In this document: in pieces, positions 1 to 34,707 of the stretch | How the letters are laid out: the number at the start of each line of letters is the position of its first letter | Position numbering within the stretch: position 1 is the stretch's first letter | Assembly: GCF_947166265.1 (NCBI RefSeq) | Contig: NZ_CAMVDO010000028.1 | Location: forward strand, 1 to 34,707 | DNA: 34,707 bases | Direction: 5' to 3' | From: an uncultured Fibrobacter sp. | Lineage (GTDB): Bacteria; Fibrobacterota; Fibrobacteria; Fibrobacterales; Fibrobacteraceae | The notes under the pieces: model-generated | Told to the model about the DNA's origin: nothing | The model's database searches: none | The model's input: the letters and a program-made list of their open reading frames with translations, nothing else | Position numbers and translations under genes: made by a program

Positions 1-38
1 CGGTCGCGAGCAACAACTTTTTCTCTTTTCTGGCTCAT
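1..38 (-). CDS. Start of an unidentified gene (partial)
   Basis: An open frame starts at an ATG 15 nt after the rubredoxin stop and runs off the left edge, giving only MSQKREKVVARD. The short gap to rubredoxin suggests co-transcription. There is no clear ribosome binding site, and 12 residues are too few to assign a family, so this may not be a gene. Confidence 0.35.
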   Translation of the reverse strand, partial: MSQKREKVVARD

Positions 39-53
39 ATTTTCTTAATCCGC

Positions 54-230
54 TCAGTCAATGTTTTCAAAATCTTCTTTTTCGGCGCCGCAGTGGGGGC
101 ATACCCAATATTCGGGAAGTTCGCTAAACGATGTTCCCGGCAAGGCGTCTGTGCCTGCTTCTGGATCCCCGTACTCCGGATCATATATATAGTTGCAAAT
201 ATTGCACTGGTATCTGTCAAATTCGCCCAT
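54..230 (-). CDS. Rubredoxin
   Basis: A 58-residue protein of normal rubredoxin length, a one-iron electron carrier of the cytoplasm of anaerobes. It has the two CxxC knuckles that hold the Fe(SCys)4 centre: C9-N-I-C12 near the start, followed by the family-typical [10 protein letters not shown], and C44-P-H-C47 in [13 protein letters not shown]. The start is fixed by AAGGAG placed 7 nt before the ATG. The partner reductase or oxidase is not in the window. The upstream hairpin that contains the ribosome binding site is described separately. The motif match is unambiguous. Confidence 0.95.
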
Positions 231-276
231 AAAAAAACTCCTTTGTGCGTTCTCTTATATTATCGACACAAAGGAG
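231..276 (-). terminator. Terminator-like hairpin whose 3' arm carries the rubredoxin RBS
   Basis: On the minus strand a 10-bp stem (CTCCTTTGTG, loop of 19 nt, CACAAAGGAG) is followed by T7 and then directly by the rubredoxin ATG. It fits an intrinsic terminator for the upstream hypothetical gene. The AAGGAG at the end of the 3' arm is also the rubredoxin ribosome binding site. Confidence 0.7.
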
Positions 277-287
277 ATTTTTGTAAA
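259..287 (-). promoter_or_regulatory. Promoter for rubredoxin, inside the hairpin
   Basis: Minus-strand -35 TTTACA (plus 282-287) and -10 GATAAT (plus 259-264) are separated by 17 bp. The -10 lies in the hairpin loop, so a transcript starting here would lack the 5' arm of the hairpin and leave the RBS free. Confidence 0.5.
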
Positions 288-327
288 GCAAACCCCATTT
301 TTTTCAGGATTTATGCAGCTAGCACTT

Positions 328-1007
328 TTAATCAACCTCCAGAGGCCAATTACATTGAGCCACGGAATGGTCAATTTTCGCAAGACTTCTGTTTATCGTA
401 TTCACTGTTGAAGCGGCACTTTCAAAATAATCTTTCCAATACCCGATACCACGCTTCGTCCAGAAGGCGTAGAATTTATCAAGAGCAGCTTCAGGGGTTG
501 TTTCGTTAAAAAAAAGTTTCGCCTGATACTCATTTTTTTAGGCCTATGTTGTTTTTGATGAGCAACGAATAAAGGTACCCCTATGTCTTCAGGCTCTAAG
601 TCCCGTGAAAAAAACATTTCACTTTTTTCTGACGTTAAAACCTTCCCGCCATTGTCTTCTGCATATTCATAAAACAATTCAATAAACGCAGCAACCTTCT
701 TGCAAAACTCTTTTTCTTCCACAGAATCCTTATACTTTGGATCAGTAAGATTTCGGCTCACAACTTCAATACTATAACTATTCTCGTTGCCACCATAAAC
801 AAACTGAACAGACGCAGTACGATGACGACAATCTCTATGATTCACTAAGGGAATTGCAATGTAATCCGTACCTAAGAATATGCATCCCAGAGAGAGCATG
901 TCGTTTTTATTCTTCTTTCTTACAGAATAGTACAACCCATCATTTTTTCGCTTATCTTCGAACCAATCGAAAAAAAACTTGTGCATTTTTTCTAATGGAT
1001 GTGGCAT
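328..1007 (-). CDS. Hypothetical protein, frameshifted at an A7 run
   Basis: I do not recognise the family. The start has a good AAGGAG 7 nt upstream. The zero frame runs to a stop at 402, but its last 45 residues look like noise. At the A7 run (plus 533-539) a -1 shift, or one extra A, enters another frame that reads KNEYQAKLFFNETTPEAAL, then a tryptophan- and tyrosine-rich stretch (FYAFWTKRGIGYWKDYF), and stops at 328. The joined product would be 226 residues, cytoplasmic, with no signal peptide or membrane segment. The cause could be programmed frameshifting, polymerase slippage, a recent mutation or a sequencing error. Its own promoter lies at 1045-1073. Confidence 0.65.
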
Positions 1008-1044
1008 AAAAAGACTCCTTCATAATTATATTTTCACCGCACTT

Positions 1045-1073
1045 AATATACCTTCCAAAGAAAATAAAGTCAA
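1045..1073 (-). promoter_or_regulatory. Promoter of the hypothetical gene
   Basis: Minus-strand -35 TTGACT (plus 1068-1073) and -10 TATATT (plus 1045-1050) with exactly 17 bp between them. The -35 sits in AAACACTTGACTTT, preceded by A/T tracts that could act as an UP element. Confidence 0.65.
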
Positions 1074-1098
1074 GTGTTTCTTTACAAAAAATCTTTTT

Positions 1099-1127
1099 TT
1101 GAATCGTAACACCAATTTTTCTATATA
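1099..1127 (+). promoter_or_regulatory. Promoter of the DMT transporter gene
   Basis: -35 TTGAAT (1099-1104) and -10 TATATA (1122-1127) with a 17-bp spacer. The expected transcription start is about 1134-1136, at or next to the ATG at 1136, so the mRNA would have little or no leader. Confidence 0.5.
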
Positions 1128-1135
1128 TTGCCTGC

Positions 1136-2041
1136 ATGGCAAGCTTCGGCTATAGTTTTTTGTTAGTACTGACGGCATTCATCTGGGGGTCGGGTTTTGT
1201 TGCCCAGATTGAAGGCAACGCTTTTGGACCATTTTCGTTTTCATGCATCCGATGCTTTATAGCTGCCGGGTTTCTCACCCTGGTCTTCAAGGGACTTGAC
1301 GCATTGGGAAAAAGTCCGCGCAGGCCGCGCTCCCCCGCCGAAACCAAGCTTCTTTGGAAAGCGGGATTCTTTTACGGGCTCGCCCTTTGCACCGCCATGA
1401 ACCTGCAGCAGCTCGGAATGTTCCTCGGCACCTCCGCCGGAAAATCCGGGTTCCTTACCGCCTGCTACATTGTTCTCGTGCCGGTCGTAAGGCTCATTCT
1501 TGGGCACCGCATTTCGGCAAAGACATGGTTTTGCGTCGCGATCACCACCATCGGGCTTTACCTGCTATGCATCAAGGACGGCTTTTCTTTGGAGCTTTCG
1601 GACGGGGTTTCGTTGCTTTGCGCGTTAGCCTTTTCGGTCCACATCCTAGTCATTGACAAGTTCGCAAATCGTGTTGACCCCATTCGCGTTTCGGCGATAC
1701 AATTCTTAACCATCGGCGTACTGACCGCCCCGCTGATGATTATTTTTGACCTCAAGTTTCCGGAAATGGACTTTAGCACGATTGCCGCAGCGGCACTCAA
1801 CCCGCGGGCCGTCGCAGGGTTATGCTTTGCCGCCTTCTTTTCGAGCGGCATCGCCTATACGCTACAGATTGTCGCACAGGACAAGGTGAACCCCACTATT
1901 GCCTCGCTCACGATGAGCCTCGAATCGGTATTCGCCGTACTTGCGGGCTGGGCCATTCTAGGAGAACTGCTCTCGGCCCGCGAAATCTGTGGCTGCGCCA
2001 TCATGATGGTCGCCATCATCTCCGCACAGATTAAGCGATAG
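1136..2041 (+). CDS. DMT/EamA family inner-membrane transporter
   Basis: A 301-residue hydrophobic protein with about ten membrane segments arranged as two EamA repeats, the usual length and layout of drug/metabolite exporters. The first segment holds the family-typical AFIWGSGFVA, and the second repeat ends in SLESVFAVLAGWAILGE, matching the conserved end of EamA domains. The substrate cannot be read from sequence. No ribosome binding site precedes the ATG, which fits the near-leaderless transcript predicted from the promoter at 1099-1127. The 3' end overlaps the convergent NhaC gene by 11 bp. Confidence 0.85.
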   Translation: MASFGYSFLLVLTAFIWGSGFVAQIEGNAFGPFSFSCIRCFIAAGFLTLVFKGLDALGKSPRRPRSPAETKLLWKAGFFYGLALCTAMNLQQLGMFLGTSAGKSGFLTACYIVLVPVVRLILGHRISAKTWFCVAITTIGLYLLCIKDGFSLELSDGVSLLCALAFSVHILVIDKFANRVDPIRVSAIQFLTIGVLTAPLMIIFDLKFPEMDFSTIAAAALNPRAVAGLCFAAFFSSGIAYTLQIVAQDKVNPTIASLTMSLESVFAVLAGWAILGELLSAREICGCAIMMVAIISAQIKR

Positions 2042-3602
2042 TCTTCTTTTTGCGAGGCCAGCGCCTTTTTTTCCGAGTTTTGAGAGCAGCCGGCTTACGC
2101 TTTTTCAAAAGCAGCAACCCACCCACAATCAATACGACACCTACCAAGAGCGAAAGCAAGGCACTACGGGTAACGCCTGCGACAATGTAACTTACAAAAC
2201 TGATGGCCGCAACACTCAAGGCATACGGCAACTGGGTATTCACGTGATTCACATGGTTACACTCGGCACCGGCACTCGCCATAATCGTAGTATCCGAAAT
2301 GGGTGAAATATGGTCGCCGCAAACGGCTCCTGCCATGCAAGCAGAAATGGAGATAATCATCAGATTCGGATCAATGCTAGAGAATGCCGCCACCACAATC
2401 GGAATCAGGATGCCGAACGTTCCCCACGAGGTACCTGTAGAAAAAGCAAGACCAATCCCCACCAAGAAGATAATCGCCGGCATAAAGTTCATAAGCGAAG
2501 AAGCGCTTCCCGAAACAAGGCCCGCCACAAAGTCCTTTGCACCAAGCGCATCGGTAACGCCCTTCAGACTCCAGGCGAGTACTAGAATAATAATCGCAGG
2601 AACCATCGCCTTGAAACCTTCGGGCAGGCACTCCAGGCACTTGCGGAGTTTCAGCACTCGACGTCCCAAGTACCAAATCACCGTCACGATAAAGGCGGCA
2701 AAGCTTCCAAGAACTAGGCCAACAGATGCGTCACTTCCGCCAAAGGCATCGACAAAGCCCTTATGCGCCTCGCCACTTGCAAAGTAACCACCCGTATAAA
2801 TCAATCCGACCACACAGAATAAAACCAGCATCACGATCGGGAATATCAAATCAAGCACCGTTCCGCGAGGCTCTTCATCACTGAGTTTTTCCATCTTTGT
2901 TTCAATCATTTCGGCCGCAGATTCAAACTTTTTCATCGGTCCAAAATCCACTTTCAAAAGCACCAGGGCAAAAAGGGCCACGATCGTCAACAACGCATAA
3001 AAATTGAAGGGAATCGCCTTCACAAAAAGGCCGAGCCCATCTTCACCCTCGACAAAACCCGTTACAGCCGCCGCCCAGGAACTCACCGGCGCAATAATGC
3101 AAATAGGGGCCGCCGTTGCATCAATCAGATAGGCAAGCTTTTCGTGACTGAGTTTAAACTTGTCTGTAACCGGACGCATCACGCTACCCACCGTAAGGCA
3201 GTTAAAGTAGTCATCTACAAAAATCAGCACACCAAGAACAATCGTTGCAAGCTGTGCTCCGACCTTGGACTTGACATGCAATTTTGCCCAGTTTCCAAAC
3301 GCCGCCGCAGCCCCCGACTTATTCATCAAGGCTACCATCGTCCCAAGCATTACTAGGAAAAAGAGTATCCCCACGTTCCATGGATCGGACACCTGCTTGA
3401 CCATACCATCCTTGAACACGGCATCCAGAAATCCAGAGAAACTTCCCTGGCTAATAAAAAGGCCGCCAATAAGGACACCCACAAACAAGGACGAATAAGC
3501 TTCCTTGGTAATAAGGGCCAAGACAATGGCTACTACCGAAGGAATCAAGGCCCAAAATGTTCCATGAAAAAAAGACACCGCTTCTACAGCTTGCTGTTCC
3601 AT
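2031..3602 (-). CDS. NhaC-family Na+/H+ antiporter
   Basis: A 523-residue polytopic membrane protein. Family features include FVDDYFNCLTVGSVMRPVTD in the first half and SFSTGTSWGTF-like GLAFSTGTSWGTFGILIPI followed by CGDHISPISDTTIMAS near residue 430, the conserved pair of NhaC antiporters and related exchangers. It would exchange Na+ (or an organic substrate, as in some relatives) for H+ across the inner membrane. The start has AGGAG 5-6 nt upstream. A charged loop lies near residues 225-250, and the last 25 residues are strongly basic (RKKRRWPRKKK) and cytoplasmic. It is convergent with, and overlaps, the DMT gene. The exact substrate is uncertain. Confidence 0.85.
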   Translation of the reverse strand: MEQQAVEAVSFFHGTFWALIPSVVAIVLALITKEAYSSLFVGVLIGGLFISQGSFSGFLDAVFKDGMVKQVSDPWNVGILFFLVMLGTMVALMNKSGAAAAFGNWAKLHVKSKVGAQLATIVLGVLIFVDDYFNCLTVGSVMRPVTDKFKLSHEKLAYLIDATAAPICIIAPVSSWAAAVTGFVEGEDGLGLFVKAIPFNFYALLTIVALFALVLLKVDFGPMKKFESAAEMIETKMEKLSDEEPRGTVLDLIFPIVMLVLFCVVGLIYTGGYFASGEAHKGFVDAFGGSDASVGLVLGSFAAFIVTVIWYLGRRVLKLRKCLECLPEGFKAMVPAIIILVLAWSLKGVTDALGAKDFVAGLVSGSASSLMNFMPAIIFLVGIGLAFSTGTSWGTFGILIPIVVAAFSSIDPNLMIISISACMAGAVCGDHISPISDTTIMASAGAECNHVNHVNTQLPYALSVAAISFVSYIVAGVTRSALLSLLVGVVLIVGGLLLLKKRKPAALKTRKKRRWPRKKKTIA

Positions 3603-3703
3603 AAGAGTCTCCTTTATTTGCAGGGCAATTATAGCAAATAGTGATTAGTTAAAAGTGGTTAGTGGTTAGGAATGATGCGTCAGGTTTCAGGTGTCTGGCG
3701 TAA

Positions 3704-3760
3704 GGTCCCTGAGTGGTACACTGAGCCTGCCGAAGTGCAAGCGCAGCGCGTCGAAGGGCC
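3704..3760. repeat. Imperfect intergenic palindromic repeat
   Basis: The segment opens with GGTCCCTGAG and closes with GTCGAAGGGCC, so its ends can pair, with CACTGAGCCTGCCGAAGTG between. It resembles the CTTCGACAGGCTCAGG-type intergenic repeats seen in many bacterial genomes. The neighbouring 3640-3700 stretch is low-complexity (repeated GTGGTTAG) and holds no gene. Confidence 0.4.
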
Positions 3761-3886
3761 ATGCGTTGTAAAGGCGAACAACGGAAAACACATCCCACAG
3801 TATACTCTTTAAAAATTTTGAATTTATTTTATTTGTACATGGGAATGTAGAATTCACTATGTTCGCATGGGGTTGGATTAATTATT

Positions 3887-5461
3887 ATGAAAAAAATCAA
3901 GTTTCTTTTGCCGGTGGCAATAGCCGCTGGATTTTGGGCCTGTGGAGACGACAATAATACAGCCTCTACAGAATGTGTCACTGAACAATGCCTTATTGAT
4001 AAATATGGCGAATTTAACGCGGATTCGGCAAATGCGGCCAATCAGCAGAATCCAAAGGACGATTCTACAGCCGCAAACCAGAACCCGGACGATCCGAATA
4101 ATCCGCTTGGCCAGAATAACCCCCAGGACCCTAACGAACCTCAGGATCCCAACGATCCGCAAGACCCGAACATCCCTACCTCGTCTAGCGAGGCCGGAGC
4201 ACAGCAGCCCGAATCTTCGGACTCCAATCCGCCTGTAGAATCTTCGAGCAGCCACCACCATCATTGGGGTAGCAGTTCTTCCGTCAGCATAATCCCCGTG
4301 GAATCCAGTTCGAGCGAAGCGGTTGTTGTTCCGCCGACACCGGGCAGCGATTTCAAGGAACATTTCCGTGATGAATGCCCCGTCGCAAGCATTCCGAAAA
4401 TCGGAAGCAACCCGAAGCTCCCCGATCCGTTTACCGCATTTGACGGTTCCAAGGTGACCACAAAGGCTCAGTGGAAATGCCGCCGCGAAGAAATTTCGGC
4501 ACTTCTCGAAGAAGTTGAACTCGGCGAAAAGCCGCGCAATCCGGAAAAAGTGGAAGGAAGCTACTCCGGCGGTTCGCTCAAGGTCACCGTTACAGACAAG
4601 GGAAAAACCATCAGCTTTAGCGTCAAGATTTCTGGTGCAGGCACCAAGGACGCCCCGAAGCCCGCCATTATCGGGTTCAGCGGCGGAAGCCTAGACTATT
4701 CCGGCCTGAATATCGCGACGATTTCGTTCAATCCCGATGATGTCGCCCCGGAAACGACCCGCGGCAAGGGAAGGTTCTACGACATCTACGGAAGCAACCA
4801 TAGCGCGGGCGCAATGATTGCATGGGCCTGGGGCGTAAGCCGCGTAATCGACGCCCTCGAAAAGACGCCCGAAGCGGGCATCGATGTACACCACTTGGGT
4901 GTTACCGGATGTTCTCGCCTTGGCAAGGGCGCCGCAGTGGCAGGAGCCTTCGACGCACGAATTGCGCTTGTCATTCCGCAGGAATCCGGTTCCGGTGGAG
5001 CTTCCAACTGGCGTAGCGCCGCCAAGGACAGCGAAGCCCAGCCGCTCAGCCACGCCTGTCAGGAAGCCGCCTGGTTCCGCTCCTCGCTCTGTAACTACGG
5101 TAACCGAATCAACGACCTGCCCACAGACCACCATTACCTGACCGGCATGGTCGCCCCGCGCGCGCTCCTGGTTCTCGACAATACCGGCTGGGTATGGCTC
5201 GGTGAAGGCGCCAGCTACGCAAACGCCATGTCCACAGTCGAAATCTTCAAGGCCCTCGGGGCCGAGAAGGACTTCACCTACAGCAAGGCGGCAAACCACA
5301 TGCACTGCAGCTTCCCTGCCGAAAACAAGGACGAGCTCACCGCCTTCGTGAAAAAATACCTGTTCGACGACAAAACTCAAAATACGGGTAAGATCGAGGC
5401 GAAGGGCGTAAGCTACAACGCGGCGGACTGGCAAGACTGGACAACGCCCACTTTGAATTAA
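3887..5461 (+). CDS. CE15 glucuronoyl esterase lipoprotein
   Basis: A 524-residue secreted lipoprotein predicted to cleave the ester between lignin alcohols and 4-O-methyl-glucuronic acid on xylan. Residues 1-18 are a signal peptide with a degenerate lipobox FWAC ending in C19. Residues 20-155 are a disordered linker with tandem DPN/PQDPN repeats, serine clusters and an H4 run. The catalytic domain fills about 160-500: VTGCSRLGKGA has the CE15 nucleophile Ser343, PQESGSGG carries the likely acid Glu366, and ANHMHCSFP holds the catalytic His (471 or 473). These are hallmarks of CE15, an activity known from Fibrobacter. No strong RBS is seen. A terminator follows directly, so the gene is monocistronic. 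Confidence 0.9.
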   Translation: MKKIKFLLPVAIAAGFWACGDDNNTASTECVTEQCLIDKYGEFNADSANAANQQNPKDDSTAANQNPDDPNNPLGQNNPQDPNEPQDPNDPQDPNIPTSSSEAGAQQPESSDSNPPVESSSSHHHHWGSSSSVSIIPVESSSSEAVVVPPTPGSDFKEHFRDECPVASIPKIGSNPKLPDPFTAFDGSKVTTKAQWKCRREEISALLEEVELGEKPRNPEKVEGSYSGGSLKVTVTDKGKTISFSVKISGAGTKDAPKPAIIGFSGGSLDYSGLNIATISFNPDDVAPETTRGKGRFYDIYGSNHSAGAMIAWAWGVSRVIDALEKTPEAGIDVHHLGVTGCSRLGKGAAVAGAFDARIALVIPQESGSGGASNWRSAAKDSEAQPLSHACQEAAWFRSSLCNYGNRINDLPTDHHYLTGMVAPRALLVLDNTGWVWLGEGASYANAMSTVEIFKALGAEKDFTYSKAANHMHCSFPAENKDELTAFVKKYLFDDKTQNTGKIEAKGVSYNAADWQDWTTPTLN

Positions 5462-5492
5462 ACCATCCTATAAAAAAAGGACAAACACCCAG

Positions 5493-5518
5493 ACCCCCGG
5501 CGCAAGTCGGGGGTTTTT
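5493..5518 (+). terminator. Terminator of the CE15 gene
   Basis: ACCCCCG and CGGGGGT form a 7-bp stem with an 8-nt loop, followed by T5. Confidence 0.85.
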
Positions 5519-5564
5519 GCTTACTTTTTTGAATATTTTTATCTGTTTTGGGGGCATTTTGCCC

Positions 5565-5593
5565 TTGACAAAGCCCCTAAAATTTTCTCTATT
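5565..5593 (+). promoter_or_regulatory. Promoter of the mS38/bS22-like gene
   Basis: A perfect -35 TTGACA (5565-5570) and a -10 TCTATT (5588-5593) with a 17-bp spacer, about 35 nt before an SD and the small gene at 5636. Confidence 0.6.
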
Positions 5594-5635
5594 TGCGCAT
5601 ACAATTTTTAGTTTAACCCTTAACGGAGAAACAAC

Positions 5636-5731
5636 ATGCCTTGCGGAAAGAAAAGAAAGCGCAGGAAGATTGCGACTCACAAGCGTAAGAAGCGCCGTCG
5701 TCGTGACCGTCACAAAAAGAAACTTCGCTAA
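5636..5731 (+). CDS. mS38/bS22-like small basic ribosomal protein (AURKAIP1/COX24 domain)
   Basis: A 31-residue protein made mostly of Lys and Arg. It opens MPCGKKRKRRK, continues IATHKRKKRRR and ends in HKKKLR, which matches the AURKAIP1/COX24-domain proteins of Bacteroidota and relatives. Homologues are mitochondrial mS38 and mycobacterial bS22, which sit on the small ribosomal subunit near the decoding region. The start is set by GGAG about 8 nt upstream. It is a single-gene unit with its own promoter (5565-5593) and terminator (5768-5792). Role on the ribosome is inferred from the family. Confidence 0.85.
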   Translation: MPCGKKRKRRKIATHKRKKRRRRDRHKKKLR

Positions 5732-5767
5732 TATCCGTTAGCATTCTATTGTGATTTCCTGTTAAAG

Positions 5768-5792
5768 ACGGAGTGTAAAAGCTCCGTTTTTT
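5768..5792 (+). terminator. Terminator of the mS38/bS22-like gene
   Basis: ACGGAG and CTCCGT pair around an 8-nt loop, followed by a run of six T. Confidence 0.8.
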
Positions 5793-5832
5793 ACTTTTTT
5801 GTTTTTTATAGGGCTTGCCCAAAGGATAGAAG

Positions 5833-6792
5833 ATGATTGATCGCAACAAGCATTTCCTCCGCCTCATGGACTGGAGCGAAGAAAAAATCCTGGAAACTAT
5901 CGATATTGCCTCCCGCCTCAAGGCGGAAGTCCACGCCGGCAAGGTGTCCGACCGTCTGCACGGCCAGAACATCGCCATGTTCTTCGAAAAGCCCTCTCTG
6001 CGAACTATCACCACTTTCCAGGTGGGCATGAACCAGCTCGGCGGCCACGCCGTATTGCTCGCCCCCGATTCCATCGGTCTTGGCAAGCGCGAAAGCGTCA
6101 AGGACGTCGCCCGTTGCCTTAGCCGCTGGGTGAATGCCATCGTGGTTCGCTGCTTCAAGCAGGACCTGGTGGAACAGCTCGCCGAATACGGTAGTGTGCC
6201 GGTCGTGAACGCCCTGACCGACGACTACCACCCATGCCAGGCAATCGCCTTTGCCCAGATGATCAAGGAAAACCTCGGCGGATTCAAGAACGAGGGTGGC
6301 AAGCCGAAGACCGTCGCCTTCATCGGTGACGGCAACAACGTCGCCAACTCTTTCCTCGCCCTCGCCTCCAAGGTGGGCATGAACTTCACGCTCGCCTGCC
6401 CGAAGGGTTTCGAACAGCCCGCGAAGGTGGTAGAAGAAGCGGAGGCCGGCCTCAAGAAGCACGGTTGCCAGTACCGCGTATTCCACGATCCGAAGGAAGC
6501 CGTCAAGGACGCCGACATCCTTTATAGCGACGTTTGGGTTTCTATGGGTCAGGAAGGCGAAAAGGCCACCAAGCAGAGCCACTTCTTGCCGTTCCAGATC
6601 AACGACGAGCTCCTGAAACTCGCTCCGGCTCACTGCAAGGTCAGCCACTGCTTGCCGGCTCACCGCGGCGAAGAAATCACGGACTCCGTGATGGACAACC
6701 TCGACGTGAACATGAGCTTCGAAGAAGCAGAAAACCGCCTGCACGCTCACAAGGCTGTCTTGTGGCAGGTGATGGAGCCTTTCGCTAAATAA
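5833..6792 (+). CDS. argF: Ornithine carbamoyltransferase
   Basis: A 319-residue cytoplasmic enzyme that makes citrulline from ornithine and carbamoyl phosphate in arginine synthesis. The carbamoyl-phosphate loop reads FEKPSLRTITTF (Ser55, Arg57, Thr58 kept, but the usual second Arg of STRTR is Ile59). HPCQ at 133-136 binds the same substrate. SDVWVSMGQE (Asp233, SMG 237-239) is the ornithine-binding SMG loop that separates OTCs from aspartate transcarbamoylases, and HCLPAHRGEE at 272-281 carries the catalytic Cys. Length is normal. AAGGA lies about 6 nt before the ATG. The gene stands alone between two terminators, with no other arginine gene nearby. Confidence 0.93.
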   Translation: MIDRNKHFLRLMDWSEEKILETIDIASRLKAEVHAGKVSDRLHGQNIAMFFEKPSLRTITTFQVGMNQLGGHAVLLAPDSIGLGKRESVKDVARCLSRWVNAIVVRCFKQDLVEQLAEYGSVPVVNALTDDYHPCQAIAFAQMIKENLGGFKNEGGKPKTVAFIGDGNNVANSFLALASKVGMNFTLACPKGFEQPAKVVEEAEAGLKKHGCQYRVFHDPKEAVKDADILYSDVWVSMGQEGEKATKQSHFLPFQINDELLKLAPAHCKVSHCLPAHRGEEITDSVMDNLDVNMSFEEAENRLHAHKAVLWQVMEPFAK

Positions 6793-6826
6793 GCACGCTT
6801 CTCGGAAAAAATATTTTTGAAAGATG

Positions 6827-6850
6827 CCCGGCTTAAAAGCCGGGTTTCTT
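6827..6850 (+). terminator. Terminator of argF
   Basis: CCCGGCT-TAAA-AGCCGGG hairpin followed by TTTCTTT. Confidence 0.85.
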
Positions 6851-6868
6851 TGTACACGGTGTCACGGA

Positions 6869-6885
6869 TATTCCAACTTGGAATA
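6869..6885. repeat. 17-nt palindrome, copy 1
   Basis: TATTCCAA-C-TTGGAATA, a perfect palindrome around one base. An identical copy lies at 12049-12065. Here it sits about 55-70 nt upstream of the predicted start of the RNA at 6940, a position suited to an activator site; it could also fold as a hairpin in read-through RNA. Confidence 0.6.
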
Positions 6886-6901
6886 AGATTTTCAAAAAAA
6901 A

Positions 6902-6932
6902 TTGTACCGCTTTTAAAAAAAAGAGGTATATT
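6902..6932 (+). promoter_or_regulatory. Candidate promoter of the structured RNA
   Basis: TTGTAC (6902-6907) and a good -10 TATATT (6927-6932), 19 bp apart. The long spacer makes the -35 doubtful. The expected start is about 6939-6941, just where the structured region begins. Confidence 0.45.
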
Positions 6933-6939
6933 AATGATT

Positions 6940-7049
6940 GAGCCCCTCTGGTGGATAAGAAGAGTCGGCGTCGCGGCTGGTCCCTCCTGACAGCAAAAGC
7001 GAGCCGTAGGTCTCTAGACGAGACAGACCCACCAGAGCGGCTTTTTTTT
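6940..7049 (+). ncRNA. Unidentified structured RNA of about 105 nt
   Basis: The ends (6942-6954 and 7029-7041) pair in a 13-position helix with a single C-C mismatch, followed by T8, so the outer helix also serves as the terminator. Inside are CGGCT/AGCCG (6974-6978 with 7002-7006), a hairpin GTCTC-TAGAC-GAGAC (7010-7024), and an exposed CCCTCCTGA resembling an anti-Shine-Dalgarno. A promoter-like sequence lies just upstream. It lacks the signatures of SRP RNA, 6S RNA, tmRNA, tRNA and the riboswitch classes I checked. It lies between argF (own terminator) and the convergent rsmG, so it is not a leader of either gene. Confidence 0.65.
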
Positions 7050-7074
7050 ATTGGTTCATTTTTCCGAAATTTCG

Positions 7075-7881
7075 CTATTCTACACGCTCAAGAATTACAA
7101 GGGCGCGGTCTTGCGTACTGTTCGGGATAGTGTAGAAATGCTTGTCTACAAACTTGTAGCCAAAATCTTCGGGATGAAAAGTCTTGAGTTCGTCTGCGAC
7201 GGCGGGGCCTTTCATAAAGAATACGCGGCCGCCCACCTTGAGCGAATTGGCGATGCGCGGAAGCGTCTTTTCCATGAGTTCGAAAGCGCGGCTGATGACT
7301 CCGTCCACGGGGATAGTCATGCTGCGGCTCGTGACCTTGTGACCGAACACGTCGATACCCTTGAGGCCCATTTTTTCGATGACCATGTTGAGGAAGTTGA
7401 TGCGGTTCGGGCGCGGTTCGCACAAAGTAAGGCGAATGGAGGGGTTCACGATCTTGAGCGGAATTCCCGGAAAACCGGCGCCACTCCCTACGTCAATCAT
7501 GCGGGCAGGCCACTTGGGCACATACGCATTAATCAGCGTACAGTCGGCATAGTGACGCTCCACCATCGTTTCAAAAGCGTTCAGACGCGTCAAGTCCTGG
7601 TCGTCGTTATTCGCCCGGAGCAGCTGGTGAAATTCCCAAATCTGCTTGAGCGTTTCGGGCTGGAGTTCCACGCCGTAGTAATGCAGTAACTTGTCGAGAC
7701 CTGCAAGAGAGGGCGTAACGCGCTTGCCGTTAAACAGTGGAAAGTCGGTTCGGGGTGCCTTGAGGTGCGGCACGAAGTCGCGACCTGCAGCAGACGCATT
7801 GCGGGACGGTTGACGGGATGTTCCGCCTCGAGTTTGCGAGGACTCCCTAGAAAACGGTTTCTTTGACCAGTTACTTGCCAT
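7075..7881 (-). CDS. rsmG: 16S rRNA (guanine(527)-N7)-methyltransferase RsmG
   Basis: A 268-residue SAM-dependent methyltransferase of the GidB/RsmG family, which methylates G527 of 16S rRNA. The SAM-binding motif I is MIDVGSGAGFPGIPLKIV (residues 128-145), preceded by the family-typical NLTRL-like DLTRLNAFETMVERHYADC region and followed by LCEPRPNRINFL. It is about 60 residues longer than the E. coli protein because of a basic, serine-rich N-terminal extension (about 1-55) that looks disordered. No clear RBS is seen at the ATG, so a later start is possible. Its usual partner mnmG is absent from the window. It is divergent from the barrel-protein gene. Confidence 0.9.
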   Translation of the reverse strand: MASNWSKKPFSRESSQTRGGTSRQPSRNASAAGRDFVPHLKAPRTDFPLFNGKRVTPSLAGLDKLLHYYGVELQPETLKQIWEFHQLLRANNDDQDLTRLNAFETMVERHYADCTLINAYVPKWPARMIDVGSGAGFPGIPLKIVNPSIRLTLCEPRPNRINFLNMVIEKMGLKGIDVFGHKVTSRSMTIPVDGVISRAFELMEKTLPRIANSLKVGGRVFFMKGPAVADELKTFHPEDFGYKFVDKHFYTIPNSTQDRALVILERVE

Positions 7882-7965
7882 AAGTGCAAAGGTAGAAATA
7901 AAAAAGGGGACAAAAAGGGATAATTTTTCTGAAAAATACGTGTATAGTATAGAGGATCAGGAAAA

Positions 7966-9528
7966 ATGAGAAATCTATACTGCGCCAAGGTTTTATTCAC
8001 CGCCCTTTTTGGGGTAACAGTCGCCGCAAGTCAGCCGCTAGACGAAGCCCGCGTTTTCGAATGGTGGGACAACGGAATGATCGACGGCGACGAAGCGAAA
8101 GAAATACTCGAACGGTTAGAAGAGGGAAATATGCAAGAAGCCTGCATTCTCGCCGAAGTGTACGCATTGGAAAATTGCGCACTTTCCGAGGCCGTTCCCG
8201 AAAGCGACCAGAATGCAGCCCCGAAAAAAAATGTTCACCCAGGCCTAGCCCCTCACGGGTACGCGGAATGGCGCGGACGCACGGATTCCACCGGCCATCT
8301 CGAAAGTCAGCGGGCGGAACTGCACCTGAACTTTTATCGCTACACCCTCAGGCTAGGCACCCAATCGCTCCTCACTTACAAGAATGCAGGGAGCGAGGCG
8401 CACTTCGGCCAAATATCGACCAAGGAAATCCGTAGCGCGATTCCACTCGATACACTATGGGGAACCGCCCTTCTTTACCCTATAGGGAAATTCAGAATCG
8501 GAGCGTTACTGGATACGGCAACAACGACACGTGCAAACATCGGGTTCGCCCCCGACAAGAAAACGGAGCTTGAGCTAGCCTTTTGGCAACATCGGCACAC
8601 GGGTAACAGCGAAAATGGCGACAATAGCGGCAATGGCGACACGACATCGGGAATCCACACCACCGAAAAGTATTCCGTCTCCGCACAATTCAAGGGGAAT
8701 TGGGGAAACCTGGCCGCCTGGTGGATTCCTGAAAACAAGGGAAACTTTCCCTTGTTCAAGCTCCAACTCCACCATCGGGAAAACACGGAATACGCCACCG
8801 TCGGATGGAATGCGGACGCCTACCTACACGGAGAATCTCTGCCGCGGGAATCGCACCTGAGCGCGACCATCGAAAAAAGCCGCTTCTGGGGAAGTCAGAC
8901 TTTCGCGGTGACTGCCGTTGATTCGTGGGAAAGTAAATTCGGCGTGAACGCCCGCACCATCATTCCGCTTGAAGGAGACTCCAGCAAGACGCGTATCAAG
9001 GTGAACGCCGAATCGGGACCGCAGCTCTTGAGGGGCGGTGCGAGCGCGACCTGCATGCAGGCAGAGGAGCGCTGTAGGCAAAATGACCTGGCCCTAAAAG
9101 TCAAATCCACGTGGAATATAGGGAGCGGAAGCACTAGAAATCGAATGTACAAGCAAGAACAGGAACGAAACCTCGGCGAAAAAGCAGCCCCCAATACACA
9201 AAGGACACGCCGCAAGGAAAACGTTCCCTTGGCAGGCCGAGAGCAACTGGTTTTTACGGGAAAAATCCGCTCCAGGCATACGAGGGGCCAGGGCTTTGCC
9301 ACGCCTCTTTACGAGGCGGGCGCCGCCTACGCAGCAGATGCATTCAACAGCACGGGTGTAGCGGTTGCGTTCCCGAAGGGATCGCCTGCCCGCGAACTCC
9401 AAATCAGAAGCTCCGCCGAGGTAGGCACCGACATTTTGCAGCTGTCGCTCGCGGTCACGTTTCGGCGTACCGCCGAAACCCCGCTCCACCCGCTACACGC
9501 GGCATTCTTCGCCAAGATTCACTTCTAA
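7966..9528 (+). CDS. Predicted outer-membrane beta-barrel protein
   Basis: I do not recognise the family. The 520-residue product has a signal peptide (about 1-21, ending TVAAS), then a short helical segment (LDEARVFEWWDNGMIDGDEAKEIL region, about 25-70) resembling a helix-hairpin-helix fold. The rest is alternating polar/aromatic strands (for example RAELHLNFYRYTLRLG) typical of a barrel, and the last residue is Phe (FFAKIHF), the usual C-terminal signal for outer-membrane assembly. A GNGDNSGNGD-type low-complexity loop occurs near residue 215. AGGATCAGGA precedes the ATG, with a TATAGT-like -10 further up. It is a single gene divergent from rsmG. Confidence 0.65.
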   Translation: MRNLYCAKVLFTALFGVTVAASQPLDEARVFEWWDNGMIDGDEAKEILERLEEGNMQEACILAEVYALENCALSEAVPESDQNAAPKKNVHPGLAPHGYAEWRGRTDSTGHLESQRAELHLNFYRYTLRLGTQSLLTYKNAGSEAHFGQISTKEIRSAIPLDTLWGTALLYPIGKFRIGALLDTATTTRANIGFAPDKKTELELAFWQHRHTGNSENGDNSGNGDTTSGIHTTEKYSVSAQFKGNWGNLAAWWIPENKGNFPLFKLQLHHRENTEYATVGWNADAYLHGESLPRESHLSATIEKSRFWGSQTFAVTAVDSWESKFGVNARTIIPLEGDSSKTRIKVNAESGPQLLRGGASATCMQAEERCRQNDLALKVKSTWNIGSGSTRNRMYKQEQERNLGEKAAPNTQRTRRKENVPLAGREQLVFTGKIRSRHTRGQGFATPLYEAGAAYAADAFNSTGVAVAFPKGSPARELQIRSSAEVGTDILQLSLAVTFRRTAETPLHPLHAAFFAKIHF

Positions 9529-9578
9529 ACTACTTTTAAAGCAGTTTTCAGGCTTTCAAAATGCTCTTTTAACGCTAC

Positions 9579-9801
9579 GGGGCATATAAGAGTCACAATT
9601 TTCCACTTTTTATACGCCCCGTTCTAGTTTATCTGCAATCAAAAAGCACTATTTCGCAGAGATAAGCAAGGTAACATACGTATAAACAAGCCCGTTTTAA
9701 GACTTTTATATGCCCCCATGCTGCCAAGAACAAGTTAGTTTATTTACAAATTCAAAAAAGGGGCATATAAAAAGCATTCTTTATACAGATTTATATGCCC
9801 G
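9579..9801. repeat. Array of three 42-nt inverted-repeat units
   Basis: This fills the 313-bp gene-free stretch 9529-9841. Unit A (9579-9620) is GGGGCATATAA, 20 nt, TTATACGCCCC. Unit B (9760-9801) is GGGGCATATAA, 20 nt, TTATATGCCCG. Between them TTATATGCCCC (9706-9716) ends a third unit, C (9675-9716), whose left arm is degenerate. All three are 42 nt long. A C10 run follows unit B. No convincing ORF lies in the stretch. The layout is similar to the operators before the ATPase gene at 16748. Confidence 0.7.
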
Positions 9802-9841
9802 CCCCCCCCCAAATCTGGCACCTGAAACCAGCCACCTTTAT

Positions 9842-10402
9842 CTACTGCCTGCTCCACAAGGCGCAATAAGTCTGCGTTCTCGCGGAAAGGCGTTCATCCT
9901 TTAGGATTTCGCGGATTTGCTTCTTGTCGAACCATTCCGCCTGAATTTCTTCGAGTTCGGAATCACTCGGGCAGATCTCTCCACCGGCCACACCAACGAC
10001 AACGACATTTCTCTCGTTCGAGAAACCTACCGCCGAATAACTCGGCTTCCACACCTCGTCAATACGCATGAGCGAAAGCCCCGTCTCTTCGCGGAGTTCG
10101 CGAGCAGCCGCCTCTTCGTAGCTTTCGCCGGGGTCAATTAGGCCCGCCGGGAAATTGTAGATGCTCTCACCCACGGCCATGCGGTATTCCTTGCAAAGCA
10201 ACAATTTTTGGCCGGTGCAATCATGCATGATCATCACGACGGCATGCGGTTTCTTTTCGAGCATATCCTTGATTCCCGTAATGTCGGGATTACGACTGAT
10301 CATCTCGTACGTCTTTGACTTGCCACTGACCGTTCTGTAGTGGATATTGTAGCGGGTAATGAATTTTCCCTGATGGATTTTTTCGATCGATTCAAATTCC
10401 AT
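9842..10402 (-). CDS. NUDIX hydrolase
   Basis: A 186-residue cytoplasmic enzyme with a complete NUDIX box, GLIDPGESYEEAAARELREETGL, that binds the metal and hydrolyses nucleoside diphosphate-X substrates. The layout resembles ADP-ribose pyrophosphatases, but the substrate is unproven. I chose the ATG at 10402 over a GTG at 10408 because AGGGGG lies 7 nt before the ATG but only about 1 nt before the GTG. That RBS is inside the last codons of the nitrilase-like gene, which ends at 10405, so translation is probably coupled and the two products probably work together. Confidence 0.9.
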   Translation of the reverse strand: MEFESIEKIHQGKFITRYNIHYRTVSGKSKTYEMISRNPDITGIKDMLEKKPHAVVMIMHDCTGQKLLLCKEYRMAVGESIYNFPAGLIDPGESYEEAAARELREETGLSLMRIDEVWKPSYSAVGFSNERNVVVVGVAGGEICPSDSELEEIQAEWFDKKQIREILKDERLSARTQTYCALWSRQ

Positions 10403-10404
10403 AA

Positions 10405-11799
10405 TCACACCCCCTGAATAGTTTCATAATAAATACAGTCGTGCGTGCATTCGCCCTTGAACGCCCCTTCGCAAATGGGCATCTTGTAAAGCATCTGCGC
10501 CTCGTCCTCGTCGCGCGAAATTCGCTTGCGCACATAGCCGATATCCCTGAAATTCGCTTCTTTACCCTTGATGAATGCAGCGCAAGTATTCACCCACACC
10601 ACGTTGCAGTCCTCATGGGCGCACAAGTCGAACGACCGTCGAAAATCGTAGGATCCCGTCGAAAACGACGGTACAATAATCAGCGTGAGCTTAAAGCAGC
10701 GCATCAACTGCTGCATGTACTCCGTTTCCAAGAAGTCCCTACAGACCATGATCGCAATGCGGCCAATCCCTTCGAAATGCAATATGTTCACAACAAGATT
10801 AGAACTAATCTGTTCCAGATAGCCGACACCGTCGAATTCCTTGCGGAACGGGTTCTGCTTATTCTGTCTGCAAATCACGTTTCCGAACTTATCCATGATC
10901 GTCACCACGTTGCGATTCTTTTCCCAGTACGACGGCAAAATAATCAGCGACGGAATCTTATCTGCCTCGGCGGGTGAAAGGGACTTGATCTTGTTCACAA
11001 CAAAATCCGTCATTTCGGCATTTCCGAGAAGTTCCGGAAATACGACGATATCGCTCTCGTTTTCTGCGGCTGTCCAGATCTTTTTCCAGATAAGTTCGTT
11101 GTCCTTGTCAAACGACGAATTCTCGTAGGTAATGTTGAAATACTGGACCTTGTCCTTGTCTGTCAGCTGCATCTGAAAATTCTTTTCAAGACGCAAGGGG
11201 GTCGCCGCAATTTTCAGGGCGTGACGTTCCCTGAACCGTGGGAAGAACTCGCTTTTCAAGAAAAAGTGCTTATCAATCAGCTCGCCCAGCACCGAATTTT
11301 CCATCACCAGAATATTGTACAGAAAACTTTCCAGGTGATTGTAGCGATGAATCAGTCGGTGCTTACGCTCCCAAATGCAAGAGCAACGCGGCAAAAGACC
11401 GATACCGACCGATTCGCGGTTCGTATTCAAGACTATCGAGAACTTCTCCTGTTCAAACTCCTCGATGGCATTTTTCAGGAGTTTTTCCATGGAAAAGTCT
11501 AAAATCCGCAACAGGCCAAGCAACGCGTAATAGTCCCCCTCCGATTCGAGGCGCAACATCAGCGCGCTCAGACTTCCGAAAAAATCTTCCGTCAAATCGG
11601 CGGCGTCCAGCTTGCGAATTGAGCCACGCTCTGCCACGCCCCCTTCTTGAAACAGAGTACCGACTCCCGCCTGAACAACCCCATAAATTCGGTTCTTTTC
11701 GGCAGGAGCGATGCAACTATACTTGACGAAAAATTCTTCCGAACAGGTGTTCACTAATTTCGAGCACAGTTCCGCGACAATGTTATAAAGGTTCGGCAT
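10405..11799 (-). CDS. Nitrilase-fold (carbon-nitrogen hydrolase) protein with novel N-terminal region
   Basis: 464 residues. The C-terminal half (about 215-430) is a carbon-nitrogen hydrolase with the full triad: Glu256 in VVFPELLG, Lys314 in RQNKQNPF, Cys353 in IMVCRDFLE. Such enzymes act on amides or nitriles. Residues 1-210 are helical, cysteine-containing and match no family I know. The C-terminus has extra cysteines (443, 451, 455). It is the first gene of a two-gene operon with the NUDIX hydrolase. No RBS is apparent before the ATG. Nitrilase domains of this kind occur fused to defence reverse transcriptases (DRT1), but no RT is present here, so a defence role is only a possibility. 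Confidence 0.75.
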   Translation of the reverse strand: MPNLYNIVAELCSKLVNTCSEEFFVKYSCIAPAEKNRIYGVVQAGVGTLFQEGGVAERGSIRKLDAADLTEDFFGSLSALMLRLESEGDYYALLGLLRILDFSMEKLLKNAIEEFEQEKFSIVLNTNRESVGIGLLPRCSCIWERKHRLIHRYNHLESFLYNILVMENSVLGELIDKHFFLKSEFFPRFRERHALKIAATPLRLEKNFQMQLTDKDKVQYFNITYENSSFDKDNELIWKKIWTAAENESDIVVFPELLGNAEMTDFVVNKIKSLSPAEADKIPSLIILPSYWEKNRNVVTIMDKFGNVICRQNKQNPFRKEFDGVGYLEQISSNLVVNILHFEGIGRIAIMVCRDFLETEYMQQLMRCFKLTLIIVPSFSTGSYDFRRSFDLCAHEDCNVVWVNTCAAFIKGKEANFRDIGYVRKRISRDEDEAQMLYKMPICEGAFKGECTHDCIYYETIQGV

Positions 11800-11916
11800 A
11801 GGTAGTGACTAGTCATTAAAAATAAAGAATGGACTTGTTAAGCAATTAAAAATTAACAATGCATCATGAGGATGTCATCCTGTACGAAGTGCTCAGGACA
11901 AAAAATGCGAATTTCA

Positions 11917-11936
11917 GATGTGAGCAAAATCACATC
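11917..11936. promoter_or_regulatory. CRP/FNR-family-like operator
   Basis: GATGTGA-GCAAAA-TCACATC contains an exact TGTGA-N6-TCACA, the consensus of E. coli CRP, with flanking symmetry. It is centred about 84 bp upstream of the start predicted from the promoter at 11976-12004. Confidence 0.5.
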
Positions 11937-11975
11937 GCTGTCTTCCTTTACACTTTTTTCCTAAAAAAACGACGT

Positions 11976-12004
11976 TTTTGAGGGCATCCGTCAGATCGTA
12001 TACA
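11976..12004 (+). promoter_or_regulatory. Candidate promoter of the queH operon leader
   Basis: TTTTGA (11976-11981) and a -10 TATACA (11999-12004) with a 17-bp spacer. The expected start is about 12011, which would place a 5' hairpin with a TTCG loop at the very end of the transcript. Confidence 0.4.
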
Positions 12005-12048
12005 AACCTGTTTACTTCGGTAAACACGAATTTCACCCTAAGTGTGGT

Positions 12049-12065
12049 TATTCCAACTTGGAATA
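12049..12065. repeat. 17-nt palindrome, copy 2
   Basis: TATTCCAA-C-TTGGAATA, identical to 6869-6885. Here it lies inside the leader, where it can form a 6-bp hairpin with a 5-nt loop. Confidence 0.6.
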
Positions 12066-12094
12066 TGTATCTTATAGCTACCCAAACACTCCCT

Positions 12095-12138
12095 GACGGC
12101 TCTAGGTTACCTCCTTTACCCGGAGCCGTCCTTTTTTT
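12095..12138 (+). terminator. Terminator hairpin 11 nt before the membrane-protein gene
   Basis: GACGGCTC (12095-12102) pairs with GAGCCGTC (12123-12130), followed by T7. The 20-nt loop holds ACCTCCTTTA, the same as the anti-Shine-Dalgarno end of 16S rRNA. The next gene starts at 12150, so termination here would control it. Confidence 0.75.
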
Positions 12139-12149
12139 ATCTTTGAGTC

Positions 12150-12542
12150 ATGTTTATCGCAGCCATCATCGGGGCTATCGCCTTTTTGCCCTCCATCGCG
12201 CTGAATATCGCGCTCGCCTGCGGCGCCCCGCTCGGAGCCTACGCCATGAACGCCCGCTACAAGGTGATTCCGCCCGAGGTCCGCAAGGCATTCATCGTGC
12301 CGACCACAATGCAGTTCGTCGCCCTTTTCGTGTTGCTTTCGGCGGGGCATGTTCTGCCCGAGATTATCCCGTTTATGGTGACGCGCATTCTCGCGTTCTT
12401 CTTTGCGCTGTACCTCACGTTCTATACCGCGACGGTCCTCTTCAGCACCGCCCACAAGGAACGCACCGTGATGGGAAGCTTCGCCGTCGTGACAAGCATC
12501 TGCTTCTGGATTACTGCTTTTGGCACTTTAAGCTGGGAGTAA
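12150..12542 (+). CDS. Small four-helix membrane protein of unknown function
   Basis: I do not recognise the family. The 130-residue product has about four membrane segments: residues 2-28, 50-66, 70-100 and 108-127, with a short basic loop NARYKVIPPEVRKAF between the first two. It has no signal peptidase site and no catalytic motif. There is no good RBS (only TTTGAG), and a terminator hairpin ends 11 nt before the ATG. It ends 3 nt before queH, so the two form an operon. It could be a transporter for a queuosine precursor, but it is shorter than QueT or YhhQ and shows no clear match to either. Confidence 0.7.
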   Translation: MFIAAIIGAIAFLPSIALNIALACGAPLGAYAMNARYKVIPPEVRKAFIVPTTMQFVALFVLLSAGHVLPEIIPFMVTRILAFFFALYLTFYTATVLFSTAHKERTVMGSFAVVTSICFWITAFGTLSWE

Positions 12543-12545
12543 TAT

Positions 12546-13256
12546 ATGGCCGAAAAGGATCAAACGCACATTGTTCAGCGCGAAAAGGAGATGCCCGACC
12601 AAGTCGGGCATGACAAAGGCCATCCCAAGCATAATTACCAGCGCGACTTGGATTATATTATCCGCAGGCTGGAACGCACCGGCGAAGTTCCGACGCTTTT
12701 GCTGCACGCCTGTTGCGCACCGTGCAGCAGCTACACTATCGAATACCTGTCGCAGTACTTCAAGATTACGCTTTTCTACTACAACCCGAACATCGCTCCG
12801 GACGAAGAATACCGCCACCGCGTCGAAGAAATCAAGCGGTTCGTTGCCGAATTCAAGACGAAGTATCCGGTCACGCTGATCGAGGGTGAATACGACCCGA
12901 AGAAATTCTACGATGTCGCACGCGGGCTCGAAAACGAACCCGAAGGTGGCGCGCGCTGCCGCAAGTGTTTTGAATTGCGACTCGCCGAATCGGCCAGACT
13001 CGCGGAGGAACTGAACTGCGAATACTTTACCACCACGCTCACCATCAGCCCCATGAAAAATGCGCAGGTGCTGAACGAAGTGGTGCAGGAGCAGTGCGAT
13101 ATTTACGGAATCAAACGCCTGCCCAGCGACTTCAAGAAGAAGGGCGGCTACAAGCGCTCCATCCAGCTTTCAGCAGAGTACAACTTATACCGACAGAATT
13201 ACTGCGGATGCGCGTATTCCAAGCGGGATGCGGAGAAGCGCGAAGAATCGCGCTAG
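12546..13256 (+). CDS. queH: Epoxyqueuosine reductase QueH
   Basis: A 236-residue member of the QueH (DUF208) family, which reduces epoxyqueuosine in tRNA to queuosine, the last step of Q synthesis, using an iron-sulfur cluster. Family cysteines are all present: LLLHACCAPCSSY (C56, C57, C60), CRKCF (C138, C141) and NYCGC (C220, C222). The conserved domain starts near residue 34. The first 30 residues are extra and include KEMPDQVGHDK, which is the translation of a palindromic repeat (12591-12611). A later start is possible but no Met lies between the repeat and the domain. The gene follows the membrane-protein gene by 3 nt. Confidence 0.93.
   Translation: MAEKDQTHIVQREKEMPDQVGHDKGHPKHNYQRDLDYIIRRLERTGEVPTLLLHACCAPCSSYTIEYLSQYFKITLFYYNPNIAPDEEYRHRVEEIKRFVAEFKTKYPVTLIEGEYDPKKFYDVARGLENEPEGGARCRKCFELRLAESARLAEELNCEYFTTTLTISPMKNAQVLNEVVQEQCDIYGIKRLPSDFKKKGGYKRSIQLSAEYNLYRQNYCGCAYSKRDAEKREESR
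12591..12611. repeat. Palindromic repeat inside the queH coding region
   Basis: ATGCCCGAC-CAA-GTCGGGCAT, perfect 9-bp arms, embedded in GAG...GACAAA. It looks like the ATGCCCGAyCAAGTCGGGCATGAC type of dispersed palindromic repeat, here read in frame as part of the extra N-terminus of QueH. Confidence 0.6.
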
Positions 13257-13259
13257 CCA

Positions 13260-14231
13260 TTATTCTCGACTGCGTCCGAGAATTCCGTCGATACAGGTTT
13301 CAAATTCAGAATCATTCTGCTTTTGATATTTTAGCAGCCCCGTATCATCGATCTCATAGAAATTATCTACATCATCAGCGTTGCACATTTCAGGCGGGAC
13401 ATTCACGATTTCCCGATGTTTTCCGACACAGGTCACATCTCCCGATTTGAGTGTTACAGACAAGCTATCCTTATAATAGGCATAATCTACATTAAGATCA
13501 AAGGTCAAACCATTATAAGAGAACTTCATGGATTTCTTCGTCTTTTCAAGAATGCTTATCCCATATTCTTCCTGTTCGTATTTCGTATCCGTATAATAGA
13601 ACGGAGTCTCCAATTGAATTGAATTATGCGATCCTAAGAACATGAACAATTCCCACACAAAGACCGTCTGCATATAATCGTAGTCTTCACGGTCCGCTAC
13701 GCGGTACTCCACCTTGTTTCCGTTGATTTTCATATACGTATCGTAGCCGTAATTACTGCAATATATTTTTTCTTCCCTATACCGGCATTGAGTGAAGAAC
13801 CAGACCCCGTCTAGCTTACCGGAGGTTCCTCCCACCAAAATAAACGACTCATCATATTCCGTCTGGTCCACTTCATACCTGTCCGGCACATAATGGTTCG
13901 TGAGCAAGAGCGTATCGCCGCGGAAACTATAGGCATATCTTGACGTATCCCTATAATAAAAATCCGGATTATAGACAATGCTTCCGCTCTGATTTACGCA
14001 ACCACCATTAACTTCAAGAATCAGCATAATGGAATCGCTCGCGGAACTGCGTACCACCTTTCCTGATTGCATGACACGTGCCAGCGCATACTGAGATTCA
14101 ATCTGATTCGCTTCGTCAGAATGATCGGCAACATTCCCGCTCACGTCTTCGGTAAAGCCCGCACACCCCGCAAGCAGGGCGAGGCAGCCCATACAAAAGG
14201 CAAATACGTTTTTAATTTCATTTATCTTCAT
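13260..14231 (-). CDS. Lipoprotein of unknown function, partner of the TIGR02147 gene
   Basis: A 323-residue predicted lipoprotein. The signal peptide runs MKINEIKNVFAF... to the lipobox LLAGC (C23). The mature part is rich in Tyr, Asp and beta-strand patterns with scattered cysteines (for example NGGCVNQSG, TQCRYREEKIYC, DVTCVGK, PEMCN), so disulfides outside the inner membrane are likely. I do not recognise a domain. I chose the ATG at 14231 over earlier ones because GGAGG lies 7 nt before it. That RBS lies inside the end of the upstream TIGR02147 gene, and the two genes overlap by 14 nt. It is convergent with queH, 3 nt apart, with no T-rich terminator between them. Confidence 0.75.
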   Translation of the reverse strand: MKINEIKNVFAFCMGCLALLAGCAGFTEDVSGNVADHSDEANQIESQYALARVMQSGKVVRSSASDSIMLILEVNGGCVNQSGSIVYNPDFYYRDTSRYAYSFRGDTLLLTNHYVPDRYEVDQTEYDESFILVGGTSGKLDGVWFFTQCRYREEKIYCSNYGYDTYMKINGNKVEYRVADREDYDYMQTVFVWELFMFLGSHNSIQLETPFYYTDTKYEQEEYGISILEKTKKSMKFSYNGLTFDLNVDYAYYKDSLSVTLKSGDVTCVGKHREIVNVPPEMCNADDVDNFYEIDDTGLLKYQKQNDSEFETCIDGILGRSRE

Positions 14232-15054
14232 TATCATTCCTCCGTTTTTCACTTAGGGGAAACAGTTGCAAGTTCAACCGATAAACTCGATTGCACCCTT
14301 CGTCTTCAGATACGATATCCTTGATCCGTTTGCGTAAAGCCGCAATTTCTTCTACCAGGCGGCGGTAGGCATTTTCGCTAATGCCCAAGGTAAAGCCCGA
14401 GATGTCCCGTTCCTCTGCAGGAACATTATCCAGCGCATCGGCAGCCAGTTGCGCCACCTGTTTTTGCATCACCTTCATGGACGCCGACAACAAGGCGGGA
14501 TCGCCCGTGAGTCCCTTATTTATTTGCACGTAAGTTCCGTCAGGACGCCGTCCCAGCAAATTCGCACGCACCATCAGTTCCAGCGAGTTGCGGACCTCGC
14601 CCGCCGTCACCTCGGGAATACACATCTTCGCAATATCCGAAGGCTTGGCCCCGGGCATCATCGGAGCAAGTTCACGCACGACAGGATTCACCCAGGAACG
14701 ATAATAGTCAAATGCCTCGGCTCCCAGGACACGCACCCCATTCCCCTCCATCAGAGCGCGCATCCGGGAGAAAGCCTGTACACGGGAGCGTTCGTCCGGC
14801 GCATCGCAGAATTCCACCAACAGGCAAAAATATTCCTGACGGTATCCGGAAAGTTCCATGGCACGCGCCACCTTAAGAGCGCCGTCTTGACGGAGACGCG
14901 TCTTGCCGTCGCAAACCAGTTTCAGATATCCCGACGAAGAAAAGCCCGCCAGTTTTGCAAACTCACGCCACGAGAAATACGAGGTACGCTTGCGTTCCTC
15001 GTAGTAATCGCGCATATAGCGGCGGTAATCGTTGTATTCCGTAATCGGGTTCAT
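14218..15054 (-). CDS. TIGR02147-family regulator
   Basis: A 278-residue protein of the TIGR02147 family, which is abundant in Fibrobacter genomes. The start MNPITEYNDYRRYMRDYYEE is the standard family start. Next come FSWREFAKLAGFSSSGYLKLV and DGKTRL (about residues 30-60), a helix-turn-helix-like segment, so DNA binding is likely; the role of the C-terminal part is unknown. The frame is open further up to 15132, but the extra 26 residues match nothing in the family. The gene overlaps the downstream lipoprotein gene by 14 nt, so it probably regulates that operon. TGAAAC half-sites upstream may be its operator. Confidence 0.85.
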   Translation of the reverse strand: MNPITEYNDYRRYMRDYYEERKRTSYFSWREFAKLAGFSSSGYLKLVCDGKTRLRQDGALKVARAMELSGYRQEYFCLLVEFCDAPDERSRVQAFSRMRALMEGNGVRVLGAEAFDYYRSWVNPVVRELAPMMPGAKPSDIAKMCIPEVTAGEVRNSLELMVRANLLGRRPDGTYVQINKGLTGDPALLSASMKVMQKQVAQLAADALDNVPAEERDISGFTLGISENAYRRLVEEIAALRKRIKDIVSEDEGCNRVYRLNLQLFPLSEKRRNDNEDK

Positions 15055-15124
15055 ATTCTCGCAAAATGGCATGCCCGCAAAGGTAGGTATCTCCCACCCA
15101 TTCAAGGCCATCACGTGTTCTATA

Positions 15125-15242
15125 TGTTTCAAAAATAAAGAAATCTATGAAACAAAACAAGAGGAATTTAAATAAGATTGCCGATTTTTATTTAATTAGG
15201 CAATTAAAAACATAGTTTTATGAAACGCAATGTTTCATAAAA
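15125..15242. promoter_or_regulatory. Two TGAAAC inverted repeats upstream of the TIGR02147 gene
   Basis: TTTTATGAAAC-GCAAT-GTTTCATAAAA (15216-15242) is a perfect 11-bp inverted repeat. TGTTTCA (15125-15131) and TGAAACA (15148-15154) form a second pair with a 16-nt spacer. Both lie in the promoter region of the minus-strand regulator gene and share the half-site TATGAAAC or TGAAAC. Confidence 0.5.
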
Positions 15243-15245
15243 GAG

Positions 15246-15265
15246 AAAACCCCGCTACAGCGGGG
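15246..15265 (-). terminator. Terminator of the aminotransferase gene
   Basis: On the minus strand CCCCGC-TGTA-GCGGGG is followed by TTTTCTCTTTT, 26 nt after the stop codon. Confidence 0.8.
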
Positions 15266-15291
15266 CAAAAATTGCAGGGAAGCAAATTCGC

Positions 15292-16455
15292 TTATTTCAT
15301 CTTCTGGCGAAGACTTTCCAGACGGTTAAGCGCATCGATGAGGGTTTCGTCTTTCTTGGCGAAATGGAAGCGGATCAGGTGATTCACCGGTTCGCGGAAA
15401 AAGCTGGAACCCGGCACTGCGGCGACACCCACCTTTTGCGCGAGGTCGATACAGAACTGGTCATCGGACTTGTAGCCGAATTCGCTGATATCCATCATCA
15501 CGAAGTACGTGCCCTGCGGCTCGGTGAACTTGAAACCTAGATTGCGCAGACCGCCGGTAAAGATTTCCTTCATGTGCGTGTAATGCGCCTGCAGTTCCGC
15601 GTAGTAATCGTCGTCGAAATTGAGGGCGGTGAGTGCGGTTTCTTGCAGCGGCGAGGCGGCCCCCACCACCGTGAAGTCGTGAATTTTCTTGATGTTGTTC
15701 ATGACGGGTTCGGCAGCGAGCACATAGCCCAGGCGCCAGCCCGTAATGGAATAGCTCTTGGAAAGGCTGGAACATTCAATGGTGCGTTCGCGCATTCCCG
15801 GGAGCGTCGCAATATAAGTATGACGGTGCGGAGCGAACACGATATGTTCGTAGACTTCGTCGGTGATTACATACAAATCATATTTGATAGCGAGGTTCGC
15901 AATAATCTGCAGCTCTTCGCGGGTAAAGACTTTTCCGCTCGGGTTCGACGGATTGCAAAGTACGAGCGCCTTCACGCCCGGCTGTTTCATGGCATCTTCG
16001 AGGACGTTGGCATCGAAGGTGAAATCGTGCGGGTCGAGCGGCACGTAAATCGGAGTCGCCCCACTCAGAATCGTATCGGCGGTGTAGTTCTCGTAGAACG
16101 GCGAAAAGATGACCACCTTGTCGCCCAGATTGCAGACCGACATCATCGTAATCATCATGGCTTCGGTACTGCCACAGGTGATGACCATTTCGGTTTGCGG
16201 GTCGTAACGCAGTCCGCTGAAATGCTCCTGCTTTTTGGAAAGCGCTTCGCGGAAATTCTGCGCACCAATCGTAATCGCGTACTGGTGCGGGCCCGTATGG
16301 GCGACTTCGGCCAGGCGGTCTTGCAAGGCCTTGGGCGGGTCAAAATCCGGGAAACCCTGCGACAAGTTGATTGCACCGCAAGCGTTCGCGATGCGCGTCA
16401 TGTGACGAATGACCGATTCCGTAAAATGTTCCGTACGATTGCTTAAAGGTTTCAT
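15292..16455 (-). CDS. Class I/II PLP-dependent aminotransferase
   Basis: A 387-residue fold-type I aminotransferase close to the aspartate aminotransferase / kynurenine-oxoglutarate transaminase group. Signatures: INLSQGFPDFDPP (30-41) and HQYAITIGAQNFREA for substrate and dimer contacts, CNPSNPSGKV (167-176), ITDEVYEHIVF with Asp199 that binds the PLP pyridine, SSLSKSYSITGWRLGY with the PLP lysine Lys233, and a C-terminal RFHFAK with the carboxylate-binding Arg. The frame continues 26 codons upstream into low-complexity sequence; I chose MKPLSNRT because family members start there, although no RBS is visible. The amino acid substrate cannot be fixed. Confidence 0.9.
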   Translation of the reverse strand: MKPLSNRTEHFTESVIRHMTRIANACGAINLSQGFPDFDPPKALQDRLAEVAHTGPHQYAITIGAQNFREALSKKQEHFSGLRYDPQTEMVITCGSTEAMMITMMSVCNLGDKVVIFSPFYENYTADTILSGATPIYVPLDPHDFTFDANVLEDAMKQPGVKALVLCNPSNPSGKVFTREELQIIANLAIKYDLYVITDEVYEHIVFAPHRHTYIATLPGMRERTIECSSLSKSYSITGWRLGYVLAAEPVMNNIKKIHDFTVVGAASPLQETALTALNFDDDYYAELQAHYTHMKEIFTGGLRNLGFKFTEPQGTYFVMMDISEFGYKSDDQFCIDLAQKVGVAAVPGSSFFREPVNHLIRFHFAKKDETLIDALNRLESLRQKMK

Positions 16456-16586
16456 GGGAGAAAATGTAGAAAGATGCTGTATTTCAGAGGTCAGAACTCG
16501 GATTTCGGAATTTAAAATACGAATAAAAAGCATTAAAAGGGCTGCAAAAAAAGAAAAATCCGCTTTTTCGTAATTATCCGAATCAG

Positions 16587-16605
16587 ATTATCCGTTTTGG
16601 ATAAT
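16587..16605. repeat. ATTATCC inverted repeat
   Basis: ATTATCC-GTTTT-GGATAAT. A further direct copy of ATTATCCG lies at 16573-16580. It lies just upstream of a TTGACA (16613-16618), in the gap between the aminotransferase and the ATPase gene, and may be an operator. Confidence 0.45.
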
Positions 16606-16637
16606 TAATATGTTGACATAACCGAAGCGGGTCACAT

Positions 16638-16730
16638 ATTTCGCCAGAACTCGTATTTAAGTAGACTTTTGGCGAAAAACATACACAATTTTCGCCAAAA
16701 CTCGTATTTTCGTTGACTTTTGGCGAAAAA
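16638..16730. repeat. Two 41-nt inverted-repeat units before the ATPase gene
   Basis: Unit 1 (16638-16678) has arms TTTCGCCA and TGGCGAAA. Unit 2 (16689-16729) has arms TTTTCGCCAAAA and TTTTGGCGAAAA around 17 nt. The two units are direct repeats of each other with a 51-bp period, sharing AACTCGTATTT and GACTTTTGGCGAAAAA. The right arm of unit 2 lies between the -35 and -10 of the predicted promoter, which is how a repressor site would sit. Confidence 0.75.
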
Positions 16731-16741
16731 TATTATAGATT
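16713..16741 (+). promoter_or_regulatory. Candidate promoter of the ATPase gene
   Basis: TTGACT (16713-16718) and TAGATT (16736-16741) with a 17-bp spacer. The predicted start is about 16748, the A of the ATG, so the mRNA may be leaderless, in line with the absence of an RBS. A second candidate is TTGACA (16613) with CATATT (16635). Confidence 0.45.
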
Positions 16742-16747
16742 AACAGT

Positions 16748-18169
16748 ATGAGCATCATTGGAAGAAATACCGAAATTCAGCTGCTGGAGCGCCACGTCGC
16801 CTCTAAAAACGCGGAATTCATCGCCCTATACGGTCGCCGTCGCGTAGGAAAGACATTCCTTATCAACCAGACATTCAAGGACAGATTCGCCTTCTCAATG
16901 ACAGGCGTCTTAGACGGCAAGAAGGACGAACAAATAAGCGCATTCCTAGACGCGATGGACATCTTCGGATATGAAACCAATGAGCGCCCCCAAAATTGGA
17001 TGGAAGCGTTCTCGCAACTACGCAAGGCATTATCAAGCAAAATTTCAAAAGAGTCACCCTGCATCGTTTTCATCGACGAAATTCCAAGCCTTGACACGCA
17101 AGGGTCCGGATTCACAAAAGCCCTCGGACATTTTTGGAACAGTTGGGCCGGGAACCAAGACAACTTCAAACTCATCGTATGCGGTTCGGCAACCTCCTGG
17201 ATGATCAAGAACCTCATTGATAGCAAGGGAGGACTCCACAACAGGATTACACACGAAATAAAGCTTTTGCCCTTTACGCTCAAAGAAACCGAAGAATACC
17301 TGCAGTCCAAAAATTTCACCTGGACCAGGCAAATGATTTTGCAGTCGTACATGTTCACAGGCGGAGTCGCCTATTACCTCAGCCTTTTCGACGAATGCGA
17401 GAGTCTCGCACAAAACATAGACAGGCTCTATTTCTCGGAAAATGGAGAAATGCGCCGCGAGTACAAGCGACTTTTCAAAACACTGTTCAATGCGGCAGAG
17501 CCCTACATGCGAATCGTGGAAACCCTCGCTCAAAAGAAGCAAGGCATGACGCGCAAAGAACTTATCGAAGCTATGAAATCCGAAAAAGGAGGAACGCTCT
17601 CCGAACAATTGCAAAATCTGGTAGAATGCGGTTTTATCCGAAAATACATGGTGCGAGAAAAAAAAGTCATCAAGGAAAACAGCGGAATCTACCAACTCAT
17701 CGACCCATTTACCCTGTTCCACCTATATTTCAATGACAAGGCAAAGGGCGACAGCCGCTTTTTGGAAAACCACATCAACACCCCCGTCATAAACACTTGG
17801 CTAGGGCTTTCGTTTGAAAAAGTCTGCCTGCTCCACGTACAGCAAATCAAGGCCGCGCTCAAGATAGACGGGATTTCGACACAGCAATACTCCTGGCGAA
17901 GCAAAAGCAAAAAGACACCGGCTCAGATAGACCTGATAATCGACCGCGCAGACGGAATGATCAATCTCTGCGAGCTAAAATATTCCGAAACAGATTACGC
18001 CCTTAGCGAGACGGAATACAACAAGATGGAACGCCGTTTTGCCGCATTCCTCAACGAGGCAGAGACACGCAAAGGCATCTTCAAGACGCTCATTACGGCA
18101 AGCCCCTTGAAGAAGAACCAATACTCGGAATCTGTCGCCGTCAAACTGACTGCGGATTGCTTGTTTTAA
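16748..18169 (+). CDS. AAA ATPase with C-terminal PD-(D/E)XK nuclease-like domain
   Basis: 473 residues. The N-terminal P-loop ATPase of the archaeal ATPase/ATPase_2 type has Walker A GRRRVGKT (29-36, Lys35), Walker B CIVFIDEIPSL (Asp110, Glu111) and a sensor-like IVCGSATSWM. A winged-helix region follows (about 255-310, MTRKELIEAM ... LVECGFIRKY). The C-terminus (about 340-473) is a DUF234-like domain with the nuclease core Asp395 and Glu409-Leu-Lys411 (LCELKYSE). The biological role of this family is not established; it is widespread in gut anaerobes and archaea as single genes. Two large inverted-repeat units sit at its promoter and no partner gene is adjacent. Confidence 0.85.
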   Translation: MSIIGRNTEIQLLERHVASKNAEFIALYGRRRVGKTFLINQTFKDRFAFSMTGVLDGKKDEQISAFLDAMDIFGYETNERPQNWMEAFSQLRKALSSKISKESPCIVFIDEIPSLDTQGSGFTKALGHFWNSWAGNQDNFKLIVCGSATSWMIKNLIDSKGGLHNRITHEIKLLPFTLKETEEYLQSKNFTWTRQMILQSYMFTGGVAYYLSLFDECESLAQNIDRLYFSENGEMRREYKRLFKTLFNAAEPYMRIVETLAQKKQGMTRKELIEAMKSEKGGTLSEQLQNLVECGFIRKYMVREKKVIKENSGIYQLIDPFTLFHLYFNDKAKGDSRFLENHINTPVINTWLGLSFEKVCLLHVQQIKAALKIDGISTQQYSWRSKSKKTPAQIDLIIDRADGMINLCELKYSETDYALSETEYNKMERRFAAFLNEAETRKGIFKTLITASPLKKNQYSESVAVKLTADCLF

Positions 18170-18199
18170 GGAATAGCAAACGCCAGCCCATATAGTCTT

Positions 18200-19519
18200 T
18201 TATTCCACTATGTGCCATGTATTTTGAGGATCACCATTCTGGGAACTTTCTTGCATCCATTCACATATATCGAGGAATCCAGCCCCCTCGTATAACCTTA
18301 TACAGGCATCGTTGTTTTCGGATTCAATTTTGCATTTCCAGGAACCTCGAGATTTTTTATTATTCGAAAGAATAATACGCGAATTTGCAGGGCATCCTGC
18401 GATCTTTTTCCTTGTAATCGCAGAAATTCCAACATCATTATTTTGGCGTAACTCTTCTAACACATATCCATCCGACTCTAGTGTATAGAAATCAATCAAT
18501 CTCCATGACCCAAATTCATTCAAGTAACGACGGCGTTCTTTCTGTTGATCAAGATACCTACTAAATTCCGTTTTTAGATAAAAGGTACTGGAATACGCTA
18601 TTTCCCAAAAGAGTGAGTCAGCATTCATCGGTACATTTGCTTCTACGACTGAATCACATTGGCTAAAGAATGGTTTAGCCAACTTTTCACACGATCGATG
18701 CATTTTCTGCACTTTCTTCAATGTGGACGCAAAGCCCTTGTCTGGAGACTTCTCTTCAAGCATTTTTTGTAGTTCTTTGTCCAAACGAATAGATTCATCA
18801 CTTTCACCTATTTCCGCAAGCCCGCAAATTGTAAACATTTCCTCGCTTTCAGAAATAACCCGAAGTTCCCATTTTGTCCGTTGAGGACAGTCTCCCAACA
18901 TTTTCTTGGATTCAAACTGCATCCTGTCCCTAGAAAAATGGAACCTGAAATTTTCACTGTTCGGGACCAAAAATCCAATATCAGCAACATCGCCAAATCT
19001 GCCTTTGGCGGCAAGATAGGTTGCCTGCCGAGCCTTGTATTCTTGGGCAATCAATCCAAGTTCCGAGTAGGAGTTCACAAAATACGATATAAGAATCCAC
19101 ACTAAAACTCCCATGCAGGCTACATATACCAAGGATACAAAGGCAATAAGCAAAGCCACCCATTTCAGCCAAGACACTGGAGCCAAGGGACACCCATCAC
19201 CGTCAATATAGGTTCCCTTTCCTAAGTGGATTAAATCTATCACGCTCCAGACAAACGAGATTATCGACGCAATTCCAGTTAAGGTCAATATCAACTTGAC
19301 TACGCCATGTTTCGTATTTCCACAATAGAAATCATGAGCGCCAAGTAATCCCAAAAGCAGAGCCAATACCGCAGCCACACTGGAATTTCGAGGACCATTT
19401 TTTCCTAAGCCAGCACTATTTGGAGAATCAGGAGAACCAGTTCCCAGCAATTTTGCACCACACCGGTCGCAGAAAAATGCATTTTTAGGGACTTGTTTAC
19501 CGCAGTTATGACAAAACAT
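18200..19519 (-). CDS. Zinc ribbon-TM2 membrane protein with extracytoplasmic domain
   Basis: 439 residues. The N-terminus is a zinc ribbon (C3-HN-C6 and C17-DR-C20), followed by a TM2 domain (about 43-105, two membrane segments with the GLLGAHDFYCGNTKHGVVKL and WSVIDLI motifs). A further membrane segment (about 115-150) leads into SELGLIAQEYKARQATYLAAKGRF, which resembles the helix of pilin-like proteins. The remaining 260 residues are soluble and contain several cysteines; no known domain is recognised. It is the last of three minus-strand genes at 18200-21383 that may form an operon, but the 38-nt gap leaves this open. Confidence 0.7.
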   Translation of the reverse strand: MFCHNCGKQVPKNAFFCDRCGAKLLGTGSPDSPNSAGLGKNGPRNSSVAAVLALLLGLLGAHDFYCGNTKHGVVKLILTLTGIASIISFVWSVIDLIHLGKGTYIDGDGCPLAPVSWLKWVALLIAFVSLVYVACMGVLVWILISYFVNSYSELGLIAQEYKARQATYLAAKGRFGDVADIGFLVPNSENFRFHFSRDRMQFESKKMLGDCPQRTKWELRVISESEEMFTICGLAEIGESDESIRLDKELQKMLEEKSPDKGFASTLKKVQKMHRSCEKLAKPFFSQCDSVVEANVPMNADSLFWEIAYSSTFYLKTEFSRYLDQQKERRRYLNEFGSWRLIDFYTLESDGYVLEELRQNNDVGISAITRKKIAGCPANSRIILSNNKKSRGSWKCKIESENNDACIRLYEGAGFLDICEWMQESSQNGDPQNTWHIVE

Positions 19520-19557
19520 AAACTTTGCGCCTTACGATGATCGGATATACAGAAAAT

Positions 19558-20844
19558 TTACTCTGAAAATGTAAACGGAATCGTAACGGTAGTGTTACCA
19601 GACTTCACCTTGCTGAACTTCCAGCGGCTTACAGCATTCTTGATTTCGTCATCAAATTCGCCGTAACCGGTCGTAGAAGAAGCAATGGAGATGCTGATGA
19701 TTTCGCCACCCGGAGCGATCGTGAACTTCAAGGTAACCTTACCCTGGAAGCCCGGTTTCTTCTTCAGGAACTTGTTGTAGATGTGGCGGAGACCCGGAGT
19801 ACGCTGACGCACAACCTTCATGATGTCTGCAGCGGAACGAGATCCACCACCGGCACCCATGTCGATATCGCGTTCTGACGGGGTCTTGACAGAGCCCTTT
19901 TCCCTGGTAGTGATACCGCCACCGCCGCAAAGGAGGCAAGCGAGTTCCTCATTTTCTTTGTTCTCCTTCTTTTCGGCGTAATCGAGGTTGAAGCCACCGT
20001 CAGCCTTAGGGCGGCTACGGCTCTTACCCGTCGTCTGGAGACCGGCAACGTCCTTCAAAACCTTGTCGATATCCTTAGCGAGCTTCTTAGTGAACTTCGG
20101 ATTCTTCATCAGGTCGTATGCACGAAAAGAAGTGTCCTTCAGGACCCGTCGTCCAAGCAAACCTAACACCAATTTCATTTCCTTTACACCCATTTCATTA
20201 TTATGATCTTCATCAGACGCATAAAAAAATCTCTTGAAGCCAGCCTCATAAATATAATCTACATCATATAACCCAACAAGAAGAATTTTGTCGTCCTTCC
20301 CAGACTTCTTAGCAACAGAATACAGCATCTTGGATTCATTAAACATCACCTCTCCAAATGTCAGCGGAGCGAGCACACTATTCTCAACATCCCAGGCAGA
20401 CAAGGTTCGCGTAGAATTAGAGGCTGCCGTAGAAACCTTGCTGCCGGATTTTGGAGGTTTCAAATCCGTCGGAGGCCGTATGCCATTTTTTCCAAGACCT
20501 TCCGCCGCAAAAAAGTTACCCTCATTATCGACATAGGCACTATCAGGCACTCCTTTTTTGGTGGAATACCATGCCCACAGGATTCGCCCTTCATCTGTCG
20601 GAGTGTTTTTTACGACAGCGACGGCTCTACTATCGCCGTTACCGTTTTCTAAAAATTTTCTATAGTAAACTTTGCAATGATTTCCTGCGGCAAACGAAAA
20701 ACGCAATTCGGGTTTATCATCAGAGCCAACATTTTTGCCATACACTGTAGGCACGTCCTTCCACTCGGCCAACTCTGACCTATAGCAATCATCTGCAAAT
20801 GAAAAACCGCATACCAAAAGCAGCAGTAAAACGTTTTTTTTCAT
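19558..20844 (-). CDS. Secreted protein with AgmX/PglI (TonB-like) C-terminal domain
   Basis: 428 residues. MKKNVLLLLLVCGFSFADD is a signal peptide. The middle contains a CLLCGGGG cluster and glycine/serine-rich linkers. The last 90 residues (from IMKVVRQRTPGLRHIYNKFL to the C-terminus) form a TonB/AgmX-type domain: FQGKVTLKFTIAPGGEI, then W-K-F near the end (SRWKFSKVKSG). This domain class is found in Myxococcus gliding proteins and is frequent in Fibrobacter. I chose the ATG at 20844, preceded by GAGG 5 nt away, over an upstream GTG overlapping the previous gene, because only this start gives a signal peptide at the N-terminus. Confidence 0.75.
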   Translation of the reverse strand: MKKNVLLLLLVCGFSFADDCYRSELAEWKDVPTVYGKNVGSDDKPELRFSFAAGNHCKVYYRKFLENGNGDSRAVAVVKNTPTDEGRILWAWYSTKKGVPDSAYVDNEGNFFAAEGLGKNGIRPPTDLKPPKSGSKVSTAASNSTRTLSAWDVENSVLAPLTFGEVMFNESKMLYSVAKKSGKDDKILLVGLYDVDYIYEAGFKRFFYASDEDHNNEMGVKEMKLVLGLLGRRVLKDTSFRAYDLMKNPKFTKKLAKDIDKVLKDVAGLQTTGKSRSRPKADGGFNLDYAEKKENKENEELACLLCGGGGITTREKGSVKTPSERDIDMGAGGGSRSAADIMKVVRQRTPGLRHIYNKFLKKKPGFQGKVTLKFTIAPGGEIISISIASSTTGYGEFDDEIKNAVSRWKFSKVKSGNTTVTIPFTFSE

Positions 20845-20879
20845 AAATCCTCTTTCCTGAATTACGTTGTTTGAAATTT

Positions 20880-21383
20880 TCACTTCGTTTCACTAGCATC
20901 AAGCAACAGTTTATAAGGATGAGCATCCCTATTCCCCTTAACAACATCGTCTAACAGGAACTTCAGATATTCCTGGATTTCATCATTTTTAAGGGAATGT
21001 TCTAAAACATAGTCATAGAATTGGAAATATTTCTCACTGATAATTTTTTTCTTTTTTAGCAGCAAAAAATTAGAGAGGGTCGTGAGTGCATAATCCGTTT
21101 TTCTTTCATTTTCAGGATTATTAAAAACGCCAACCCTTTTTCCGTTTTCACAAAAAACGGAGAAACCGACGCTACCCTCGCGTTCAATCATATGGATGAA
21201 GTCCGCAATATCCTTGTCCTTCATTATGGAACTCGAAAATTTTTCCGTGTATTTTATCTGGAGTTGCTTTTTTTGTCCAATCCACTGTTGTATGGCAAAG
21301 ACAAATCCCGCTATGACCGCTATTTTTTCACCATAGTCAAGGAACAACGGAAAACAATCCTTGCAACAATTCATAAAATTCAT
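20880..21383 (-). CDS. Small membrane-anchored hypothetical protein
   Basis: 167 residues; family not recognised. One membrane segment near the start (about 12-33, YGEKIAVIAGFVFAIQQWIG) is followed by a helical, charged cytoplasmic part ending LLLDASETK. This layout resembles small DUF4760-type proteins but I cannot confirm that. The ATG at 21383 has AGGA 7 nt upstream; a GTG six bases earlier is less likely. It is the first gene of the three-gene minus-strand group and ends 35 nt before the AgmX-type gene. Confidence 0.6.
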   Translation of the reverse strand: MNFMNCCKDCFPLFLDYGEKIAVIAGFVFAIQQWIGQKKQLQIKYTEKFSSSIMKDKDIADFIHMIEREGSVGFSVFCENGKRVGVFNNPENERKTDYALTTLSNFLLLKKKKIISEKYFQFYDYVLEHSLKNDEIQEYLKFLLDDVVKGNRDAHPYKLLLDASETK

Positions 21384-21417
21384 CAGCACATCCTATAATG
21401 TTAATTTTCTTACACCA

Positions 21418-21444
21418 AATGTAAACAAAAAAAAACAATGTCAA
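21418..21444 (-). promoter_or_regulatory. Candidate promoter of the 18200-21383 gene group
   Basis: Minus-strand -35 TTGACA (plus 21439-21444) with a possible -10 TACATT (plus 21418-21423) at a short 15-bp spacing. The -35 sits in AAACACTTGACATT, nearly the same as at 1066-1079, with A/T tracts upstream. Confidence 0.4.
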
Positions 21445-21522
21445 GTGTTTTTGCGAAAAAAGCCTTTTTTTGGCGAAATTTTTACAAAAAGAGACAGCGC
21501 GAGGGTCTCAAAAAGCCAAATG

Positions 21523-21570
21523 TTGGAAAAGGCAACAAAAATGCCTAAAATTATATTGGAAAAGGTAACA
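21523..21570 (+). repeat. Direct repeat of TTGGAAAAGGyAACA
   Basis: TTGGAAAAGGCAACA (21523-21537) and TTGGAAAAGGTAACA (21556-21570), 33 bp apart, three helical turns, in the AT-rich 283-bp gap before the radical SAM gene. They may be a regulatory site. Nothing else definite is seen in the gap. Confidence 0.4.
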
Positions 21571-21666
21571 CAATTTACTACAAAGTAATAAAAATATGGT
21601 GTTTTTGATTAAAAATCAACGAAAATGAGATTTTAGTCAAAATCAAATTTTTTCCTTAGATCAAAT

Positions 21667-24000
21667 ATGGATTGCCGCGTCGCCTACGGCTCCTCGCAAC
21701 GACTTAAAAGCTTATTTTCTAAATTACCTCTTATGTACGATCCGCGCTTTTTACCCATCTGCAAAGAAGACCTGGAGGAACTCGGCTGGGACTATGTCGA
21801 TGTGATTATCATTAGCGCGGACGCCTACGTGGACCACCCTTGCTTTGGGCATGCCGTGGTCGGTCGCCTTTTCGAGCATGAAGGCCTGCGCGTAGCAATC
21901 CTTCCGCAGCCGAACTGGCGCGATGACTTGCGCGACTTTAAGAAGCTGGGCCGCCCGCGAATGTTCTTCGCGATTTCGAGCGGCATGGATTCCATGGTGA
22001 ACCACTACACCGCCGCCAAGCGCCTCCGCAGCGACGACGCCTTTACGCCCGGCAACAAGGCAGGGTTCCGCCCGGATTACGCAACTTACACCTACGCGAA
22101 GATTTTAAAGAAGCTCTACCCCGATGTTCCGCTGCTGATTGGCGGACTTGAATCGAGCCTGCGCCGCGTGACGCATTACGACTACTGGAGCGACAGACTT
22201 AAGCCTAGCATCCTTTTCGATACGCAAGCCGACATTCTCGTGTACGGCATGGGCGAAAAACCGCTCAAGGAAATCGTGCGACTCCTGAAGAAAGGCGTAC
22301 CGTTCTCCAGTTTGCATTCCGTGCCGCAAACAGCCTACCTCGCGCCCAAGGGACAAATTCCTACGACCAAGCAGTGGGAAGACCTGCGCCTTTATAGTTA
22401 CGAGGAATGCCTCGCCAACAAACGCAATCAAATCGAGAACTGCCGCAGGGTGGACATCGAATGCAACAAGTGGTTCCAGCGCCGCATCCTGCAAGATGTC
22501 GCGGAACAGACCGTGGTAATTAACCCCGCGTACCCGCCGCTCGAATACGGCGAACTCGACGAAAGTTTTGAATACCCCTACGCCCGCGAACCGCACCCGC
22601 GTTACAGAAAGCGCGGCAACGTGCCTGCGTTCGACATGATCAAGTTCAGCATCAACACTCACCGAGGCTGTTTTGGCGGTTGCAGTTTTTGCGCCATCAA
22701 CGCACACCAGGGCAAATTCATCGCGAGCCGTAGCCGCGAAAGCATTCTGCGCGAAGTCGATTTGATTACGAAGATGGACGGATTCGCCGGCACCATCACC
22801 GATTTGGGCGGCCCGAGCGCCAATATGTACAACATGCGTGGCCGCGACCCGAGCCGTTGCCAAAAGTGCGCACGCCCCAGTTGCCTCACGCCGAAAGTCT
22901 GCGACAACATGGACACGCATCACCACGAGCTCCTGGAACTTTACCGCGAAGTGCGCAACCACCCGAAGGTGAAGCACCTGTTCATTGGAAGCGGCGTGCG
23001 TTACGACATGCTGCTGCAAGAAACCGACGACAAAGAACTGATCCGCGACCACGAAGAATACGCCCGCGAACTCATCGACTACCATGTGAGCGGGCGCCTG
23101 AAGGTGGCCCCGGAACATACCAGCGACGCAGTCCTTAAGCTGATGCGCAAGCCGAGCTTTACGCTGTTCCATAAGTTCAAGGAATTCTTCGACGACGAAT
23201 GCAAGCGCATCGGCAAAAAACAGCAGATTATCCCCTACTTTATCAGTAGCCATCCGGGCTGTACCGAAGCCGACATGGCGGAACTGGCCCTGGAGACAAA
23301 GCAGTTGGGGTTCCAGCTGGAACAGGTTCAGGACTTTACGCCTACGCCCATGACCATCGCGACGGAGATGTTCTATTCCGAAATGACTCCCGATGGAAAG
23401 CCTCTTTACGTGGCGAAAACTCCGGAGCAAAAGAAAAGCCAAAGGCAATTCTTCTTCTGGTACATTCCGGAGAACCGCCCGCAGATCCGCGCCACCCTGG
23501 AGCGCCTCAAGCTGGGCAAGATCGGGCGCCTGCTCTTAAGCCGCAGCGCAAAGGCCGAAGGCAAGGAATTCTTCCCGAGCAAGGAGCGCGAAGAAAACGA
23601 AGTCTACCGCCAGCGCGAACAGCAGAAACGCGAGCAACGGGCCGTCACCATCGTGCCGCAGAAATCCGGCGACAAGGGCCGCTGGGAAAACTCCGCCCGC
23701 AAGGAACGCCGCGCCGCATTATTCGGAAACAATGGAAGTGGCGAGCCGCGCAACGACAGGCGCGAAGGTCACCGCGACTTCCGTGACAACAACCGCAACA
23801 GCAATTTCGGCAACGGTGAGCGCAAGAGTTTCCACAGCGACCGCAAATTCAACCGCGATCAGAATCGCGACTCGCAAAGCAATCGGAATTTCCGCGACAA
23901 CCGCAACAACCAGCGCGGCAACAACCAGCGCGGAGGCAATTCAAGCGGCGGCAAGAACAATTCGCCGGTGCAGTTCACCTCGTTCAAACGAGGCCGCTGA
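21667..24000 (+). CDS. YgiQ-family radical SAM protein with RN-rich tail
   Basis: A 777-residue UPF0313/YgiQ protein of unknown substrate. The N-terminal domain has the family motifs ADAYVDHPCFGHAVVGRLFE and SSGMDSMVNHYTA; the radical SAM domain has the cluster motif C335-FGG-C339-SF-C342 in THRGCFGGCSFCAI. FYSEMTPDGKPLYVAKTPEQKKSQRQ near residue 575 is the usual C-terminal part. The final 100 or so residues are a disordered tail rich in Arg, Asn, Gly and Ser (NNQRGGN-type repeats) that looks like an RNA-binding extension. Family members often start near M23 (MYDPRFLP); neither start has an RBS. The terminator at 24051 ends the unit. Confidence 0.9.
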   Translation: MDCRVAYGSSQRLKSLFSKLPLMYDPRFLPICKEDLEELGWDYVDVIIISADAYVDHPCFGHAVVGRLFEHEGLRVAILPQPNWRDDLRDFKKLGRPRMFFAISSGMDSMVNHYTAAKRLRSDDAFTPGNKAGFRPDYATYTYAKILKKLYPDVPLLIGGLESSLRRVTHYDYWSDRLKPSILFDTQADILVYGMGEKPLKEIVRLLKKGVPFSSLHSVPQTAYLAPKGQIPTTKQWEDLRLYSYEECLANKRNQIENCRRVDIECNKWFQRRILQDVAEQTVVINPAYPPLEYGELDESFEYPYAREPHPRYRKRGNVPAFDMIKFSINTHRGCFGGCSFCAINAHQGKFIASRSRESILREVDLITKMDGFAGTITDLGGPSANMYNMRGRDPSRCQKCARPSCLTPKVCDNMDTHHHELLELYREVRNHPKVKHLFIGSGVRYDMLLQETDDKELIRDHEEYARELIDYHVSGRLKVAPEHTSDAVLKLMRKPSFTLFHKFKEFFDDECKRIGKKQQIIPYFISSHPGCTEADMAELALETKQLGFQLEQVQDFTPTPMTIATEMFYSEMTPDGKPLYVAKTPEQKKSQRQFFFWYIPENRPQIRATLERLKLGKIGRLLLSRSAKAEGKEFFPSKEREENEVYRQREQQKREQRAVTIVPQKSGDKGRWENSARKERRAALFGNNGSGEPRNDRREGHRDFRDNNRNSNFGNGERKSFHSDRKFNRDQNRDSQSNRNFRDNRNNQRGNNQRGGNSSGGKNNSPVQFTSFKRGR

Positions 24001-24050
24001 TTCTTGCACCTCGACAAGCGGCATTTCAAGAATCTGCATTTCAACAGAAA

Positions 24051-24085
24051 AGGCGGCTTCCAAGTACTGGAGAGCCGCCTTTTTT
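24051..24085 (+). terminator. Terminator of the YgiQ gene
   Basis: AGGCGGCT and AGCCGCCT pair around a 14-nt loop, followed by TTTTTT. Confidence 0.85.
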
Positions 24086-24106
24086 AAACTTATTTGACTT
24101 CGCTAA

Positions 24107-24988
24107 TTACGCAAGCTTCTGGAAGAAATCCATCAGCAAGTAGAGAGCGGGGGCTGCGAGGTAGAAAGAATCGCAGCGGTCGAGGACTCCACCGTGACCG
24201 ACAAACAAGTTGCCGGAATCCTTGGTACCGCTCCAACGCTTGAGCGCAGACATCAGAAGGTCGCCCACCTGACCCGCAACAGTCACCAAGAGGCCAAGGC
24301 CTATCGCCTTCGCCCAGTCGATATTCACGTTAAAGCAACCGAGAGCGGCGCTGCACTTTGCCCAGTAGGCAACCCATGCTACCGTCGCAATGGAACCCGC
24401 AACAGAACCTTCCCAGGTCTTTTTCGGGCTGATGCTCGGCGCAAACAGATGACGACCAAAGGGGCCCTTGCCCGCAGCGAACTTTCCGAAGAAATACGCC
24501 ACCGTGTCGCAGAGCCAAACGCCTGTCATCACCAGGATAAACGGATAGCAATGTTCAAAGCCCTGACCGTTCCCCATCATGAGCACGTTCATGCCACCCC
24601 AGAGGCCCACGTAAAGCGGGGCACCGAGCTGCATCACGAGCCACGGGAACAAGTGATCGATTTCCACCTTCGCGTAGGCCAAGCCAATGTAGATTGCAAA
24701 AATCACGAGGAAAGTCATGCCCACCACGTACGGCACGGCAGGCATACCAAAGTAACCGCCCTTGGAAAGCGCCCACGCGAGCGTCAAGGCTAAGGATGCC
24801 GCAAACGAAAGGTAACGGGTATCGGGGCCCTTGTACATCTTGGAGGCCATGCCCGCCCATTCCCAGGCGCCCACGCCCGCGATAAAGCACATCAGGCCAA
24901 TGCGGCTGAAGTCGTTAAACCACAGCAAGAAAAATACAATCGGAATGGCGATAAACGCCGTGATCAATCGCTGCGCAAGATTACTCAT
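24107..24988 (-). CDS. cdsA: Phosphatidate cytidylyltransferase
   Basis: A 293-residue polytopic inner-membrane enzyme that makes CDP-diacylglycerol from phosphatidate and CTP for phospholipid synthesis. It shows SISPKKTWEG (family motif) and the CDP-diglyceride signature SALKRWSGTKDSGNLF followed by VGHGGVLDRCDS, where Val replaces the common Pro and Cys follows DR. I chose the ATG at 24988 (MSNLAQRLITAF) because it overlaps the uppS stop by 8 nt (ATGAGTAA), a typical coupling; the frame opens nine codons earlier. Last gene of frr-uppS-cdsA; the usual next gene, dxr, is not downstream. Confidence 0.93.
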   Translation of the reverse strand: MSNLAQRLITAFIAIPIVFFLLWFNDFSRIGLMCFIAGVGAWEWAGMASKMYKGPDTRYLSFAASLALTLAWALSKGGYFGMPAVPYVVGMTFLVIFAIYIGLAYAKVEIDHLFPWLVMQLGAPLYVGLWGGMNVLMMGNGQGFEHCYPFILVMTGVWLCDTVAYFFGKFAAGKGPFGRHLFAPSISPKKTWEGSVAGSIATVAWVAYWAKCSAALGCFNVNIDWAKAIGLGLLVTVAGQVGDLLMSALKRWSGTKDSGNLFVGHGGVLDRCDSFYLAAPALYLLMDFFQKLA

Positions 24989-25691
24989 GCAACACCTTCC
25001 CAAAACGTCTTTCACGAGTATTGAAGAACTCGACAGCCTTCAGGAACTCTTCCTTGGTAAAGTCGGGCCAAAGCGTATCCGTTACATAGAACTCGCTATA
25101 GGCGGCCTGCCAAAGCAGATAGTTCGAAAGCCTAAACTCTCCACCCGTACGAATCACGAGATCCGGATCGGGCGCTCCCTTTAAATAAAGATTCTTTGCG
25201 AATAAAGTCTCGTCGATGTCTTCGGTCTTGAGCGTACCCGCCGCCACCTGGGCTGCAATCGCCTTCGTGGCATCCACGATTTCCTGACGGCCACCGTAAG
25301 AGATCGCAAGGTTCAGCTGCATGCCCGTATTGTTCGCCGTCTTGTCGATAGCGGACTGGAGACTTGTACGCGGCTTGTCAGGCAAACGGTTCATGTTACC
25401 GATGACCGTAAGCTTCACGTTCTTTTCCATAAGGTCGGGAATTTCCTTGACGACCATCTCGATCAGGAGATTCATCAGGTAATCCACTTCCTTGGAGGGG
25501 CGGCCCCAGTTCTCGGAGCTGAACACGTAAAGTGTCATGTGTTCGAGCTTAAGGTTTACGCCCACCTCGACTGCATCGATAGTCGCCTGGGTGCCCCTGC
25601 GGTGCCCCAGGAAACGTTCGAGACCTCGGCTGCGGGCCCAGCGCCCGTTGCCGTCCATAATGATGGCGACATGTCTAAGCTGATTTGCCAC
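24981..25691 (-). CDS. uppS: Isoprenyl (undecaprenyl) diphosphate synthase
   Basis: A 236-residue cis-prenyltransferase that extends farnesyl diphosphate to the C55 carrier lipid for peptidoglycan and other cell-surface polymers. Motifs: IIMDGNGRWARSRGL with the catalytic Asp, GHRRGTQA, LYVFSSENWGRP, and RTGGEFRLSNYLLWQAAYSEFYVTDTLWPDF near the C-terminus. Length is normal. It starts 12 nt after frr and its stop overlaps cdsA by 8 nt. Confidence 0.95.
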   Translation of the reverse strand: MANQLRHVAIIMDGNGRWARSRGLERFLGHRRGTQATIDAVEVGVNLKLEHMTLYVFSSENWGRPSKEVDYLMNLLIEMVVKEIPDLMEKNVKLTVIGNMNRLPDKPRTSLQSAIDKTANNTGMQLNLAISYGGRQEIVDATKAIAAQVAAGTLKTEDIDETLFAKNLYLKGAPDPDLVIRTGGEFRLSNYLLWQAAYSEFYVTDTLWPDFTKEEFLKAVEFFNTRERRFGKVLHE

Positions 25692-25703
25692 GCAAACCCC
25701 GGA

Positions 25704-26237
25704 CTACACCTTGAGGATGTCCGCTTCCTTTTCGGCAAGCAGACGGTCGATTTCGGCGATAGCCTTGTCGGTTGCCTTCTGGATTTCGTCCTGCTGTTTC
25801 TTGACTTCGTCTTCGGGCATTTCCTTGTTCTTCTTGAGGGCGTCGTTGGCATCGCGGCGAATGTTGCGGATTGCCACGCGGCCTTCTTCGGCATGCTTAC
25901 GGGCGATCTTCGCGAGTTCCTGGCGGCGTTCCGTCGTAAGAATCGGAAGGCTCACGCGGATGCAGTTGCCGTCTTTCATCGGGGTAAGGCCTATGTTTGC
26001 AGCAAGGATAGCCTTGTCGATCGGGTCGACCATGGTCTTTTCCCACGGGGAAACGAGCAACATGCGCGGTTCGGGCACAGAAATCTTTGCCACCTGAGAA
26101 ATCGGGGTCGGGGTGCCGTAATAGTCGATACGTACGTCGTTCAGGATAGCGGGGCTAGCCTGGCCAGCACGGATCTTGGAAAATTCACGTTCGGTGGCCT
26201 CGATGGCCTTGCTCATTTTGTCGGTATATTCGGACAT
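25704..26237 (-). CDS. frr: Ribosome recycling factor
   Basis: A 177-residue RRF, which with EF-G splits the post-termination ribosome. Diagnostic stretches are FSKIRAGQASPAIL, YYGTPTPISQVAKISVPEPRML, and the helical end EGRVAIRNIRRDANDALKK. Length is slightly below the usual 185. In most bacteria frr directly follows pyrH, but here a 1.45-kb lipoprotein gene lies between them. A hairpin-forming inverted repeat is present upstream. Confidence 0.95.
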   Translation of the reverse strand: MSEYTDKMSKAIEATEREFSKIRAGQASPAILNDVRIDYYGTPTPISQVAKISVPEPRMLLVSPWEKTMVDPIDKAILAANIGLTPMKDGNCIRVSLPILTTERRQELAKIARKHAEEGRVAIRNIRRDANDALKKNKEMPEDEVKKQQDEIQKATDKAIAEIDRLLAEKEADILKV

Positions 26238-26273
26238 AAATAGATTTCAGGTTACAGGTTAAAGGTTTTAGTT

Positions 26274-26293
26274 ATTTCTTCTAGAGAAGAAAT
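26274..26293. repeat. Inverted repeat upstream of frr
   Basis: ATTTCTTC-TAGA-GAAGAAAT, perfect 8-bp arms, 37 bp before the frr start. It lies next to a stretch of CAGGTTACAGGTT low-complexity repeats. The function is unknown. Confidence 0.4.
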
Positions 26294-26404
26294 ATACATA
26301 AAAGAGGGGCGGGTATTACAATTTCTTCCTATTAAAAATGCAAAAATGCCCCCGCAAGGTAGGGACAATAAGCGCCGCGAACGCATCGACTCGTCAAAAA
26401 TAAG

Positions 26405-26436
26405 AAAAAAGCACTATTCCTTTTTTGGAATAGTGC
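26405..26436 (-). terminator. Terminator of the lipoprotein gene
   Basis: GCACTATTCC-AAAAAA-GGAATAGTGC on the minus strand followed by TTTTTT. Because both flanks have T/A runs it could act in both directions. Confidence 0.85.
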
Positions 26437-26465
26437 CTTTTAGATTTTTTGCGTTACTTTAGATG

Positions 26466-27914
26466 TTATTCAGCAACCTTGTCAGCCTGTTCATCGTCAT
26501 ACAGACCGGCAAGAGACTGGAAGTACTGCAACAGCTGGCGGATAACAACGATGGTTTCCTGCATCGGATCGGCAGCGTGGTCGATGATGTTGATGCCGTA
26601 TTCGATAGACTTCTGATCCAGGACTTCAACCAGCGGGACATAGCCTTCGTCCTTGTTGAACTGCAGAGCCGGCATCGTCCAGAAGTCAACACCGAACTGC
26701 ACCGTTTCGAACTGCACCGGGATTTCCTTCTTCAGTTGCGTTGCGGTAAGGCTTACAGTCACCAGCTTGTTCACCTGCTTGGTGTAGTTTTCGATGGTCT
26801 TTTCGTCGGCATAGTCGCGACGTGCATCTGCGAGGGCCTGCTGAGCCTTCACGAGCTTGTCGCAATCAGACACCTTCAGAGAAATGGCCAAGTCATCCAT
26901 AAAGACCAACGACATCGAGTCGATGGAATTGCCGGAAATTGCAGCAGTGAACACGTCTACGAGGCTGCTGCTATTGGTCATATCGGACAAGTCGACTTCA
27001 TCCTTGCTATCCCTGCTATTTTCAACATAGAGGGACACCACCTTCTTCTTGTTGTGTTCGAAATCGAACTTGGAACCGGCCTTATGCTTCGACGGATCCT
27101 GGCCGATTGCAAAATAAACCTTGGTAACATCACCAGGAATTTTTGTGCCGTCGTCAAGATTAACCGCCTTGAGGTTGGATTCCACTTCACCAACAATGTT
27201 GAAGGCTGTCGTCATCCTGTCCATGAATTCAGACTTGCCACTCAACTCGAACTGGTTTTCGAAGCTACCAGAGAAGAGGGTTTCCCACTTTTTCTCAGGC
27301 TTGGCCTGAATCGAGAAGGATACCTTCGTGGGGACTTCGGCCACAACGGCAAGACCATTTTCGGTAGAATGGACCTTGTCAATGAACTTAACCTTATCAC
27401 CACCAGTCTTTAAGGTGAGCTTCAAGGATTCCTTTTCAAGCTTCTGGGTCTTCAGGTTCCACGAAGGAAGCAAAAGTTCAAAGTTATCGGCCTTCTTGAC
27501 CGTAAACTCGAGATTTTCATCCATGGTAAAGCGGTAATTGAAGTCACTCAAATCTGCCGTTGCCACATACTGGTAACCCATTTTACCCAGTTCGCTCTTC
27601 GCCTTTACAGGTTCGATGCCTTCCAATATTTTTGCGCTGAAAGTCCTTGACACCACATTGTCGGCATCCGGGTTATTGAGCACATACTGGTTGAAGTTTG
27701 TATTCAGTATATTAGCAAATTCCCAGGAACCGAAATTCAAGTTTTCAGCAACTTCCTTGAGGTTTGCACGAGTGTTTTCAACAAAGGCGGCGCGTTCTTC
27801 ACTCACCTTCGGTTCTTCCGGGGCGCTACTCGACGAACTGTCGTCGGAACAGGCGGTAAACAGAGCTCCCCCACAGACCAGGGACGTTGCGAGCATCCAT
27901 TGCGTTTTTTTCAT
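26466..27914 (-). CDS. Lipoprotein of unknown function between pyrH and frr
   Basis: 482 residues with a lipoprotein signal peptide: MKKTQWMLATSLVCGGALFTAC, Cys22 in lipobox FTAC, followed by SDDSSSSSAPEEP, the Ser-rich linker typical of Fibrobacter lipoproteins. The rest is acidic and soluble, with strand-rich repeats such as LKLTLKTGGDKVKF and a helical region at about 355-390. No known domain is recognised. The start has AGGAGA 5-6 nt upstream. The gene has its own terminator (26405-26436), and the pyrH terminator precedes it, so it is transcribed independently from within a normally compact operon. Confidence 0.85.
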   Translation of the reverse strand: MKKTQWMLATSLVCGGALFTACSDDSSSSSAPEEPKVSEERAAFVENTRANLKEVAENLNFGSWEFANILNTNFNQYVLNNPDADNVVSRTFSAKILEGIEPVKAKSELGKMGYQYVATADLSDFNYRFTMDENLEFTVKKADNFELLLPSWNLKTQKLEKESLKLTLKTGGDKVKFIDKVHSTENGLAVVAEVPTKVSFSIQAKPEKKWETLFSGSFENQFELSGKSEFMDRMTTAFNIVGEVESNLKAVNLDDGTKIPGDVTKVYFAIGQDPSKHKAGSKFDFEHNKKKVVSLYVENSRDSKDEVDLSDMTNSSSLVDVFTAAISGNSIDSMSLVFMDDLAISLKVSDCDKLVKAQQALADARRDYADEKTIENYTKQVNKLVTVSLTATQLKKEIPVQFETVQFGVDFWTMPALQFNKDEGYVPLVEVLDQKSIEYGINIIDHAADPMQETIVVIRQLLQYFQSLAGLYDDEQADKVAE

Positions 27915-27931
27915 ATTTTCTCCTTGATTAA

Positions 27932-28013
27932 GTGAACTTTCGTTTACAAAGAGTTAAGATAATATATTTGTCACTAAAACGTATCGTTATTTTTGTAAAC
28001 TTTACTTTACAAA
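27932..28013 (-). promoter_or_regulatory. 19-nt direct repeats upstream of the lipoprotein gene
   Basis: On the plus strand GTAAACTTTACTTTACAAA (27995-28013) and GTGAACTTTCGTTTACAAA (27932-27950) agree at 16 of 19 positions, 63 bp apart. A TATATT-like -10 (minus strand) lies between them, so they could be paired operator sites. Confidence 0.5.
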
Positions 28014-28044
28014 TAAAAAATCCCGGCTTTCTTTGCCAGGATTT
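28012..28044 (-). terminator. Terminator of pyrH
   Basis: Minus strand AAATCCTGGC-AAAGAAA-GCCGGGATTT, one mismatch, followed by TTTTTAT. Confidence 0.75.
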
Positions 28045-28087
28045 CCTTAATAGCGGGCCATAGACGACGCCCGCCCTTGAGCAATTT

Positions 28088-28795
28088 TTAGCAGTGGACC
28101 AGCGTACCGAGGTCGCCGTTGATAGCGGCGCGGGTGAGGTTTCCCTTTTCCATCTTGAACACGAAGATAGGCATGTTGTTTTCCATGCAGAGGGCGACTG
28201 CTGCGGTGTCCATAACCTTGAGGCCGCGGGAAATGACTTCCTTGTAGCTGATATCGTCGAAGCGGGTTGCCGTCGGATCCTTGACCGGGTCTGCGGTGTA
28301 GATGCCATCGACCTTGGTCGCCTTCATGATGACGTCACATTCGCTTTCGATAGCGCGGAGAGCAGCGCAGCTGTCTGTCGTGAAGAAGGGGTTACCCGTA
28401 CCCGCAGAGAAGATCACCACGGAACCCGCAGAGAGGAGCTTGAGCGCCTTGCGACGGTCGAAGAATTCGCAGACCGGTTCCATGCGGATGGCCGACATCA
28501 CCACGGAGTCAATGCCCTGCTTGTCGAGAGCGTCCTGCATGGCAAGGCCGTTCATCACGGTGCCGAGCATGCCCATAGCATCGCCCTGGGCACGGTTCAT
28601 GCCGCCTGCAGAAGCGGAAATGCCGCGAACGAGGTTACCACCACCGATCACGAGCGCAACCTGTACGCCCTGCTTGACGATGGATGCGATTTCGGAGGCC
28701 ATGTCAGAAAGAATCTGGTTGTCGATGCCGTGGCCCTTTTCGCCTGCGAGGGCTTCGCCACTGAGCTTGAGAAGAATGCGTTTGAATTTGGACAT
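28088..28795 (-). CDS. pyrH: UMP kinase
   Basis: A 235-residue member of the bacterial UMP kinase family (amino acid kinase fold), converting UMP to UDP with ATP. Motifs: [61 protein letters not shown] and [13 protein letters not shown]. Length and start ([16 protein letters not shown]) are normal. No rpsB-tsf pair precedes it in the window; instead it is divergent from the M6 protease gene. It has its own terminator. Confidence 0.96.
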
Positions 28796-29000
28796 AATTA
28801 TTCACCGGTTAAAAGTTTGTGCGTCAGAGCGCGATTATCTAGTCGGATAATTTAAAAATATTTAACAGAGAGAGAAAATGAAGCACCCACATTTTCCGCC
28901 AATTCGGCCAATTATGTTTCTTGTGATTTTTTCGATACAATGCAGCTCTCTTTTTAAAATGAATGTATTTTACCCAAAGGTGTCAATCTAGGATGTTTTC

Positions 29001-30911
29001 ATGAAAACCAAACTTTTGCCGTTGGGCGTTTTACTACTTGCGCTCCCCACGATGCTTTTCGCCGACATCGTGTACCAGGGGAAAAGAGTCCAGGCCTGGC
29101 CCGAAGAAGCCACGCCCAAATACAACAATAAATCCCGTGTTCTCCTGAAAACAACTGCAACCACAACGCAAAGCCATTTCGCCGCACCCAAAGGCAAAAT
29201 CCACAGCCTGACGCTACTCGTCGACTTTTCGGATGAACCGGCTCCCGTCACCATAAGCGAGGTCGAAGACTGGCTAAACAAGGAAGGATTCAATCGAGAC
29301 GGCTGCAACGGTTCCGTGCGCGACTACTATCTAGACATATCAAACGGACAGCTGGACCTCACCAACGAAGTCTTCGGCTGGTACCGAGCAAAACATCCCA
29401 AATCCTGGTACGACAGCCCCGACAGAATCGTAAATGGGGCCGATTACGCCGCTTCCGACACTCTTGCAAAAGAAGTCTTCGACTATTTCGATTCACAGGT
29501 TGATTTTTCTCGTTACGACAATGACAAGGACGGCGTCACCGAAGCAATCAACATTGTGTATGCAGGCGCCGGGAAAACACATGGAATGGGCATATGGCCG
29601 CACTCAGGATGGTCCAATATCGTCAAGGACGGTGTTCGCCTCACGCATCATCAAATGACGGACATGCCAGGCAAATTTTCGCTGTATGTCTTTGTGCACG
29701 AAAGCGGCCACATGATTTTTGGTTGGCCAGACCTCTACTGGTACGGCGACTACTGCACCATGGGTAACCGCGCGAACGACTGGAACCCCGTAGCCATAAA
29801 CGATTTCTACCGCGCAGACCAGGGATGGATTCCGTTTGTTGACATCACCAGCGAAGATGTAAATAACATAACCTCCCTCGAAGTCACCAAGCCAGGCGAA
29901 GTCTGTTACCGTTACAAGAACCCCGCAAGGCCCGACAAGGAAGGACTCGTCTGGTCCTACGTGCGCAACACGGGTCGCGATAAAGTTCTCAAGGGCAGCG
30001 GCCTCCTGATGCAGCACTACGACTTTTCCATAGCAGGCAACACTGCTTCGAACAAACTTGAAATGAGAATCGTCCGCGCCAATCACACAGAGCCTTCCCT
30101 CAACGGCGATGATGATAAATGGCCTAGCCCGGGCAGCACCGCAACCGCATTTTTCAAGAGCGGAACCTACCCCGAATTTTCGGACGAAACCTACCCCGCC
30201 ATCACTTGGTACAATGGTTCCAAAACGGGACTCAAGATTACCGACATCGGAACGCCCGGCGAAACTCTCTCATTCTGCATCGGTGAAAACTGCACCGAGC
30301 CCTCGTCCAGTTCGTCTGCACAAGAAAGTTCCAGCAGCACCGCAGAACTCACCGTTCAAAAAATCGCACTTGACGTAACACTTCCGCTAGACAACAACTA
30401 CGCTTACGAGACACTCGACCTGAAAGGCAGCGAAGTCGCCCAGATTTTAGGCATCAAGCAAAGTGAAATTGAAGATAAAGCAACTTTCTACGGAGTGGAA
30501 CCCGACGGAACGCTCAACAGCCGCACTACCGGCGAAGGCACCGGACACTGGTTTGATAAAGACGGCAAGATTGTCGCCTGGGACCCGAACGGCACCAGCA
30601 TGGTTTATTCCAACGTGGACCTTGTCACCATGACCTCCAAAATCGGCCACATGCCGAACAAAGTAAAGTCAGGCGATTCGTTCACCATAAGGCAGGCCCT
30701 CGTTTACGGAAGCAAGCAGGTCACCTTCGAAATCAAGGTAACGATAAACGAAAATGGAACCACTAAAATCATCTCGAATTTAGGGATCGCCAAGCACGGC
30801 AAGCCCGGAAGCCAAATCTTCAACGCCCTCGGCAAACCCGTCGGCACCCGAAACGCAGCCGGAGAACTCCCCAACCTGCCCAAGGGCATTTATGTGGAAG
30901 TCGTGAAGTAG
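29001..30911 (+). CDS. Secreted M6-family metalloprotease with DUF4859-like domain
   Basis: 636 residues. Signal peptide MKTKLLPLGVLLLALPTMLFA; the propeptide-like region leads into the M6 (immune inhibitor A-like) protease domain with H233-ES-GH237 in VHESGHMIFGWPDLY, where the two His bind zinc and Glu234 is the base; Asp244 in WPDLY is the likely third ligand. A Ser-rich linker (about 434-447) joins a DUF4859-like domain (about 450-595; GHWFDKDGKIVAW is its typical core). The C-terminus ends with a T9SS-like tail (FNALGKPVG, LPKGIYVEVVK), which suggests type IX export. AGGA lies 9 nt before the ATG. It is a single gene followed by a terminator. Confidence 0.85.
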   Translation: MKTKLLPLGVLLLALPTMLFADIVYQGKRVQAWPEEATPKYNNKSRVLLKTTATTTQSHFAAPKGKIHSLTLLVDFSDEPAPVTISEVEDWLNKEGFNRDGCNGSVRDYYLDISNGQLDLTNEVFGWYRAKHPKSWYDSPDRIVNGADYAASDTLAKEVFDYFDSQVDFSRYDNDKDGVTEAINIVYAGAGKTHGMGIWPHSGWSNIVKDGVRLTHHQMTDMPGKFSLYVFVHESGHMIFGWPDLYWYGDYCTMGNRANDWNPVAINDFYRADQGWIPFVDITSEDVNNITSLEVTKPGEVCYRYKNPARPDKEGLVWSYVRNTGRDKVLKGSGLLMQHYDFSIAGNTASNKLEMRIVRANHTEPSLNGDDDKWPSPGSTATAFFKSGTYPEFSDETYPAITWYNGSKTGLKITDIGTPGETLSFCIGENCTEPSSSSSAQESSSSTAELTVQKIALDVTLPLDNNYAYETLDLKGSEVAQILGIKQSEIEDKATFYGVEPDGTLNSRTTGEGTGHWFDKDGKIVAWDPNGTSMVYSNVDLVTMTSKIGHMPNKVKSGDSFTIRQALVYGSKQVTFEIKVTINENGTTKIISNLGIAKHGKPGSQIFNALGKPVGTRNAAGELPNLPKGIYVEVVK

Positions 30912-30942
30912 GAAAATTTAGATTCTAAAAACATTTCATCAC

Positions 30943-30973
30943 AAAGGTTCTGCAACAATGCAGGACCTTTTTA
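30943..30973 (+). terminator. Terminator of the M6 protease gene
   Basis: AAAGGTTCTGC and GCAGGACCTTT pair (one G-T) around AACAAT, followed by a T run. Confidence 0.8.
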
Positions 30974-31103
30974 TTTGACTCCGTTGCATAACGGAGCATT
31001 TTCATTCGTTAAAATCTTTTTACCCACAAAAGTCGCTGCATCAGGTTGAAAAAAGCGTGTATAGAGATAGGAACATCCCCAAAACTTAACTTTAAGGACT
31101 TTT

Positions 31104-32237
31104 ATGTACACGCAAAAGAAAAAATGTGTTGATCCAATTTTAGAGCTGCTAGGACTCGGACATTTATATCATGGCAAGCATCCGCTAGTATGGATTCCAG
31201 ACTTATACCCAAAAGACAAAGAAACCTTGAAGCAGCCGACCATAACGGAGCATGCAAAGCCAAGTAATCCAGACTCAAATTGCGTTCGTGAAAAAAATGC
31301 CCCTTATGGCGTGGGACACAAATCAAACGAACCAGAAGTAAACGAAGAAGTGGACCTTTCCCAGTATTTCGTTGAAGCCGGCGAGGAAGGACCATACGCA
31401 AGCCTTTTGACAGACATTACGTTCAAAAAAGCCTTTTCACCCGACACGGAGCAAGGGAAAGCAAATCTTTTGAACCTGCTGAACGACATGCTCAAAGGCC
31501 AAATCAAGCATCGCATCACCGACGTGGCCTCGCAACAATCAGAGTTGAATGATTCTGGAAGCAAGGAATCGAAGACCTCCATTTTTGATTTACACTGCCG
31601 AGACGAAAGGAACGAACAAATCGATGTGGAAGTACAAATCCGTAAAAAGAAGAACTTCCTGAAAAGACTCGTTTTCTATTCAAGCCAAATGATCGTGCAA
31701 CAAGGTTTGCCTGGCCGCAAGTGGAACTACAATGTCAAGCCGTCTTTTATTATCGCGATTACAAAGCACAAAATATTCAAGAAAGACAATCTGCCGATAC
31801 ACCGAGCCGGCATCTGGGATTACACTACGGGGAAGCAACTAGTTGATTGCATGAACTTCACTATCGTAGAATTGCCGAAAATCAAGAAAAAGATCAATAA
31901 TAGGGATTCAGAAGTTACCAAGTGGATGTTCACCCTACGCTATTTGAACAATCTCAAGGGTCTGCCACCAGCCTTAAACATGGGAAAGTTCAAGGGGTTG
32001 CTTGAATTCGCCAAAATATCTAGATTCAGTAAAGAAGAACTTGAAAGGTACAGGTACGCTATGCACATGGAATGGGACGACTACGCCGAGGAAGAAGCCT
32101 TTATTGAGGATCATCCTAAGTTCATCAAGAAGATCGAAAAAGAAGCTGTGGCAAAAACAATCCGAACAATAGAGCGGATGCTTAAAAAGGGTGCGTCTAT
32201 GGAAAAAATCCGCACTTCTTTTGGTGTAGCTAAATAA
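31104..32237 (+). CDS. Rpn-family PD-(D/E)XK nuclease (putative transposase) with N-terminal extension
   Basis: 377 residues. About residues 100-300 match the PD-(D/E)XK nuclease family transposase / Rpn family: LLTDITFKKAF start, Asp162 in FDLHC, Glu176-Val-Gln178 (IDVEVQIRKKKNFLKRLVFYSSQMI core, with Gln in place of Lys as is usual), and a C-terminal helix KKGASMEKIRTSFG. Rpn proteins of E. coli promote RecA-independent recombination. The first 95 residues are unusual for the family and match nothing I know. AAGGA lies 7 nt before the ATG. No terminal inverted repeats or target duplications were found, so it is probably not a complete transposon. Confidence 0.85.
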   Translation: MYTQKKKCVDPILELLGLGHLYHGKHPLVWIPDLYPKDKETLKQPTITEHAKPSNPDSNCVREKNAPYGVGHKSNEPEVNEEVDLSQYFVEAGEEGPYASLLTDITFKKAFSPDTEQGKANLLNLLNDMLKGQIKHRITDVASQQSELNDSGSKESKTSIFDLHCRDERNEQIDVEVQIRKKKNFLKRLVFYSSQMIVQQGLPGRKWNYNVKPSFIIAITKHKIFKKDNLPIHRAGIWDYTTGKQLVDCMNFTIVELPKIKKKINNRDSEVTKWMFTLRYLNNLKGLPPALNMGKFKGLLEFAKISRFSKEELERYRYAMHMEWDDYAEEEAFIEDHPKFIKKIEKEAVAKTIRTIERMLKKGASMEKIRTSFGVAK

Positions 32238-32287
32238 AAATAGCCTCCCAACCTCGCTTATTACAAAATAATTATCATTTTCTTACT

Positions 32288-32307
32288 CTATGCTAACGGG
32301 AGCATAG
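32288..32307. repeat. Inverted repeat after the Rpn gene
   Basis: CTATGCT-AACGGG-AGCATAG, perfect 7-bp arms, in the gap between the Rpn gene and etfB. No T run follows, so it is not a typical terminator. Confidence 0.35.
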
Positions 32308-32393
32308 CGAAGATCACAGCACTCTCCGCTTCTTTATAATTGCTATCTTATACCCTATCTAAACATTAACCGTATATTCAATAGTTAGGAAAT

Positions 32394-33275
32394 ATGAGTC
32401 TTAAAATCGTTGTGCTTGCTAAGCAAGTACCTGATACACGAAACGTGGGCCCCGATGCCATGACGGAGCAGGGAACCATCAATCGTGCCGCATTGCCCGC
32501 GGTCTTCAACCCCGAAGACCTGAACGCCCTGGAGCAAGCCCTTCGTTTGAAGGACCAGTTCCCGGGTTCCACCATCTCTGTGCTGACGATGGGTCTCCCG
32601 AAGTCTGCCGAAGTCGTCCGCGAAGCTCTGTACCGCGGTGCCGACTGCGGTTACGTGATTACGGACCGTTCCCTCGGCGGCGCTGACACGCTCGCTACCA
32701 GCTACACGCTCGCCCAGGCCGTCAAGAAGGTCGGCGACTACGACATCATCCTCGGTGGCCGCCAGGCTATCGACGGCGATACCGCACAGGTCGGTCCGCA
32801 GATTGCAGAAAAGCTCGGACTTACGCAGGTGACCTACGCCGAAGAAATTCTCTCCCTCGACGAAAAGGCCCGTAAGGTCGTGATCCGCCGCCACATCGAC
32901 GGTGGTGTGGAAACGGTGGAAGCACCGCTCCCGCTGGTCGTGACCGTGAACGGAAGTGCGGCCCCGTGCCGTCCGCGCAACGCAAAGCGCCTCATGAAGT
33001 TCAAGAACGCGACGGTGGTTGCCGAACGCAAGCCGGAAGATGCCGAAAAGTACGAAGCCCTCATCGCGAAGAAGCCCTACCTGAACATTCCGCAGTGGGG
33101 TGCCGCCGACATCGACGCAGACCCTGCCCAGATCGGTAAGGCCGGTTCTCCGACGAACGTGAAGGCTGTCAAGAACATCGTGTTCAAGGCGAAGGAAAGC
33201 CGCACGCTCACCGCAAGCGACGCCGACGTCGAAGGACTTATCAAGGAACTTTTAGACGGGAAGATTATTGGCTAG
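32394..33275 (+). CDS. etfB: Electron transfer flavoprotein subunit beta
   Basis: 293 residues, slightly longer than typical EtfB. MSLKIVVLAKQVPDTRNV is the standard EtfB start; NPEDLNALEQALRLKD, YRGADCGYVITDRSLGGADTLATS and ILGGRQAIDGDTAQVGPQIAEKLG (AMP/FAD-binding face) follow. With EtfA it forms a heterodimer that accepts electrons from dehydrogenases such as the one encoded downstream. It is first in etfB-etfA-acyl-CoA dehydrogenase. The RBS is weak (TAGGAAAT). Confidence 0.95.
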   Translation: MSLKIVVLAKQVPDTRNVGPDAMTEQGTINRAALPAVFNPEDLNALEQALRLKDQFPGSTISVLTMGLPKSAEVVREALYRGADCGYVITDRSLGGADTLATSYTLAQAVKKVGDYDIILGGRQAIDGDTAQVGPQIAEKLGLTQVTYAEEILSLDEKARKVVIRRHIDGGVETVEAPLPLVVTVNGSAAPCRPRNAKRLMKFKNATVVAERKPEDAEKYEALIAKKPYLNIPQWGAADIDADPAQIGKAGSPTNVKAVKNIVFKAKESRTLTASDADVEGLIKELLDGKIIG

Positions 33276-33278
33276 CCT

Positions 33279-34304
33279 ATGAATAACGTATTTGTATATT
33301 GCGAAATTGAGGGCACGACCGTTGTCGATGTTTCCCTCGAACTTTTGTCCAAGGGCCGCAAGCTCGCCAACACGCTCGGCGTTCAGCTCGAATGCATCTG
33401 CGCAGGCAAGGGCCTCGACGGAATTGAAAAGCAGGTGTTCCCCTACGGTGTGGACAAGGTCCATGTGTTTGATGCCGAAGGGCTCTTCCCCTACACCACC
33501 AACCCGCACGCTTCTCTCGTGGTGAACCTCTTCAAGGAAGAGCAGCCGCAGATTTGCCTGCTCGGTGCAACGGTGATTGGCCGTGACTTAGGCCCGCGTA
33601 TTTCCAGCGCCATGCACAGCGGCCTTACCGCCGACTGTACCGAACTCGAAATCGACAGCTTCGAAATGAGCATCGGTGGCGTGAAGAAGTTCTACGAAAA
33701 CCAGCTCTGCCAGATCCGTCCGGCATTCGGCGGCAACATCGTCGCTACCATCGTGAACCCGGAACACCGCCCGCAGATGGCGACGGTGCGCGAAGGCGTG
33801 ATGAAGAAGGAAATCGTGGACCCGAACTACAAGGGCGAAGTCATCAAGCACGACGTGGCCAAGTACGTGCCGGAAACGGAATACGTGGTCAAGGTGCTGG
33901 AACGCCATGTGGAAAAGGCCAAGCACAACCTCAAGGGCGCACCCATCGTGGTGGCCGGTGGTTACGGCATGGGCTCCAAGGAAAACTTCGACATGCTGTT
34001 CGAACTGGCGAAGGAACTCCACGCCGAAGTGGGCGCAAGCCGTGCCGCTATCGACGCGGGCTTTGCCGATCATGACCGCCAGATTGGCCAGACCGGCGTG
34101 ACCGTACGCCCGAAGGTGTATATCGCCTGCGGTATTTCCGGCCAGATTCAGCACCTCGCCGGCATGCAGGATTCAGGAATCATCATCTCCGTGAACTCCG
34201 ACCCCGACGCCCCGATCAACGCTATCGCTGACTACGTGATCAACGGCACCGTCGAAGAGGTCATCCCGAAGATGATCAAGTATTACAAGGCAAACAACAA
34301 GTAG
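33279..34304 (+). CDS. etfA: Electron transfer flavoprotein subunit alpha
   Basis: 341 residues. The C-terminal FAD domain is clear: VVAGGYGMGSKENF, GASRAAIDAGFADHDRQIGQTG, YIACGISGQIQHLAGM, and IISVNSDPDAPINAIADYVINGT. It follows etfB by 3 nt and precedes the dehydrogenase gene by 5 nt, so the three are one operon. Whether this Etf is of the bifurcating or the simple type cannot be settled by eye. Confidence 0.95.
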   Translation: MNNVFVYCEIEGTTVVDVSLELLSKGRKLANTLGVQLECICAGKGLDGIEKQVFPYGVDKVHVFDAEGLFPYTTNPHASLVVNLFKEEQPQICLLGATVIGRDLGPRISSAMHSGLTADCTELEIDSFEMSIGGVKKFYENQLCQIRPAFGGNIVATIVNPEHRPQMATVREGVMKKEIVDPNYKGEVIKHDVAKYVPETEYVVKVLERHVEKAKHNLKGAPIVVAGGYGMGSKENFDMLFELAKELHAEVGASRAAIDAGFADHDRQIGQTGVTVRPKVYIACGISGQIQHLAGMQDSGIIISVNSDPDAPINAIADYVINGTVEEVIPKMIKYYKANNK

Positions 34305-34309
34305 GCGTT

Positions 34310-34707
34310 ATGGCGAATTTTTACACAGACCATCCAGAGATTAAGTTCAACCTTGAAAGCTCTCCTTTGATGCAGCGCATCGTGGAGCTCAAGGAAAACG
34401 GCTACGCCGACAAGGACAGCTTTGACTACGCGCCGGAAGACTACGCCGACGCGATAGACAGCTACAACCGCGTGCTCGAAGTCGCAGGCGACATCACCGC
34501 GAACACCATCTTCCCGAACTCGGAAGACGTGGACGCCGAAGGCCCCCACTGCGAAGACGGCCGCGTGCGCTACGCAAGCAAGACCTACGAGAACCTGGAA
34601 GCCACCCGCAAGGCTGGCCTCAATGGCGTGACCATGCCGCGCCGCTTCGGCGGTCTCAACTTCCCGATTACCGCCTACACGGCCATCAACGAAATGATCG
34701 CCTCTGC
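34310..34707 (+). CDS. Acyl-CoA dehydrogenase (N-terminal part, cut by window end)
   Basis: 132 codons are visible. MANFYTDHPEIKFNLESSPL, then DYAPEDYADAIDSYNRVLE, and TMPRRFGGLNFPITAYTAINEMIAS match the N-terminal domain of acyl-CoA dehydrogenases as found in Bacteroidota-type etf operons. It would oxidise an acyl-CoA and pass electrons to the EtfAB encoded just upstream. The start lies 5 nt after the etfA stop. The catalytic and FAD-binding parts are beyond the window, so the acyl specificity is unknown. Confidence 0.88.
   Translation, partial: MANFYTDHPEIKFNLESSPLMQRIVELKENGYADKDSFDYAPEDYADAIDSYNRVLEVAGDITANTIFPNSEDVDAEGPHCEDGRVRYASKTYENLEATRKAGLNGVTMPRRFGGLNFPITAYTAINEMIAS

Follow-up and report, generated by a model that had tools for sequence, protein, structure and literature searches.

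The analysed stretch of DNA, referred to as the window, comprises 34,707 nt (positions 1-34,707 of the Fibrobacter sp. contig NZ_CAMVDO010000028.1) and contains a gene for a predicted ATPase-nuclease that is preceded by two inverted-repeat units. The coordinates of the units, the promoter and the deduced protein domains are compiled in Table 1.

Table 1. Features of the ATPase-nuclease locus, numbered by position in the window.
Feature	Position	Strand	Characteristics and evidence
Inverted-repeat unit 1	16639-16677	.	Half-sites 16639-16652 and 16664-16677; conserved in relatives
Inverted-repeat unit 2	16689-16729	.	Half-sites 16689-16703 and 16715-16729; overlaps the promoter; conserved in relatives
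Predicted promoter	16713-16741	+	-35 TTGACT (16713-16718), 17-nt spacer, -10 TAGATT (16736-16741); sequence, same layout in relatives
PDC-S27-type gene, 473 aa, probably leaderless	16748-18169	+	PADLOC PDC-S27 7.6e-184; ATPase_2 5.5e-13; AF2 model
Predicted STAND/AAA ATPase domain, residues 1-232	16748-17443	+	Invariant G29RRRxGK35 and D110-E111; 2qen, 2fna
Predicted winged helix domain, residues 236-318	17453-17701	+	Profile matches, AF2 model
Predicted turn and recognition helix, residues 276-294	17573-17629	+	AF2 model; residue 280 at 17585-17587
Predicted PD-(D/E)XK nuclease domain, residues 330-473	17735-18166	+	Invariant E357, D395 and E409-x-K411

The two units follow each other with a start-to-start distance of 51 bp and are 86% identical over 50 nt. 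The arms of unit 2, TTTTCGCCAAAACTC and GACTTTTGGCGAAAA, are separated by a gap of 11 nt and are 93% complementary. A preliminary description of this DNA had reported two units at this period, the second of them over the promoter of the ATPase gene, and the coordinates, the layout and a shuffle test agree with that report; the arm quoted there, TTTTCGCCAAAA, is exact in unit 2 and not in unit 1, where the left arm is imperfect (ATTTCGCCAGAACTC). The inverted-repeat score of the window was 12.5, compared with a mean of 6.8 and a maximum of 10 in 20 dinucleotide shuffles. The units are conserved in the eight closest relatives, one of which (L013) is left-truncated, and they are still present in several of these relatives that have different flanking DNA. 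The ATTATCC inverted repeat that had been described further upstream exists at 16571-16607 and lies outside the region common to the relatives. Inspection of the sequence indicated that the right half-site of unit 2 covers part of the -35 element and of the spacer to the -10 element of the predicted promoter, which is a good sigma-70-like match. Since the expected transcription start coincides with the ATG at 16748, the mRNA of the ATPase-nuclease gene is probably leaderless and would contain neither unit.

With respect to the deduced protein, the PADLOC profile PDC-S27 matches practically the entire sequence (residues 2-473, 610 bits, 7.6e-184) and assigns it to this protein family. The Pfam profile ATPase_2 scored above its cut-off (49.7 versus 33.2 bits), and the profile DUF234 remained below its curated cut-off (17 versus 22.5 bits). 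The AlphaFold2 model of the whole protein (pLDDT 91.4) resembled best the structures 2qen (Z 20.5) and 2fna (Z 19.3) of Pab2304/Sso1545, followed by CED-4 and Orc1/Cdc6 (2qby, Z 14.4). The alignment with 2qen and 2fna is confined to residues 1-328; the ATPase and winged helix fold is alike in these proteins, whereas the window protein adds a nuclease domain. The C-terminal domain modelled alone (pLDDT 93.1) matched 1y88 (Z 8.7) and EndoMS (Z 8.6), and its residues E357, D395, E409 and K411 occur without exception in two alignments. The Walker A motif and the D110-E111 pair of the ATPase domain are likewise invariant, and the recognition helix of the winged helix domain spans residues 282-294 of the model. 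Profiles, fold matches and invariant residues agree with the earlier description of a P-loop ATPase with a Glu-x-Lys nuclease core, and the protein is predicted to consist of a STAND ATPase of the Pab2304/Sso1545 type, a winged helix domain and a putative PD-(D/E)XK nuclease.

The PDC-S27 family, which is among the most abundant candidate defence families, has been published as an ATPase joined to a PD-(D/E)XK domain that is abundant in archaea and bacteria, most PDCs still awaiting experimental validation (PMC12988326). In addition, the fusion of an AAA+ ATPase to HTH and RecB nuclease domains was assigned a likely role in defence by Makarova et al. 2014 (PMC4158269). The open-access papers searched contained no experimental test of PDC-S27, anti-phage activity included, and did not describe arrays at the promoters of this family, a code of recognition or the limits of a cassette. 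We put the chances that the ATPase-nuclease family serves in defence as evenly balanced.

Homologs of the window protein were detected in 47 of the 80 genomes of the genus. The 93 members examined from the genus form 24 clusters at 60% identity, most of which possess arms of their own, and similar arms were found mainly between proteins that are at least 60% identical. Homologs outside the genus originate mostly from Bacteroidales, but also from Clostridia, Lentisphaerae and others, and have different arms again. A significant upstream inverted repeat, defined as a score above all 19 shuffles, was present in 137 of 178 homologs from several phyla, with approximately 9 expected. A score of at least 9.5 was reached by 137 genes of this set; shuffles gave about 3 such scores, the coding control gave 0, and the far-upstream control 3 of 159. 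The validation with 112 further homologs yielded 87 significant cases (5.6 expected; coding control 0). The repeats are thus not absent from other members of the family, about a quarter of which are without a detected inverted repeat. For DUF4143, a further ATPase family that is rich in paralogs in the same genomes, the threshold was attained in just 3 of 28 cases. Moreover, a search of the 80 genomes with the array motif of the window cluster yielded hits in ten genomes, nine of them at the gene, and the motif of a second cluster was present in four genomes, three times at the gene; the remaining genome was in each case one with the array alone (G011, G061). This is the opposite of repeats that occur mostly without the gene. 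Arrays are general in the family, with arms that differ by subfamily and a shared geometry. Paralogs in the same genome share arms in 2.3% of cases, compared with 4.4% expected (P 0.021), and the 12 paralogs analysed in genome G196 have 12 different arms. In this genome and two others (G174, G209), the family profile finds 23-24 matches each. A distant cluster (L004, L092-L094) carries tandem palindromes of the TAACTCTTGAGTAAAT type in place of the usual array, with a period of approximately 15-16 bp and a location between the -10 element and the start codon.

Along the arrays, half-sites with the consensus TtNGC[C/G/T][A/G]AA[A/T]C alternate in orientation. Half-sites of the same orientation are 51-54 bp apart, the interval from 50 to 54 bp comprising 77 pairs compared with 1.8 expected, and smaller peaks occur at 60-64, 70-74 and 80-84 bp. 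With these steps of approximately 10.5 bp, found across arms of unrelated sequence, the half-sites come to lie on one face of the DNA helix, as in an array of a DNA-bound protein. The longest arrays contain 10 half-sites, and in all representatives listed no more than 90 bp separate the start codon from the end of the last half-site detected. The array located at 9579-9801 of the window (GGGGCATATAA) is built from grouped GGGGC(A/G)TATAA units, each an inverted repeat about 41 bp long; such groups also occur in L095-L104, and their spacings of 64, 85, 95 and 106 bp are helical as well. These units are dispersed in intergenic regions of 10 of the 80 genus genomes, including one (G003) without a homolog of the window protein. 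The array exists as described before, but its assignment to the same phenomenon, and hence to the ATPase family, was rejected on these grounds.

The covariation of proteins and arms was analysed as the mutual information that protein columns share with the bases of the half-site, in a discovery set of 57 non-redundant members and a replication set of 31 members, none of which reaches 60% identity to any member of the first set. The pair of half-site base 6 and residue 280, located at the beginning of the recognition helix, tops the discovery set (Z 6.8) and ranks second in the replication set (Z 5.1), in which a nuclease-domain pair, residue 358 and base 8 (Z 7.9), ranks above this pre-specified pair. 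In the combined sets, the pair of residue 280 and base 6 is the first of 2,889 pairs (Z 11.1; null maximum 6.6 at 95%). Members with Asp280 have predominantly G at base 6 (G 17, T 6, C 7), those with Asn280 predominantly T (T 17, G 3, C 2), and those with other residues predominantly C (C 26, G 6, T 4). The association (chi-square 49, p 5e-10 at the 60% identity cut) is weaker at a cut of 50% (n=32, p 0.023), and the covariation p-values are optimistic because the permutations ignore phylogeny. Additionally, two orthologs with matching flanks (L338 and L193) are 92% identical and differ both in their arms, which are switched from ATCC to AGCT, and in residues 278-282; the changes affect 6 of 19 positions of the recognition segment and 30 of 454 elsewhere (p 0.0017). 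The covariation of arms with protein domains that had been considered before was replicated for residue 280, and none of the Mantel tests of whole-domain protein distance against arm distance was significant.

The presence of arrays throughout the family, their helical phasing, the replicated covariation at residue 280 and the switch between the two orthologs argue for the earlier proposal that each ATPase reads its own arms, and we consider it very probable that each protein of the family binds them. Autoregulation, which gives the best fit among the three uses proposed for the arrays (autoregulation, DNA cleavage and mobility), is probably their main role. The inverted-repeat units would then form the protein's own operator array, in which each half-site is read by the winged helix of the ATPase-nuclease, and dimers or higher oligomers joined via the STAND ATPase might align on the alternating half-sites. 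These half-sites, which recur at intervals of roughly five helical turns, lie over the -35 and -10 elements of the gene, and binding to the array would most likely repress the gene itself. Within this model, the PD-(D/E)XK domain is predicted to act as effector in defence. The joint divergence of recognition helix and arms among paralogs suggests a separate address for each copy. The predicted DNA ligand of each member can be read from its own promoter, residue 280 predicting one base, and the family, of which a single genome may contain as many as 24 matches, represents a natural laboratory for the insulation of paralogous regulators. The arrays also offer a way into the question of how a STAND ATPase-nuclease is restrained.

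The genes of Orc1/Cdc6 initiators adjoin their own arrays of ORB repeats. Orc1/Cdc6 is an AAA ATPase with a winged helix, and the likeness to the window protein is one of fold; the systems differ in that the arrays described here overlap the promoter and the protein has a nuclease domain. In RAYT/REPIN systems, every gene is accompanied by a palindromic repeat of its own, which may lie on either or both sides of it, and the RAYTs are HUH transposases whose repeats occur in many dispersed copies. The genes of the family studied here also have private palindromic repeats, but encode a predicted PD-(D/E)XK domain instead of an HUH domain, and the two array motifs that were searched are nearly confined to the gene.

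A comparison of members at different loci indicated that similarity stops close to the outer array boundary, at a median of 11 bp inside it. In cluster 1, the limit lies at -108 to -111 and the array edge at -108 to -113. On the 3' side, similarity ends at the stop codon or, where present, at a 3' unit. For 24 of 177 members (5.7 expected), an unmasked scan detected a match to the array arms on the 3' side of the gene that surpassed all 30 shuffles, a feature that plain autoregulation has no need of; among the 3' arm units read by eye, direct copies predominate. With arrays masked, direct repeats of 26-173 bp flank the cassette in 36 of 295 members, related members being counted separately, and inverted ones in a single member (p 5.5e-10). 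Similarity boundaries and flanking direct repeats point to movement of the cassette, as envisaged earlier, and array and gene travel together as a single-gene cassette. The flanking direct repeats are of variable length, with differences of up to 28%, and several of them consist of the end of a gene or a fragment of a paralog; they are therefore taken as signs of movement or recombination rather than of a particular mechanism, without the claim that all of them are footprints of transposition. A clean empty site, carrying the repeat in one copy, was found neither for the window gene nor for L027, in which the 153-bp flanking repeat lies within a region of related repeats. The window gene is part of a variable island of 5.2 kb, as deduced from relatives that lack all of 16475-21710, so that a precise cassette junction is not visible there.

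The same boundaries, the bias towards direct flanking repeats, the arm units placed as direct repeats immediately 3' of the gene in some members and the two gene-less arrays are also in favour of a one-gene mobile element with self-driven insertion or homing, of which the arrays would be the recombination or end sites and for which the promoter overlap would be secondary. We regard this as unlikely, since most members, including that of the window, have no right-end unit, the flanking repeats in their variable length, divergence and composition do not resemble the target duplications of transposases, a clean single-copy empty site was not found among the sites examined, and the array of G061 sits where gene-bearing relatives have theirs, which fits gene loss. 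A mobile one-gene cassette with an evolvable address, in which the array would be recognised for autoregulation while the nuclease promotes insertion or homing at the same site and helix and address co-evolve, is quite unlikely in our judgement; its arrays would be recognised at the left edge and, in some members, also at the right edge. A transposon with two inverted ends was rejected because the array is left-only in most members, the window's included, and the 3' units are direct. The similarity that ends at the stop codon or 3' unit of a single-gene cassette led to rejection of a two-gene toxin-antitoxin system, and a CRISPR array was dismissed in view of two or few palindromic units over a promoter and of the lack of a cas gene, by eye, among the ORFs of the window.

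The arrays might also act as sensor or antidote, the nuclease being inactive while docked and freed on loss or degradation of the array or on competition for it, for example during phage infection. The fusion of a STAND-type ATPase to a nuclease domain, the presence of up to 10 half-sites, which is beyond the needs of simple repression, and the prediction of the family as defence (PMC12988326) would fit such a function; docking and autoregulation cannot be separated by sequence, and we rate the sensor as decidedly improbable. Hairpins can form from the repeats, which could thus work at the RNA level as attenuator or mRNA structure, but in the window and the other members of its cluster the -10 element follows the units, which are hence outside the mRNA, and a protein bound to DNA, unlike RNA, would be expected to give the helical phasing seen between half-sites of the same orientation; this reading was rejected as extremely improbable. 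The geometry taken alone is compatible with binding by a separate host regulator. The probability of such a regulator appears negligible, as the arms change between paralogs of one genome (12 arms for 12 paralogs in G196) and covary with the recognition helix of the ATPase-nuclease itself, and as gene and array move jointly.

Several further observations concern individual members and the surroundings of the window gene. One homolog (L187:3001-4410) is interrupted by an internal stop codon, and close homologs are located on contigs of the viral collection (L225-L233). The cassette of L423 lies inside another gene, presumably comM, and is flanked by a 173-bp repeat. The island at 16475-21710 of the window also contains a TM2/zinc-ribbon gene, a TonB_C gene and a gene of 169 aa without a Pfam match, and a gene for a PD-(D/E)XK nuclease family transposase (PDDEXK_2, 7.4e-39) is located at 31104-32237.
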